DNA from: Rhizophagus irregularis
Lineage: Eukaryota > Glomeromycota > Glomeromycetes > Glomerales > Glomeraceae
Assembly: GCF_026210795.1 (NCBI RefSeq)
Contig: NC_089442.1
Span: 4,740,501 to 4,804,500 of the forward strand
DNA length: 64,000 bases
Direction: 5' to 3'
Part shown: positions 1 to 64,000 of the stretch, piece by piece
Numbering within the stretch: position 1 is the first letter of the stretch
Layout of the letters: every line of letters begins with the position of its first letter
Translations under genes and position numbers: made by a program
Notes under the pieces: model-generated
The model's database searches: none
What the model saw: only the letters and a program-made list of their open reading frames with translations
Told to the model about the DNA's origin: nothing

Positions 1-2
1 TT

Positions 3-522
3 TGGAAAAATTTTGAAATTCCAAAAAAGTGGTTTCATCTACCAAATCCAATTAGTTATTACAATAGCTTTATGATGTCTGATCTTCTTAGACTAGCTAT
101 GATTATGCCATTTTTATTAAATCAATTTTTAAAGGAATCAAGCCTCAAAAATAATAAAACAGCCACTATTCAACAAAGGATTGATGTAGCTTGAATTAGC
201 TTAGTACTAAAAGCTATTATATCTTATTAGATACTACAAGTTGCAAAGATTATGAAAGCAGTTTTTAATAAGGAATTTATATTAGATAGCTATGAGGAAT
301 TACAGCTATATCTTAAAGAAGAGTTTTTAATTCTTTCAAAGGTATAATTATAAATTTGAAATTCAGAATATGGAATAATTCAATAATTAACAATATTTTA
401 TTTTTTTATAGGTTTTTGCAAGTTTTGTTAATTTACCAATTATACATATTAATATGCATCTTTTGATGCATGCTAAAACTTTTGGTACACTTGTCAACTC
501 TTTTCAATCCATTATACTGTAA
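3..522 (+). pseudogene. Broken transposable-element gene remnant (3' part)
   Basis: Read in frame from base 3, this gives a continuous protein-like sequence containing FHLPNPISYYNSFMMSDLLR and, later, INMHLLMHAKTFGTLVN. I associate such text with repeated transposase-like proteins of Rhizophagus, but cannot name the family securely. The frame is broken by in-frame stops at 192-194 and 228-230. A probable intron runs from 342 (GTATAA) to 411 (TTATAG); the reading frame resumes in phase at 412 and ends at TAA 520-522. The 5' part lies outside the window. The two stops with surrounding homology preserved indicate a decayed mobile-element gene. Seen: open frame, stops and splice-like sites. Inferred: transposon origin. 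Confidence 0.5.
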
Positions 523-1937
523 TTTTTATTTTTAACAGAATTTTTTTTTTAAAAAAAAATCATTTCTTTTATTAATAAACAATGTAAATATAATTTCAAA
601 ATAATTATGAAAATACTATAAATTAGAATTATATATTTTATAATTCTATTCATCCTTTTTGTTAAAATAATCTTATAATAAATAAATTAGTAAAGTTATT
701 TATAATTATAAAAAATATGAATCACTATGATACTTATCCATTCAATTAAAAAAAAAAATTATTTAGAGTTTAAAAAAGTATTTTAATATACTTAATATAC
801 TTAATAAAATTATTATTGGAAAAAAAGGTGATATATAATAGTGTTGGTTTCTGTAAATAATTGTAAGTCCAAAAGTCAAGTAAATATAATGGTTGTAAAT
901 CAGAATTGCCATCTTTTAGCTAAGCACAATAGTGTAGTATTTACAGCCAATTTACAGCTTACGTTTATAATATTACAACTGCTAAAGGTTGTAATTTGAT
1001 ATAATAATCGTTACTTATGGCAACCAACCTTTAATAATATATAACATATTGACAAGTTACTTCTAATGTTTAATTTTATCAATTTCAGTTAATTTTAATA
1101 ATACTTCTAAGATATCTGCATATAAGATAATGAAAGATTATAGATATATAGTAAACAGACAGATACCAGCATATGATACAGCAATGTCGGGCATTGTTTA
1201 TATTTTTGAATAATTGTATTATTGAACAAAAACATTCTTCCATTATATTATGAGTTATTAAATGCATAATCTTATTTACTTGAATCTGTTTTCGATATTT
1301 TTGACGCATTACATAAAATATTACTGGTGAGTAGATTAAAATGCATGATCTTACATTGCAGCTATTGGACGGCTAAAGTATCATCCGAACTGCAAAGGTG
1401 CCGTCGAAATTCCCCGATTACGGCATTTCAGCTAATTCCGTAACCTTAATAAAGTGCCGTAAAATCGTAAATGCCGCAATACCGTAAATACTAAATAACC
1501 GATAAGATATTTTTTTCCTAAAAAAAAATAATTTAATAACGTTCATGATGCACAACATTTCTAGGGGCAGTTTTTGCGGACTTAAGAAACGATATTAGAT
1601 TCATTTCTTTATCTTTCTTTTAGATCTTTATCGACACTGCATTACGGCATTTTCACGATCCACGACATTTTAATACGGGTTACAGCACTGTAAAAATAAT
1701 CCGACGTATAGGGTTTCGGTATACAATGTTTAAAATGTTGTAACGCATATTGTCAACTAATACACAAGGCTAATTTCTTCTAATCATATATTAAAAAATG
1801 TTGTCGTTATAATATACGTTGTGGCATTGCGCAACCCAACTCTACATTGGACCCCTTACTTAATAAATTAATATTTTATTTCAAGTAGCAAACCAATAAC
1901 ATTATTATCAACAATAAATCGTTCGTATTTTAGTATT
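523..1937. other. Gene-free A/T-rich stretch with degenerate TGCCGTAA words
   Basis: No coding region is supported. Most is homopolymer-rich A/T sequence. The part 1376-1735 is less A/T-rich and repeats short words related to TGCCGTAA and TTACGGCATT on both strands, as expected of a decayed inverted-repeat element, but I could not define its ends. Confidence 0.4.
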
Positions 1938-2048
1938 ACCCTATAAAAAAAAAATTCTGGAAAAACTTCGATAAATGATCATTTTTCTAGTTTTTATTCC
2001 GAAGAAACTCAGACTCGTGTTCATTTTACTGAAAATTTTTTATAGGGT
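1938..2048. repeat. Miniature inverted-repeat element (111 bp)
   Basis: The segment begins ACCCTATAAAAAA and ends TTTTTTATAGGGT, so the ends are inverted repeats of each other. Its interior (GATAAATGATCATTTTTCTAG, then CCGAAGAAACTCAGAC) recurs almost unchanged at about 20951-21059. It has no coding capacity. It is best read as a non-autonomous MITE-like DNA element. Confidence 0.55.
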
Positions 2049-2225
2049 TAATAAAATAGATCAATAAAAAAAACTAAAAATTTATAAATTTATTTAAATA
2101 CCGACAATATCGACATTTATTTAGAGTATTGTTTTTTATGTATATTAAAAATTGGTACTAATTTACCACTGCATAAACTTTGTTATGTATGCTAGATTGT
2201 TATATCATTAGTTTAATTAATATTA

Positions 2226-5200
2226 ACGACTAAAAAAAGATCAGCTCGGATTAAATTTCTAGTATCACATGATTCTTATTTGATGATTTTTTAATTTTCA
2301 TGCAGTGACATATATAACTAATATCCTTAACATTGAAAAGGTATATTTTTATTTTACTATAAATGTTAAGATTTGTATTGATGAATATTAAACAAAGTAC
2401 CAAACGCTATCGACCGACAAAAAAAAAGATCAGCTCGGTTTATTAATTCAGCCTGGCACCAGTAGACAAAATTAAATGATATACCAAAATTGTACTTTAT
2501 TTTATGAATGATTTGAGTTTCATGCAGAGACATGCAGGAACATATATAATTAATATCATATCGGGTTCAACTTTATTTTTACCGTAGATAAACAAGTGAT
2601 TGTACAATAAATAATATTAATGACATGACAAATAAGGGAAAAGAAAAATCACCTTTTTTTTTTTTGTCATATGAAGTCATGAATGATTATTTGTTATCAA
2701 AAAAGTTAATTGCAGCATCAAAAAGGTTAACTTATTTTGCTGTAAATGTCAAGACTTTGTAAATGTCAAGACTTGTATTGAATACCATTTTTGTCAGTTT
2801 ATGCGTTTGGTAAATCAGATTATTAATTCAGCCTGGAATTAAATATAGCAAAATTGTTATACATGATTGATGATTTTTCATACAGGGCTAATCTAACTAA
2901 TATCCTTAACATTGTAACATTGCAGTATCAAAAAGGGCACAATTTTATTATATTTTATTTTTGTCGTAAATGTCAAATATTGATAATAATAAACAATTGA
3001 TTGTACAATAATATTTAAAAATATTGTTTTAAATACGGACTTTCGGAATTAGGAACTAAAAATAAATCAGAATGAAAGTAAAAAAAAAGGTAATGAATGG
3101 ACAAATTCAGGAAATTCAAGATGAAAAAAAAATTTTGTAAAAAAATATTTTTTTTTTCGTCACATGAATGATTATTTGTTATCAAAAAAGTTCATTACGG
3201 CATCAAAAAACCAAACGCATCGACCAAAAAAAAATGATCAGCTCGGATTTTTAATTCAGCCTGGCATTAATTAATTTCTTAATTTCTAGTAGACTACACA
3301 TGATAATAATTTGATTTTCATGCAGGGGACATATATAACTAAATATCCTCAACATTGCAGCATCACAACTTTATTATATTTATTTTTGCCGTAAATATTA
3401 AATATTGATAATAATAAACAAGTGATTGTACAATAATATTTAAAAATATTGTTTTAAATACGGACTTTCGGAATTAGGAACTAAAAATAAATCAGAATGA
3501 AAGTAAAAAAAAAAGGTAATGAATGGACAAATTCGGGAAATTCAAGATGAAAGAATAATTTTGTAAAAAAATATTTTTTTTTCGTCACATGAATGAATGA
3601 TTATTTGTTATCAAAAAAGTTCATTACGGCATCAAAAAACCAAACGCATCGACCAAAAAAAATGATCAGCTCGGATTTTTAATTCAGCCTGGCATTAATT
3701 AATTTCTTAATTTCTAGTAGACTACACGAGATAATAATTTGATTTTCATGCAGGGGACATATTTAACTAAATATCCTCAACATTGCAGCATCAGAAGAAG
3801 GCACAACTTTATTATATTTTATTTTTGCCGTAAATATTAAATATTGATAATAATAAACAAGTGATTGTACAATAATATTTAAAAACACTGATTAAAATAC
3901 GGACTTTCAAATATTGATAATAATAAACAATTGATTGAACAATAATATTTAAAAACACTGATTAAAATACGGACTTTCGGAATTAGAAACTGATAAATCA
4001 AAATGAAAGTAAAAAAGGATAATGCTTGACAAATTCAGGAAATTCAAGTTGAAAAAATTTGTAAAAATTAATTTATTTTTGTCACATGAATGATTATTTG
4101 TTATCAAAAAAAGTTCATTTGCAGCATCAAAAGGGGTTTAACTTTATTTTATTGTAATAAATGTCTCCAAGACTTGTATTGAATACTTACCAAACGCATC
4201 GAACGACAAAAAAAAAAGATCGGCTTGAATTATTAATTCAGCCTGACATTAATTAACTTTATTTCTTAATTTCTAGTAAGCAAAATTTTAATTGTACACA
4301 TGATTCTGATTTTCATGTAGGGTCATATATAACTAGTAATATCCTTAACATTGCAGGGTTCATAATATATTTATTTTTACTAAATATTGATTATGATAAA
4401 CAAGTGATCGTACAATAATATTTAAAACGCCGTTTTATCATATGGACTTTTCGGGATTATGGGCTAAAAATAAACTAGAATGAAAGAAAAAAAAGGTAAT
4501 GCTTAACAAATTCAGGAAAATCAAGGGGAAATTAAAAAAAAATTTTGTAAAAATTAAATTTTTTTTTTTTCATCACATGAATGATTATTTGTTATCAAAA
4601 AAAGTTCATTGCAGCATCAGAAAGGTTTTCAACTTTATTTTACTGTAATAAAATGTTCAAGACTTGTATTTAATAATATTTACCAAAAACGCATCAGAAA
4701 AGATCAGCTGGCATTAAAGGCGAAATTCTAATTATACACATGATTCTTATTTATTTGATTTTCATGCAGCATCAGAAAAGGGTTCAAAAGGGTTCATAAT
4801 ATATTTATTTTTACCGTAATTGTCAAATATTGATATAATGATAAACAAATAATATTTAAAACACCATTTTATCAATGTGGACTTGTCGGGATTAGGAACT
4901 AAAAATAAATTAGAATGAAAGTAAAAAAAAGGCAATTGCTTGACAAATTCAGAAAATTCAAGGGGAATTAAAAAAAATTTCTATAAAAATTAAATTTTTT
5001 TTTTTTGTGACATGAATGATTATTTGTTATCAAAAAAAGAAGTTCATTGCAAGCATCAAAAAAGGTTCAACCTTATTTTATTGTAATTAATGTTCAAGAC
5101 TTTGTATTTAATATTTACCAAAAACGCATCGACCGACAAAAGAAAAGATCAGCTTGGATTATTAATTCAGCCTGGCATTAATTAATTTCTTAATTCTTAG

Positions 5201-5530
5201 TAGGCGAAATTATTCACATGATTCTTATTTATATGCAGGTCTAATATCCTTAACGCAGAAAAGGGTTCATAATATATTTATTTTTACTATAAATGTCAAA
5301 TTTAAATAAGTGATCGTACAATAATATTTAAAACGCCGTTTTATCATGCGGGCTTTTCGGGATTAAGAACTAAAAATAAATCATAATGAAAGAAAAAGAA
5401 GGTAATGCATGACAATTTCAAGGGAATATTAAAAATTTTTGTAAAAAAAAAAAAATAATAATTTTTTTTTTGTCACATGAATAATTAATTAACTTGTTAT
5501 CAAAAAAAAGTTTTTTATTGTGTATATAGT
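2226..5530. repeat. Degenerate satellite block, unit about 430-550 bp
   Basis: A set of words recurs in the same order: GATCAGCTCGG, AATTCAGCCTGGCATTAAT, TTTTCATGCAGG, ACATATATAACTAATATCC, AACATTGCAGCATCA, CGGACTTTCGGAATTAG and ATGAATGATTATTTGTTATC. The GATCAGCTCGG-like word (some copies diverged) occurs at 2239, 2428, 3236, 3664, 4219, 4702 and 5148. The two units at about 3000-3420 and 3425-3850 are nearly identical, so duplication continued recently. The unit at 3850-4000 holds an internal duplication. No open frame follows the repeat, so it is a non-coding tandem array or a repeatedly duplicated element. Confidence 0.65.
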
Positions 5531-8511
5531 TAATTATAATAAACATAATTGTTTCTTAAGTTGTACTGCTTGTGTGCTTAACTCAAAAAATTCTTTAATA
5601 TTTTTTTTTTAGTTACACTTGATACGAATTTGTTAAAAAAAATTTTTGGTATGGGAAAAATAAAGCCAATAAAAATATTTAAAAACATTTTGCCAAGAAT
5701 TTTTCAATAAATTTTGGTTACATGAATCAAAAAAATTGATGATAATATTGTTTCTTAAGGATATTAAAGATACTTGTTAAACCTAACTCCGACAGAAACA
5801 CATGATAAAGAATTGGTTAAATTTAATTCCGATTGGTAAACACGTGGTTTGACCTAAAATCTATTTTTCTTGATAATCTAAAGCCAGTTTTTTTACTTCT
5901 ATGCCATGTAAAAAGGGGAAATGTATCAATTTATTTATAAACTAATATATGTCGTTTAACAGGTTTTAAACAAAGTTACAACATGTCAAAAAGAACTTTA
6001 AAAATCGATAAAATCGATCAAATTATGTTTCCGAAGAAACCATTTCTATCATACGATTTTTTAATGATCAGAAAAAAAAATGATATAATCAATGCATACA
6101 AATTTGTCACGATATATTTATCACCTTAAATGATATTTTTAATTTCGGTAAATTATCTTTTTTTAAAATTTCCTAAAATTTCCTAAAATTTACCTGAAAA
6201 GGTTTGTGATAAAAACAGTCAATATCTTCAATATCTTTTTAATATCTTATTAATAATGCACACAATGTAATACCAATCTATTGAAACGCATTATTTTTAT
6301 AGGGATCTGTTTCAATTTTTAAAACAAAAATAAAAAGAAATCCATTTAAAGAAAAAAAACTATTTTTTTATTTTCCCGATTCGTTTGAGATTAAATTTAG
6401 CGAATGAACATTTTTTGTACTAAAAGAAATTTTTTTTTAAAATAGAAGATTCGAAGGAGAAATATTCGGATTAAAAATTTTTATTAACAACAAACGGGCC
6501 TTATTTTTATCATCGGCGGAATTAATAAGCTTATAATGTATTAGTAAGTAATGTAGGTAAATGTGGGTATGGTTTGACATTTTAAGTATTAAGGTTTTGT
6601 ACCAAGCCTTTTTTTAACAAGGCCCATAAAAAAAGGATTATAAAAAGGTGATATTAAAATCAAATAATATTGGCCAATCTCAATTGTTTGTTATGCACAT
6701 CAAATAAGCCCATTTAAAAGGTGGGTCTATATAAACTAAAGATCGTGTGACATTAAAAAGGTATGACAAAACAATCAAATAGGAAAAAAAAAAGGGGATT
6801 GTTATTTCCCCAAGACACCAAGACAATTTTATTGAGCAAATATTGCGTATATATGATATACATACATTATATACTGTATATCTGTAAATTATATTACGTT
6901 ATAAAAAAAAGAATATTGCTTATAAAAAAATATTACGAATATTGAAATATTGAAATATTATTGAAATATTGAAACAAAATAAAGTGATAAATAAAAAAAA
7001 AAGATGATATAATAATAAATCACAAAATTTGTTTTAGATAAATAATTTTAGATAGATTTAACTCCGAAATATTTCCGAAAAATTGGGCCTATTTTTTGCC
7101 GTCCAAGAAAAAAAAATTTTCTTTTTTTCTTTTGTACTTCGGCTGAATAATTTTCATCAAATAAAAATTTTACCAAATAAAAAAATTTGAAACTTATTTT
7201 TATTTTTATTTTTTTATTTTTATTTTTATTTTATTTTTTTCAAAAGATCTTTATTATAATTAATAATCATTTTAAAATGGCTAGAACAAAGAAAATAAAG
7301 ATCAGCGGTTTTACAGGTTTATTAAGAAGTATAAACATTATTCTATAATGATAAATTATATTTACATTTAAATAATTGGGGACAACTTTGATAAGTTGTA
7401 CCATGCTAAATAAGGGAATATAATGTGACTCCGATTCTCAGAAACGAATCTTAAAAAGTAATGATTTACCAAAAACGTCATATCTACATAATTTATCTTA
7501 TTATATAATAAATTTCTGATTGTTAAAATAAGAGTGATACATAAATTTGTGTTCCCATTCAATCAGTCATATGTCAATATATTTGGGTGATATGACTGGG
7601 GGTGACATTGTTTCGATCAAGTAAAAAAAGAAGGATAATAAAGCCTCAATCAACTAAAAAAAGTTATCCATTATAATATTAATATGCAAATCCATATGCC
7701 AGAATCTTGATTTTTTTTTTGGTATTTTTAGAAATAAAAGAGGGTTGGACCATATTCTCCGATTTAAGACAAAATAAGTTTAAGGGAATTGTATTTAATT
7801 TTGGGTCCGGATTAAAGGGAGATGAATTTATCCGTATAAAATCCCTGAATGAGAGTTTAGAAATTTCGATTAAGGAAAATTTTTTTTTTATAGGGAAAAA
7901 AAAATGTTAATAAATACAAATATGGCTGAAGTAATTATTAAAATGTTAAATTCACAATGCACGCATACTTGGAGCAAGTGAATTACATTGTTACACTACA
8001 TATATGGCTATTTACCGCTTGTTATCATTTTACAATGAAAAAAAAAAAATCCCTCTCCAACCGAGTATTTAATTACTTTTCAATAAATAATACTAACTAC
8101 TTTTGTGAGTATTCCATTAGTTGTTATCACTCTTAATCATCACCAGAATTAAAATTAATTGGTTAAAAAACCGTAATATAAAAATAGATTATATACAGAT
8201 TTTATACATTTCAATTGATTTCAACTGTTATTATTCTTTTCCTTTAGGATCTTGGGACTTTTTTTCAAATACAAATAAAAAAAAAAACCTGATTTATTCA
8301 ATATTTAATTCAAAATCTATTTTTGAAATAGGAACATTGTTTTTTTCCTTTTGGTATTGGTAATTTTTATATAAATTGTTCACGAATTTCTTTTATCGTA
8401 AAAAAAATCAAGGAAAAAAAAATTATTTAATCTGTTTTTTTTTCTTTTTTCTTTTTTTTTTTTGAAATAATTTTTTTTTAAAAAAAAATTTTTGTTCCTA
8501 TAAATATAAAT
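5531..8511. other. Gene-free A/T-rich stretch before the oxidase gene
   Basis: Only short chance frames are present (for example at 6763-6945 and 7707-7910), without recognisable domains or splice-linked partners. A small hairpin (CAGTCATAT / ATATGACTG) lies at about 7566-7597. A pyrimidine-rich tract at 8431-8461 lies shortly before the oxidase start and may belong to its promoter or 5' leader. Confidence 0.35.
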
Positions 8512-10755
8512 ATGAAAAATTATTATAGTTATTTTCTATTATTCCTCCTTATTGGAGGTTTCCTCTTATCAATTAATATTAATAATGCTTCGGCTTATCC
8601 ATCTCAAAACCAAAGTAATTATCCTTCTTTTTCTTCTTTTATTTATTTATTTTTTTTTAAAAAAAAACAATGATAGATGCTAAAATCTATTGGCAAATTT
8701 TCTAGGACGACAAGCACCAGCAGCAAAAGCTGCTCCTCCAAAAGATGCTGCTCCAAAAGATGCTCCAAAAGACGCAAATGCACCAGCAGGAAAGGCCGCA
8801 GCTCCTCCAGCACCACCGCCAGCAGCAGCACCAGCAGGCAAAGAAGTTGGAGATGCAACTGCAGGAACTTGGACTATCCTTCCAACGTAATTACTTTATT
8901 AAACGCATTCATTATTATCATCATCATTCATTTAAACAAATCCTTTTTTTTTTTACTTCCTTAGACTAACGGGTGTCAACGCAATGCATATGTTTGTACC
9001 TCGTCCTGGCCAATACATTTACGTTGATAAACGTAATTATTATCTAATCAATTATTATATGTTGTAAATAATTTCATCATGATCTACCTAATTAATCACA
9101 TGATTATTCAAACTTTTTTAGTTGAAGCAAATCCATTACTTCAATCAAATGGTCAACCAGCAGAATCTGCATTATTCGACATCGATAAAAACACACTTAC
9201 AGCTCTTGATCTTACATCAGACACTTTTTGTTCGGCAGGATCTTTTATGGGAAATGGAGTTTTGGTTCACACCGGTGGTGATAATGGTAATGTTCAATTT
9301 GCAGCTGGTCAACAAACTTTACGATTTTATGATCCAATGGTTGGTAAATGGGAAGAAAAGGTTGGTTTGATGAAGTCTAAAAGATGGTACCCGACTATGT
9401 TACCGTAAGTATAATATTTTTAAAGTCTTAAAAGAAACCTTTATATTTATTATTATATGCTAATTTAATATTATATTTTATTTAAATAGATTGGTTGATG
9501 GCAGGGTAGTCATTATGGGAGGTTCTACTGGCGGTACAGGTCTAAATAGAGCCGAGATTGATAATCCAACTTATAATATATGGCCACCATCATCTGCTGA
9601 TGGAACACCAGATGCAGATAGACCAATGCCATTCCTTACTGATACTCTCCCTTATAACCTCTACGTATTCATGCACATTGTACCAAATAATGAGAATAAA
9701 AATATGTTATTCATGCTTTCCAATCAACAACCTATATTATTTGATTTAGACACTGGTACTCTGGTATATAACTATCCAAAAATAGCTGTTCAACGTACAT
9801 ACCCACAAACCGGAACTTCTTTAATGTTACCTTTATTCTCAAGTAATAATTACGCACCTGAAATTATGGTTTGTGGAGGTCAAGCAGCATTTGAAATTAC
9901 TTCAACCGCTGAAGCATCTTGTGGTAGAATGCTTTTAAACGCTAATCAACCTGCTTGGGTGATGGACGATTTTGGTGGAATCCCTCGTGTTATGCCTGAC
10001 AACGTAATATTACCAAATGGTCAAGTTGTATTTTTAAATGGAGCTCAAACTGGTTTTGCAGGATTCCGTAAGGGCAACAAAGCAAATCCTTTATGGGTAA
10101 ATAGTAATCCAGCATTCAATCCTGTTCTTTACGACCCTGTTGGAAAAACATACGCGAAAATGAACCCATCAACAGTTGCAAGAATGTATCACTCTGTTGC
10201 AATCTTATCACCTGATGGTTACGTTTTTGTCGCCGGTAGTAATCCACAAGCATCCGTTCAGAAAGGTCTTGAATTCTCAACAGAGTATGTATTATTATTT
10301 TAGAAAAATTAGCGTATTTAACATTTAACAAATTCTAACATTTTTTCTTTTTATAAAATAGATATCGAGCCGAAATTTTCAAACCTCCTTATATTTTAAC
10401 TGATGTACCTCGACCAACGATAATTAATGTTAATGGAACTGATATTGCCGGGAACAGAATACCAATAGCATACAATCAACAAACAATTTTAGTTGTCTCA
10501 TGTACAGACCCTAAACCATCATTCACAGCTGCAATTATACATCTTGGTTTCGTAACACATTCACAAAATATGGGACAGAGATATGTCGGGTTAGACATTG
10601 CTTCAGTAAATTATGATGCGAATGCAGCCGGTCAATATATTATAACTTTAACTACACCACCAAATCCTACAATAATTGCACCCGGACCACATTATATATT
10701 TATACTAAATAATGGAGCTCCATGTGTAAGGGCAGCAGAAGTTTTATTAAATTAA
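8512..10755 (+). CDS. Secreted copper-radical oxidase (glyoxal/galactose oxidase-like)
   Basis: Six exons: 8512-8614, 8706-8886, 8965-9032, 9122-9404, 9490-10284, 10362-10755, all GT-AG, giving about 607 residues. Residues 1-30 form a signal peptide (MKNYYSYFLLFLLIGGFLLS then NASA), so the enzyme should be exported. Residues 36-85 are an Ala/Pro/Lys-rich linker. From WTILP (about 90) the kelch-type glyoxal oxidase fold begins. The family's active-site residues are all visible: Cys154 (DTFCSAG) and Tyr207 (RWYPT) for the Cys-Tyr radical cofactor, Tyr445-His446 (ARMYHS) and His587 (GPHYIF) as copper ligands. The family oxidises aldehydes or primary alcohols with O2 and releases H2O2; the actual substrate cannot be read from the sequence. 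The protein ends with the usual galactose-oxidase C-terminal domain (about 480-607). It stands alone, unrelated to the kinase array downstream. The start is chosen because only this ATG supplies a signal peptide that splices in frame. Confidence 0.9.
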
Positions 10756-13290
10756 TAGATTATTATTATAAAAAAAAAAAATTGTATATATATATCCTAT
10801 ATATATTTATATTGTATATATATACACCTAATTAAAAATGGACAATAATTTTTTTATTTAGATAGTTTTTTTACATTAATAATTACTTTCCTTACTTGTA
10901 TATTATGTATATTTCGCAAATTATTATTTTTTTCGTGGATAAAATAAATAAATTTCTTTTAATTTTATAATGATGTCATATTGCGAAATAAACATAAATA
11001 GTAATGCGATGTCCAAATTTAGAAATATTATATATTATAGAGATTTTGTAAAAGTCGAAACGAGATTTTGTTAATTAAATAAAATTACCTAAATTGTTAA
11101 TTACATAAATTGTTAATTACATAAATTACATGAATTGATAATCTTTATTATTGTTATTTACAACAAGTATTCGATCATGTTTGAATTTTTCTAAAAAAGT
11201 ATGATTAAGTATGATAATCAAATTTGAATCAATCAATTTGATGGAGAAAGTAAAGATAATAAAATTTCAAAACAATATAAAACTATTTTTTTTTTTCGCG
11301 AAAAAAAACAAAAAAAAAACAAAAAAGTGCAAAAAAAAAATACATTTTGATAAAAGTAAGATTCTATGGAAATTAATTTTTTTGACCATATTTGGCCACG
11401 AGTAAACATTGTTGGAATTATAACTCAAAAAAGTATGAATGGGGTTTAAAAGGATCTAAAAGTTTATACATTATTACATTATTTATTTCTAATCAAAGTT
11501 TAGAACGCATTAAAACAATAATACAGAGTAATCTTTATTAGACATGACAATTGTATGTTTTTGATACTACTTTTTTTTCAGTTAGTAAATTTATTGAATA
11601 ATTTAGGATTTGACCATATAATTATCGTATAATTAAATCATATAATTTATAAAAGGAAGGTCATAATCTTACTTGTATTAGTGATTAATGGCAAATTTGT
11701 TTTTTACCAACCATTAAAGGGTATAAAATAAAGTGTCTTTTATTTTTTTCTCATATTTTTCAAATAACCAACCTATAAAAAGCCAATAAAGTTATCAAAA
11801 TTATTGTAAACAAAAAAGTACCTTTTTATCTGCAGAAAAAGATGGCGCAATTTTCCGCATGTTATTTGTTAAGTATGACAATTCGGGTAAAACAAAAAAA
11901 AGGTCGGAATATACAATAATTTTCTAAGAATTTACCAATATCTTTAAAATTCTTTATCGGTTTATAATTTGTAATTTATATGTTATAAAATTTAAATTAA
12001 AAGAAAAAAAAAAAAATTCTTTTTAAAATAATTTAAAAATTCTTCTCTCATGTTTGGAATGTTAACCTTTAATTTTACGTGTTTCGGTTATTAATTATTA
12101 TGGTTCTATTTTCAACAAAGAAAATCTTTTGCGCATTAGAAATCAATGGCGGATTTACTATATCTAGTAATATGAATTCCCATAATTTAATCTACCCGGT
12201 ATATATTGTTCTTTCAACATTTTATTGGCCATTTAAATTTAATTTGTCCAAGAGTTTGTTCTAAAAAAAAGGATAGATAAAGAAATTTATTTTTAAAATA
12301 TTTTTCTTAAAAAAAATTAATTTATTATTATTTAAAAAAAATTTATTTATTATTATATTTTTTTTTTCTCAATGAGAAAATGAGAAGTATGAGAAGCAAA
12401 GCAAAAGCATTCCTGCAGCAATAAAACTTCTGATTATTAAAAATTAAAAAATGAATAAGATATAATTTGTATTTATTATGTATTATATTATTTGTAAATA
12501 TCGATAATTCCCGATAACGGATAACTCCAATACAGTAATCTGAAACAATTAAAGTTTTTACCCAATATTGATACATTAATAATCTAGGCCTAAAACCTTG
12601 AAATTATTTTAGGTATTTAGTTCTGAAACTTATTGTATCTAGGTTTCAGAAAAAACTCGTTTTTTTGAAAAAAAAAAATTTTTTTTTTTTTTTTTTTTTT
12701 GTAAAATCACTATATCACAAATATTTTTTTTTTGACATCAGATTTAAATTTAATCCCGATAAATCCGATAATTAATCAACAAGTTAAAAAACTTTTTGTG
12801 TAATTGATATTTATTATTTAAAAAAAAAAAAATAATAATTTTTCTTTTTTGTTTGTTATTCTTGTAACTGAAACAAGTAAGCCAAATTACTTGTTATAGA
12901 ATTTTAAGAATGTTCCTAAATATAAATCCTTATTTATTTAAAACGCCTTTAATATATTCATTTCTAGTAAAAATTTTGATGAAATTATTTCTCATGAATT
13001 ACCTTAATGGTTCCTAAAAAAAAAAATTATTTATTATTTTTTTATTATTTATTATTATTATTATTATTATATCCCGAATATATACTAAATTGTTCAAGTC
13101 ACATCAAGAGATATTAAAAAAAAAATGTGATTTCTTTTTTTCGATTTTATCCATCTGAACCGCGTCTTGGGGTACATCCTGTATTTTCTTTATATAAAAG
13201 TAAAATCATTAGAAAAAAAAAATCAATTATTACTTATTAGTTCCAATTGAATTAAAAAAAGAAATTCCGCCTATAGTATTACCGGTAAAA
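10756..13290. other. Gene-free A/T-rich stretch
   Basis: After the oxidase stop there is a run of A and TATATA repeats that may serve as 3' processing sequence. Beyond it, to 13290, only homopolymer tracts and chance frames are seen; no domain or splice chain is supported. Confidence 0.4.
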
Positions 13291-14339
13291 TTTATTGTGT
13301 AACCAACAATATATAGAGAGAGGAATTCGAATTGTACAAGTATTTGAAGACTTGAAATTATCGACAAACCTTTAAAAGAAACTTGTTAAATATTAGAATG
13401 ACACATTGAAGGTTTCGTTTAAAGACTGGATATTGGATAATTAGGCAAAGATAATTAAGTAAAATATGTTTATTAAGGTTATTCACTTTAACGTATAATA
13501 TTGTGTTAAAATACCTCGTGATGATACAAATTAACTAAATGATTTAAAATATAGGATACAAGCCTAATTCTACCAGAATTAAGATTTCATAAGCTATATA
13601 GTATATATTACTGTATATACGAGTCAACATGGAAGAGGAAGGTAGTTGCTATAGTTTCTACAAAGCATTTTTTTTTTACTGATATAATAATTATTTATAT
13701 GTTATAATATTCCTCAATTATATTTGTCAGAGCTAAAATAAGAACAAGTGATCGATGATCGAAAAAAAAAACTTGCATACAAATCGATCATATGTGAATC
13801 AATCGAACATTCGATGATCGGTTACCCGTTTTTTTAATACAGCTCTACTCAAAAGTTCCGAACTTTAATTTCCAAAGTTTTATCTCCAGACTCTTGATGT
13901 CGAATTCTTACGAAATAAAGGCGACGTTAACATTAAGAACGATTCCATTCCCCCAAAACATCGAAACTTACTTTAGTTGTTTGATTTTGAAACGAGAGAA
14001 ACAATTAACAAGAGTAAATTAAAAAAAAAAATACCAGCTGATGTTATGCATAAAAATACATTAAACAAAATTTACACAAAAAAAAAGAAATTTCTTTTTT
14101 TTTCCATTAATTCTTTGTTGTATCAGCTAACAGATAAGAAATACAAAGAAATTTGGGCTCGCTGTAACCACAATTAGAAATCTATCAAAGAAGAGAGATT
14201 TCGATTTCGAATTTTATTGCATTCTATAGGTACATATTTGTACATTTAATGATTACTTAAGGAAATTTCTATTGGAAATTGCATATAATAGGATAATAAT
14301 TTGATTGAAAAAAAAACTCCGGGTTTAATAAATTGAAGG
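13290..14339. repeat. First spacer unit of the kinase array
   Basis: From about 13300 the sequence matches the spacers between kinase copies further right. It has the GACTTGAAATTATC...ACACATTGAAGGTTTCG block (compare about 17187, 24670, 32474, 49870, 54710), the GAGCTAAAATAAGAACAAGTG / GATCGATGATCG block, then AAGAAATTTCTTTT, the TTGTATCA..AACAGATAA word and finally TTAAGGAAATTTCTATTGG at about 14257. This marks the left border of the array: the duplicated unit carries its own upstream region. Confidence 0.6.
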
Positions 14340-14348
14340 TATTTAAAT
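14340..14348 (+). promoter_or_regulatory. TATA-like box of kinase K1
   Basis: TATTTAAAT, 47 bases before the ATG at 14396. The same box at 38-50 bases before the ATG is found in every copy that keeps its 5' end. It overlaps the first in-frame ATG (14333 reading frame), so that upstream ATG is probably not transcribed. Confidence 0.5.
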
Positions 14349-14395
14349 GGACATTTACAACGCCCAAAATTTTTAAAAGAATTGTCGTAATAATA

Positions 14396-16620
14396 ATGGA
14401 TGAATCAGCGGATATTAGACATAAAATTGATTTTTTACTATCAAGCGATGCACAACCAACACAAACTAAGATTGAAACAAAATACAAAAAAACGAAATGT
14501 AGTGAATGTAACAAATTAAGAAGACCTTCAAAAAAAAATCCCCAGATTTGCTGTACGTGTTACAAAGCAAAAAAAAGAATTATACCGAGTGGAAATAAAG
14601 TTATTGATGATTTTATCAGATATACTCAAATTAATGATACTAGAAAAAATGGGAAAATGATGTTTGTTCCTTATGAAAAATTCGAAAATATAGAACTTAT
14701 TGGTGAAGGAGGTTTTAGTAAAATTTATAAAGCTACTTGGATTGGTTGTAATATTTCTAAAGAGGGTACTATAAATTGTAACCTACGAAATGAGTCTAAA
14801 ACAGTTGCTCTTAAAAAGCTTACATATTCAAAAAATTTTACTTCAAAAGAGCTAAATGAGGTAAAATTTCCATATTAATTTTATTAACAAACTTTAAATA
14901 CAAGGCAAATAATAAGTAAATAAAAATTTTTATTTCAGCTTAAGATATTTTATCATTATTCTTTAAGTGGGAAGAGTTCTGTTATTTACAATAATTATTC
15001 TAGCTTTGTTAATGAATATTATGGTATTACTCAAGATCCTGTTACTCAAGATCTTATATTTATTATGCCATATTATGATTCGGATTTGACACATTATGTG
15101 ACTAAAGATTTTTTTAATATTAATTGGTATAATAAGATACTAAGATTGCAAGAAATTATAATTGGACTTGCAAAAATTCATGATGCAAATATTTTACATC
15201 GAGATTTACATAGTGGAAATATTCTTTTAGGTAATTTATATGGCTTTTATTCTGATAAAAAAGCAAAAATATGTGATTTAGGAACATACAAGTAAATCTG
15301 CAACTGAATCAACAGATTATGAAGAAGAGATTTATGGCATAATTCCTTATGTTGCGCCAGAAGTTTTACAAGGAAAAAAGTATACTAAAGCTTCAGATAT
15401 ATATAGTTTTGGAATGATTATGTGGGAGTTAATGGTAGGAAGAAGACCTTTTTGGGATAGAAATCATAATACAGAACTTATAATTGAAATATGTGATGGT
15501 TTACGTCCACCAATTATTACAAATGCACCTGAAGATTATATTGATTTAATGAAAGAATGCTGGCATTCTGATCCAGAAAAAAGACCAACAGCAGATGAAG
15601 TATTAGAAAAAATTAAAGAAATATACAAAATTGAAAAAACAAAATTTTATTACAGAACGAATGAGACTAAAATTATAAAATCATCAGATATTGGACCTAT
15701 AACAACAAATAATCCTGATGCCATATATAAGAGTAGATATTTAAGTGGTATGATAAAATCTGCAGCTTCTACAAGAAGTTTAAGAAGCCAATCTAGTATT
15801 ACTTTAAAACTTGGCAAGTAATTCGTATTTTGATTGTATTTTTTCTTAATATAAATTAAATAATTTTAACTTTCGTTCAACCAGATCAACTCGATTTTTA
15901 CCAAAGAAATTCTAATGGTAATTATTTATTTGTTTGATATAATTTTTATATTTAGTTAGTATTGTAATCTAACGAATCATATTATTTTTAAGATAAAAGA
16001 AAGTTTGAAGATAATCACTTTATCAATGGTACAGTAACAAACAAAAATTTCATAATGATGAAGTAATCATATTGATTTAAGATATTTTTTTATTAGGTAC
16101 AGGTAATAAAAAGATCAAACCAATTGAAGACGAGAATAATGGTAAATAGTAGTAATTGTTTTTTTTTCGCATAGTAAAATTTTTATTTATAAGTTATTGT
16201 GCTTTGTAACGATTAATATCACAATTATTAACCAATGATTGGTAAAGATTTGGTCACGTAGTGGTCAAATCTGTCCAATCGGAATGCTAGAATTGGTTAA
16301 TAATTGTATATTTATCAGCGCAAGATATTATCGTGTGACCCATTATATGGACTTAGCTTAATTATAGCTTAATTATAGCTCGTTTTTGATTTTTTAAAAA
16401 TAACAAAATTATCGGCAATTATATACGGAACACGATAATTTTTTATTTAGATTACGATATAAAAGAACTTGAACTTGATATCAATATAAATTCTAAACAA
16501 TTTAGTGATGATGGTACGTAGATATAATAATAATTAACAATATTTAATTTACAATCTAATTTGTACATTTTACTTTAATTTATAGAATATATTACTAGCG
16601 AAATCAATTTTGATATTTAA
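14396..16620 (+). pseudogene. TKL-type protein kinase, array copy K1, frameshifted
   Basis: Exons by comparison with sister copies: 14396-14860, 14939-15813, 15885-15917, 15993-16028, 16097-16141, 16451-16513, 16586-16620. Exon 1 encodes a zinc ribbon (CSEC...CCTC), the GNKVIDDFIRYT linker and the kinase N-lobe (IGEGGFSKIY, VALKKL). Exon 2 holds the C-lobe with HRDLHSGN and DLG. Directly after DLGT four extra bases (TACA, about 15287-15290) shift the frame and stop it at 15293; the old frame then continues intact through APEVLQG to the tail. The sister copies read GGAACAAGTAAA here. The exon 2 donor is GCAAGT instead of the GTAAGT of its sisters, a tolerated GC donor. Intron 5 holds an 87-bp foldback element. 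Probably a recent pseudogene, unless the four bases are an assembly error. Confidence 0.75.
16221..16307. repeat. 87-bp foldback element in K1 intron 5
   Basis: ACAATTATTAACCAAT at 16221-16236 is perfectly complementary to ATTGGTTAATAATTGT at 16292-16307. A second inner inverted repeat (GATTTG / CAAATC) lies between the arms. The sister copies lack this insert at the same intron position, so it is a clean MITE-like insertion. Confidence 0.65.
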
Positions 16621-17861
16621 TACTTTGAATGTCCAAATTATTTAATTTATTTCATGTTATAATACATATTTTGTTCATTATATAATAATTATAAGTTATA
16701 ATTTTCTACGATATATTTATCAATACTATATGACAAGCAATATGGATATCAATAATTACTAATAAATAATATCTGATATGCTTTATTTATAACAGATAAT
16801 GTACGGGAAATACTACTTACGATTAAATTTCTACAGGTAGTGAGAAATTTGAAGTTTTCAAATATTCGTGACTGCAATTAACGAGGAAAAATTTTAATTT
16901 ACAATTAATTTCGGTTATACAATTATTTATTGATATCCGAAAATTATTAAAAATAATTTTTATCGAAAATTGCATTTTTTATGGATGTACTATAAGATAC
17001 TCTAAAAAAATTTTTTCCAATTAAAGTTCATTAAAAAAAATCGACAAAAACAAAATCGACAAATATTGAAGTAATTTTGTACATCCTATATACTGTATGA
17101 TGTATGAAAAATGAAATATTTCATCAGAAAATTATTAAAAAAAATTCGCTCATATTTGTATTGCAAACTCTTAATTGACAGTATATGAACTTGAAATTAT
17201 CAGCAAATCTTCAAAAAAACACGTTAAATATTAGAATGACACATTAAAGGTTTCGTTTGAAGACTGAGAATGATATTGGATAATTAGGCAAGAACGCAAG
17301 ATAATTAGGTAAAATATGTTTTAAGGTTATTCATTTTATTTAACGTATAATATTGCGTCGTATATGGTATAAATTAAATAATTGATTAATTTTGATTTTA
17401 TAAGCTATATATTATATACGAGTTAACGTGAAAGTGGAGGGAAAGGTTAGTTGCTATAGTTTCTACAAAGCAATTTTTTTTTACTGATATAATAATTATT
17501 CATATGTTATAATATTCCTCAATTATATTTGTCAGAGCTAAGATAGAACGAGGATCGAAAAAAAAAACTTGCATCATATGTGAATCGATGATCAGTTACC
17601 GGTTTTTATAGGCGTTTTTTAATATAGCTCTATTTATCTTAGTTGTTTGATTTTGAAACTTGAGAAAAATTAGGAGTAAATTAAAAAAAAAATACGGTTG
17701 ATAATCAGCTGTAAATTGGTTGTTGTTATGCATAAAAATACATTAAACAAAATTAGAAGAAATTTCCTTCTTTTCCAGAATTTAATTCTATGTTGTATCA
17801 CCGATAGATAATAAAAGAAATTTCTTTTTTTCCAGAATTTAATTCTACGTTGTACCAGTCT
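16621..17861. repeat. Spacer between K1 and K2 (array unit)
   Basis: No gene. The text follows the common spacer: post-gene TATATTTATCAATACTATATGACA block, GAATTTTCTATCG-like words, the ACTTGAAATTATCAG block at about 17187 and the AAGAAATTTC / TTTCCAGAATTTAATTCT promoter-distal block at about 17800-17850, where element 17862-18177 is inserted. Confidence 0.5.
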
Positions 17862-18177
17862 AGTGTTGCGATCCGTTGATCCGTCAATCCGTCAATCCGC
17901 GGATTTATCCGATTTGAAACCATCCGGATTGGATCCGGATGAAGATACGAATGAATGAATGATTCGTCATCTGCTATTTCTGTATATAAACCCGGATCCA
18001 CTGATCCGTTTGATTAGTACTATTTTTATAGTAACGGATCCATTCGGATGGCTATCCGGATCATCGTAATTCTGGCAAAAATTATTATATTGAAATTCAT
18101 ACGGATGGTCATCCGAGTCCTCCATTTATTAACTGATCGGATTAAACAGATGACGAATCCATCCGGGTCGTAACACT
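17862..18177. mobile_element. 316-bp non-autonomous inverted-repeat element rich in ATCCGGAT
   Basis: The ends are AGTGTTGCGATCC and GGGTCGTAACACT, imperfect 13-bp inverted repeats, flanked by TCT/CTA-like sequence. The interior is packed with ATCCG, GGATCC and CCGGAT words in both orientations and is clearly richer in G+C than its surroundings. It interrupts the TTGTACCA.. promoter-distal block seen unbroken in the other copies. It has no coding capacity and is a short DNA transposon derivative. Confidence 0.6.
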
Positions 18178-18179
18178 AA

Positions 18180-18271
18180 TTTGAGTAGCCTAAATTTCTT
18201 TGTATTTCTTATTAACTGTCGAGTGATACAGTATCACTCGACAGTTAATAAGAAATTTAGGCTACTCAAAT
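18180..18271. repeat. Near-perfect palindrome upstream of K2
   Basis: The arm TTGAGTAGCCTAAATTTCTT continuing to GTCGAGTGATAC (ending 18229) is the reverse complement of 18231-18271, apart from a 7-base bulge (TTTGTAT) in the left arm. The right arm is the normal spacer sequence of the array; the left arm is an inverted duplicate of it lying directly beside the 316-bp element. Confidence 0.7.
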
Positions 18272-18425
18272 GGTGTAACTATAATTAAGAAAATCTATCA
18301 AGAAGAGAGATTCGCATTCTATAGTTACATTTAATGATTACTTAAGGAAATCTCTATCGGAAATTGCATATAATAGAATAAGAATTTTGATTGAAAAAAA
18401 AATTCTGGGTTTAATAAATTGAAGG

Positions 18426-18434
18426 TATTTAAAT
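18426..18434 (+). promoter_or_regulatory. TATA-like box of kinase K2
   Basis: TATTTAAAT, 47 bases before the ATG at 18482; same position and context as in K1 and K3. Confidence 0.5.
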
Positions 18435-18481
18435 GGACATTTACAACGCTCAAATTTTTTAAAAGAATTGTCGTAATAATA

Positions 18482-20443
18482 ATGGAAAAATCAACAGATA
18501 TTGGACATAAATTATTATCAATAAAATACGAAAAAGAGAAATGTGATGAATGTAATAAAATAAGAACACCTTCAGTCGAAAACCATCAGATTTGTTATAC
18601 TTGTTACCATGCAAAAAAAAGAATTAGACCAAGTGGAAATAAAACTATTGATGATTTTATCAGATATACTCATACTAATTATCCTAACAAAAATAATGGG
18701 AAAATGATATTTGTTCCTTACGAAAAATTCGAAAATATAAAACTTATTGGTGAAGGAGGTTTTAGTAAAATTTATAAAGCTACTTGGATTGATTCAAAAA
18801 TTTCTGATAATGATACTCTAAATTATTCCCTACAAAATAAGTCTAAAATTGTTGCTCTTAAAAAGCTTACCGATTCTAAAAATATTACTTCAAAAGAACT
18901 AAACGAGGTAAATATTCTATATTAATTTTAATAATAAACTTTATATATGGCAGATACTAGTAATAAACAAATGAATTTTTATTTCAGCTTAAGATATTTT
19001 ATCATTATTCTTTAAGTGGGAAGAGTTATGATATTTACGATAGTTATTCAGGTCTTGTTAACGTATATTATGGTATTACTCAAGATCCTGTTACTCAAGA
19101 TCTTATATTTATTATGCCATATTATGATTCGGATTTGACAAATTATGTGACTAAAGATTTTTTTGATATTAGATGGTATCATAAGTTAGATAGATTAAAA
19201 GAAATTATAAATGGACTTGCTAAAATTCATAACGTAAATATTTTACATCGAGATTTACATAGTGGAAATATTCTTTTAAGTAATTTATATGACTATGCAC
19301 CTAGTATGAAAGCAAAAATATGTGATTTAGGAACAAGTAAATCAGCAACAGAAAATGACGATAATAATGATAATGAAGAAGACAACATTTATGGCATAAT
19401 CTCTTATGTTGCACCAGAAGTTTTACAAGGAAAAAAATATACCAAAGCTTCAGATATATATAGTTTTGGAATGATTATGTGGGAGTTAATGATAGGAAGA
19501 AGACCTTTTTGGGATAAAAAACATAATACAGAACTCATAATTGAAATATGTGATGGTTTACGTCCACCAATTATTACAAATGCACCTGAAGGTTATATTG
19601 ATTTAATGAAAGAATGCTGGCGTTCTGATCCAAAAAATAGACCAACAGCAGATGAAATATCAAATAAAATTTATAATGTACGTTATAATGGGAATGCGGT
19701 TCAAACTAATATTATAGAATCATCGGATATTGGACCTGTAACAACAAATAATCCTTATGCCATATATAAGAGTAGATATTTAAGTGGTATGATAAAATCC
19801 GCAGCTTCTACAAGAAGTTTAAGAAGCCAATCTAGTATTACTTTAAAACTTAGTAAGTAATTCGTATTTTGGCTGTATTTTTTTATTTTTTTCATAATAT
19901 AAATTAAATAATTTTAACTTTCGTTCAACTAGATCAACTTGACTTTTACCAAAGAAATTCTAATGGTAATTATTTGTTCATTCGATATAATTTATTCATT
20001 TGAACTATTATTAACGGCATTACATATACTTTTTTTTTAAGATAAAAGAAAGCTTAAAGACGGAGACAGCTTTAACAATGGTATGGAAATTTTCATTATT
20101 GTAAAAAACTTATGTTTATTAATTTAAAAAATATTTTTTAGGTACAAGTAATAAAAAGATTAAACCAATTGAAGACGAAAATAATGGTAATAGTAATTTT
20201 TTTTTTTTCACATATAATTTTCATAGTAGAATTTACTATATATATTTTTTTATTTAGATTACGCTACAAAAGAACTTGAACTTGATATCGACATGAATTC
20301 TAAACAATTTAATGATGGTACGTAGATATAATAACAATTAACAATATTTAATTTACAATCTAATATGTACATTTTACTTTAATTTTATAGAATATATTAC
20401 TACCGAAATCAATTTTGATATTAATACTTTTTTGATGCTTTGA
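18482..20443 (+). CDS. TKL-type protein kinase with zinc ribbon, array copy K2 (intact)
   Basis: Exons 18482-18907, 18988-19852, 19933-19965, 20042-20080, 20142-20186, 20258-20317, 20391-20443; about 506 residues. Zinc ribbon Cys21, Cys24, Cys38, Cys41; linker PSGNKTIDDFIRY (50-62); N-lobe with IGEGGFSKIY (89-98) and the ATP-binding Lys127 in VALKK; catalytic HRDLHSGN with Asp231 and Asn236; DLG at 255 in place of DFG; YVAPEVL and SFGMIMWEL in the C-lobe. The catalytic-loop lysine of most kinases is His here, as in all its sisters. A charged tail of five short exons, with NKKIKPIEDENN, follows. The stop TAA that appears at 19858 is intronic (donor GTAAGT at 19853). In the last exon one T is missing before the shared stop, so the protein runs six residues further to TGA 20441-20443. 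Likely a cytosolic or nuclear Ser/Thr kinase; substrate unknown. Confidence 0.85.
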
Positions 20444-21739
20444 ATGTCCAAATTTATATAATTTATTTCATGTTATTATACATATTTTGTTATATAATGA
20501 TTATAAGTTATAATTTTCTACGATATATTTATCAATACTATATGACAATAATAAAATGGATATTGATAATTACTAATAAATAATATCTGATATGCTTTAT
20601 TTATACTAATAGATAATGTACGGGAAATATTACTTTTTCTTTAAAAATTTAATCCTATGCTGTTTCATCTACAGGTGGAGTTTTCAAATATTCGTGACTG
20701 CAATTAACGAGGAAAAATTTTAATTTACAGTACAATACAATTATTAAACATTATTAAAAAGAATTTTTTATCGAAAATTGCATTTTATATGGATGTATAG
20801 GATACCCTAAAAAATTTCAAGTTCATCAAATAAAAATAATCGACAAATATTAAAAATAATAATGACGCACTTCCAATGTCAACCAACAGACAACATTAAA
20901 CTATAGAGCAAACACATTGAAGTTATTTTGTATATCCTATATACTGTATGTCTTTATAAAAAAAATTTTGAAAAAAACTCCGATAAATGATCATTTTTCT
21001 AGTTTTCATTCCGAAGAAACTCAGACACGTGATCATTTTTCTGAAAATTTTTGTAGGGTCTACCAGAATTATTTTATAAGCTATATATTATTACTGTATA
21101 TACGAGTCTTAACGAGCTAACATGGAAGGGGAAGTAGTTGCTATAGTTTCTTCAAAGCATTTTTTTTTTACTGATATAATAATTATTTATAAGATTTCTC
21201 AATTATATTTGTCAGAGCTAAAATAAGAACGAAAACTTGCGACCATATGTGAATTAATCGAACATTCGATGATCGGTTACCGGTTTTTTTAGGTAGCTCT
21301 ACTTAAAAGTTCCCAACTTTAATTTCCAAAGGTTTATCTCCGGACTCTTGATGTCGAATTCTTACAAAACATTCCCTAAAAACTTCGAAACTTACTTTAA
21401 TTGTTTGATTTTGAAATTTGAGAAAAATTAACAAGAGTAAATTTTAAAAAAAATGTTTGATAATCATCCATTTATATCAAAATTACACAAAAAAAAAAAG
21501 AAATTTCTTTTGATTCCAGAATTTAATTCTATGTTGTATTACCTAACAGATAATACAAAGAAATTTAGGTTCCTTAACTACAATTAGGAAATCTATCAAA
21601 GAAGAGAGATTTCGATTTCGAATTTTATTGCATTCTATATATGTACATTTAATGATTACTTAAGGAAATTTCTATTGGAAATTGCATATAATAGGATAAA
21701 AATTTGGTTGAAAAAACTCCGGGTTTAATAAATTGAAGG
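20444..21739. repeat. Spacer between K2 and K3 (array unit)
   Basis: No gene. It holds the usual post-gene and promoter-distal blocks, interrupted at about 20951-21059 by a second copy of the MITE-like element found at 1938. Confidence 0.5.
20951..21059. repeat. Second copy of the 111-bp MITE-like element
   Basis: Shares the interior GATAAATGATCATTTTTCTAG and CCGAAGAAACTCAGAC with 1938-2048 and ends TTTTTGTAGGGT. Its left end (CTTTATAAAAAAAATTTTG) is more diverged than the right. The neighbouring spacers lack it. Confidence 0.5.
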
Positions 21740-21748
21740 TATTTAAAT
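21740..21748 (+). promoter_or_regulatory. TATA-like box of kinase K3
   Basis: TATTTAAAT, 46 bases before the ATG at 21795. Confidence 0.5.
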
Positions 21749-21794
21749 GGACATTGACAACGTTCAAAATTTTAAAAGAATTGTCGTAATAATA

Positions 21795-24077
21795 ATGGAT
21801 GAATCAGCGGATATTAGACATAAAATTGATTTTTTACTATCAAGCGATGCACAACCAACACAAACTAAGATTGCAACAAAATACAAAAAAACGAAATGTA
21901 GTGAATGTAATAAATTAAGAAGACCTTCAAAAAAAAATCCCCAGATTTGCTGTACGTGTTACAAAGCAAAAAAAAGAATTATACCGAGTGGAAATAAAGT
22001 TATTGATGGTTTTATCAGATATACTCAAATTAATGATACTAAAAAAAATGGGAAAATGATGTTTGTTCCTTATGAAAAATTCGAAAATATAGAACTTATT
22101 GGTGAAGGAGGTTTTAGTAAAATTTATAAAGCTACTTGGATTGATTGTAAAATTTCAAAATGGGGTACTCTAAATTATACCCTACGAAGTAAACCTAAAA
22201 CAGTTGCTCTTAAAAAGCTTACATATTCAAAAAATTTTACTTCAAAAGAGCTAAATGAGGTAAAATTTCCATATTAATTTTATTAATAAACTTTAAATAT
22301 GTGACAAATAATAAGCAAATAAATTTTTATTCCAGCTTAAGATGTTTTATCACTATTCTTTAAGTGAGAAAGTTTTAAGAAATATTTACGATGATGGTTA
22401 TAGTCTCGTTAGTATATATTATGGAATTACTCAAGATCCTAATACTCAAGATCTTATATTTATTATGCCATATTATGATTCGGATTTGACACATTATCTA
22501 ACTAAACGTTTTTTTAAAGTTGCTTGGTATGAAAAGTTACGTAGATTAAAAGAAATTATAAATGGACTTGCTAAACTTCATAACGTAAATATTATACATC
22601 GAGATTTACATAGTGGAAATATCCTTTTAAACAGCTACTATGCAAAAACAAGTGATTTAGGAACAAGTAAATCAGCAACAGAAAATGACGATAATAATGA
22701 CAATGAGGAAGACAACATTTATGGCATAATTCCTTATGTTGCACCAGAGATTTTACAAGGAAAAAAGTATACCAAAGCTTCAGATATATATAGTTTTGGA
22801 ATGATCATGTGGGAATTAATAGTAGGAAGAAGACCTTTTTGGGATAGAAATCATAATACAGAACTTATAATTGAAATATGTGATGGTTTACGTCCGCCAA
22901 TTATTACAAATGCACCTAAAAGTTATATTGATTTAATGATAGAATGCTGGCATTCTGATCCAGAAAAAAGACCAACAGCAACTGAAGTATTGAAAAGAGT
23001 CGGAGAAATAGAAAATATTGCATACATAGATGATGCTACTAAACCAACATCAGATATTGGACCTGTAACAATAGATAATCCTGAAGTCATATATAAGAGT
23101 AGATATTTAAGTGGTATGATAAAATCCGCAGCTTCTACAAGAAGTTTAAGAAGCCAATCTAGTATTACTTTAAAACTTAGTAAGTAATTCGTATTTTGAC
23201 TGTATTTTTTTATTTTTTTCATAATATAAATTAAATAATTTTAACTTTCGTTCAACTAGATCAACTTGATTTTTACCAAAGAAATTCTAATGGTAATTAT
23301 TTGTTCATTCGATATAATTTATTTCATTTGAACTATTATTAACGGCATTACATATACTTTTTTTAAGATAAAAGAAAGCTTGAAGACGGAGACAGCTTTA
23401 ACAACGGTACGGAAAATTTTCATTATTGTATATGTTCTATGTAAGCACTGGACATTTTTCACGTATGTTATTGATCACTTTATAATAGTGATACACAAAT
23501 TTTGGTCACTTTATAATTAGTGATATACAAAATTTTGATCACATTATTATAAAATAATAAATAAGATACGCGAAAAAGGTCTCAGTTGCTTTACGTCATA
23601 CATATCCAATAACTTTATTATCAGTCATGTTTATGATAACTGATTTACACTAGGATGCTACTCTATCATGTGGCCTTCGGCCATATGATATACATAGCAA
23701 TCCTAGTGGTAAATCAGTTATCATCTACAACATGACCGATAACAATTACTTATTGTAAAAAACTAATGTTTATTAATTTAAAAATATTTTTTAGGTACAA
23801 GCAATAAAAAGATTAAACCAATTGAAGACGAAAATAATGGTAATAGTAATTTTTTTTTTTCACATATAATTTTCATATAGAATTCATGTATTTTTTTTTA
23901 TTTAGATTACGCTACAAAAGAACTTGAACTTGATATCGACATGAATCCTAAACAATTTAGTGATGACGGTAAGATTTTATAATGATTGTCTATATTTAAT
24001 TTACAATCTAATACGTAACATTTTAATTTAATTACTTTATAGAATATATTACTAGCGAAATCAATTTTGATATTTAA
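21795..24077 (+). CDS. TKL-type protein kinase with zinc ribbon, array copy K3 (intact)
   Basis: Exons 21795-22259, 22336-23179, 23260-23292, 23368-23406, 23795-23839, 23906-23968, 24043-24077; about 507 residues. Its first exon is almost identical to K1 (MDESADIRHK, CSEC, CCTC), but exon 2 differs. All core motifs are kept: GEGGFSKIY, VALKKL, HRDLHSGN, SDLG (sisters have CDLG), YVAPEIL. The segment between the catalytic loop and DLG is the second shortest of the array (NSYYAKT). The activation segment carries the acidic insert ENDDNNDNEEDN. The tail ends EYITSEINFDI. Intron 4 is 388 bp instead of about 60-75 because of inserted foldback and direct repeats. The in-frame ATG at 21747 overlaps the TATA box and is not favoured. 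Confidence 0.85.
23473..23539. repeat. Two direct copies of a 33-bp unit in K3 intron 4
   Basis: TCACTTTATAATAGTGATAC followed by ACAAATTTTGG is repeated next to itself as TCACTTTATAATTAGTGATA then TACAAAATTTTGA. Each unit contains a TCACT/AGTGA inverted repeat. Confidence 0.55.
23614..23752. repeat. Long foldback hairpin in K3 intron 4
   Basis: Two arms of roughly 65-70 bases are nearly complementary around GGCC-TTC-GGCC at 23672-23682. The arms include GATAACTGATTTACACTAGG on the left and CCTAGTGGTAAATCAGTTATC on the right, and outside these TCAGTCATG / CATGACCGA. Sister introns lack it. It is either a foldback transposon or a sequence that would form a strong RNA hairpin in the pre-mRNA. 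Confidence 0.65.
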
Positions 24078-26021
24078 TACTTTTTGATGCTTTTAATGTC
24101 CAAATTGAATTTAATTTATTTCATATTATTATACATATTTTGTTATAGAATTACTATATAGTTATAATTTCTACAATATATTTATTATTACTAGCTATAC
24201 GACAATAATAAAATGGATACTAAATAATTATCTAATATGCTTTATCTAATATTTATAATGTACGGAAATGATGTATAAACCAATCAAAATTTGCATTACG
24301 TATTAAAAAAATTTTTAATTCTATACTGCATCATTTCAAATACTCGTGACGAAATCTATCAATAAATTTCGGTTAAAACAATTATTAAAAAGAATTTTCT
24401 ATCGAAAATTACATTTTATATGAATGTATAGGATACCTTAAAATTTTTTTTTCAATCAAGTTCATGGCAAAATCGACAAATATTAAAAATAATGACCCAC
24501 TTTCAAAGTCGACCAACACAGCAGACAATGCATTGAAATTATTTCATCCTATATAGTACTGTATGTAGAAAAATTATTAAAAAAAATTATAAAGTCGCTC
24601 ATATTTGTATTGAAAATTCTTATTGAGGTTTAACGGAAAAATTATCGTGTAACTATGAAGAGTTCAGTCTTTGAAGACTTGAAATTATCAGAAAACCTTC
24701 AAAAGAACACGTTAAAGATTAGAATGACACAACAAAGTTTCGTTTGAGATTTGAATTTTGATATTATATGATGGTGGATTGTAAAATATGTTTTATTAAT
24801 GTTATTCACTTTATTTAACGTATAACATTGCTTTAAATACCTCGGTACAAATTAACAAAATAATTGATTTAATAATAATGGATATTTTGTGCAATACAAG
24901 CCTAATTCTATATTTTTATAAGCAATTTATAAGCTGTACATTATATTCGAGTCTTTTTGCGTGGAAAGTATTATCATCTCGAAAGGGAAGATAGTTGCTA
25001 TAAAGTTTTTTTTTTTTTACGGATATAGTAGTACTAATTATTATTATAATTTATAAGTTATAGAACGTTAATTTCCAAAGTCTTATTACCAGACTCGTGA
25101 TGTCAAATTCCTACAAAACAAATGATTTCCACCCTCTAAAAACTTTTCAGCATTCCTATTCTAGATATTTAACGAGGAAATAATAATAATTAATTCACGT
25201 AATTAAATAATTCATATTGATAAGACTCCGTTATTTTATCATAATATATTACACAAAAAAGAAATTTCTTTTTCTTTCAGAACTTAATCATTCTATGCGA
25301 TATTGGCATTTCACAAAAATTCTCATTATTTTTCAGACGTACCACATAATCATTTGATTTCCTAAAAAAATTCTCCTAATTCTTAGGAGATCCTAAATTA
25401 AATTTTTTACCCCTGAGAATCACCCTTTTTGGATTAAAACTGTGGCTTGTATGTAAAAATTCAATAAATAAACCCATGTCGTGATTGTCACATCAAACAA
25501 TTTTATTCATTTTATATGCTTTAAATTGTCAAACCATATCGATGGTTATTTTTTAGTATTTATTGATTTCATAGTTTTTTTTTATAAAAAGAAAATACTA
25601 CCAACATTCTGCCGCTCCAATATTCAACGCAGTTTTCATTCCAAAAAAGGGTGGTTCTCAGGGGTAATTTAGGATTGTGTAAATTCCTAAGGATTAGGAA
25701 TTTGTTTAGGTGATTATAAATTGCACATAATTAGAAAATTTAATTTCGCCGAAAAAACTTTATCACAATAAATCATCAGCTCTGAATCACCAACAGATAA
25801 TGAGAAATACAAAGAAAATTAGCTTTCATAATGCTGTAACTACAATTAGAAATCTATCAAAAAGAGAAATTTCGAATTTATTGCACTTTATAGTTATATA
25901 TTTGTATATTTAATGACATTTAATAATTGCTTAAGGAAATTTTTATCGGAAATTGTAAATGATTGGATACAGAAACTGGATGAAAAAAATTCCGAATTTA
26001 ATAAATTAATAAGAGAAAAAG
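24078..26021. repeat. Spacer between K3 and K4 (array unit)
   Basis: No gene supported. Common spacer blocks are recognisable at 24100-24900 and 25780-25990. The part at about 25300-25680 is specific to this spacer, with words such as CCCCTGAGAATCACCCTTTT (25410-25429) and AAAAAGGGTGG..TCAGGGG (25646-25662) in opposite orientation, so it may be a decayed inverted-repeat insertion. Confidence 0.45.
25402..25672. repeat. Probable inverted-repeat insertion in K3-K4 spacer
   Basis: TTACCCCTGAGAATCACCC near 25408 is matched in opposite orientation by GGGTGGTTCTCAGGGGTAA near 25650. Before the left end stands TCCTAAATTAAA and after the right end TTTAGGATTG, which also match in opposite orientation. 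This gives inverted ends of about 30 bases enclosing about 210 bases that include a chance open frame. Confidence 0.55.
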
Positions 26022-26030
26022 TATTTATAT
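26022..26030 (+). promoter_or_regulatory. TATA-like box of kinase K4
   Basis: TATTTATAT, 43 bases before the ATG at 26074. Confidence 0.45.
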
Positions 26031-26073
26031 GATATGGAAGTTTTACAATGCTCAAAAATTTTTTAAATTTGTC

Positions 26074-27983
26074 ATGTTTATATTTAATTTTTTTTTATCA
26101 AGTGGCGCTCAAACAAAATACGAAAAAAAGCAATGAAGTGAATGTAATAAAATAAGAAATATTTCGGACGAAAATCATCAGATCTGTCAAACTTGTTATA
26201 ATGCAAAAAAAAGAATTATACTAAGTGGAAATAAAGTTATTGATGATTTCATCAGATATACACAAACTAATAATGATAAAGATAATGGGAAAATGATATT
26301 TGTTCCTTATGAAAAATTCAATGATATAGAACTTATTGGCGAAGGAGGGTTCAGTAAAATTTATAAAGCTACTTGGGTTGATTGTAAAATAGATTCTAAT
26401 CTTTGTACTCTAGATTTTTCTTTACTAAATGAGTCTAAAATAGTTGCTCTTAAAAAGCTTAACAATTCTAAAAATGTTACTTCAAAAGAGTTAAATGAGG
26501 TAAATATTCTATAATAATTATATTAATTTGTTAACAACTTTAAATAATAAAAAAATAAATTGTTATTTTAGCTTAGGATGTTTTATCATTATTGTTTAAG
26601 TGGAAAAAAATTAAGTAACATTTATTATGATGATGATAGACTTGTTAACATATATTATGGTATTACTCGAGATCCTATTACTCAAGATATTATATTTATT
26701 ATGCCATATTATAATTCGGATTTGGTACATGATATATATGAAAATTTTTATGATACTAGTTGGTATAAGAAGATATCTTCTTTACGAAACATTATAAGTG
26801 GACTTAAAGAAATTCATGGAGTAAATATTATACATCGAGATTTACATAGTGGAAATATTCTTTTAGGTGATTATTATAGTTTTTTTCATGATGTGCTAAA
26901 AATATGTGACTTAGGTACAAGTAAATCGGCAACTGAATCAACAAGTGATGAGGAGGAGGAGGAGGAAATTTATGGCGTAATCCCTTATGTTGCACCAGAG
27001 GTTTTACGAGGTAAAAAGTATACTAAAGCTTCAGATATATATAGTTTTGGAATTATTATGTGGGAGTTAATGGTAGGAAGACGACCTTTTTGGGATAAAA
27101 ATCATGATATAGAACTTATAATTGAAATATGTGATGGTTTACGTCCACCAATTATTACAAATGCACCTGATGGTTATACTGATTTAATGAAAGAATGCTG
27201 GCATTCTGATCCAGAAAAAAGACCAACAACAGTTGAAGTATTAAAAAGGGTCGGAGAAATAAAAGAAATTGAAGGAAGAAAATCTAACAAGTCCAATGAG
27301 ACAAAAATTATAAAATCATCAGATATTGGACCCGTAACGACAAATAATCCTGATGCCACATATAAGAGTAGATATTTAAGCGGTATGATAAAATCAGCAG
27401 CTTCTACAAGAAGTCAATCTATTAGTACTTCAGAACTTGGTAAATAATTTGTAATATTAATTATATTTTTTTTTTCATAATATAATTTTAATTATTTTAA
27501 CTTTAGATCAACTTGATTTTTACCAAAGAAATTCTAACGGTAATTATTTGTTCAATTGAGATAATTTTATTTTGTTTGAGCTAATTACATGTACTTTTTT
27601 TAAGATAAAAGAAAGTTTGAAGACGGAGACAGCTTTGACAATGGTACGGAAAGAATTTCATCATGATAAGAAATTTAATGTTTACTAATTTAAAAAATAT
27701 TTTTTTAGGTATAAGTAATAAAAAGATTAAGCTATTTGTTGATGAAAATAATGGTAATAGTAATTGTTTTTACACACATTTTTTTCGCGATTTAATTAAC
27801 TTTTTTTTTATTTAGGTTACATTACAAAAGAACTTAAATTTGATATCGATAAAAATTCCGGACAATCTAAAAATAGTGGTAAGTTAATATATAATAAAAT
27901 AATAATATTTAGAAAATTTACAATCTAACATATTTTCCTCTTTTATAGGATATATTACTAGAGAAATCGGTTTTGATATTTAA
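26074..27983 (+). CDS. TKL-type protein kinase, array copy K4, zinc ribbon interrupted by stop
   Basis: Exons 26074-26499, 26572-27439, 27507-27539, 27605-27643, 27709-27753, 27816-27878, 27949-27983. The frame from 26074 (MFIFNFFLSS) meets TGA at 26134-26136, exactly where the sisters have TGT for the first zinc-ribbon cysteine; the other three cysteines are kept behind it. Downstream the frame is open to the end. If translation starts at the next good ATG (26293, MIFVPYEKF, directly before kinase strand beta 1), the product is about 429 residues and lacks the ribbon. GEGGFSKIY, VALKKL, HRDLHSGN, CDLG and YVAPEVL are intact. The activation segment carries a run of Glu (SDEEEEEE), unlike the Asp/Asn insert of K2 or K3. 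The last exon ends GYITREIGFDI. Either a ribbon-less kinase or a young pseudogene. Confidence 0.75.
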
Positions 27984-29769
27984 TTATTTTTTGAAATTTC
28001 TTTGAATGCCCAAATTTAATTAATTAATTTATTTATTTTTTATTATTGATATAATAAAATTATTAAAAGGCATACGCTGACCCGACACCACTCATTTCCG
28101 TAGCACTCTATGTTACCGTAGACGAAAAGCAAGGAGTGGTGTTGAATTAACCAAAAAAGTATAGTATGGTGTGAAATCGATATTGAGTATGATTTAGATA
28201 ATAAAACTATACTCAACTGTAACGGTATTACAGAAAGGAGTATGGTCGGGTCAGCGTGATGAGTAGAGTATGGTGACATTTGGCGGTGTGTAACATCATA
28301 AAGGTAAGACGAAAAGTAGTAGAGTAGGGGCGGTGTGTTGAGTAGAGTATTGTGATGTTTAGCGGTGTGTAACATAAAGGGTGTGAACTATACTCAAGTG
28401 ATGAATAGACACCCGGCCAAACCGCTGGGCTGAGCTTGGGCCGAGGTGTTTATTTATCACTTGAGTAAACTGTCACTTAGGGTCCATACTATACTCATCA
28501 CGCTGACCCGACACCACTCATCTCAGTAGCACTCGTAACATAAGGGGTGTGAACCATACGCAGGTGATGTATAGCATCTCGGCCCACTCCAAATCACGTG
28601 TTTGGCCCGTCGTGTTATTTATCACTTGAGTAAACTGTCACATAGGGTTCCATACTCTACTCATCACGCTGACCCGACCATACTCCTTTCCGTAGCACTC
28701 CAACTGTAATGGTGTAAATTATCAACGAAAAAAACTAAAAAAGTATTGTATTTATATTTTTTTTTATTTATAATTATACTCGACTGCCATATTAAGTTAA
28801 ATTGAAGAAAAATTTTATTGTGAATTTTTTATTAAATCTTTAATTTATACTAATTCTTAATTAGCCAATTTCAATTAACGCTCCTTTTCACAATTATTTT
28901 TGCTTCACGTTCCCTTAAAGCAAGTTCACGTTCTTTTCATTCTAAAAGCTAAATCTTTTTCCCGATATCAAGCTCTTTAAGCTTTAAATCCAACTTAATT
29001 TCTTTATTATTGTCTTCTTCACAATGACTTGGCTATAAAAATATGTTCTCATATTTTATTATTATTATCTTTGATTACTATAAATGTTCACATAATAATA
29101 CCTCAATAAGATCTTCTTCATAAATGACATAACAAAATTAATATCCATTGTTATAGTGCGAGATAATTTTTGTTTGCGTGAAACAATGAGCAAAGATAAT
29201 GATAATATTTTTCGTGTAAAACAAGTGGAGATAATATTTTTCTTTTGGGTGAGTAACTTTATAAGCGAAATATTATTATTATTATGTGCAGTGCGGTAAG
29301 GTAATCGAATATTCAATGATCGATCCGGTTTTTTTAATATAGCTTTACTTAAAGTTCCAAAGTTTTATTTCTCGACTCGTGATATCGAATTCCTACAAAT
29401 AAGATAACGTGAACGATTTCCATCCTCCAAAATCATGAACAAGACTTAGTTGATTGGTCGATGTTGTACATAAAAATAAATAAACAAAATTTACACAAAA
29501 AAAAGAAATTTCTTTTTTTCCAGAATTTAATTCTACGTTGTATCACCCAACAAATAATACAAAGAAATTTAGGATCCTCAAATGCTGTACTACAATTAGG
29601 AAATCTATCAAAGAAGAGAGATTTCGATTTCGAATTTTATTGCATTCTATAGGTACATATTAGTACATTTAATGATTACTTAACTGTTAAGGAAATTTCT
29701 ATCGGAAATTGCATATAATAGAATAAGAATTTGATTGAAAAAAAACTCCGGGTTTAATAAATTTGAAAG
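27984..29769. other. Spacer between K4 and K5, with G/C-richer insert cluster
   Basis: No gene. The segment 28062-28720 is a cluster of inverted-repeat elements (separate entry). Around it, 28730-29290 shows no array homology that I can see, and 29300-29760 is the usual promoter-distal spacer block. Confidence 0.45.
28062..28720. mobile_element. Nested cluster of small inverted-repeat elements
   Basis: GACCCGACACCACTCAT followed by GTAGCACTC occurs at about 28081 and 28505, and a related copy GACCCGACCATACTCC at about 28672. The last is the reverse complement of GGAGTATGGTCGGGTC at about 28217. A 77-bp foldback (28391-28467) starts TACTCAAGTGATGAATAGAC and ends in its inverse; a diverged second copy follows to about 28633. 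Telltale words GTAACATAAAGGGTGTGAAC and GTAACATAAGGGGTGTGAAC precede both. The cluster is richer in G+C than its surroundings and has no coding capacity. Confidence 0.6.
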
Positions 29770-29778
29770 CATTTAAAT
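29770..29778 (+). promoter_or_regulatory. TATA-like box of kinase K5
   Basis: CATTTAAAT, one base different from the TATTTAAAT of K1-K3, 47 bases before the ATG at 29826. Confidence 0.4.
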
Positions 29779-29893
29779 GGACATTTACAACGCCCGAAAT
29801 TTTTAAAAGAATTGTCGTAATAATAATGGAATCAACAAGAGATATTAGATATAAATTATTATCAAGTGATGCACGAAATAAAGTTGTAACAAA

Positions 29894-31784
29894 ATGCAAA
29901 AAAAAAAATGTGGTGAATGTAATAAAATAAGAAGAACTTCAGTCGAAAACCATCAAATTTGTTATACTTGTTATAATGCAAAAAAAAAAATTATACCATA
30001 TGGAAATAAAGTTATTGATGATTTTATCAGATATACTCATACTAATTATCCTAACAAAAAAAATGGGAAAATGATATTTGTTCCTTACAATAAATTCAAA
30101 AATATAGAACTTATTGGTGAAGGAGGTTTTAGTAAAATTTATAAAGCTACTTGGATTGATTGTAAGATTTCTGATGATGATACTATAGATTACTCATTAC
30201 AAAATAAGTCTAAAATAGTTGCTCTTAAAAAGCTTAACAATTCTAAAAATATTACTTCAAAAGAGCTAAACGAGGTAAATATTCCATATTAATTTTAATA
30301 ATAAACTTTATATAAGGCAGATAATAAACAAATGAATTTTTATTTCAGCTTAAGATATTTTATCATTATTCTTTAAGTGGGAAGAGTTCTGTTATTTACA
30401 ATAATTATTCTAGCTTTGTTAATCAATATTATGGTATTACTCAAGATCCTATTACTCAAGATCTTATATTTATTATGCCATATTATAATTCGGACTTGAC
30501 ACATTACATAACTAAAGATTTTTTTAATAATAATTGGTATCATAAGTTAGATAGATTAAATGAAATTATAAATGGACTTACTAAAGTTCATGGCGTAAAT
30601 ATTATACACCGAGATTTACATAGTGGAAATATTCTTATAGCTAATTTAAACTATTTTTGTATAAGAGCAAAAATATGTGATTTAGGAACAAGTAAATCAG
30701 CAACAGAAAATGATGATAATAATGATAATGAAGAAGACAACATTTATGGCATAATTCCTTATGTTGCACCAGAGGTTTTACAAGGAAAAAAGTATACCAA
30801 AGCTTCAGATATATATAGTTTTGGAATGATTATGTGGGAGTTAATGATAGGAAGAAGACCTTTTTGGGATAAAAAACATAATACAGAACTCATAATTGAA
30901 ATATGTGATGGTTTACGTCCACCAATTATTACAAATGCACCTAAAGGTTATATTGATTTAATGAAAGAATGCTGGTATTCTGATCCAGAAAAAAGACCAA
31001 CAGCAGATGAAGTATCAAAAAAGATTCAAGAAATATGGGGAATTGATATAGTTGGTTTTTCAGAATCAAAAACTGAAATTATAAAATCACCTGATATTGG
31101 GCCCGTAACAACAAATAATCCTGATGCCATATATAAGAGCAGATATTTAAGTGGAATGATAAAATCTGCAGCTTCTACAAGAAGTTTAAGAAGCAAATCT
31201 AGTATTACTTTAAAATTTGGTAAGTAATTCGTATTTTGATTGTATTTTTCATAATATAATAATTTTAACTTTCGTTCAACTAGATCAACTTGATTTTTAC
31301 CAAAGAAATTCTAATGGTAATTATTTATTTGTTTGATATAATTTTTTATACTTAGTATTGTAATTTAACGGGATCATATTATTTTTTTTAAGATAAAAGA
31401 AAGTTTGAAGATAATCAATTTGAAAGTAACTTTATCAATGGTATGTTAAAAAATTTCATTATGAAGAAGAAACCAATATTTATTTTAAATATTTTTTTTT
31501 TAGGTTCAAGTAATAAAAAGATTAAACCAATTGAAGACGAAAATAACGGTAAATAGCAATTATTTTCTCACGTATATTTTCATAATAAAATTTTTAATTT
31601 TTTTTATTTAGATTACGCTACAATAGAACTTGAACTTGATATCGATATGAATTTTAAACAAACTAACGATGATGGTAAGTAAAAATTATAATAAATAGCA
31701 ACTAATATTAATTTACAATCTAACATATTTTACATTTTCAACTTTGTAGAATACATTACTAGCGAAATCGATTTCGATATTTAA
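29894..31784 (+). CDS. TKL-type protein kinase with zinc ribbon, array copy K5
   Basis: Exons 29894-30274, 30349-31219, 31284-31316, 31393-31440, 31504-31548, 31612-31674, 31750-31784; about 491 residues from this start. The shared family start is ATG 29826 (MESTRDIRYK), but a run of 11 A just before the ribbon (about 29897-29907) throws that frame out; one more A would restore it. ATG 29894 reads MQKKKCGECNK and keeps all four ribbon cysteines (CGEC, CYTC), so the kinase is still complete from there. GEGGFSKIY, VALKKL, HRDLHSGN, CDLG and YVAPEVL are present; the activation insert is ENDDNNDNEEDN. The variable patch after the first intron (SGKSSVIYNNYSSFVN) is shared with K1 rather than with its neighbours. 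The tail ends EYITSEIDFDI. Confidence 0.8.
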
Positions 31785-33260
31785 TGCTTTTTTGATGCTT
31801 TGAATGTCCAAATTTATTAAATTATTTAATTTATTTCATATTATTATACATATCTTGTTACATAATTATTATAAGTTATAATTCTCTACAATATATTTAT
31901 ACGACGATAATAAAATGGATACCGATAATTACTAAATAATATCTGATATGCTTTATTTAATATTTATAATGTACGGGAAATACTACTTACGATTTAATTA
32001 TGAAGTATAAACGAATAAAATTTTTAATCTGAAATGACTAAAAAAATTTCTTTCAAAATTTAACAGATAGTGAGAAATTTGGGAGTTTTCAAATCTCGTG
32101 ATTGAAATTAAGAAATCTATCAAGAAAAAATTTCAAATTTACAATTAATTTCGGTACAATTATATATCAATATCTAAACTTATTAAAAAGAATTTTCTAT
32201 CGGAAATTGCATTTTGTATGGATGTATAGGATATCCTAAAATTTTTTTTCAATTAAAGTTCATGGAAAAATTGGCAAATATAAAAAATAATGACACTCTT
32301 TCAAAACCACGGGCAACAACCATAGCGAAAACACACATTTAAAATTATTTTGTATATCCAGATATTCCTATGTACTGTACTGTATGTATAAAAATGAAAT
32401 ATTTCACCAGAAAAAAGTTCGTTCATATTTGTATTGTAGAAATTATTGTGTTACTATATGAAGAGTTTGGTCTTTGAAGACTTGAAATTATCAGAAAATA
32501 AACCTTCAAAAAGAAACTCGTTAAAAGATTAGAATGACACATTAAAGATTTCGTTTGAAGACTGGGAATGATATTGGATAATTAGACAAAGATAATTAGG
32601 TAAAATGTGTTTTATTAAGGTTATTCACTTTATTTAACGTTAAAATACCTCGTTTATGGTACAAATTAACCAAATAATTGATTTAATATGTTTAATATGG
32701 GATACAAGTCTAATTATACCAGAATTAAGATTTTATAAGCTATATATTACTGTATATACGAGTCTTAACGAGTTAATATGGAAGGTTTTTTACCGATATG
32801 ATAATTATTTATATGTTATAATATTACTCTATTATATTTATCAGAGCTAAATAAGAACGAGTGATCGATGATCGAACAAAAACTTACAAATATGTAAAAT
32901 AATCGAACATCCGATGATCGGTCACCAGTTTTTTAGACGTTTTTAATATAGCTCTACTTAAAAAGTTCCGAACATTAATTTCCAGAGTTTTACCTTCAGA
33001 CTCGTGATGTCGAATTCCTATGAAATAAAGGCGACGTTAACACTAAGAATGATTTCCATCCTCCAAAAACATCATCAAGACTTATTTTAGATGTTTGATT
33101 GTTGAAACTTGAGAAAAAAATCAACTATAGCAAATTTTTTAAAAAAAATATTTTATAATCATCCATTAAACAAAAATTACAAAAAAAAAAAGATTTCTTT
33201 TTCTTCCAGAATATAATTCTATGTTGTATCACCAACGGATAATACAAAGAAATTTAAGAT
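31785..33260. repeat. Spacer after K5 (array unit), ending in an orphan promoter-distal block
   Basis: Matches the other spacers through AGACTTGAAATTATCAG (about 32477), the GATCGATGATCG block (32863) and TTCCAGAATATAATTC..TTGTATCACCAACGGATAA (33206-33243). It then breaks off at about 33260, where the next kinase should follow within 300-400 bases. Confidence 0.55.
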
Positions 33261-35060
33261 GAAAAAAAAATGAAAAAAAATATATTAAAATTGAACTCAA
33301 TTTTGTTTAACACCAACAATCATGAAACTGCGCAAAATGTTTATTTGATTACCTGAAGTTTCTTACAAATATAGTTTTAACTATTTGTTTGATATAAACA
33401 ACTTATAGATAGACCATGATTATATTATATACGTGTGGGAATTAAAGTGAATCGTGTATTAATTTCAAACTACCAACAAGATTCGATATCATTAAGGATA
33501 GATGAAAATGCCTACATACAATTAGAAATACTGCGCAATCATATTTAATTTAACAAATACTATATTCGTCACTATCCGCTTTATAAATAGGTTACGGATG
33601 TCTGTCAATAGAAAAAATCAATTCTTCGGTTACTGCAGTCACCAAATGTGACAGTAAGATGAATAAGTAAGTAATAAAAATTACCATTTATAGAGTTTTT
33701 CTACATATGGACCTGATTCATACGCAAATGCCTCAAAATGATACAAAATAATATTATTTGGTTTTCGTTTAATTTTGACATTTGCACAAATAAGTATTTT
33801 AAAAATTCAAGATTACTTCATACACGTTCAATATCAAATTAAAACGATGCAAGAAAAATAGAAATTATATATTATTTGTTTAAATTTATAAAATTCATCT
33901 TTTGTACTTGCTATTTTTATGCGTGATCCGGATGTCGATCAGTGAAAATTCGCAAATAATAAAAATCTGCCGTCGCCACAAAGACAAGTCATTTTTTAAT
34001 TTTTATCGGAAGGGAAATTAATAATGCATTCGAAAGCTGTGGTTTTTATGCTATAAAATACTGCGTAACATTTTCATTTTGTTGCACTGGATGCAGTGAT
34101 ACCTTACCCACAAAAATTCCAATTAAATTTCATTAATGATCTACAAAATTTCACCCATAGTAATTTTCACTGATTTATAGCCGGATCTCGAATTAAAATG
34201 ATATCATACTAAATTCTAGAGCTTAATTTTGTTAAGAAGTATAATAATAGATATCATTGGAAATTATTATAGGTACGATTGAAATTTTAATTACAAATTA
34301 TAGATTTACGGCATTAAGATATACTTATGAACGTAATTACGTAAATATTTTATATTATTATCGCCATTTTCAAAATGGTGTACGCAGTTCGCCCAGTTTT
34401 TATTCGGGTTTCGTCCATATTTTGTCCGACTTTCGTCCGGTTTTCGGTTTCTTTTTTTTTATTCAAATTCAACTGCGTACATCATTTTAAAAACGGCGAT
34501 AAATTTAATAATGAATACAAATTCATGATATTTATCAGCTACTATCCAGAAATCTTTGTGAGACCCTGTAAAAAAAGTCAATCCTTTTTATATTCCATCT
34601 TTTATAACCTTATACACGGAATTTATCGAATTATTTACATTTTCCATGAATGGATCCGTGAAAGGCTCATTTTTACGGAGAATAATGGATAAAATTTTTT
34701 ATAGGGAGGAAGAAAACTAAACCGAACAAAAATTTTTAGTCATGAGGTAGTAATTTATCAGAATAATAATATTGAACCAAAATTTAAAGCTATTTGTTCA
34801 ATTACAAACTGATTTTATTTATGCAAAAATAAATTTTACATCTACTCTATAATCAGTGTTGAACAATAAAATATGTATACAGAAAATAAGAATAAATAAT
34901 ATAACGTTATAGGTTATTTTAATTTAAGATTTAATAAAACTTGATACTAAAAATAAAATTTATTCGTTCCGTCGCATCATCTTATAATCTGTATAAGAAA
35001 TTGGGTTTAAATTAAATAAAATATAATTATAATAATAGCAAATATAAAAATTTATAAGAC
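33261..35060. other. Non-array sequence without a supported gene
   Basis: Sequence unlike the array spacers. It contains an inverted-repeat element at 34360-34500 and no coding region that I can support. The stretch at 34800-35060 is 3' flank of the minus-strand kinase gene. Confidence 0.4.
34360..34500. mobile_element. 141-bp MITE with 30-bp inverted ends
   Basis: The left end 34360-34389 (ATCGCCATTTTCAAAATGGT, GTACGCAGTT) is complementary to the right end 34471-34500 (AACTGCGTAC, ATCATTTTAAAAACGGCGAT) with a few mismatches. The interior repeats TTTCGTCC and TTTTGTCC. The flanks read TTATT and AAATT. No coding capacity. Confidence 0.65.
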
Positions 35061-38000
35061 TTACTTTGTAAAATCAATAATTTCTACTGTGTTATTGTCG
35101 ATATTATCATATTTTTGGAGTTTTTTTGTAAAAGGATTAAGTAATCGAGACTCATAAATAGCTTGTGGGTGAGTATTTTCTTTGTTAAAAGAAGAGAGAT
35201 GCGATCTTCTATATTCTTCTGCTTCTTTGAATTCCTTTGCAATTTGATAGTTGAAATTTGAGCCATCATATTTATATAAATCAATAAATAAATGAATCAA
35301 TTTTAAAATTTCAGATGCTTTTGGTCTATTATATGGATTTGAATCCAAACATTTTTTCATTAAATCAATATAATATTTTGGTGCTATTGGCACATTAATT
35401 TCGGGCCTAATTCCATTGCAAATGTTTAATACTAAATATTCATCATGTGCACGATCGGCAAAGGGTTGTTTTCCAGTTGCTACAAAATACATAATCATAC
35501 CAAAACTATATATGTCTGCTGCCTGAGTATAAGGTTCCCCTTTTAACACTTCAGGAGCTACGTAAGGTATAACTCCGTAAATATTATTTTGATTAGTATT
35601 ACTAGCGTCTCCACATAATCCCATATCTGAAATATGTATAACACTATCATCCATATTATTAGTTACACCAGCAGTATTTAACAATATATTTCCTGTATGA
35701 AAATCACGGTGAACCATCTTCTTTTGATGAAGTTCTTTAAGACCCATACTAATATTATAAAGTATAGTCACTTTTTTGGGCCATTCCAAATTGTTAAAAT
35801 TTTTGTTCATCCAATAATTAAAATTTCCGCCCTTTGCATAGTCAAGAACTATAATGTATTCCTTTGTATCTGGATTTTGAGATATTCCATATATTTTAAG
35901 TATTTTATTTTCTTCATAATAATTTTCGTGATTTTTAATTGAATATAATTCAACCTATTAAAATATGAAAAAGTAATTATATAAAATATATTACTAAGGA
36001 TTAATTTACAGAAAATCACATACCTCATTGAGAAGTTCACTTGTGATATTTTGGGAATTATATAAACATTTTAAAGCAACAACTTTATTTTGATTTCTTG
36101 TATAATTATGTTCCTCTGTATTATAATGTAATGGACCATCCTTCCACATTGCCGAATATACTATAGCAAAACCACCTTTTCCTATCTCTTTAATTTCATC
36201 AAACTGATTGTATGGTATCCATTCAAATACTATATCATTATAGGATTTGATTTTTGATTGCATTTTCCGTATTAAATTAACAATTTTTTCATTTTTACTG
36301 GTCAATTTCATTAAATTATTTTCTAATAACTCATTAATTTGACATGGTTCGCACCATTTATCTGTAAAAACTTTACCACATTTATCACAATAGACGTTTT
36401 GAAGAACTAAAATGTAATTTTTCGTATCTGAATTTTGTGATATCCCATATATTTCAAGTTCATTACTATTAACCTAATAAAATAAAGAAAAATTATTATT
36501 TTATTTTTAAGTATTAAGATTAAATAAAAATTAATACCTCATTTAAAAATCCATTAATAGAATTTTGTGAGTTATATAATTTTAAATTGACTTTTTTACT
36601 CCGTTTTCTTGAATAATTATGTTTATTTGTATCATACTGTAATGGACCATCCTTCCATATTGCAAAATATATTGTAGCAAATTCATCTTTTTCTAATTCT
36701 TTCATATAATTGAATTGATCATACGGTATCCATTCAGCTATAATATCATTATGAGAATTAATTTTTAATTGCCTTTCTTGAATTAAATTATCAATTTTTT
36801 CATTTCCACTGGACCAATTTGTAAAATTTTTTTTTAAATCATTAATTTGACATGGTTTACACCATTTACACCATCTACTATATGTATCTATAAAACTTTC
36901 ACCACATTTATCACAATAAACTCCATACAGAAATAATATAATATAACATTTTGTATAAGGATTTTGAGATATTCCATATAAATGATTACGATTAAAATAT
37001 ATCTCAACCTAGTATTATTACAATAAAAAATTATGTTATTATACTATATAAAATGTTTAAATTAAAATAAAGAAATGATTTATACCTCATTTAGAAATTC
37101 ATTGGTAATATTTTGTGATTTATATAATTTTAAACTGACTCTTATATTCTGATTTCTAGAATATTCATATTTATTTCTGTCATATTTTAATAAACCATCC
37201 TTCCACATTGCTGAATATATTGTAGTAAGTTCATCCTTTCCTAATTCTTTTATATCATTAAGCTGATCATATGGTATCCATTCAACTATAATATCATTAT
37301 AGTTTTTAATTTTTAACTGCATTCCTTGAATTAAATTATTAATTTTTTCATTTCCACTAGTCCAATTTGTAAAATTTTTTTCTAGATCATTTATTTGACA
37401 TGGTTTGCACCACGCATCTGTAAATTTTTTACCACATTTGACGCAATATAAATCTTGTGTAACCATGATATAATTTTTTGTACAAGGATTTTGAGACATT
37501 CCATATAAATGATTACGATTAAAATATATCTCAACCTAGTATTACAATAAGAAAATTTTGTTATTATACTATATAAAATGTTTAAATTAAAATAAAGAAA
37601 TGTTTACCTCATATAGAAATTTATTGGTAATATTTTGTGATTTATATAATATTAAATTGACTTTTATATTCTGGTTCCTTGAATATTCATGTTTATTTCT
37701 GTCATATTTTAATAGACCATCCTTCCACATTGCTGAATATATTGTAGTTAGTTCATCATTTCCTAATTCTTTGATATCATTAAACTGATCATATGGTATC
37801 CATTCAACTATAATATCATTATATATATTAATTTCTAATTGCGTTTCCCGAATTAAATTATCAATATTTTCATTTCTACTGGTCGAGATTTCGGAATCTT
37901 TTTTTATGCCATTAATTAGACATGGATTGCACCATGCGTCATATTGTTTTGCAAATTTTTTACCGCATTTATTACAACAAAAACTATCCGGAAATGATAG

Positions 38001-40376
38001 AATATAATTTTTTGTATAAGGATTTTGAGATATTCCATATAAATCATTTTTTTTAGAATATACCTTAATCTATTATAATAAAAAACATTTGTTATTATAC
38101 GTAAAATAATTAAGTTAAACAGAGAGATTCATACCTCGTTTAAAAATTCATTGGTAATAATTTGTGAGTGATATAATTTTAAATAGACTTTTTCATTCTG
38201 TTGTCTTTTATATTCATATTTATTACTATCATATTTTAATGGACCATCCTTCCATATTGCTGAATACATTGTAGCAAATTCATCTTTTCCTAACTCTTCA
38301 ATATCATCAAACTGATCATATGATATCCATTCAACTATAATATCATCATATTCATTAATTTTTAATTGCATTCCCTGAATTAAACTGTCAATTTTTTCAT
38401 TTCCACTAGTCCAATTTGTAAAATTTTTTTTTAGATCATATATTTGACAACGACACCAATTATAATAATCAAATTTTTTACCGCATTTTTTACAATAAAA
38501 TTCATTCGGAAATAATATAATAAATTCTTTTGTATAAGGATTTTTAGATATTCCATATAAATGATTCCTTCTAAAATGTACATTAACAACCTATTATTAT
38601 AATAAAAAAAACTTTTGTTATTATGCGTAAAATAATTAAATTAAATAAAGAGAGATTCATACCTCATGCACAAATTTATTGGTAATATTTTGTGATTTGT
38701 GTAACTTGAACTTGACTTCCGTATTCGGTTTTCTTAAATATTCACGTTTAATACTGTCATATTGTAATGGACCATCCTTCCATATTGCTGAACATGTTGT
38801 AAAAAATTCATCTTTTCTTAACTCTTTAATATCATCGAGCTGATCATATGATATCCATTCAACTATAAGATCATCATATTTATTAATATTTAATTGCATT
38901 CTCTGAATTAATCTATCAATCTTTTCATTTCCACCGGTCCAATTTGTAAAATTTTTTTCCAGACCATTTATTTGACATGGTTTACACCATTTATAATAAT
39001 CATCTGTAAATTTTTTACCGCATTTATTACAATAAAATCCATCCGAAAATGATATAATATAATTTTTTGTATAAGGACTTTGAGATATTCCATATAAACG
39101 ATTTCTTTTAACATATACCTGAGCGTCCATTATAATAAAAAAATTTTGTTATTATACGTAAAAACATTGCGGCGGATTTATGAAATTTGGCAAAAACCCT
39201 GCTGCGCTCTCGGGAATTAAATTGACTTACAGAACTTTTTTATCTGGAAAAATTGGTTAGACGCAAGATTTGGGGTACAAAAAAATTTTTTGGGGCTCAT
39301 TTCTGACTTTTCACAAATAAATTTGGGACTTAAATAAAAATTTGATGACTAAAATACTGTCAAATATTTATTTAATTTGATATACGGACAAATTTTAGGG
39401 TATTTCATAAATCCGCCATAATGATAATTATGTTAAATAAAGAGATTCATACCTCATTTAAAAATTCTTCGGTAATATTTTGTGAGTTATATAATTTTAA
39501 GTAGACTTTTATATTCTGGTTTCTTGAATATTCATGTTTATTTCTGTCATATTTTAACAAACCATCCTTCCATATTGCCGAATATATTGTAGCAAATTCA
39601 TCTTTTCCTAACTCTTTAATATTATCGAACTGATCATATGATATCCATTCAAATACTATATCATAATGGCCATTTATATTTAATTGCATTTCCTGAATTA
39701 AATTATCAATTTTTTCATTTCCGCTCGTCCAATTTATAAGATTTTTTTTTAGAGTATTCATTTGACATGATTCGCACCATGAATTATAATAATCTGTAAA
39801 TTCTTTACCGCATTTATTACAATACAATCCATACGAAAATAATATAATATAATTTTTTGTATGAGGATTTTGAGATATTCCATATAAATGATTTTTTTCA
39901 AAATATACCATAACCTATTATAAATTTATAATAAAAAATTTTATTATATGTAAAATAATTAAGTTAAATAAAGAGATTCATACCTCATTTAAAAATTCAT
40001 TGGTAATATTTTGTGAGTTACATAATTTTAAATTGACTTTTTTACTCCGTCGTCTTTTATATTCACGTTGATTTGTATCATATTGTAATGGACCATCCTT
40101 CCATATTGCTGAATATAATGTAGTAAATTCATCTTTTCTTAATTCTTTAATATCATTGAATTGATCATATGATATCCATTCAACTATAAGAGCATCATAT
40201 TCCTTAATTTTTAATTGCATTTCCCGAATTAAATTATCAATTTTTTCATTTTCGCTCGTCCAATTTGTAAAACTTTTTTCTAGAACATTTGTTTGACACG
40301 ATTTACACCATCCTAAATATGTATATTCTAAACATTTTTCACATTTATTAGCATAGCCATAACGAGAAAATACCAT
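35061..40376 (-). CDS. Multi-module kinase: eight zinc-ribbon/N-lobe repeats and one C-lobe
   Basis: Nine exons on the minus strand, every intron in phase 0 and GT-AG: 40376-39984, 39914-39453, 39118-38663, 38590-38135, 38069-37608, 37535-37086, 37008-36538, 36473-36024, 35954-35061; about 1,497 residues. Exons 2-8 (about 150-157 codons each) are repeats: a shortened kinase hinge segment (LYGISQNPYTKNYIIL), a zinc ribbon (YCNKCGKKF...WCKPCQIN), a linker (NFTNWTSGNEKIDNLIQ), then the N-lobe (WISYDQFDDIKELGKDEFAT, SAIWKDGPLQYD) ending FLNE. Exon 1 lacks only the hinge. Only exon 8 has a proper glycine loop (EIGKGGFAIVY) and VALK; the others read GKDEFAT or similar. In exon 5 the ATP lysine is replaced (NLILY). 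Exon 9 supplies the only C-lobe: YAKGGNFNYW, HRDFHTGN, SDMG, YVAPEVL. No array-type tail follows; a donor-like GTAAGT at the stop leaves a slightly different end possible. All exons are open, so it appears functional. Confidence 0.75.
39171..39417. mobile_element. 247-bp MITE-like insertion in intron 2 of the multi-module kinase gene
   Basis: GGCGGATTTATGAAAT at 39171-39186 is perfectly repeated in inverse at 39402-39417. CATT stands two bases outside on both sides in inverted sense. The other introns of this gene are only about 65-75 bases, so this insert explains the 334-base intron. It carries no open frame. Confidence 0.7.
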
Positions 40377-41424
40377 TATTTTATTGTTAAATTTTTTTTA
40401 AAACGTTTACAGAAATAAAAAAATACTCTGAACTTCAACAAGTTCCTTATTAATAGATATTTACAAGCTGCATTTCATATTTATTGTGCAACAATTAAAG
40501 ACATTATGTATTTAGCGTGACATTAGTATTACTAGTTGATCAAACGTATTTGTAATACATAATAAATTTAGCAAATGTACGAATTTATGAGATACATTTG
40601 AAAATTAATGAACTAGGAAACGGAGTCCGGAGAGAAAAAACTAAAATTTGCGATTTCATTGGGTGACGATCACGTGGAGGACAGAGCAAATTCACGTGAT
40701 CGATTTTTTTTTCTTTGTGCGTAGAATTCAGAGACCCGGATTGATTCCGATATTAAATCGCGATTTTATTCCGATAAAAAATTACCAATTATAGTAAGAA
40801 ACATTTGATAATTCTAGCCGGCTTACATATTAATGCAGGCCAACTTAGGTTGCGCTAGTGACACGACAATAATTTTAGCCAAAAACTTGCAAAATTGCAA
40901 AATCACATTTTTTAATGAAACTTCTATCACGATATAGTCATAAAATGCAATAATGATTGGCTAGTTGTCATTCATTTATTATAAAAATGGAATTTTCCCG
41001 GGTCTCTGGCGCCAAATTATCATTTTTGATAGACATGAGGTATTGTTCTTGATAGACTTTACTGTAAAATATATAATGCATATCAAGATTCTCCTGCACA
41101 TCTATCAAGAATGATACTTTTGCGTCCCTGGCGTAGATCTAGCCTAGCAAAAAAGCACTGGTCACGTGACCATGTAAAATCCATCACACCCCTCAGTGAT
41201 TTCATTGTTAATATTTATCTGAGGGACAGTTTTTTTCGAGTTGGTAAAAACTTATTCGTCACAAATTATTGGTCACCGCACTGTTCACGTGACAGTGCAT
41301 AATTCTGCTTTTTTTGGGTAACGCTAGGGTTTAGTGCGAAGGCATATATTGTCCGGAGCGAAGCGAAGGACAATAATAGAGGGACAATAGAATCACGTGT
41401 GCTATTATAAACTGCAACTTGTAG
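40377..41424. other. Non-array stretch with repeated CACGTG palindromes
   Basis: Upstream side of the multi-module kinase, so its promoter should lie at the left end. No gene is seen. CACGTG occurs at about 40673, 40692, 41164, 41285 and 41393, mostly as TCACGTGA or TCACGTGG. ATTGTCC...GGACAAT brackets GGAGCGAAGCGAA at 41348-41374. GAGACCCGG (40731) and CCCGGGTCTC (40998) face each other and may be the ends of a decayed element that carries the G/C-richer parts. Confidence 0.45.
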
Positions 41425-41700
41425 ATCAACAAATGGTAATTATTTGTCTGATATAATTTTTATATTAAGTTAGTATTGTAATTTAACGAATTATATAATA
41501 TTTTTTTTTTTAGATAAAAGAAAGTTTGAATATAATCAATTTGGAAGTAACTTTATCAATGGTACAGTAAAAAACAAAAATTCCGCAATGATGAAGTCAT
41601 CATATTGACTTAAGTTATTGTTTATTAGGTACAAGTAATAAAAAGATTAATTCAATTGAAGACGAAAATAATGGTAAATAGCAATTATTTTTACAAATAT
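41425..41700 (+). pseudogene. Orphan 3' exons of a kinase array copy
   Basis: Exon 3 is reduced to ATCAAC joined to AATG (about 41425-41435) followed by the normal donor. Exon 4 (41514-41561, DKRKFEYNQFGSNFIN in the family frame) and exon 5 (41629-41673, GTSNKKINSIEDENN) are intact with their splice sites; exons 6 and 7 are missing. No kinase domain lies upstream on this strand. It is the right-hand stump of a copy whose promoter-distal stump ends at about 33260. Confidence 0.65.
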
Positions 41701-42907
41701 ATTTTTTTGGATATTAATTAATTTTTGCATTTCCCGTTAAAAATTACATATCGTATGATATTATATGAACTATGAAGAGTTCGAAATGTACGAGTCTTTG
41801 AAGATCTGAAGTTATCAGCAAACCTTCGATATTGTACTATGATGGATTGGATATTTAAGTAAAATATTTTAACTGTTAATTAACATTATTCACTTTATTT
41901 AGCGTATAGCATTGCTTTAGAATGAATACCTCGTGTGTGGACTAAAGCGATACAAGTTTAATTCTACTAAAATTAGTATTTTTATAAGCCGTATATTATA
42001 TTCTTCAAGTCTTAGGGAAGGTAGTTGTTATAGTTTCTACAAGGTATTTTTTTTTACCGATATAATAACAATTATATAAAATTCCTCCATTATTTAATAT
42101 TTGTCCGAGCTAAAGTAAGAACGCGTGATCGATGATCGATCTTGTAAGTTACCGGCCGTTTTTTAATATAACTTTACTTATTTTAATAGAAAAGTTCCAA
42201 GGGCTGATTTCAAAGCATACTCATGATGACGAATTCCCACAAAATATGATGACGTCAACGTTAAACAGGCACTTGAAGTTACCATCAAAACTTCAAAAGT
42301 TTCGTTGATTTTTGATATAATACAATGATGAATTAGAAAGTTATGTAAAATATTTTTAATTGATATTATTTACTTTATTTAACGTATAGTACTGCACTAT
42401 TGCCATTCCCAAAAAATAAGAACAGAAAAAAACATGATCATATGTATAATGTATAGGCGAATATTCGATTACCGGCTTTTTTTTAGGTATTTTTGTTTTT
42501 TATTAAAGCTTTACTTATTTTGAAAGAAGTTCTGAACGTTAATTTCAAAGTCTTTATCTCCAGACTCGTGTGTCGAATTCCTACAAATAAAGACGTTAAC
42601 GTCAAAAGATTCGATTTCCATCCTCTAAACAATCGCCTCCATTATTTGGATTAATGTTATACGTAAAAACAATCAAAAAAAAAGAAGAAACTTTCTTCAG
42701 AATTTATTCTTATTGTAATCACCGAATATAATGAGAAATACAAAGAAATTTTTGAGTTTTTCAAATACTCGTGAATGTTTATAGAAGAAAATTTACAATC
42801 AATTTCGGGATCAATATCCAAAACATTATTCTTAAAAAAGGTAAATTTCTAAGGGAAATTGATTTGAATGAAAAACTCTGATTTAATAAATTAATTAAAA
42901 AAAAAAG
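41701..42907. repeat. Rearranged array spacer before K6
   Basis: Spacer words appear twice in shortened form (GAGTCTTTGAAG..TGAAGTTATC at about 41790 and ACTTGAAGTTACC at about 42272; the ATCGATGATCG block near 42128), so the spacer was internally duplicated and trimmed. No gene. Confidence 0.45.
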
Positions 42908-42916
42908 TATTTATAT
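42908..42916 (+). promoter_or_regulatory. TATA-like box of kinase relic K6
   Basis: TATTTATAT, 50 bases before the ATG at 42967. Confidence 0.35.
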
Positions 42917-42966
42917 GAATATATTTACGATGGTTAACGATGCTCAAAAATTCTTTTAAAGTTAAC

Positions 42967-43423
42967 ATGGAAAATTTGATTTTTTTATTATCAAGTGACG
43001 TACAACCAAAATATAAAAAAAATATAATGTAGTGAATGTAGTAAGTTAATGTCTATACCAGACCAAAATCATCAGATTTGTTATATGTGTTACGAAGCAA
43101 AAAAAGCAATTATACCGAGTGGAAACAAAAATATTGATGATTTTATAAAATATACGCAAGCTGATCGTAATAAAGAATATGGGATGATTTTCGTTCCTTT
43201 TGACAAATTCGAAAATATAGAACTCATTGGTGAAGGAGGGTTTAGTAAAATTTATAAAGCCACTTGGATTGATTGTAAAAATGTCTAGTTGAGGTATTCT
43301 AAATTATTACCTACAAAATATGTCTAAAACAGTTGCTCTTAAAAAGTTTAAAACTCTAAACAATAAACTTTTAAGTATGAAACAAATAATTTAAACTAAT
43401 AAATTTCATTCAGCTCAAGATGT
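42967..43423 (+). pseudogene. Kinase array copy K6, first exon only, truncated
   Basis: The ATG frame (MENLIFLLSSDVQPKY) reaches TAG at about 43030, one frame off from the zinc ribbon that follows (CSEC, CYMC). From 43049 the ribbon, linker and N-lobe read well to GEGGFSKIYKATWIDCK, then frame is lost again around 43280 and the end of exon 1 with its donor is deleted. The intron 1 acceptor and the first bases of exon 2 (CAG / CTCAAGATGTT, as in K7) survive to about 43423, where unrelated DNA begins. No C-lobe is present. Confidence 0.75.
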
Positions 43424-43442
43424 TCTTCCCTTCAATACTTAC

Positions 43443-43623
43443 TTCTAGAAATAGATGAGCAAGCTCAACTTCTATTGTCATGTCAGTTGTAAGCTCTTGA
43501 TTTCCATCAATAATTTGGATATCATCTTCATCTATCAACTCCGAAGACACTTCTTGTATAAAATCTTGAGCTATGATATATCCCAACTCTAATCCGATTT
43601 CATTTGTCCCCAACATCGATATT
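43443..43623 (-). pseudogene. Orphan internal exon of an unrecognised gene
   Basis: On the minus strand an open segment flanked by an acceptor (TATCCAG before 43623) and a strong donor (GTAAGT after 43443) encodes an acidic sequence containing MLGTNEIGLELGYIIAQDF and IDEDDIQIIDGNQELTTDM. The composition looks like coding sequence rather than chance, but the next exon would fall inside relic K6, so the gene has been cut. I do not recognise the family. Confidence 0.4.
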
Positions 43624-44102
43624 CTGGATAAGATAAAATGGTCGTCAGTTATGCATAGTGCAGTGTCAGAAATAAATTAACAATGTTGACCTTAGTAAAA
43701 CTCACCAAAAGTTTATGATCTCCACTAAATAAGTCCCCAAAATTTCTGAACAAAAAAAAATAGATACTAGCTTTGCAAGCTCTGAGTCACTTCCACAACC
43801 ACAACTGAAAAAAATATATTTCATTCATACCTTAATTGCGAAGTATCTCGTCTATTATTATATAAAAGTATGTCGTACACATGTAAGAACACAGACTGTC
43901 GTACGACCGGAAAATTACGTATAAAAATACCTGACCCGGAGAGAGTAATATGAATCATCCTATTAATCATTCTATTGCGCGTACTGATAAATTGATAAAT
44001 TACTTTTTTGTTACAATGATTATGTCATTTCGTCATAATACCATATATAAACTCAACTTCTTTTTAAAAAAACAAAACTATATTTCTGATTTTCAGTAAA
44101 AC

Positions 44103-44666
44103 ATGTTCTTCAACATTATCCGTACCAAATTTACTCATCACCTACGCTCAACGAAATTTCCTGGTGCGTCTTATATTATAATTTTATTTTATTATAATTT
44201 CATAATGTTCATTTTTCATTTTCTATTTAGAATTTAGGAAATACGTTTCTTCTGAAACCAAATCATCTGGATCTCCCGCTGATAAAGCTGAGTCAATTAA
44301 TGGTACGTTTCCTATATAACTTTTATTTGTTATCTATTATGTCTTTACAACGTATTTGTCTGTTTAGAACAAACGTCGTTTCGTAAAAGCGATATACTTA
44401 AATCACCTAATTGGGAACAGAACGTCTCCTTTACTCTAAAGGAGTGCATCCTTTATGATATTGATAGACGAAGAAACAATTACTTCGATCACAGATTATC
44501 TCAAACGGAGTACAACCTCCATAATACTGCAATTAATATAGAGAATAAATTACTTATGATTATTGTTGGGAGTACCATATTAATTATTGGTAGTGTCGTC
44601 GCCAGTGATTACTTTAACCAACAAAAAGGTGTCAAGACGGTCAGGGATGAAACAAAAAAGCTTTGA
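44103..44666 (+). CDS. Small single-pass membrane protein, unrecognised
   Basis: Three exons, 44103-44163, 44231-44302 and 44368-44666, with phase-1 introns, give 143 residues. Residues 1-20 (MFFNIIRTKFTHHLRSTKFP) are basic without acidic residues, like a mitochondrial presequence or a short cytosolic anchor. The middle is polar. Residues 106-126 (LLMIIVGSTILIIGSVVAS) form one hydrophobic segment, followed by a short basic tail ending TKKL. G+C content and codon use are clearly higher than in the kinase array, so it looks like an ordinary maintained gene that sits inside it. No family is recognised. The start is the first ATG after a long AT-rich leader and is the only one that joins the splice chain. 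Confidence 0.65.
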
Positions 44667-44938
44667 ATTTCTAGCTTTTATTTCATCACGTTGCCAAACT
44701 TATATTTGATTGCTTTTATTTGCGACTTATTACTTTTATAGAAAATGTAATAAAAAATTATTGCTTTCACTTTAAAATATTTTAAATTTAAAATATTCGT
44801 ATTAAGAGACTAGTAGACGTCCCTTACCCGAGGTAAACGAAACTTTACAAGATAGTGATAAAACACGCGAAAAATAAATACAATGTTCGGGACGTAGCCC
44901 GCAATACATGATGTCTATACTAATGTACATGCAGCCGA

Positions 44939-45192
44939 TTATTCCTTGATATCGGTAAGTGCTATGTGATAGTCGTCTTTCGAGCAATAAATCCTTTCCG
45001 GTGTGTATATGAGGAAGTACCAGTCAGTATATACGAATGATTGATAAAAAATCACACAAGCTCCACCTGTAGTCACAATTCCGTAGAGATATTCGAACTC
45101 ATCATCGAACGCCACGGACGCTTTCCCTTTTCTCGTGTTTGTATGGTGAGAACTTCCGAGTTGCATTATTTCTGCATGAATCCCGCCACCCG
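44939..45192 (-). pseudogene. 3'-terminal exon fragment of an unrecognised gene
   Basis: Minus-strand open segment with an acceptor (CGTTTAG) before 45192 and stop at 44939. It encodes GGGIHAEIMQLGSSHHTNTR, then EYLYGIVTTGG and TDWYFLIYTPERIYC. G+C content is well above the surroundings and the text looks like real protein. It resembles a C-terminal block that I have seen in repeated Rhizophagus proteins but cannot name. Upstream exons were not found. Confidence 0.4.
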
Positions 45193-45439
45193 CTAAACGA
45201 TATTTGTAATAACACGATATTTTTATAATAAAATAAAACAAGAATTTTAAGCTGTATTCTAATCTCAACTGATGCTTGATGATTTTTACTATTACTATTA
45301 CATAATTTTTTTTTGTATCAGTGACAGATTTAAATGGTTACTGGCTTCCTAGTTTAATTTATTTCATTATTATTTTATAATTGGTTATATAATTACAAGT
45401 CGACAATTTTTCTAATTACTATATGTAAGAAATTGACTA

Positions 45440-46060
45440 ATAAAAATAGTCAATAATTAAATGAAATTTGATACTACTTACGACTTGATGTATAAAATTT
45501 TGCATTAGAGTGTTTGAAATCTGAATAATTGAAAATAATTTTTCTCTTCTAGAATTTTCAAATTTAATTCTATACTGTTTCGTTTGACAGATAATTATAA
45601 TACAAAGAAATTTGAAGTTCTCAAATGATTTGTGACTGCAATTAAGAAATCTATCGAGGAAAGATTTCAAATTTACAGATCAATATCCAAACATTATCAC
45701 TAGAAAGAATTTCTATCAAATACGAAAAAAACGTATAAGCTTAATAAATTAATAAGAGAAAAGATATTTACATGAAATAAGAAAATCTTCAGTCAAAAAT
45801 TTGTTATGATTTTATTAGATATACTCAAACTAATTATTGTTATTAATGGGAAAATTATGTTTATTCTTACATAGAATACTCTAGATTATTTCCTACAAAA
45901 TATGTTCAAACCAGTTGCTCTTAAAGGATTAACAACTCTAAAAATATTACTTCAAAAGAGCTAAATGAAGTAAATATTCTATATTAATTTTATTAATAAA
46001 CTTTTGAGTCAAATAATTTAAATGAAAATATTTTATTTCAGCTTAATATGTTTTCAAATG
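45440..46060 (+). pseudogene. Heavily decayed kinase array copy (5' part)
   Basis: Promoter-distal words are recognisable from about 45540 (TTCAAATTTAATTCTATACT, ATACAAAGAAATTTG). Scraps of exon 1 follow: GATTTTATTAGATATACTCA (45809), CCAGTTGCTCTTAAAGG (45911) and ACTTCAAAAGAGCTAAATGAA (45951) with the intron start GTAAATATTCTATATT. The intron 1 acceptor TTTCAG and CTTAATATGTTTTC lie at about 46035-46056. Most of the ribbon and glycine loop are deleted. Confidence 0.65.
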
Positions 46061-46139
46061 AGAACAGTTTTAATGTTATTGTACGTATACTTAGGATGGC
46101 ACGTGATTTTTAAGCAACCTTTAGTAATCTCTTTGCAAA

Positions 46140-46324
46140 ACAGCTTTTTTAAAATTATTTCTCGTGGAAGACCACCATCAGAAGACGTCCGTAAGCACTT
46201 TGAAAAAGTTACAGAAGTTAATGGACGTGGTCGAAAAACACCTCGTCAAAATCGTAATTATTGTGGAAATGACATTATTGATTTAATTGGTCGATTAAAA
46301 GATCATTTGATGAAATGTAAATGA
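46140..46324 (+). pseudogene. BED-type zinc-finger fragment of a DNA transposon
   Basis: The open frame that ends at 46324 contains SRGRPPSEDVRKHFEKV, then NYCG and GRLKDHLMKCK. The arrangement (KHF, one Cys of the first pair, then H-x3-C) is that of a BED finger at the N-terminus of hAT-type transposases; the other Cys of the first pair is absent, so the finger is probably broken. It lies directly behind the exon 2 acceptor of the decayed kinase copy, in an open frame that begins at 46022. Transposase body not found. Confidence 0.5.
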
Positions 46325-47121
46325 GAAGACTTAAAAATTAATAAAATGCTTAACAAATATGTATTACGTAGTAAAGGCTAGTAAAGTGCTTAATGTTTTA
46401 AACGCCAAAATTATTTTAAAACATATTTTTTGTCATCCCTAAATGTAGTATCTGAATTAAATTGTGTATAGGAAACATTCTTTTTTATCACATATCAAAA
46501 ATTGAAACATAATTGTGCAACGCTGATATGATAAGGCTTCTAGTAATTTAAATTTTGATCGTATTATTATTATTTTTTAATAAAAACTTTTTTCCTTACA
46601 AAAGATAAAAATGATAAATCAAAAATAGAAAATGATTTCCATAAAAGAGAAAAAAGAATAAATTAAAAAAATGGTAAGTGATTTCCTTTCGAAAGTTTTG
46701 CGCCAAGATGTCCTAATCCTTTTCAAGATTTGATTGTCAACCGGCAATTTAAAAGAAATTTCTTTTTTTTTTTTCAGTTACTCCGAAAAAATACAAAGAA
46801 ATTTATACCAGCATTTAAAAATGATTGTATAATCATCTGACTACCAAATCTGTAACTCGGCTTTTGCATGTGATAATTTAATGGTTTCTCAAAAATTTTT
46901 TTAGGGGAATGACGTCATTACCTAAACATTTTGCACCCAAGGCGCGGTTTTATATGATCACATGAAATTTATTTATACAGTTTACAGTAGGATCGGCATC
47001 GTGCATTAAATAGAAACCGCGCCCACAAAACCGACATGCAAACATTTTCTCTACCCTTAAGGAAATTTCTATGTATAATGAGTTGAATGAAAACTCCGAG
47101 TTTAATAAATAAAAGAAAAGG
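46325..47121. other. Gene-free stretch before K7
   Basis: Little array homology until about 46755. A 10-bp inverted repeat, GGCGCGGTTT at 46941-46950 and AAACCGCGCC at 47014-47023, marks a G/C-rich hairpin or an 83-bp element in otherwise A/T-rich DNA. Confidence 0.4.
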
Positions 47122-47130
47122 TATTTATAT
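47122..47130 (+). promoter_or_regulatory. TATA-like box of kinase K7
   Basis: TATTTATAT, 38 bases before the ATG at 47169. Confidence 0.45.
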
Positions 47131-47168
47131 GGATTTACAATTTTGTAAAATTCTTCCTTAAATTTATC

Positions 47169-49180
47169 ATGGATAATTCAACAAATAAACGTAAAATTAA
47201 ATTTTTATCGTCGAGTGAATATATGTATATAATATATATATACATATATATATATATAGACACACAACCAAAACAAAATAAGGTTGAAACAAAATACAAA
47301 AAAAAGCAATGTATCGAATGTAATAAAATAAGAAAACCTTCAAACAAGAATCATCAAGTTTGTCAAGTTTGTTACAATGCAAAAAAAAGAATTACACCAA
47401 GCGGAAATAAAGTTATTGATGATTTTATCAGATATACTCATACTAATTGTCCTAACAAAAAAAATGGGAGAATGATATTTGTTCCTTATGAAAATTTTAA
47501 AAATATTGAACCTATCGGTGAAGGAGGTTTTAGTAAAATTTATAAAGCTACTTGGATTGATTGTAAAATTTCAAATCGGGGTACTCTAGATTATTCTTTA
47601 CGAAATAATTCTCAAACAGTTGCTCTTAAAAAACTTAACGATTCTAAAAATATTACATCAAATGAACTAAATGAGGTAAATATTTCCATATTAATTTTTA
47701 TTAATAAATTTTAAATTCAAGACAAATAATTTATACTAATAAATTTTATTTAGCTCAAGATGTTTTATCATTATTCTTCAGAAGGGAATTTAAGAGATGT
47801 TTATAGTAATCATCGTAGTCTTGTTAATGTATATTATGGTATTACTCAAGATCCTATTACTCGAGATATTATATTTATCATGCCATATTATAATTCGGAT
47901 TTGACACATTATATAACTAAGGACTTTTATAATATTAGTTGGTATCATAAAAAACTTTATTTGCAAGACATTATAAATGGACTTGCTAAAATTCATGATG
48001 CAAATATTATACATCGTGATCTACATAGTGGGAACATTCTTTTAAATGATTATAGAGCAAAAATATGTGATTTAGGAACAAGTAAATCTGCAACTGAATC
48101 AACGGATTATGAAGAAGAGATTTATGGCATAATTCCTTATGTTGCACCAGAGGTTTTACAAGGAAAAAAGTATACCAAAGCTTCAGATATATATAGTTTT
48201 GGAATGATCATGTGGGAATTAATAGTAGGAAGAAGACCTTTTTGGGATAGAAATCATAATACAGAACTTATAATTGAAATATGTGATGGTTTACGTCCAC
48301 CAATTATTACAAATGCACCTGAAGATTATATTGATTTAATGAAAGAATGCTGGCATTCTGATCCAGAAAAAAGACCAACAGCAGTTGAAGTATTAAAAAA
48401 GATTGAAGAAATATGGAGAATTGATACAATAATTGGGGGATATTCAAAAACTAAGATTATAAAGTCGCCTAAAATTGGGCCCGTAACAACGAATAATCCT
48501 GATGCCATATATAAGAGTAGACACTTAAGTGTAATGATAAAATCTGCTGCTTCTGCAAGAATTTCAAGAAGCCAACCTATTGCTTTAGATCTTGGTAAAT
48601 AATTTGTAATATTGATTGTATTTTTTTCATATGATTTTAATTATTTTAACTTTCGTTCAATTATTTAGATCGACTCGATTATCGCCAAAGAAATTTTAAC
48701 GGTAATTATTTATTTGTTTGATATAAACTTTTATTTCATATGAATTATTATTAACAAATTATATAATTTCTTAAGATAAAAGAAAGTTTGAAGACAATCA
48801 ATTTGGAAACAGCTTTGATAATGGTATGGTAAAAAAATTTTCATTATGAAGAAGAAACCAATATTTATTTTAAATATTTTTTTAGGTACAAGTAATAAAA
48901 AGATTAAACCAATTGAAGACGAAAATAATGGTAAATATTAATTGTTTTTACAAATATATTTTTTGGAAATTAATTAAATTAATTAATTTTTATTTTTTTC
49001 CGTTTAGTTTACGCTACAAAGGAATTTGAATTTGATATCGACATAAATTCTAGACAATCTAAAGATGATGGTAAGTTAAATATATGATAAAATTTCAATA
49101 CTTAAAAAAATTTATAATCTAATATATTTTTCTTCATTACAGGATATATCACTAGAGAAATCGATTTTGATATTTTGTAA
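47169..49180 (+). CDS. TKL-type protein kinase with zinc ribbon, array copy K7 (intact)
   Basis: Exons 47169-47675, 47754-48594, 48669-48701, 48776-48823, 48886-48930, 49008-49070, 49143-49180; about 524 residues. Starts MDNSTNKRK. A TA microsatellite inside exon 1 (about 47219-47261) is translated as YMYIIYIYIYIYI (residues 18-30) before DTQPKQ, where K1 has a short polar segment. Ribbon CIEC and CQVC; N-lobe GEGGFSKIY (the residue before is Pro-Ile, EPIGEGG) and VALKKL; HRDLHSGN; CDLG with the shortest loop before it (NDYRAK); activation insert TDYEEE; YVAPEVL. C-terminal variable part ends SRSQPIALDLG, then the tail exons, finishing GYITREIDFDIL, one residue past the usual end because the stop TAA has moved. 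Confidence 0.85.
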
Positions 49181-51798
49181 TTATTTTTTGAACCCGCTTT
49201 GAATGTCTTAATTTATTTAATTTATTCCATATTATTATCATTATACATATTTGTTATATAATTATCATAAGTTATAGTTTATCTACAATATACTTATTTA
49301 TACTATATGACAACAATAAAATGGATATCGATAATTACTAAAAATATTATTTATAATGTACGGGAAATACTACTTACGATTTAAATATGAAGTTTAAAAT
49401 TTGCATTACGTATATTGAAATCTGAATGATCTTTCAAAATTTAATTCTATGCCGTATCACTAGTATCACCTGACAGGTAGTGAGAAATTTTCAAATACTC
49501 GTGACTGAAATTAAGAAAAAATTTCAAATTTACAATTAATTTTGGTTATACAATTATTTATCATTATTAAAAAGAGTTTTCCATCGGAAATTACATCTTA
49601 TATTCTTACATGGATGTATATGATACCCCAAAATTTTTTTTCAATTAAAGTTCATGGAAAAATTGGCAAATATTAAAAATAATGACGCACTTTCAAAGTT
49701 AACCAACACGGACAATATTGAACCATAGCGTAAACACATTAAAATTATTTTGTATATCCTATATACTGTATGTATGAAAAATGAAATATTTCATTAGAAA
49801 AAATATTAAAAAAATTCGCTCATGAGGTAAAAATTATTGTGTAACTTTATGAAGTGTTCAGTCTTTCAGTTGAAGACTTGAAATTATCAGCAAATCTTCA
49901 AAAGGACACGTTAAAGATTAGAATGACACATCAAAGGTTTCTTTTGAAGATATTGGATTGGACAAGTAAGTAGGATATATTTTATTAATCTTATTCACTT
50001 AATTTAACTTCGTGTATGGTACAAATTAACTAAATAATTGATTTATACAAAACCATTCTATCAGAATTAAGATTTTTATAAGTTGCATATTATATGAGAC
50101 TTTTAACGTGGAAGAGGAATTATACGTTAAATACTCTACTATTATTCAGTTTAATATCTTAAATAAGAACGAGTAATCAATGATATTTGCTTACAAATGC
50201 GAATTAATCGAATATTCGATGATCGGTTACCGTATCTTCACTGAGTCCGCTCCGATGATCTTTCTGGGTCCAGTCATGTCAATTTTTAGCACAGTCATGT
50301 GAATTTAGATGCAGACCGAATTTAAACTTTGATCGGACTTCGCTACCATCAGACTGAGTTAAATGTGCTATGTAAGTCCTATGATTTTGATCAATCGGAC
50401 CGAACTAAATTTACATGACCAACCTACATTTGATTTAAATAAATATTTTATACAATAAAATGTTTAAAAACTTCGTATAACAAAAATTAAATGCATCCTA
50501 ATTTTATTGAAACAAGAGTTTCCTAGCAATTTATACTATATCAATTATCATTTACTAAAACCATTATCTCATTAAATATTTTTAAATAGTAAAAAAAATT
50601 TTTTTAATAAAAAAAAAAAATCGTGTAGATCAAGCTTTATAATCAATCGGAAATCACTGGACCGCATGGTCCGATGATCCGGACCCGATAGAAAGGTTCC
50701 GAACGTTAATTCAAACCAGACTTGTGATGACGAAATAAAGATGACGTTAATGTTAAGAACGATTTCATCCTACAAAACTTATAAGATTTTTCTTATACTC
50801 TAGTAGATACTTGAGGAAAAAAAATAATTCACTTAACAAAAAAAAAAATTTCAATTATTTGGATTAATGTATCACATAAAAATAATCAAATTTAACAAAA
50901 AAAAGAAATTTCTTTTTCTTCCAGCTATGTTGTATCACCTGACAGATAATGAGAAATACAAAGAAATTTAGATTCTTATTTCGTTGTACAGTATATTTGT
51001 ACATTTAATGATCTCTTATCGGTATTTTTATTCGCGGCAATTAATGAGAAAAAGTATTTATTTGGGTGTTTACAATACCTTTTTTTACAATGCACAAAAT
51101 TTGGAGATTATACAAAAAAGAAACACTGATGATTTTTGTGGAAGGACGTGAACATCGCTTTAGTAATTTTCTAATTTAATAATATCTGATATAGTATTTT
51201 GATCATGTATTAAATTCGAGCCTTTTGACATGGAAGGTATTATTAAATTTTTGATATACCGTAGCTTACTTATTTTGATAGAACGTTAATTTCCGAAGTC
51301 TTATTTCCAGTTGAATTCCTATAAAATATTCTTGACGTTAACATTAAGAAACGATTTCATTCTACAAAAACTTGTCGAATTTTTCTTATATTCTAGATAT
51401 TTAACTGAAAATAAAGATAATTTACTTGACTAAATAATAAGGAATTTTAACAAAGAAAAAAAAAAATTTGATTAGCTTCCGTCATTTGAGTAATACACAA
51501 AAAAAAATTTCTAATTTTAAGTTGTATCACCTGGGGAATACGAAATTTAGACTTCTTACCAAAAAAGAAAGAAATTTCTTTTTTTTCCAGAATTTAATTC
51601 TATGTTGTATCACTCGACAGTTAATAAAGAAATTTAGCTACTAAAATGGTGTAACTATAATTAGAAAATCTATCAAGAAGAGAGATTCGCATTCTATTTG
51701 TATATTTAATGATTTCTTAAGGAAATTTCTGTCGGAAATTGCACACAGAATTTGGATGAAATACATTAACTCCTGTTTAATCAATTAATGAGAATTAG
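49181..51798. repeat. Spacer between K7 and K8, with insert and a lost-copy promoter relic
   Basis: The first kilobase is nearly identical to the K8-K9 spacer (shift about 4.77 kb). An inserted element lies at 50232-50690. At about 51053-51120 stands AGTATTTATTTGGGTGTTTA followed by CAATGCACAAAATTTGG, the TATA region and leader of a kinase copy, but no coding part follows; the promoter-distal block then starts anew toward K8. Confidence 0.5.
50232..50690. repeat. Inserted element shared with the next spacer, copy A
   Basis: Begins near CACTGAGTCCGCTCCGATGA and TCTGGGTCCAGTCATGT, and ends at GGACCGCATGGTCC (a perfect inverted repeat, 50659-50672) GATGATCCGGACCCG. It contains AGCACAGTCATGTGAATTT. 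No open frame. The related copy is at 55144-55630. Confidence 0.5.
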
Positions 51799-51807
51799 TA
51801 TTTATAT
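51799..51807 (+). promoter_or_regulatory. TATA-like box of kinase K8
   Basis: TATTTATAT, 47 bases before the ATG at 51855. Confidence 0.45.
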
Positions 51808-51854
51808 GGATGTTTACAATACTTTTACAGTGCTCAAAATTTCTTAAATCTATC

Positions 51855-53966
51855 ATGGAAGAAAAATCAGAAAAACCAACAAACATTGAACATATAAATG
51901 ATATTTTATCAAATGACGAACTTTCAAATCACCTAACACAAAAAACTAAATTAAAAACTAAATTAAAACAATTAAAACGTAAATACAAACGCAAACCCAA
52001 ACCCAAACCCCAAAAAAAGATATATAAGGAACGTAGTGAATGTAGTGAATGTAATAAAATAAGATTACCTTCAGACGAAAATAATCAAATATGTTATACT
52101 TGTTTCCACGCAAAAAAAGGAAATATGCCAAGTGGAAATAAAATTATTGATGATTTTATCAATTATACCCATACTAATAATCCTAGAAGAATAAATGTGA
52201 AAATGATATACGTTCCTTATGAAAAATTCAAAAATATAGAACTTATTGGCGAAGGAGGTTTTAGTAAAATTTATAAAGCTACTTGGATTGATTGTAAAAT
52301 TTCTCCTTGGGGTCTTCTAGATTATTCCTTACGAAATAAGTCTAAAATAGTTGCTCTTAAAAAGCTTAACAACTCTAAAAATGTTACTTCAAAAGAGCTA
52401 AACGAGGTAAATATTTCCATATTAATTTTATTAATAAATTTCAAATTCAAGACAAATAATTTAAACTAATAAATTTTTATTTAGCTCAAAATATTTTATC
52501 ATTATTCTTTCAGTTATTATGATCTTTACGATATCTATTCTAGTTATGTTAATATATATTATGGCATTACTCAAGATCCTGTTACTCAAGATCTTATATT
52601 TATTATGCCATATTATGATTCGGATTTGACACATTATATAACTAAATGTTTTTTTAATATTGATTGGTATTATAAGATACTTAAATTGCAAGACATTATT
52701 TATGGACTTGCAAAAATTCATGATGTAAATATTATACATCGAGATTTACATAGTGGAAATATTCTTTTAGGTAAATTATATTATGAATCTCATTCTGATG
52801 AAAAAGCAAGAATATGTGATTTAGGAACAAGTAAATCTGCAACTGAATCAACAGATTATGAAGATGAGATTTATGGTATAATTCCTTATGTTGCACCAGA
52901 GGTTTTACAAGGAAAAACGTATACAAAAGCTTCAGATATATATAGTTTTGGAATGATTATGTGGGAGTTGATGGTAGGAAGAAGACCTTTTTGGGATAGA
53001 AATCATAATACAGAACTAATAATTGAAATATGTGACGGTTTACGTCCATCAATTATTACAAATGCACCTGAAGGTTATATTGATTTAATGAAAGAATGCT
53101 GGCATTCTGATCCAGAAAAAAGACCAACAGCAGCTGAAGTATCAAAAAAGATTCAAGAAATATGGAGAATTGATACAATATTTGGAGGATATTCAAAAAC
53201 TAAAATCATAATATCGTCAGATATTGGACCTGTAACAACAAATAATCCTGATGCCATATATAAGAGTAGATATTTAAGTGGTATGATAAAATCTGCAGCT
53301 TCTACAAGAAGTTTAAGAAGCCAATCTATTACTGTAAAACTTGGTAAATATTTATAATTTAATTGTATTTATTTCATAGTAATATAATTTTAATTATTTT
53401 AACTTTCGTTCAATTACTTAGATCAACTTGATTTTGACCAAAGAAATTCTAATGGTAATTATTTGTTTGATATAAATTTTATATTTAGTTAGTATTGTAA
53501 TTTAACGGTTTGTATAATTTTTTTTTTAAGTTAAAAGAAAGTTTGAAGATAATCAATTTGAAAATAACTTTATCAATGGTACGGTAAAAAAAAATTTTTT
53601 ATTATGATGAAGTAGCCATATTGATTTTAAAATATATATATACTGTATATATATTTTTAGGTACAAGTAATAAAAAGATTAAACCAATTGAAGACAAAAA
53701 TAATGGTAAATATTAATTGTTTTTACAAATATATTTTTGGAAATTAATTAAATTAATTAAATTTTATTTTTTCCGTTTAGTTTACGCTACAAAAGAACTT
53801 GAATTTGATATCGACATAAATTCTAGTCAATCTAAAGATGATGGTAAGTTAAATATATGATAAAATTTCAATACCTAAAAAAAATTTATAATCTAATATA
53901 TTTTTCTTCATTACAGGATATATCACTAGAGAAATCGATTTTGATATTTTTTTGAACCCGCTTTGA
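51855..53966 (+). CDS. TKL-type protein kinase with zinc ribbon, array copy K8 (intact)
   Basis: Exons 51855-52406, 52485-53343, 53422-53454, 53531-53578, 53661-53705, 53781-53843, 53917-53966; about 549 residues, the longest intact copy. The N-terminus (MEEKSEKPTNIEHINDIL) carries a Lys-rich segment (KLKTKLKQLKRKYKRKPKPK) before the ribbon, a possible nuclear-targeting or nucleic-acid-binding stretch. Ribbon CSEC and CYTC; GEGGFSKIY; VALKKL; HRDLHSGN; CDLG after a long loop (GKLYYESHSDEKARI); activation insert TDYEDE; YVAPEVL. The exon 2 frame seems to stop at 53357, but the donor GTAAAT at 53344 precedes that stop. Exon 4 starts VKRKFED where sisters have DKRKFED. The last exon lacks the usual stop and ends with FLNPL at TGA 53964-53966. 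An ATG at 51810 in frame lies too near the TATA box. Confidence 0.85.
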
Positions 53967-56947
53967 ATGTCTTAATTTATTTAATTTATTCCATATTATT
54001 ATCATTATACATATTTGTTATATAATTATCATAAGTTATAGTTTATCTACAATATACTTATTTATACTATATGACAACAATAGTACAACAATAAAATGGA
54101 TATCGATATTACTAAATAATATTATTTATAATGTACGGGAAATACTATTTACGATTTAAATATGAAGTTTAAAATTTGCACTACGTAATTGAAATCTGAA
54201 TGATCTTTCAAAATTTAATTCTATTCTGTAGTGAGAAATTTTCAAATACTCGTGACTGAAATTAAGAAATCTATCGAGAAAAAATTTCAAATTTACAATT
54301 AATTTTGGTTATACAATTATTTATCATTATTAAAAAGAGTTTTCCATCGGAAATTACATCTTACATTCTTACATGGATGTATATGATACCCCAAATTTTT
54401 TTTTCAATTAAAGTTCATGGAAAAATTGGCAAATATTAAAAATAATGACGCACTTTCAAAGTTAACCAACACGGACAACAATTGAACCATAGCGTAAACA
54501 CATTGAAATTATCCTATATACTGTATGTATGAAAATGAAATATTTCATTAGAAAAAATATTAAAAAAATTCGCTCATATTTACCATTATATTTTCCTAAT
54601 ACGATTTTATAAATACAATAATACTGCAACTATAAGTATATTGTAAACTATTGTTGAGGTTTAACTGTAAAAATTATTGTGTAACTATATGAAGTTGTTC
54701 AGTCTTTCAGTTGAAGACTTGAAATTATCAGGAAATCTTCAAAAGAACACGTTAAAGATTAGAATGACACATCAAAGGTTTCTTTTGAAAATATTGGATT
54801 GGACAAGTAAAATATATTATATTAATCTTATTCACTTTAATTAACCTCGTGTATGGTACGATACAAATTAACTAAATAATTGATTTAATAATATGAGGTA
54901 CAAACCATTCTACCAGAATTAAGATTTTTATAAGTTGTATATTATATTCAAGACTTTTACCGTTTTAACGTGGAAGAGGATTATATGTTAAATATTCTAC
55001 TATTATTCATCAATGATATTTGCAAATGCGAATTAATCGAGTATTCGATGATTGGTTACCGTTTTTTATACCGGACACCATAAGGCATAACCTTTTTTTG
55101 ATATACGTTTTTTGATATAACTTATTTTGGAGTATATCTTTTACTGAGTCCGGTCCAATGATCTTTCTGAGTCCAGTCATGTGAATTTTTAGCACAGTAA
55201 TGTGAATTTTGATGCAGACCGAATTTAAACTTTCGCTAGTACCATCGGACTGAGTTAACTGTGCTGAGTCCTGTGATTTTGACCAAACTACATTTACATG
55301 ACCGATCTACATTTTATTTTTTTTTCTTGTATTAGTTGTAGATTTAAATAAATATTTTTTATACAATAAAATGATTAAAAACTTATAACAAAAATTAATT
55401 GCATCTTAATTTTATTGAAACAAGAGGTTCCTAGCAATTTATACTATATCATCTACTAAAATCATTATCTCATTAAATATTTAATAGTAAAAAAAAAATT
55501 TTTTTTTAATAACTCTCATTATAAAGCGAACGGCAAAAAAAAATCGTTTAGATCATCAAGTAATTCACTGGACCGCATGGTCCGATGATCCGAACCCAAA
55601 TTCACATGACTGTGCTATAAATTGACGAACGTAAGGCATAACTTCTTATTTTGATATAAAAGTTCCGAGCGTTAATTTCAAACCATACTTGTGATAACGA
55701 ATTCCCACAAAATGAAGATGACGTTAATGTTAAGAACGATTTCATCCTACAAAACTTATCAAGATTTTTCTTATACTCAGTCTAACAAAAAAAAAATTTC
55801 ATAAAAATAATCAGATTTAACCAAAAAAAGAAATTTCTTTTTCTTTCAGCTATGTTGTATCACCTGACAGATAATGAGAAATACAAAGAAATGTAGATTC
55901 CACCGCAATTATTTCGAATTTTATTGGTGTACAGTAGTATATTTGTAAATTTAATGATCTCTTATCAATATTTCTATTCAATTAATGAGAAAAAGTATTA
56001 TTTATTTGGGTTTTTACAATACTTCTTTTTACAATGCATAAAATTTGGAGATTATACAAAAAAGAAACCATTGATGATTTTTGTAGAAGGACGTTTTGCA
56101 GAGGATAAGCAAATTTATAATTTCGACTTCAGAGATAGGTCTCCGTTTTGCCTGGACAAATAATATCTAATATAGGATTTTGTGTGATATAACCAAAATT
56201 AAGATCATTATAAGCTGTATATTAAATTCGAGCCTTTTGACATGGAAGGTATTATCAAAGAGGGAAGGTAGTTGCTACAAGGTATTTTTTTTACCGATAT
56301 AACAATTATTTATAATAATTAGTTAATTATATGTTATAATATCCTATGTGAATTAATCGAATATTGTAAGTTTTTTAGGCGTTTTTTTGATAAAGCTTAC
56401 TTATTTTGATAGAACGTTAATTTATTTCCAGACTCGTGATGTTGAATTCCTTTAAAATAAACTCGATGTTAACGTTAAGAAACGATTTCATTCTACAAAA
56501 ACTTGTCGAAATTTTTCTTATATTCTAGATATTTAACTTGAGGAAAATAAAGATAATTTACTTAACCAAATAATAAGGAAGTTTAACAAAGAAAAAAAAA
56601 TATTATTTATTAGCTCCCATTATTATTTGAGTTAATGTATTGCATAAAAATACACAAAAAAAAATTTCTAATTTTAGGTTATATCACCCAAAAGATAATG
56701 GGGAATACAAAGAAATTTAGACTTACACAAAAAAGAAAGAAATTCTTTTTTTCCAGAATTTAATTCTATGTTGTATCACTCGACAGTTAATAAGAAATTT
56801 AGACTACTCAAATGGTGTAACTATAATTAGAAAATCTATCAAGAAAAGAGATTCGAATTTTATTTATTAAGGAAATTTCTATCGGAAATTGCATACAGAA
56901 TTTGGATGAAATATGATAACTCCTATTTAATCAATTATGAGAATTAG
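53967..56947. repeat. Spacer between K8 and K9, with insert and a lost-copy promoter relic
   Basis: Parallel to the K7-K8 spacer in order and content: post-gene block, ACTTGAAATTATCAGG block (about 54716), inserted element (55144-55630), promoter-distal block, a leader relic at about 55990-56050 without coding part, then a second promoter-distal block before K9. This shows that the whole unit with its insert was duplicated. Confidence 0.55.
55144..55630. repeat. Inserted element shared with the previous spacer, copy B
   Basis: Contains CTGAGTCCGGTCCAATGATC at the left and GGACCGCATGGTCC (55570-55583) near the right end. The right end TTCACATGACTGTGCTATAA is the inverse of the word TTTAGCACAGT.ATGTGAA near the left end, giving inverted repeats of about 20 bases. 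No open frame. Confidence 0.5.
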
Positions 56948-56956
56948 TATTTATAT
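56948..56956 (+). promoter_or_regulatory. TATA-like box of kinase K9
   Basis: TATTTATAT, 41 bases before the ATG at 56998. Confidence 0.45.
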
Positions 56957-56997
56957 AGATGTTCTTTTACAGTTCTTAAAATTTCTTAAATCTAATC

Positions 56998-59023
56998 ATG
57001 GAAGAAAAATCAGAAAAATCAACAAACATTGAACATATAGATGATATTTTATCAAATGACGAACTTTCAAATCACTCAACACAAAAAACTAAATTAAAAT
57101 GTAAATACAAACGCAAATTCAAACCCAAAAGAAAGTTACTATGTAATGAATGCAATAAATTAAGAATACCAATGAAAAAAAAAAAATTAAATATATATCA
57201 GACAGAAATAATCAGATTTGTTATATTTGTTACAATGCAAAAAAAAAATTATACCAAGTGGAAATAAAATTATTGATGATTTTATCAAATATATTCAAAC
57301 TAATTACGCCAAAAATAATGGGAAAATGGTGTTTGTTCCTTATGAAAAATTCGAAAATATAGAACCTATCGGTGAAGGAGGTTTTAGTAAAATTTATAAA
57401 GCTACTTGGACTGATTCTAAAATTTCAGATCGGGGTACTCTAGATTATACCCTACGAAGTAAACCTAAAACAGTTGCTCTTAAAAAGCTTAACAACTCTA
57501 AAAATGTTACTTCAAAAGAGCTAAATGAGGTAAATTTCCATATTAATCTATTAATAAATTTTAAATATAAGGCAAATAATAAACAAATAACTTTTTTTTA
57601 GCTTAAGATGTTTTATCATTATTCTTTAATGGAGACAAATATAAGTAATATTTACAGCACAATTAATGTATATTATGGTATTACTCAAGATCCTGTTACT
57701 CAAGATATTATATTTATTATGCCATATTATAATTCGGATTTGGCACACTATATAACTAAAGATTTTTTTAATATTGATTGGCAATATAAGATGTTTAATT
57801 TGAAAGACATTATTTATGGACTTGCAAAAATTCATGATGTAAATATTATACATCGAGATTTACATAGTGGAAATATTCTTTTAGCTAAAGTAAACTATTA
57901 TTCTAAAAATGTAGAAGCAAAAATATGTGATTTAGGAACAAGTAAATCAGCAACAGAAAATGACGATAATAATGATAATGAAGAAGACAACATTTATGGC
58001 ATAATTCCTTATGTTGCACCAGAGGTTTTACAAGGAAAAAAGTATACCAAAGCATCAGATATATATAGTTTTGGAATGATTATGTGGGAGTTAATGGTAG
58101 GAAGAAGACCTTTTTGGAATAGAAATCATAATACAGAACTTATAATTGAAATATGTGATGGTTTACGTCCACCAATTATTACAAATGCACCTGAAGGTTA
58201 TATTGATTTAATGAAAGAATGCTGGCATTTTGATCCAGAAAAAAGACCAACACCAGATGAAGTAAAAAGAAAAATTTTTAATATACGTTACAATGGGATG
58301 CCTAAAATTATAGAATCATCAGATATTGGACCTGTAACAACAAATAATCCTGATGCCATATATAAGAGTAGATATTTAAGTGGTATGATAAAATCCGCAG
58401 CTTCTACAAGAAGTTTAAGAAGTCAATCTATTAGTACTTCAGAACTTGGTAAATAATTTGTAATGTTAATTATTTTTTTATAATATAACTTTTTAAAATT
58501 ATTTTAACTTTCGTTCAATTAGATCAACACCAGAAGAATTCTAACGGTAATTACTATTTATTTGTTTGATATAATTTTTTATATTTAGTTAGTATTGTAA
58601 TTTAACGAATTTATAATTTTTTTTAAGATAAAAGAAAGTTTGAAGATAATCAATTTGAAAGTAACTTTACCAATGGTATGGCAAAAAATTTCATTATGAA
58701 GAAGAAACCAATATTTATTTAAAATATATATATTTTTTTTTTAGGTACAAGTAATAAAAAGATTAAACCGATTGAAGACGAAAATAACGGTAAATAGTAA
58801 TTTTTTTTTTCACATATAATTTTCATAGTAAAATTTTATTTTTTTTATTTAGATTACGCTACAAAAGAACTTGAACTTGATATCGATATGAATCCTAAGC
58901 AAATTAGTGATGATGGTACGTAGATATAATAATAATTAACAATATTTAATTTACAATCTAATATGTACATTTAACTTTAATTTTATAGAATATATTACTA
59001 CCGAAATCAATTTTGATATTTAA
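56998..59023 (+). CDS. TKL-type protein kinase, array copy K9, first exon frameshifted
   Basis: Exons 56998-57529, 57602-58448, 58523-58546, 58628-58675, 58745-58789, 58853-58915, 58989-59023. The start (MEEKSEKSTNIEHIDDIL, Lys/Arg-rich segment) is like K8. The first ribbon half (CNEC) is in frame, but an A-rich insertion at about 57169-57196 shifts the frame and a 10-A run at 57239-57248 shifts it again, so the second half (CYIC) and the kinase lie in other frames. From 57326 (MVFVPYEKF) the frame is open to the end, giving about 421 residues without ribbon: GEGGFSKIY, VALKKL, HRDLHSGN, CDLG, activation insert ENDDNNDNEEDN, YVAPEVL. WDRNH of the sisters is WNRNH. Exon 3 is 24 instead of 33 bases, an in-frame loss of three codons. 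Ends EYITTEINFDI. Ribbon-less kinase or young pseudogene. Confidence 0.75.
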
Positions 59024-60772
59024 TAATTAATTTTTTTTTTTTTTTTTTTTGAAAGAAATAATTGTTTTCCCGTATTTGTTGTTAGCTTTTATTTAATTAC
59101 AAGTATTGAGAAACCATATGAAGAGTAAGTCAGAAGAATGATCATAGTTATTTTCCAATTTATTTAGAAATTGTACTGTAATTCTGGAATGGTATCATTT
59201 TAATTGAGCCGTTGTATTTACGCTTAAATTTAAAAGACAATCACTAGTCACGTGGCTTATATTTATTAATGCCAAAACTTTTGACACTCTCCGCATGATT
59301 AACCGGGTAACAAAAGAGGATTTCTCGACAATTTATGAAATCAGTTACGTAAAAACTGGAAATAGCTATAAATCTTAATATAAAACGAATGTTAATATCG
59401 AGTCTCTTGTCAACAAATGAATATCATGTATCTATCATGTTATACTGTATATACCATTAATTTATTCTATATCTCTGATTGTCAAAAATAAGTCGATTGA
59501 AACAATTTCATTATTAATTGTATGTTCGAAAAAGTGTACAAATTCAACTATGACTCGTGATACGTTAGTGCCACAAGGTCAAGAATTGACTTACGTACAC
59601 ACTGACCGGAGTTAAGTTTAACGCTATCACGTGCACGGACGTTCAAGAAATTATATCATGTGATCTAGTAATTCTGGTCAAACCTATCAATAGTGCTCGC
59701 TAAATTATTCTCATGTGAGCAGTAACCAATCATAAGCCTCACTTAGTTTTAGAATTGCACTGAATTCATGTGATCGCGATAATTCTTACTTACCAGCAAT
59801 AAAACAGTAAATTGCAACCAGCGGCTGAATAATTACGCTTTTATTTCCTTGTTTTATTTGAAGATTTAGATGTTAGCAATTTAAGATTTCAGACAGTTTC
59901 ATCTCCATAAGTATTCTCTCTATTATTATAAAATAAATAATAAGAACTTTACTGAACTTTCTTCAAAGGAACCCGATTTAATCATTAAGATTAAAAGGGA
60001 TGTATGACTACACCTTCATGAATATAGTATGTTACTGTATATTTCTTTGTAAAATGACTTTATGCAGGTCGCTTTAGGCACGTACCTATGGTCAACCTAG
60101 GCTAGATTTAACGAACTACTGTTATTTCTTTACAATTGAAATTTTGAGTGTCTGAACTCTTCTTTATTATTCCAAGAATAAATGGGATAATATTAACTTT
60201 AGCATTTTATTTTTTTTCTTGATCGATTACTTTATCGCAATTGAATGATTAGAATTTACTAGTAGTTTTTTATTACATGCGTTATATAATTTGATTAACT
60301 CACCTAAATTATTACACGTATGAGGCTAATAATATTCTGTTATAAAATATTTGAAAATTTAATTTAGCATTATTATAATAAATTCGTTGGATGTTAGATA
60401 ATAAGTCATTGTCAATCAATAAAAAGTAGCTTTTCCGCTTTATGATAGTAAAAATTTTTTAATGTATGTTTTTATCTTTACCTCCTAATACTAACTGTAT
60501 GTTTCATTCATCAAATTTTCTTAAGAAAAATTATATAAACTGGTTTAATCTTATTCGATTATTATTAGTTTTATATACTTTTAAAACTATCTTTACCTCA
60601 AAGTTTTTCTTATTTCATTCCGTATCATTTCTCAATCTAAAAGGTAGGATAACTTTTATGTACAAAATTTAATATACCTACAAAATTATAAAATACTAAT
60701 TTCAATTGGCATGTCTTAATTGGACGAATGGATATTGTTAAAATTATTATTTTTTTTTTAAAAAAAACTGTA
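59024..60772. other. Gene-free stretch right of the kinase array
   Basis: Homology to the array spacers stops directly after K9 (poly-T at 59028-59050), so this is the right border. No gene is supported; CACGTG occurs at about 59251 and 59623. The chance frame at 60466-60672 has no recognisable content. Confidence 0.4.
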
Positions 60773-61150
60773 ACGCATTTTTTTTATTAGGGATTAAATC
60801 CAAATCACGAAATACATTGAGCCGCACGTGCAACCACGATACGTCGATACGTCCCTGTCGTCCCTCTAACAGAGTTTAATCTATCCTAATACAAAAAACA
60901 AACAGAAATATTTAAAAAGAAAAACAAACCCACTCCTCAGAATCAAACTAAAGTAAGCTGGACCTATTCTATCTACTTAAACAAATTACAGGGAAAAAAA
61001 TTTCGAGAAAAAATTTGTCATAAGACTGAAATCTATGCCGTAAAAAAAAAAACAGACGGGACCAAGCAGTCCCGCGTCAAGTAACAAATCCCAACTTCTT
61101 CCCCCATCCCTGTTATACCGACCAAGATCCGGCACAGAAACCTTTAAAAT
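60773..61150 (-). mobile_element. Probable 3' end of a truncated non-LTR retroelement
   Basis: A G/C-richer block that reads on the minus strand CTGTGCCGGATCTTGGTCGG ... GGGACTGCTTGGTCCC, a T11 run, ... GGGACGACAGGGACGTATCG ... GCGGCTCAATGTATTTCG and ends TTTAATCCCTAATAAAAAAAA. The A-rich end, the orientation and the absence of any open frame fit the 3' untranslated end of a 5'-truncated LINE, a type common in Rhizophagus. The stem GGGAC/GTCCC may be a structural element of its RNA. No reverse-transcriptase sequence is present, so the call is tentative. Confidence 0.35.
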
Positions 61151-64000
61151 TTTTCTTCTCGAAAATTTTTATTCATGCAAAGCATAAGAGATAATACAAT
61201 CTATATATATGTCCGACTTCTTATAGGTCGATTGGAATAAATGATATTAGCAAATATTATCATTTTAAAGTAATATATCTTTAAGTTGATATTAAAGTGT
61301 CTTTCAAATTAAATCCATTTCCCTTTGTTCTTTTAATTTTGTTTCACTAAAAATATAATAAATTATATTCGTTATTCTCAAAATTAGTTCCTCGATTTGT
61401 TTTTATTCCTCTTTTGACCGAAATAATAAGTACATAACCTTTTTTTTTAAAAAAAATTATAATTTAAACGATATTTATTTATAACACAAGCAAACATTGG
61501 TTATTCTTTATTATAATTAATAACTGTATATCCTAAAAATGATGATTATCATTGCAAGACATAAAGACCTGTTTGCTATATATTATATTATAATTAAAAT
61601 AATAATACATCGTTATTATGTTAAATTTAACAATCGGGTAATCCGAAAAAAAAAAATCTGGAAAATAAGTATATCGGAGTAAATCCGGTTCCAATTAATT
61701 AATCAATCGGCATGAACATTTTTTTATTAACTCTTTTATTTAAATTAGTACTTCATATTACAGTATTTTGCATCAAAATAAAATAAATAAAATGAACTTT
61801 AATGAATTATATTGGAATTATTGAATTATGGATTTTTGGGAAGTACAAGTTAATTATCGGATAATTTGTCTAAAATTATAGTAAGATCCGAAATAAACAT
61901 AAGGGAATAAACATAAGGGAGGGATGAGATCTTTATTACGTCACGAACCATGAGATTCAATCCCTTAAAGGCTTAAAGGGGGTGTCCAAGACTATAACGT
62001 CACATACTACTTTTTCATTTTACTAGGTGTATAACGGTGTATTAGCCACATTTTTTGCCACTGATAAAATTTCACGATTTTCACACTTACGCAATAATTA
62101 AAAATAAAATACGATTTAACTGTTTAAAAGTGAATTAGAATTTTCAAAAGTAAAAAATTCGCATTATTTTTAATAAACTCTTCAAAATTATGTTAAAACT
62201 AATTAAAGTCGCACAAAATCACACTTTTCTTTGTCTAATTCATACATTTTTTTGGATGGTCCAATTCGTACTCATACACAATACTTATTTGTTCGGTAAT
62301 GTTGTAAATGTAACCCTGAAATCACAATAATGAATACAAAAGAGTTGACATAATCTAAATAATACTTAATATAATATAATATACCGTAATCCTGTTATTT
62401 CATAAATATGCCAAGAATTTTACATGTCGGATATATTAATTATTTTTTTTTTTTTACGAATGAGGATATTAAAGATTTCTAAATCTTTATGGCAAATTCA
62501 TTAAAAAAAATAAATTTTTTAATACTTCCCTTCCCAATGGGCTTTCTTCCTAATGAGCTTTTTCATAAATTTAGAATAAATTGTCATGCCAAGTAAAAAA
62601 AAAAATTTCTTTATGTAAAATTAATAGAAAGTGTGACAAAGTATGGATAAGGTAATTGGCGGAATTTTGCCAAGAAAAAAAATTTTTTTTTTTTCTCGTT
62701 TCAGCCGCTGCTGGCGTTCTTACTATATAAAGTGTTCAATTGATGATGATCTACATGTTTAACCTGCGGCTTAAGCCTTTTAGCTTTAATCAACGTTATT
62801 ATTAGGACAATTCTCGAAGCGAATAATATGAATAAGAATAATAAATGATATTTCCAATATTGTCGATATTGTATACATTTTTGTTTGATAAATCGGCTGA
62901 AGGCTTTTTAAAGTTATCTTTATCTACATTTTTATACAAATATGGAAAATTTTTTGGTTTTTTTTTAATATGAAACGATAAATTACAACAAATGTAATGA
63001 ACGCAATAAAAGAAAACTTTAAAAAAAATTGACCTGTAGGTAATGTCCCGTCCTGTCGCCACACTTTTTAAGTGAATTCGTCATATGATTAAAGACGAAC
63101 CAATAATTCCAATGAAGCCAATAAAGAATATGATTTTTTTGAAAAGTTTCATGTTCATAAAGAAACATTGTTAACATGAGTACAAAAAATTGTATTCAAA
63201 AGATATTTTGAGATATTTGGCTGTATGAATTGCGTCAGTTGCATCAATGCGCAGAAATGCGCAGAAATGCATCACGGAACCCGGATCCATTTTCATTTCA
63301 CGTGACAATAGTAAAAGATTAAAAATTCATTTCTTTCTCTCTTTTCTTATTTTTTTCTTTCCTTCGAATAATAACAAACATATTTAATTACATGCATTTT
63401 AGTTTATTTTCTTTTGAGTTCATCGACTTTTCAGTTCAATCCCATTTAGAAAATACCGTATCTATCTTCATTAGGTTTTGATTCAATATATCGAATTGCC
63501 TATTTATTCTTTCCCTTATTTTTCAATCCAAACAAATAAATCTCAAAAACGTTAAATCTATTTATATAAAAGTTTGCTTACCTTTTAAAGTAATATCATA
63601 ATAATTTGTTTATTATCCGTTTTATTAGCCAAATAGATCATTGATGTCGTTTTGATTTAAAATAGGAAATAGGAAATTTTGTCGGTTACAAACTTATGAC
63701 CCGAGTTAAGGTGACACGACCTTCTTTTACCCATGAAAATGATGAATATAACTAGGGTGTTATATCGGGTATCAACATAATGTATAAACTCATATAAACG
63801 GCATATAACGTAACTCGAAAACGTAACAGTTCATACTAACGATATATATCAACAAAGGGAAATGAGATTTTTTTTTGAAAAAAAATAAAATAAAATAAAA
63901 TAAAAATTAAAAAGAAATATAATAATCAGAATCAAAAAGATTTACTAAAATAACGTGATTATTTACTTTTTTGTACTTCTTATTTTTGACGATTTCAAAA
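61151..64000. other. Gene-free A/T-rich stretch at the right edge
   Basis: No coding region supported; frames such as 62802-63062 (minus) look like chance. A short tandem of GCGCAGAAAT lies at about 63250-63270, CACGTG at 63299, and TAAAA repeats at 63885-63905. Confidence 0.35.

Follow-up and report, generated by a model that had tools for sequence, protein, structure and literature searches.

A gene on the minus strand of the analyzed window (a stretch of 64,000 nucleotides of the Rhizophagus irregularis genome) appears to belong to a large gene class of this fungus, the "N-lobe array kinases", in which an upstream array of degenerate kinase N-lobes would control a single terminal kinase. 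To this reading, drawn from the sequence, we assign a probability of roughly 0.55. The array architecture itself is well supported. The upstream units are probably ATP-dead binding modules, which would form a recognition or scaffold array over one kinase predicted to be active.

Exon layout of the window gene

The gene consists of nine minus-strand exons (40376-35061), all of which are open (Table 1). In the exon model read from the window sequence they join to 1,495 codons, and the product length of 1,497 residues given in an earlier, sequence-only reading has to be corrected. The same reading described open exons joined in phase 0 with GT-AG borders. This agrees with the exon lengths, every one of which is divisible by 3, and with the borders, as all eight introns are phase 0 and run from GT to AG. 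Seven of the eight introns measure 64-77 nt, and intron 2 has 334 nt. The insertion in intron 2 and the in-frame ATG just 5' of exon 3 make a shorter product possible.

Table 1. Exons of the window gene and the element inserted in intron 2 (positions within the window).
Feature	Position	Strand	Content
Exon 1	39984..40376	-	Start exon: Met, zinc ribbon, linker and N-lobe beta1-alphaC, without beta4-beta5; loop RKDEFT, VNLK
Exon 2	39453..39914	-	beta4-beta5 of module 1, then zinc ribbon and pseudo-N-lobe of module 2; GKDEFA, VYLK
Exon 3	38663..39118	-	Module 3; RKDEFF, VKFK; in-frame ATG 12 nt 5' of the exon start
Exon 4	38135..38590	-	Module 4; GKDEFA, VYLK
Exon 5	37608..38063	-	Module 5; GNDELT, VNLI; beta3 lysine absent
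Exon 6	37086..37535	-	Module 6; GKDELT, VSLK
Exon 7	36538..37008	-	Module 7; EKDEFA, VNLK
Exon 8	36024..36473	-	Module 8, sole intact N-lobe of the gene; GKGGFAIVY, VALK
Exon 9	35061..35954	-	beta4-beta5, hinge, single kinase C-lobe (HRDFHTGN, DMG, APE), C-terminal tail
TIR element in intron 2	39171..39417	-	247 nt, terminal inverted repeats; further copies elsewhere in the genome

Exons 1-8 had been taken as copies of one module. The repeat itself was confirmed, with 53-66% identity of modules 2-8 to module 1 in the alignment, but the exon ends differ from the domain ends. Exons 2-8 open with a beta4-beta5 segment (LYGISQNPYTKNYII), and a homologous segment opens exon 9. Every N-lobe is therefore completed by the next exon, and exon borders are not domain borders. 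The identity between the modules, together with the paralogous arrays elsewhere in the genome, excludes a chance origin of the open exons.

Loss of ATP-contact residues and retention of the zinc ribbon

The loop motifs (Table 1) bear out that only module 8 keeps a glycine-rich loop and that modules 1-7 are degenerate. The ATP-site lysine of beta3 was expected in most modules and is present in 6 of the 7 upstream ones, module 5 having I instead. The exon-ending glutamate, presumably that of alphaC, occurs in all eight. Across the 39 arrays with a C-lobe that were read, a G-x-G loop is found in 37 of 39 last modules vs 2 of 197 upstream modules. Position 3 of the loop is D or N in 133 of the 180 upstream modules that have a letter there. 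The beta3 alanine, which lines the adenine pocket of kinases, is kept in 37/38 last modules and in 58/189 upstream modules. Conservation is higher for the upstream beta3 lysine (161/188) and the presumed alphaC glutamate (135 of 162 upstream modules with a letter there), and the upstream beta4-beta5 segment is conserved. Since beta3 and alphaC are relaxed as well in the upstream modules, the decay reaches beyond the ATP loop.

The N-terminal part of the module is, by its cysteine pattern, a zinc ribbon with predicted metal binding. All four zinc cysteines (two CxxC knuckles) were found in 158/169 upstream and 30/34 last modules, five zinc-less loci being left out of this count. Pfam gave one Zn_ribbon_NOB1 match, below the cut-off of that family. 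Conservation in the upstream modules is thus selective: the zinc cysteines and the EWIPY/WKDG core are retained, but the ATP loop is not. When the modules were used for a PDB profile search, only chance-level matches came back (best E 0.57). An AlphaFold2 prediction for exon 2, based on its alignment to window exons 3-8, carried no useful information (mean pLDDT of 37.6), the alignment being thin and a single exon not being a domain.

By its motifs the terminal unit is a eukaryotic protein kinase, and it is predicted to be active. Exon 8 carries GKGGFAIVY, VALK and LNE. Exon 9, the only C-lobe of the window gene as previously proposed, contains HRDFHTGN, APE and a DMG where DFG is expected, and matches PF07714 with an E value of 1.1e-35 over profile positions 59-256 of 258. 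Among the best 60 of 2,255 PDB sequence matches of exon 9 are Roco4, TAK1, MAP3K9, MAP3K12 and B-raf. The single best of these 60 is the tyrosine-protein kinase 7t6f, which we take to be JAK1, with STE20-type and Aurora kinases close behind. Placement of the terminal kinase in the TKL group would therefore be tentative.

The retained lysine, glutamate and beta4-beta5 segment would also suit intramolecular decoys, by which upstream pseudo-N-lobes compete against the genuine N-lobe for binding to the C-lobe and so autoinhibit the kinase. We regard this as very unlikely. The last N-lobe is held covalently in place via the hinge. In addition, an N-lobe is anchored on its C-lobe mainly by the alphaC-beta4 segment, and this segment is shorter upstream in all five arrays of the window subfamily (window gene and L001-L004), where the distance from intron to YGISQ is 7-10 residues upstream (8-11 in a direct reading of the window exons) vs 15-21 in the catalytic unit. 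The suggestion of the sequence-only reading that the N-lobes bind the C-lobe in turn is thereby weakened for the window subfamily, but other subfamilies lack the shortening. A general shortening of the upstream segment was rejected: in the 25 of 39 arrays that could be measured, with acceptors picked by rule and some junctions falling outside the measurement, the last junction exceeded the upstream ones in 11, fell short of them in 11 and matched them in 3.

Probable joining of the modules into one product

We infer from the sequence that exons 1-9 make one product. The support is indirect and comes from the short gaps of seven of the eight introns, from first exons without beta4-beta5, a segment that is absent there in most arrays, and from module fusions. 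In three paralogous loci (L003, L038 and L039) neighboring modules share one intron-free frame, which supports co-splicing of the modules; in L003 a degenerate and an intact module lie within one frame of 330 codons. A splice-site test on the arrays gave 223 of 238 junctions, although it was lenient and lacked a chance control, and it picked intron lengths nearest 72 nt.

It is highly improbable that the region holds several transcription units, in which exons 8-9 would form a kinase gene of the ordinary kind and the exons upstream of them would be separate genes or pseudogenes. Exons 8-9 do look by themselves like an ordinary single-module kinase, and the ATG 5' of exon 3 could serve such a unit. 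However, gaps of 64-77 nt leave little space for terminators and promoters, the beta4-beta5 segment at the start of exon 8 makes sense only behind an upstream N-lobe, and the L003 fusion places both kinds of module in one frame.

Somewhat less improbable, but still quite unlikely, is an alternative-splicing array, in which varying subsets of the cassettes are joined to the C-lobe exon as a Dscam-like repertoire. As the cassettes are phase 0-0, every subset would remain in frame. Against this, the intact ATP loop is confined to exon 8, so that any other last module would probably yield a dead kinase, and introns of about 70 nt fit constitutive, intron-defined splicing. Exon skipping is rare in fungi. 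The intron-free fusions fix the joining of two modules at three paralogous loci and speak against mutually exclusive exons of the Dscam type.

Arrays across the genome

The architecture of several degenerate N-lobes, one intact N-lobe and one C-lobe holds beyond the window gene. Arrays recur in many places of the genome, and those with a C-lobe contain 2-13 module matches each. As 150 of 4,250 candidates of the genome search were scored, array numbers refer to the loci read and are not a full census. Six of six C-lobe stretches without an initial module match (L032-L037) turned out to be arrays; these were drawn from close relatives of exon 9 and are therefore not a random sample. Four groups of module matches (L017+, L023, L024 and L030) have no C-lobe in their stretch. 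The genome contains 2,679 matches to the motif EWI[SP]Y (control 10) and 697 to HRD[FL]H[ST]GNI (control 0), but the two differ in strictness and their ratio gives no module count. Contig 1 alone has a complete listing of EWI[SP]Y, and 22 of its 66 sites fall into 6 clusters. No relatives were confirmed among 52 pattern matches in the viral collection (viral_contigs) or 21 in the prokaryotic collection (genome_contigs); being viral and prokaryotic, these collections are uninformative on other mycorrhizal fungi.

Selection and phylogeny

Pooled over three sets of colinear arrays, dN/dS was 0.57 for upstream modules, 0.67 for last modules and 0.66 for C-lobes, with a bootstrap that counts related pairs as independent. 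The 21 pairs of the seven upstream modules of the window gave 0.40-1.15, and module 2 of L006-L008 gave 1.05, 2.99 and 1.53. In the tree, module k clusters with module k across L006-L008, across L009-L011 and across L017, L018, L019 and L027, which lie on four contigs, save for module 4 of the last set, which is unresolved. Modules 7-9 of L020 are near-identical recent copies. Module 4 of L005 was recently copied from the last module; this copy retains GKGG, while the FA that follows and the beta3 alanine have been lost. The tree does not support the idea that all degenerate modules arose once, as the last modules do not form one clade. On the tree the loop states need 13 Fitch changes, against 53 on average in shuffles; many branches have low support, and the two-state coding, based on G at loop position 4 and F at position 5, scores 15 upstream tips as active.

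Several of these features would also be expected of exon-duplication debris, where unequal crossing-over adds copies of a symmetric phase-0 exon and the extra N-lobes are functionless but tolerated. Any exon copy number remains in frame, so that extra N-lobes are carried along. The phase 0-0 cassettes of the window, the spread in module matches per array and the recent copies in L020 all fit, as do seven modules that a frameshift, stop or insertion has divided into two parts (six lie within the 39 arrays) and a dN/dS of at least 0.85 in 12 of the 21 window pairs. We nevertheless consider debris unlikely. The upstream dN/dS of the colinear arrays does not exceed that of the C-lobes, retention of the zinc cysteines and core against loss of the ATP loop is selective, and in a substitution-only neutral simulation 4.6% of modules remain stop-free at a divergence of 0.15.

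Proposed mechanism and comparison with known systems

In the array-controlled kinase that we favor, the gene would open with a start exon, continue through n cassette exons and close with one C-lobe exon, and the short phase-0 introns between them would lie just 3' of the presumed alphaC glutamate codon. The spliced protein would contain n units of zinc ribbon, linker helix and complete pseudo-N-lobe, followed by zinc ribbon, intact N-lobe and C-lobe. The upstream units would be unable to bind ATP and may fold independently as binding modules. By avidity or combination, the array could recognize partners (other kinases, foreign or self proteins), and recognition could recruit the terminal kinase or gate it, as in JAKs and plant tandem kinases, where pseudokinase domains have this role. 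Tandem exon duplication and duplication of whole arrays would renew the repertoire. More tentatively, the zinc-ribbon N-lobe might be a free-standing, repeatable recognition domain, and the ATP-dead arrays a lineage-specific, fast-evolving sensor repertoire feeding single terminal kinases. As part of this doubtful extension, the repertoire might be a fungal counterpart, in logic, of immune-receptor repertoires.

The kinase N-lobe is usually seen as one half of a fold that requires both lobes. If the proposal is true, a kinase half-domain can exist as a repeat module, with its ATP site dismantled and its core and zinc ribbon retained. It would also offer a concrete hypothesis for the role of part of the very large arbuscular mycorrhizal kinase complement, for which PMC10234402 reports 2,533 kinase genes and the use of long-read RNA of R. 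irregularis. No description of an N-lobe array kinase architecture was found in the portions of the literature covered by our search.

Among known systems, the nearest are the expanded single-module kinases of the same fungus, eight of which lie on the plus strand of the window. They share the zinc ribbon with its CxxC pairs (6/8 module matches), the linker, N-lobe and C-lobe, and the phase-0 donor behind the same glutamate codon (LNE|GTA in 8/8). They differ in having one module with intact GEGGFSKIY and VALK and no upstream pseudo-N-lobes. Kwon and coworkers (Sci Signal, 2019) reportedly described large families of pseudokinases that have expanded in fungi and other groups; arrays of isolated N-lobes are not known among these families. 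Janus kinases (JH2 pseudokinase followed by JH1 kinase) share an ATP-site-degenerate unit N-terminal to the kinase, which could gate it. JH2 differs from the array N-lobes in being a complete two-lobed domain that is present once.

WTK1/Yr15 and other plant tandem kinase-pseudokinase proteins (TKPs) likewise combine a degenerate kinase unit and a kinase in one chain, according to PMC6170490, where JAKs are also named. TKP units are kinase-like domains, whereas the arrays repeat the N-lobe only, with 1 to 12 upstream module matches, mostly with a zinc ribbon, and a single C-lobe. A unit with a degenerate ATP site does lie upstream of the kinase in the arrays, but repeated two-lobed domains were not found: the inter-module C-lobe-profile matches listed end by position 60 and cover beta4-beta5 only, and among the matches listed one full C-lobe stands at the array end. 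Tandem exon duplication genes, as PMC9013439 presents them, share head-to-tail, in-frame exon copies within one gene and are linked to mutually exclusive use. In the N-lobe arrays, by contrast, the position of the sole intact ATP loop favors the inclusion of all exons.

Structure of the array gene

The nine exons of the array gene are open and joined in phase 0 with GT...AG borders, as the sequence-only reading had them; the introns were read directly and the exons give a frame of 1,495 residues. Seven introns measure 64-77 nt; intron 2, at 334 nt, contains a 247-nt element. Genome-wide, 40 scored candidates for this element were found, the window copy and 39 others on many contigs, with main pieces 74-93% identical in the other copies. 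It is a MITE-like repeat, which was inserted into intron 2 by moving. With intron 2 interrupted in this way and an ATG lying 12 nt before exon 3, the window gene may also give a shorter product.

Modules 2-8 are 53-66% identical to module 1 in an alignment spanning zinc ribbon, linker helix and N-lobe. The same reading had described one intact and seven degenerate N-lobes with a single C-lobe. This holds: GKGGFA and VALK occur only in module 8 of the eight, and exon 9 encodes the C-lobe with HRD, DMG and APE. Most degenerate modules do keep the ATP-site lysine (beta3 lysine in 6 of the 7 upstream modules, i.e. those before the last), and all 7 keep the exon-terminal glutamate, presumed from its position to be the alphaC glutamate.

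Features in the window and in other stretches of the same genome
Feature	Sequence	Position	Strand	Remark
Array gene, nine exons	window	40376-35061	-	modules 1-8 and one C-lobe
Gly-loop motifs, modules 1-7	window			RKDEFT, GKDEFA, RKDEFF, GKDEFA, GNDELT, GKDELT, EKDEFA
247-nt element	window, intron 2	39171-39417	-	near-perfect terminal inverted repeats GGCGGATTTATG...CATAAATCCGCC
Eight single-module kinases with C-lobe	window	14483-58396	+	flank the minus-strand array
Single-module kinase fragment	window	43028-43276	+
Six-module array	L005	2294-6398	+
Three modules, different-looking kinase subfamily	L017	5763-6994	+	VYRAKW motifs; strand opposite the array
Twelve EWI[SP]Y sites	G000 contig 2	394306-399748	-	spacing 467-523 nt; probably a long array

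Exon borders and the repeating unit

The exons repeat zinc ribbon, linker and N-lobe, as had been proposed, but the N-lobe is not contained within one exon, since its beta4-beta5 comes from the following one. Exons 2-8 open with kinase beta4-beta5 (LYGISQNPYTKNYII...), like the start of exon 9, and the intron lies directly 3' of the presumed alphaC glutamate codon, so that an N-lobe is started in one exon and completed by the next. Upstream N-lobes continue into the next zinc ribbon and not into hinge and C-lobe. At the protein level, the repeat would then consist of zinc ribbon, linker and complete N-lobe, with five strands as judged by homology. All eight plus-strand single-module kinases of the window carry GEGGFSKIY and an LNE|GTA donor at the same place and in the same phase 0 as the array exons. 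Because the donor is shared in this way, the exon unit is probably older than the arrays. The cassette could have arisen if the beta4-beta5 of one gene was fused to the zinc-ribbon exon of the next and the result was then duplicated in tandem.

Arrays in the genome

The window gene belongs to a class and is more than a single case. A search of the genome (146.75 Mb, 32 contigs) with window exon 4 found 4,250 candidates, of which 150 were scored; many of the scored matches form series with regular spacing. We fetched 41 stretches. Profiles built from the window, applied to it and to the first 37 of these, yield 39 arrays, each having two or more module matches plus a C-lobe; together the arrays hold 236 module matches. 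These array counts leave aside the plus-strand modules of L017 and stretches L023, L024 and L030 (module matches, no C-lobe within the stretch) as well as the later L038-L041, of which L038, L039 and L041 hold modules and C-lobe pieces and L040 modules only. Most stretches were picked for having module matches. L032-L037, meant as single-module controls, came from the C-lobe list and had no module match in the exon 4 search; all six turned out to be arrays, and as close exon 9 relatives they are a non-random sample. L032-L035 and L037 represent a second type of array: the majority of their modules are without a zinc ribbon, and the linker follows almost directly after beta4-beta5. In the separate plus-strand modules of L017, the Gly loops look degenerate too, and no C-lobe was seen within the stretch.

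In 36 of the 39 arrays the first module match begins no earlier than profile position 11 and so lacks beta4-beta5, and first modules are often preceded by M-S-S-Q or similar. The lead of L032 does contain beta4-beta5, however, and L033 and L037 are truncated where their stretches end, so clean start exons number at most 33 of the 36.

Decay of the ATP site

Of the 39 last modules, 37 carry G-x-G, versus 2 of 197 upstream modules, split-module fragments being counted among the latter. The upstream exceptions are L005 module 4 and L033 module 6; the last modules without the motif are those of L034 (first G replaced by D) and L016 (a split module, unreadable). At position 3 of the loop, all 38 last modules with a letter have G, while 133/180 upstream modules have D or N. 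The beta3 alanine, which lines the adenine pocket, is found in 37/38 last versus 58/189 upstream modules, and the beta3 lysine in 38/38 versus 161/188. All four zinc cysteines are present in 158/169 upstream and 30/34 last modules (zinc-less loci excluded). Column entropy was compared between 164 upstream and 33 last modules, each with more than 100 residues. It is 2.04 bits upstream versus 0.47 in last modules for the Gly loop, 1.43 versus 0.72 for beta3 and 1.47 versus 0.96 for alphaC, and differs by at most 0.15 bits in beta4-beta5, zinc ribbon, linker and EWIPY. Decay is thus centred on the ATP site and its neighbours and is not module-wide.

Module 4 of 6 in L005 was recently copied from the last module. 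It retains GKGG but no longer has the FA that follows or the beta3 alanine; ATP-site decay was apparently caught early here.

Joining of modules and array history

In L003, a degenerate and an intact module share one 330-codon frame, and their 27-nt joint leaves no room for an intron. Modules 1 and 2 of L038 and L039 are joined likewise (18 and 27 nt), probably by a single shared event; the longer in-frame joint of L040 may be a stop-free intron. Precise intron loss is usually ascribed to recombination with spliced RNA, so the intron-free joints argue that the transcripts had neighbouring modules joined by splicing. Under a lenient test without chance control, 223 of 238 junctions offer a donor and an acceptor in phase 0; the median intron of 74 nt is biased, as lengths were chosen near 72. 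The tree indicates duplication of whole arrays with module order retained (L017/L018/L019/L027, on four contigs). Within the window subfamily it shows recent duplication of upstream exons, with last modules pairing with last modules.

Selection

Pooling three colinear sets of paralogous arrays (L017/L018/L019/L027, L006-L008 and L009-L011) gives a dN/dS of 0.57 in upstream modules (57 pairs), against 0.67 in last modules and 0.66 in C-lobes (12 pairs each), the pairs being non-independent. Single pairs vary widely (1.05, 2.99 and 1.53 for module 2 of L006-L008). Within the window array, dN/dS ranges from 0.39 to 1.15 (28 module pairs) and is at least 0.85 in 12 of the 21 pairs without module 8. 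In a neutral simulation with substitutions only, 29% of modules stayed free of stops at divergence 0.05 and 4.6% did so at 0.15; seven modules are split in two, six of them within the 39 arrays. We read this as purifying selection on the whole chain, real but loose.

Possible function

Repeated, conserved units with a degenerate ATP site precede one kinase with catalytic motifs. The exons would yield one product, in which the units may fold as zinc-ribbon/N-lobe beads. The upstream units would bind no ATP and could act as binding surfaces through which the terminal kinase is recruited or gated. Such a recognition role suits the fast evolution of array and kinase, which is not proof of it. Upstream units had alternatively been suggested to act as decoys that bind the C-lobe. 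In the window subfamily (the window gene and L001-L004) the alphaC-beta4 segment has 7-10 residues upstream (8-11 when read from the window exons themselves) versus 15-21 in the catalytic unit (5/5 arrays), and this shortening speaks against such docking there; it is not common to other subfamilies.

Relation to known kinase expansions

Titles and abstract openings among the matches listed describe no N-lobe array; most subscription papers on these genomes lie outside this scope, as does the Kwon 2019 pseudokinase survey, the most relevant one. Expanded kinase families are well known in R. irregularis. The available portions of four papers, which contain no description of repeated N-lobes, report PF07714 as the commonest motif among inflated genes (PMC6123716), 2,533 kinase genes (PMC10234402), high-copy kinases (PMC8647823) and kinase-related expansions in Glomeromycotina (PMC8778642).
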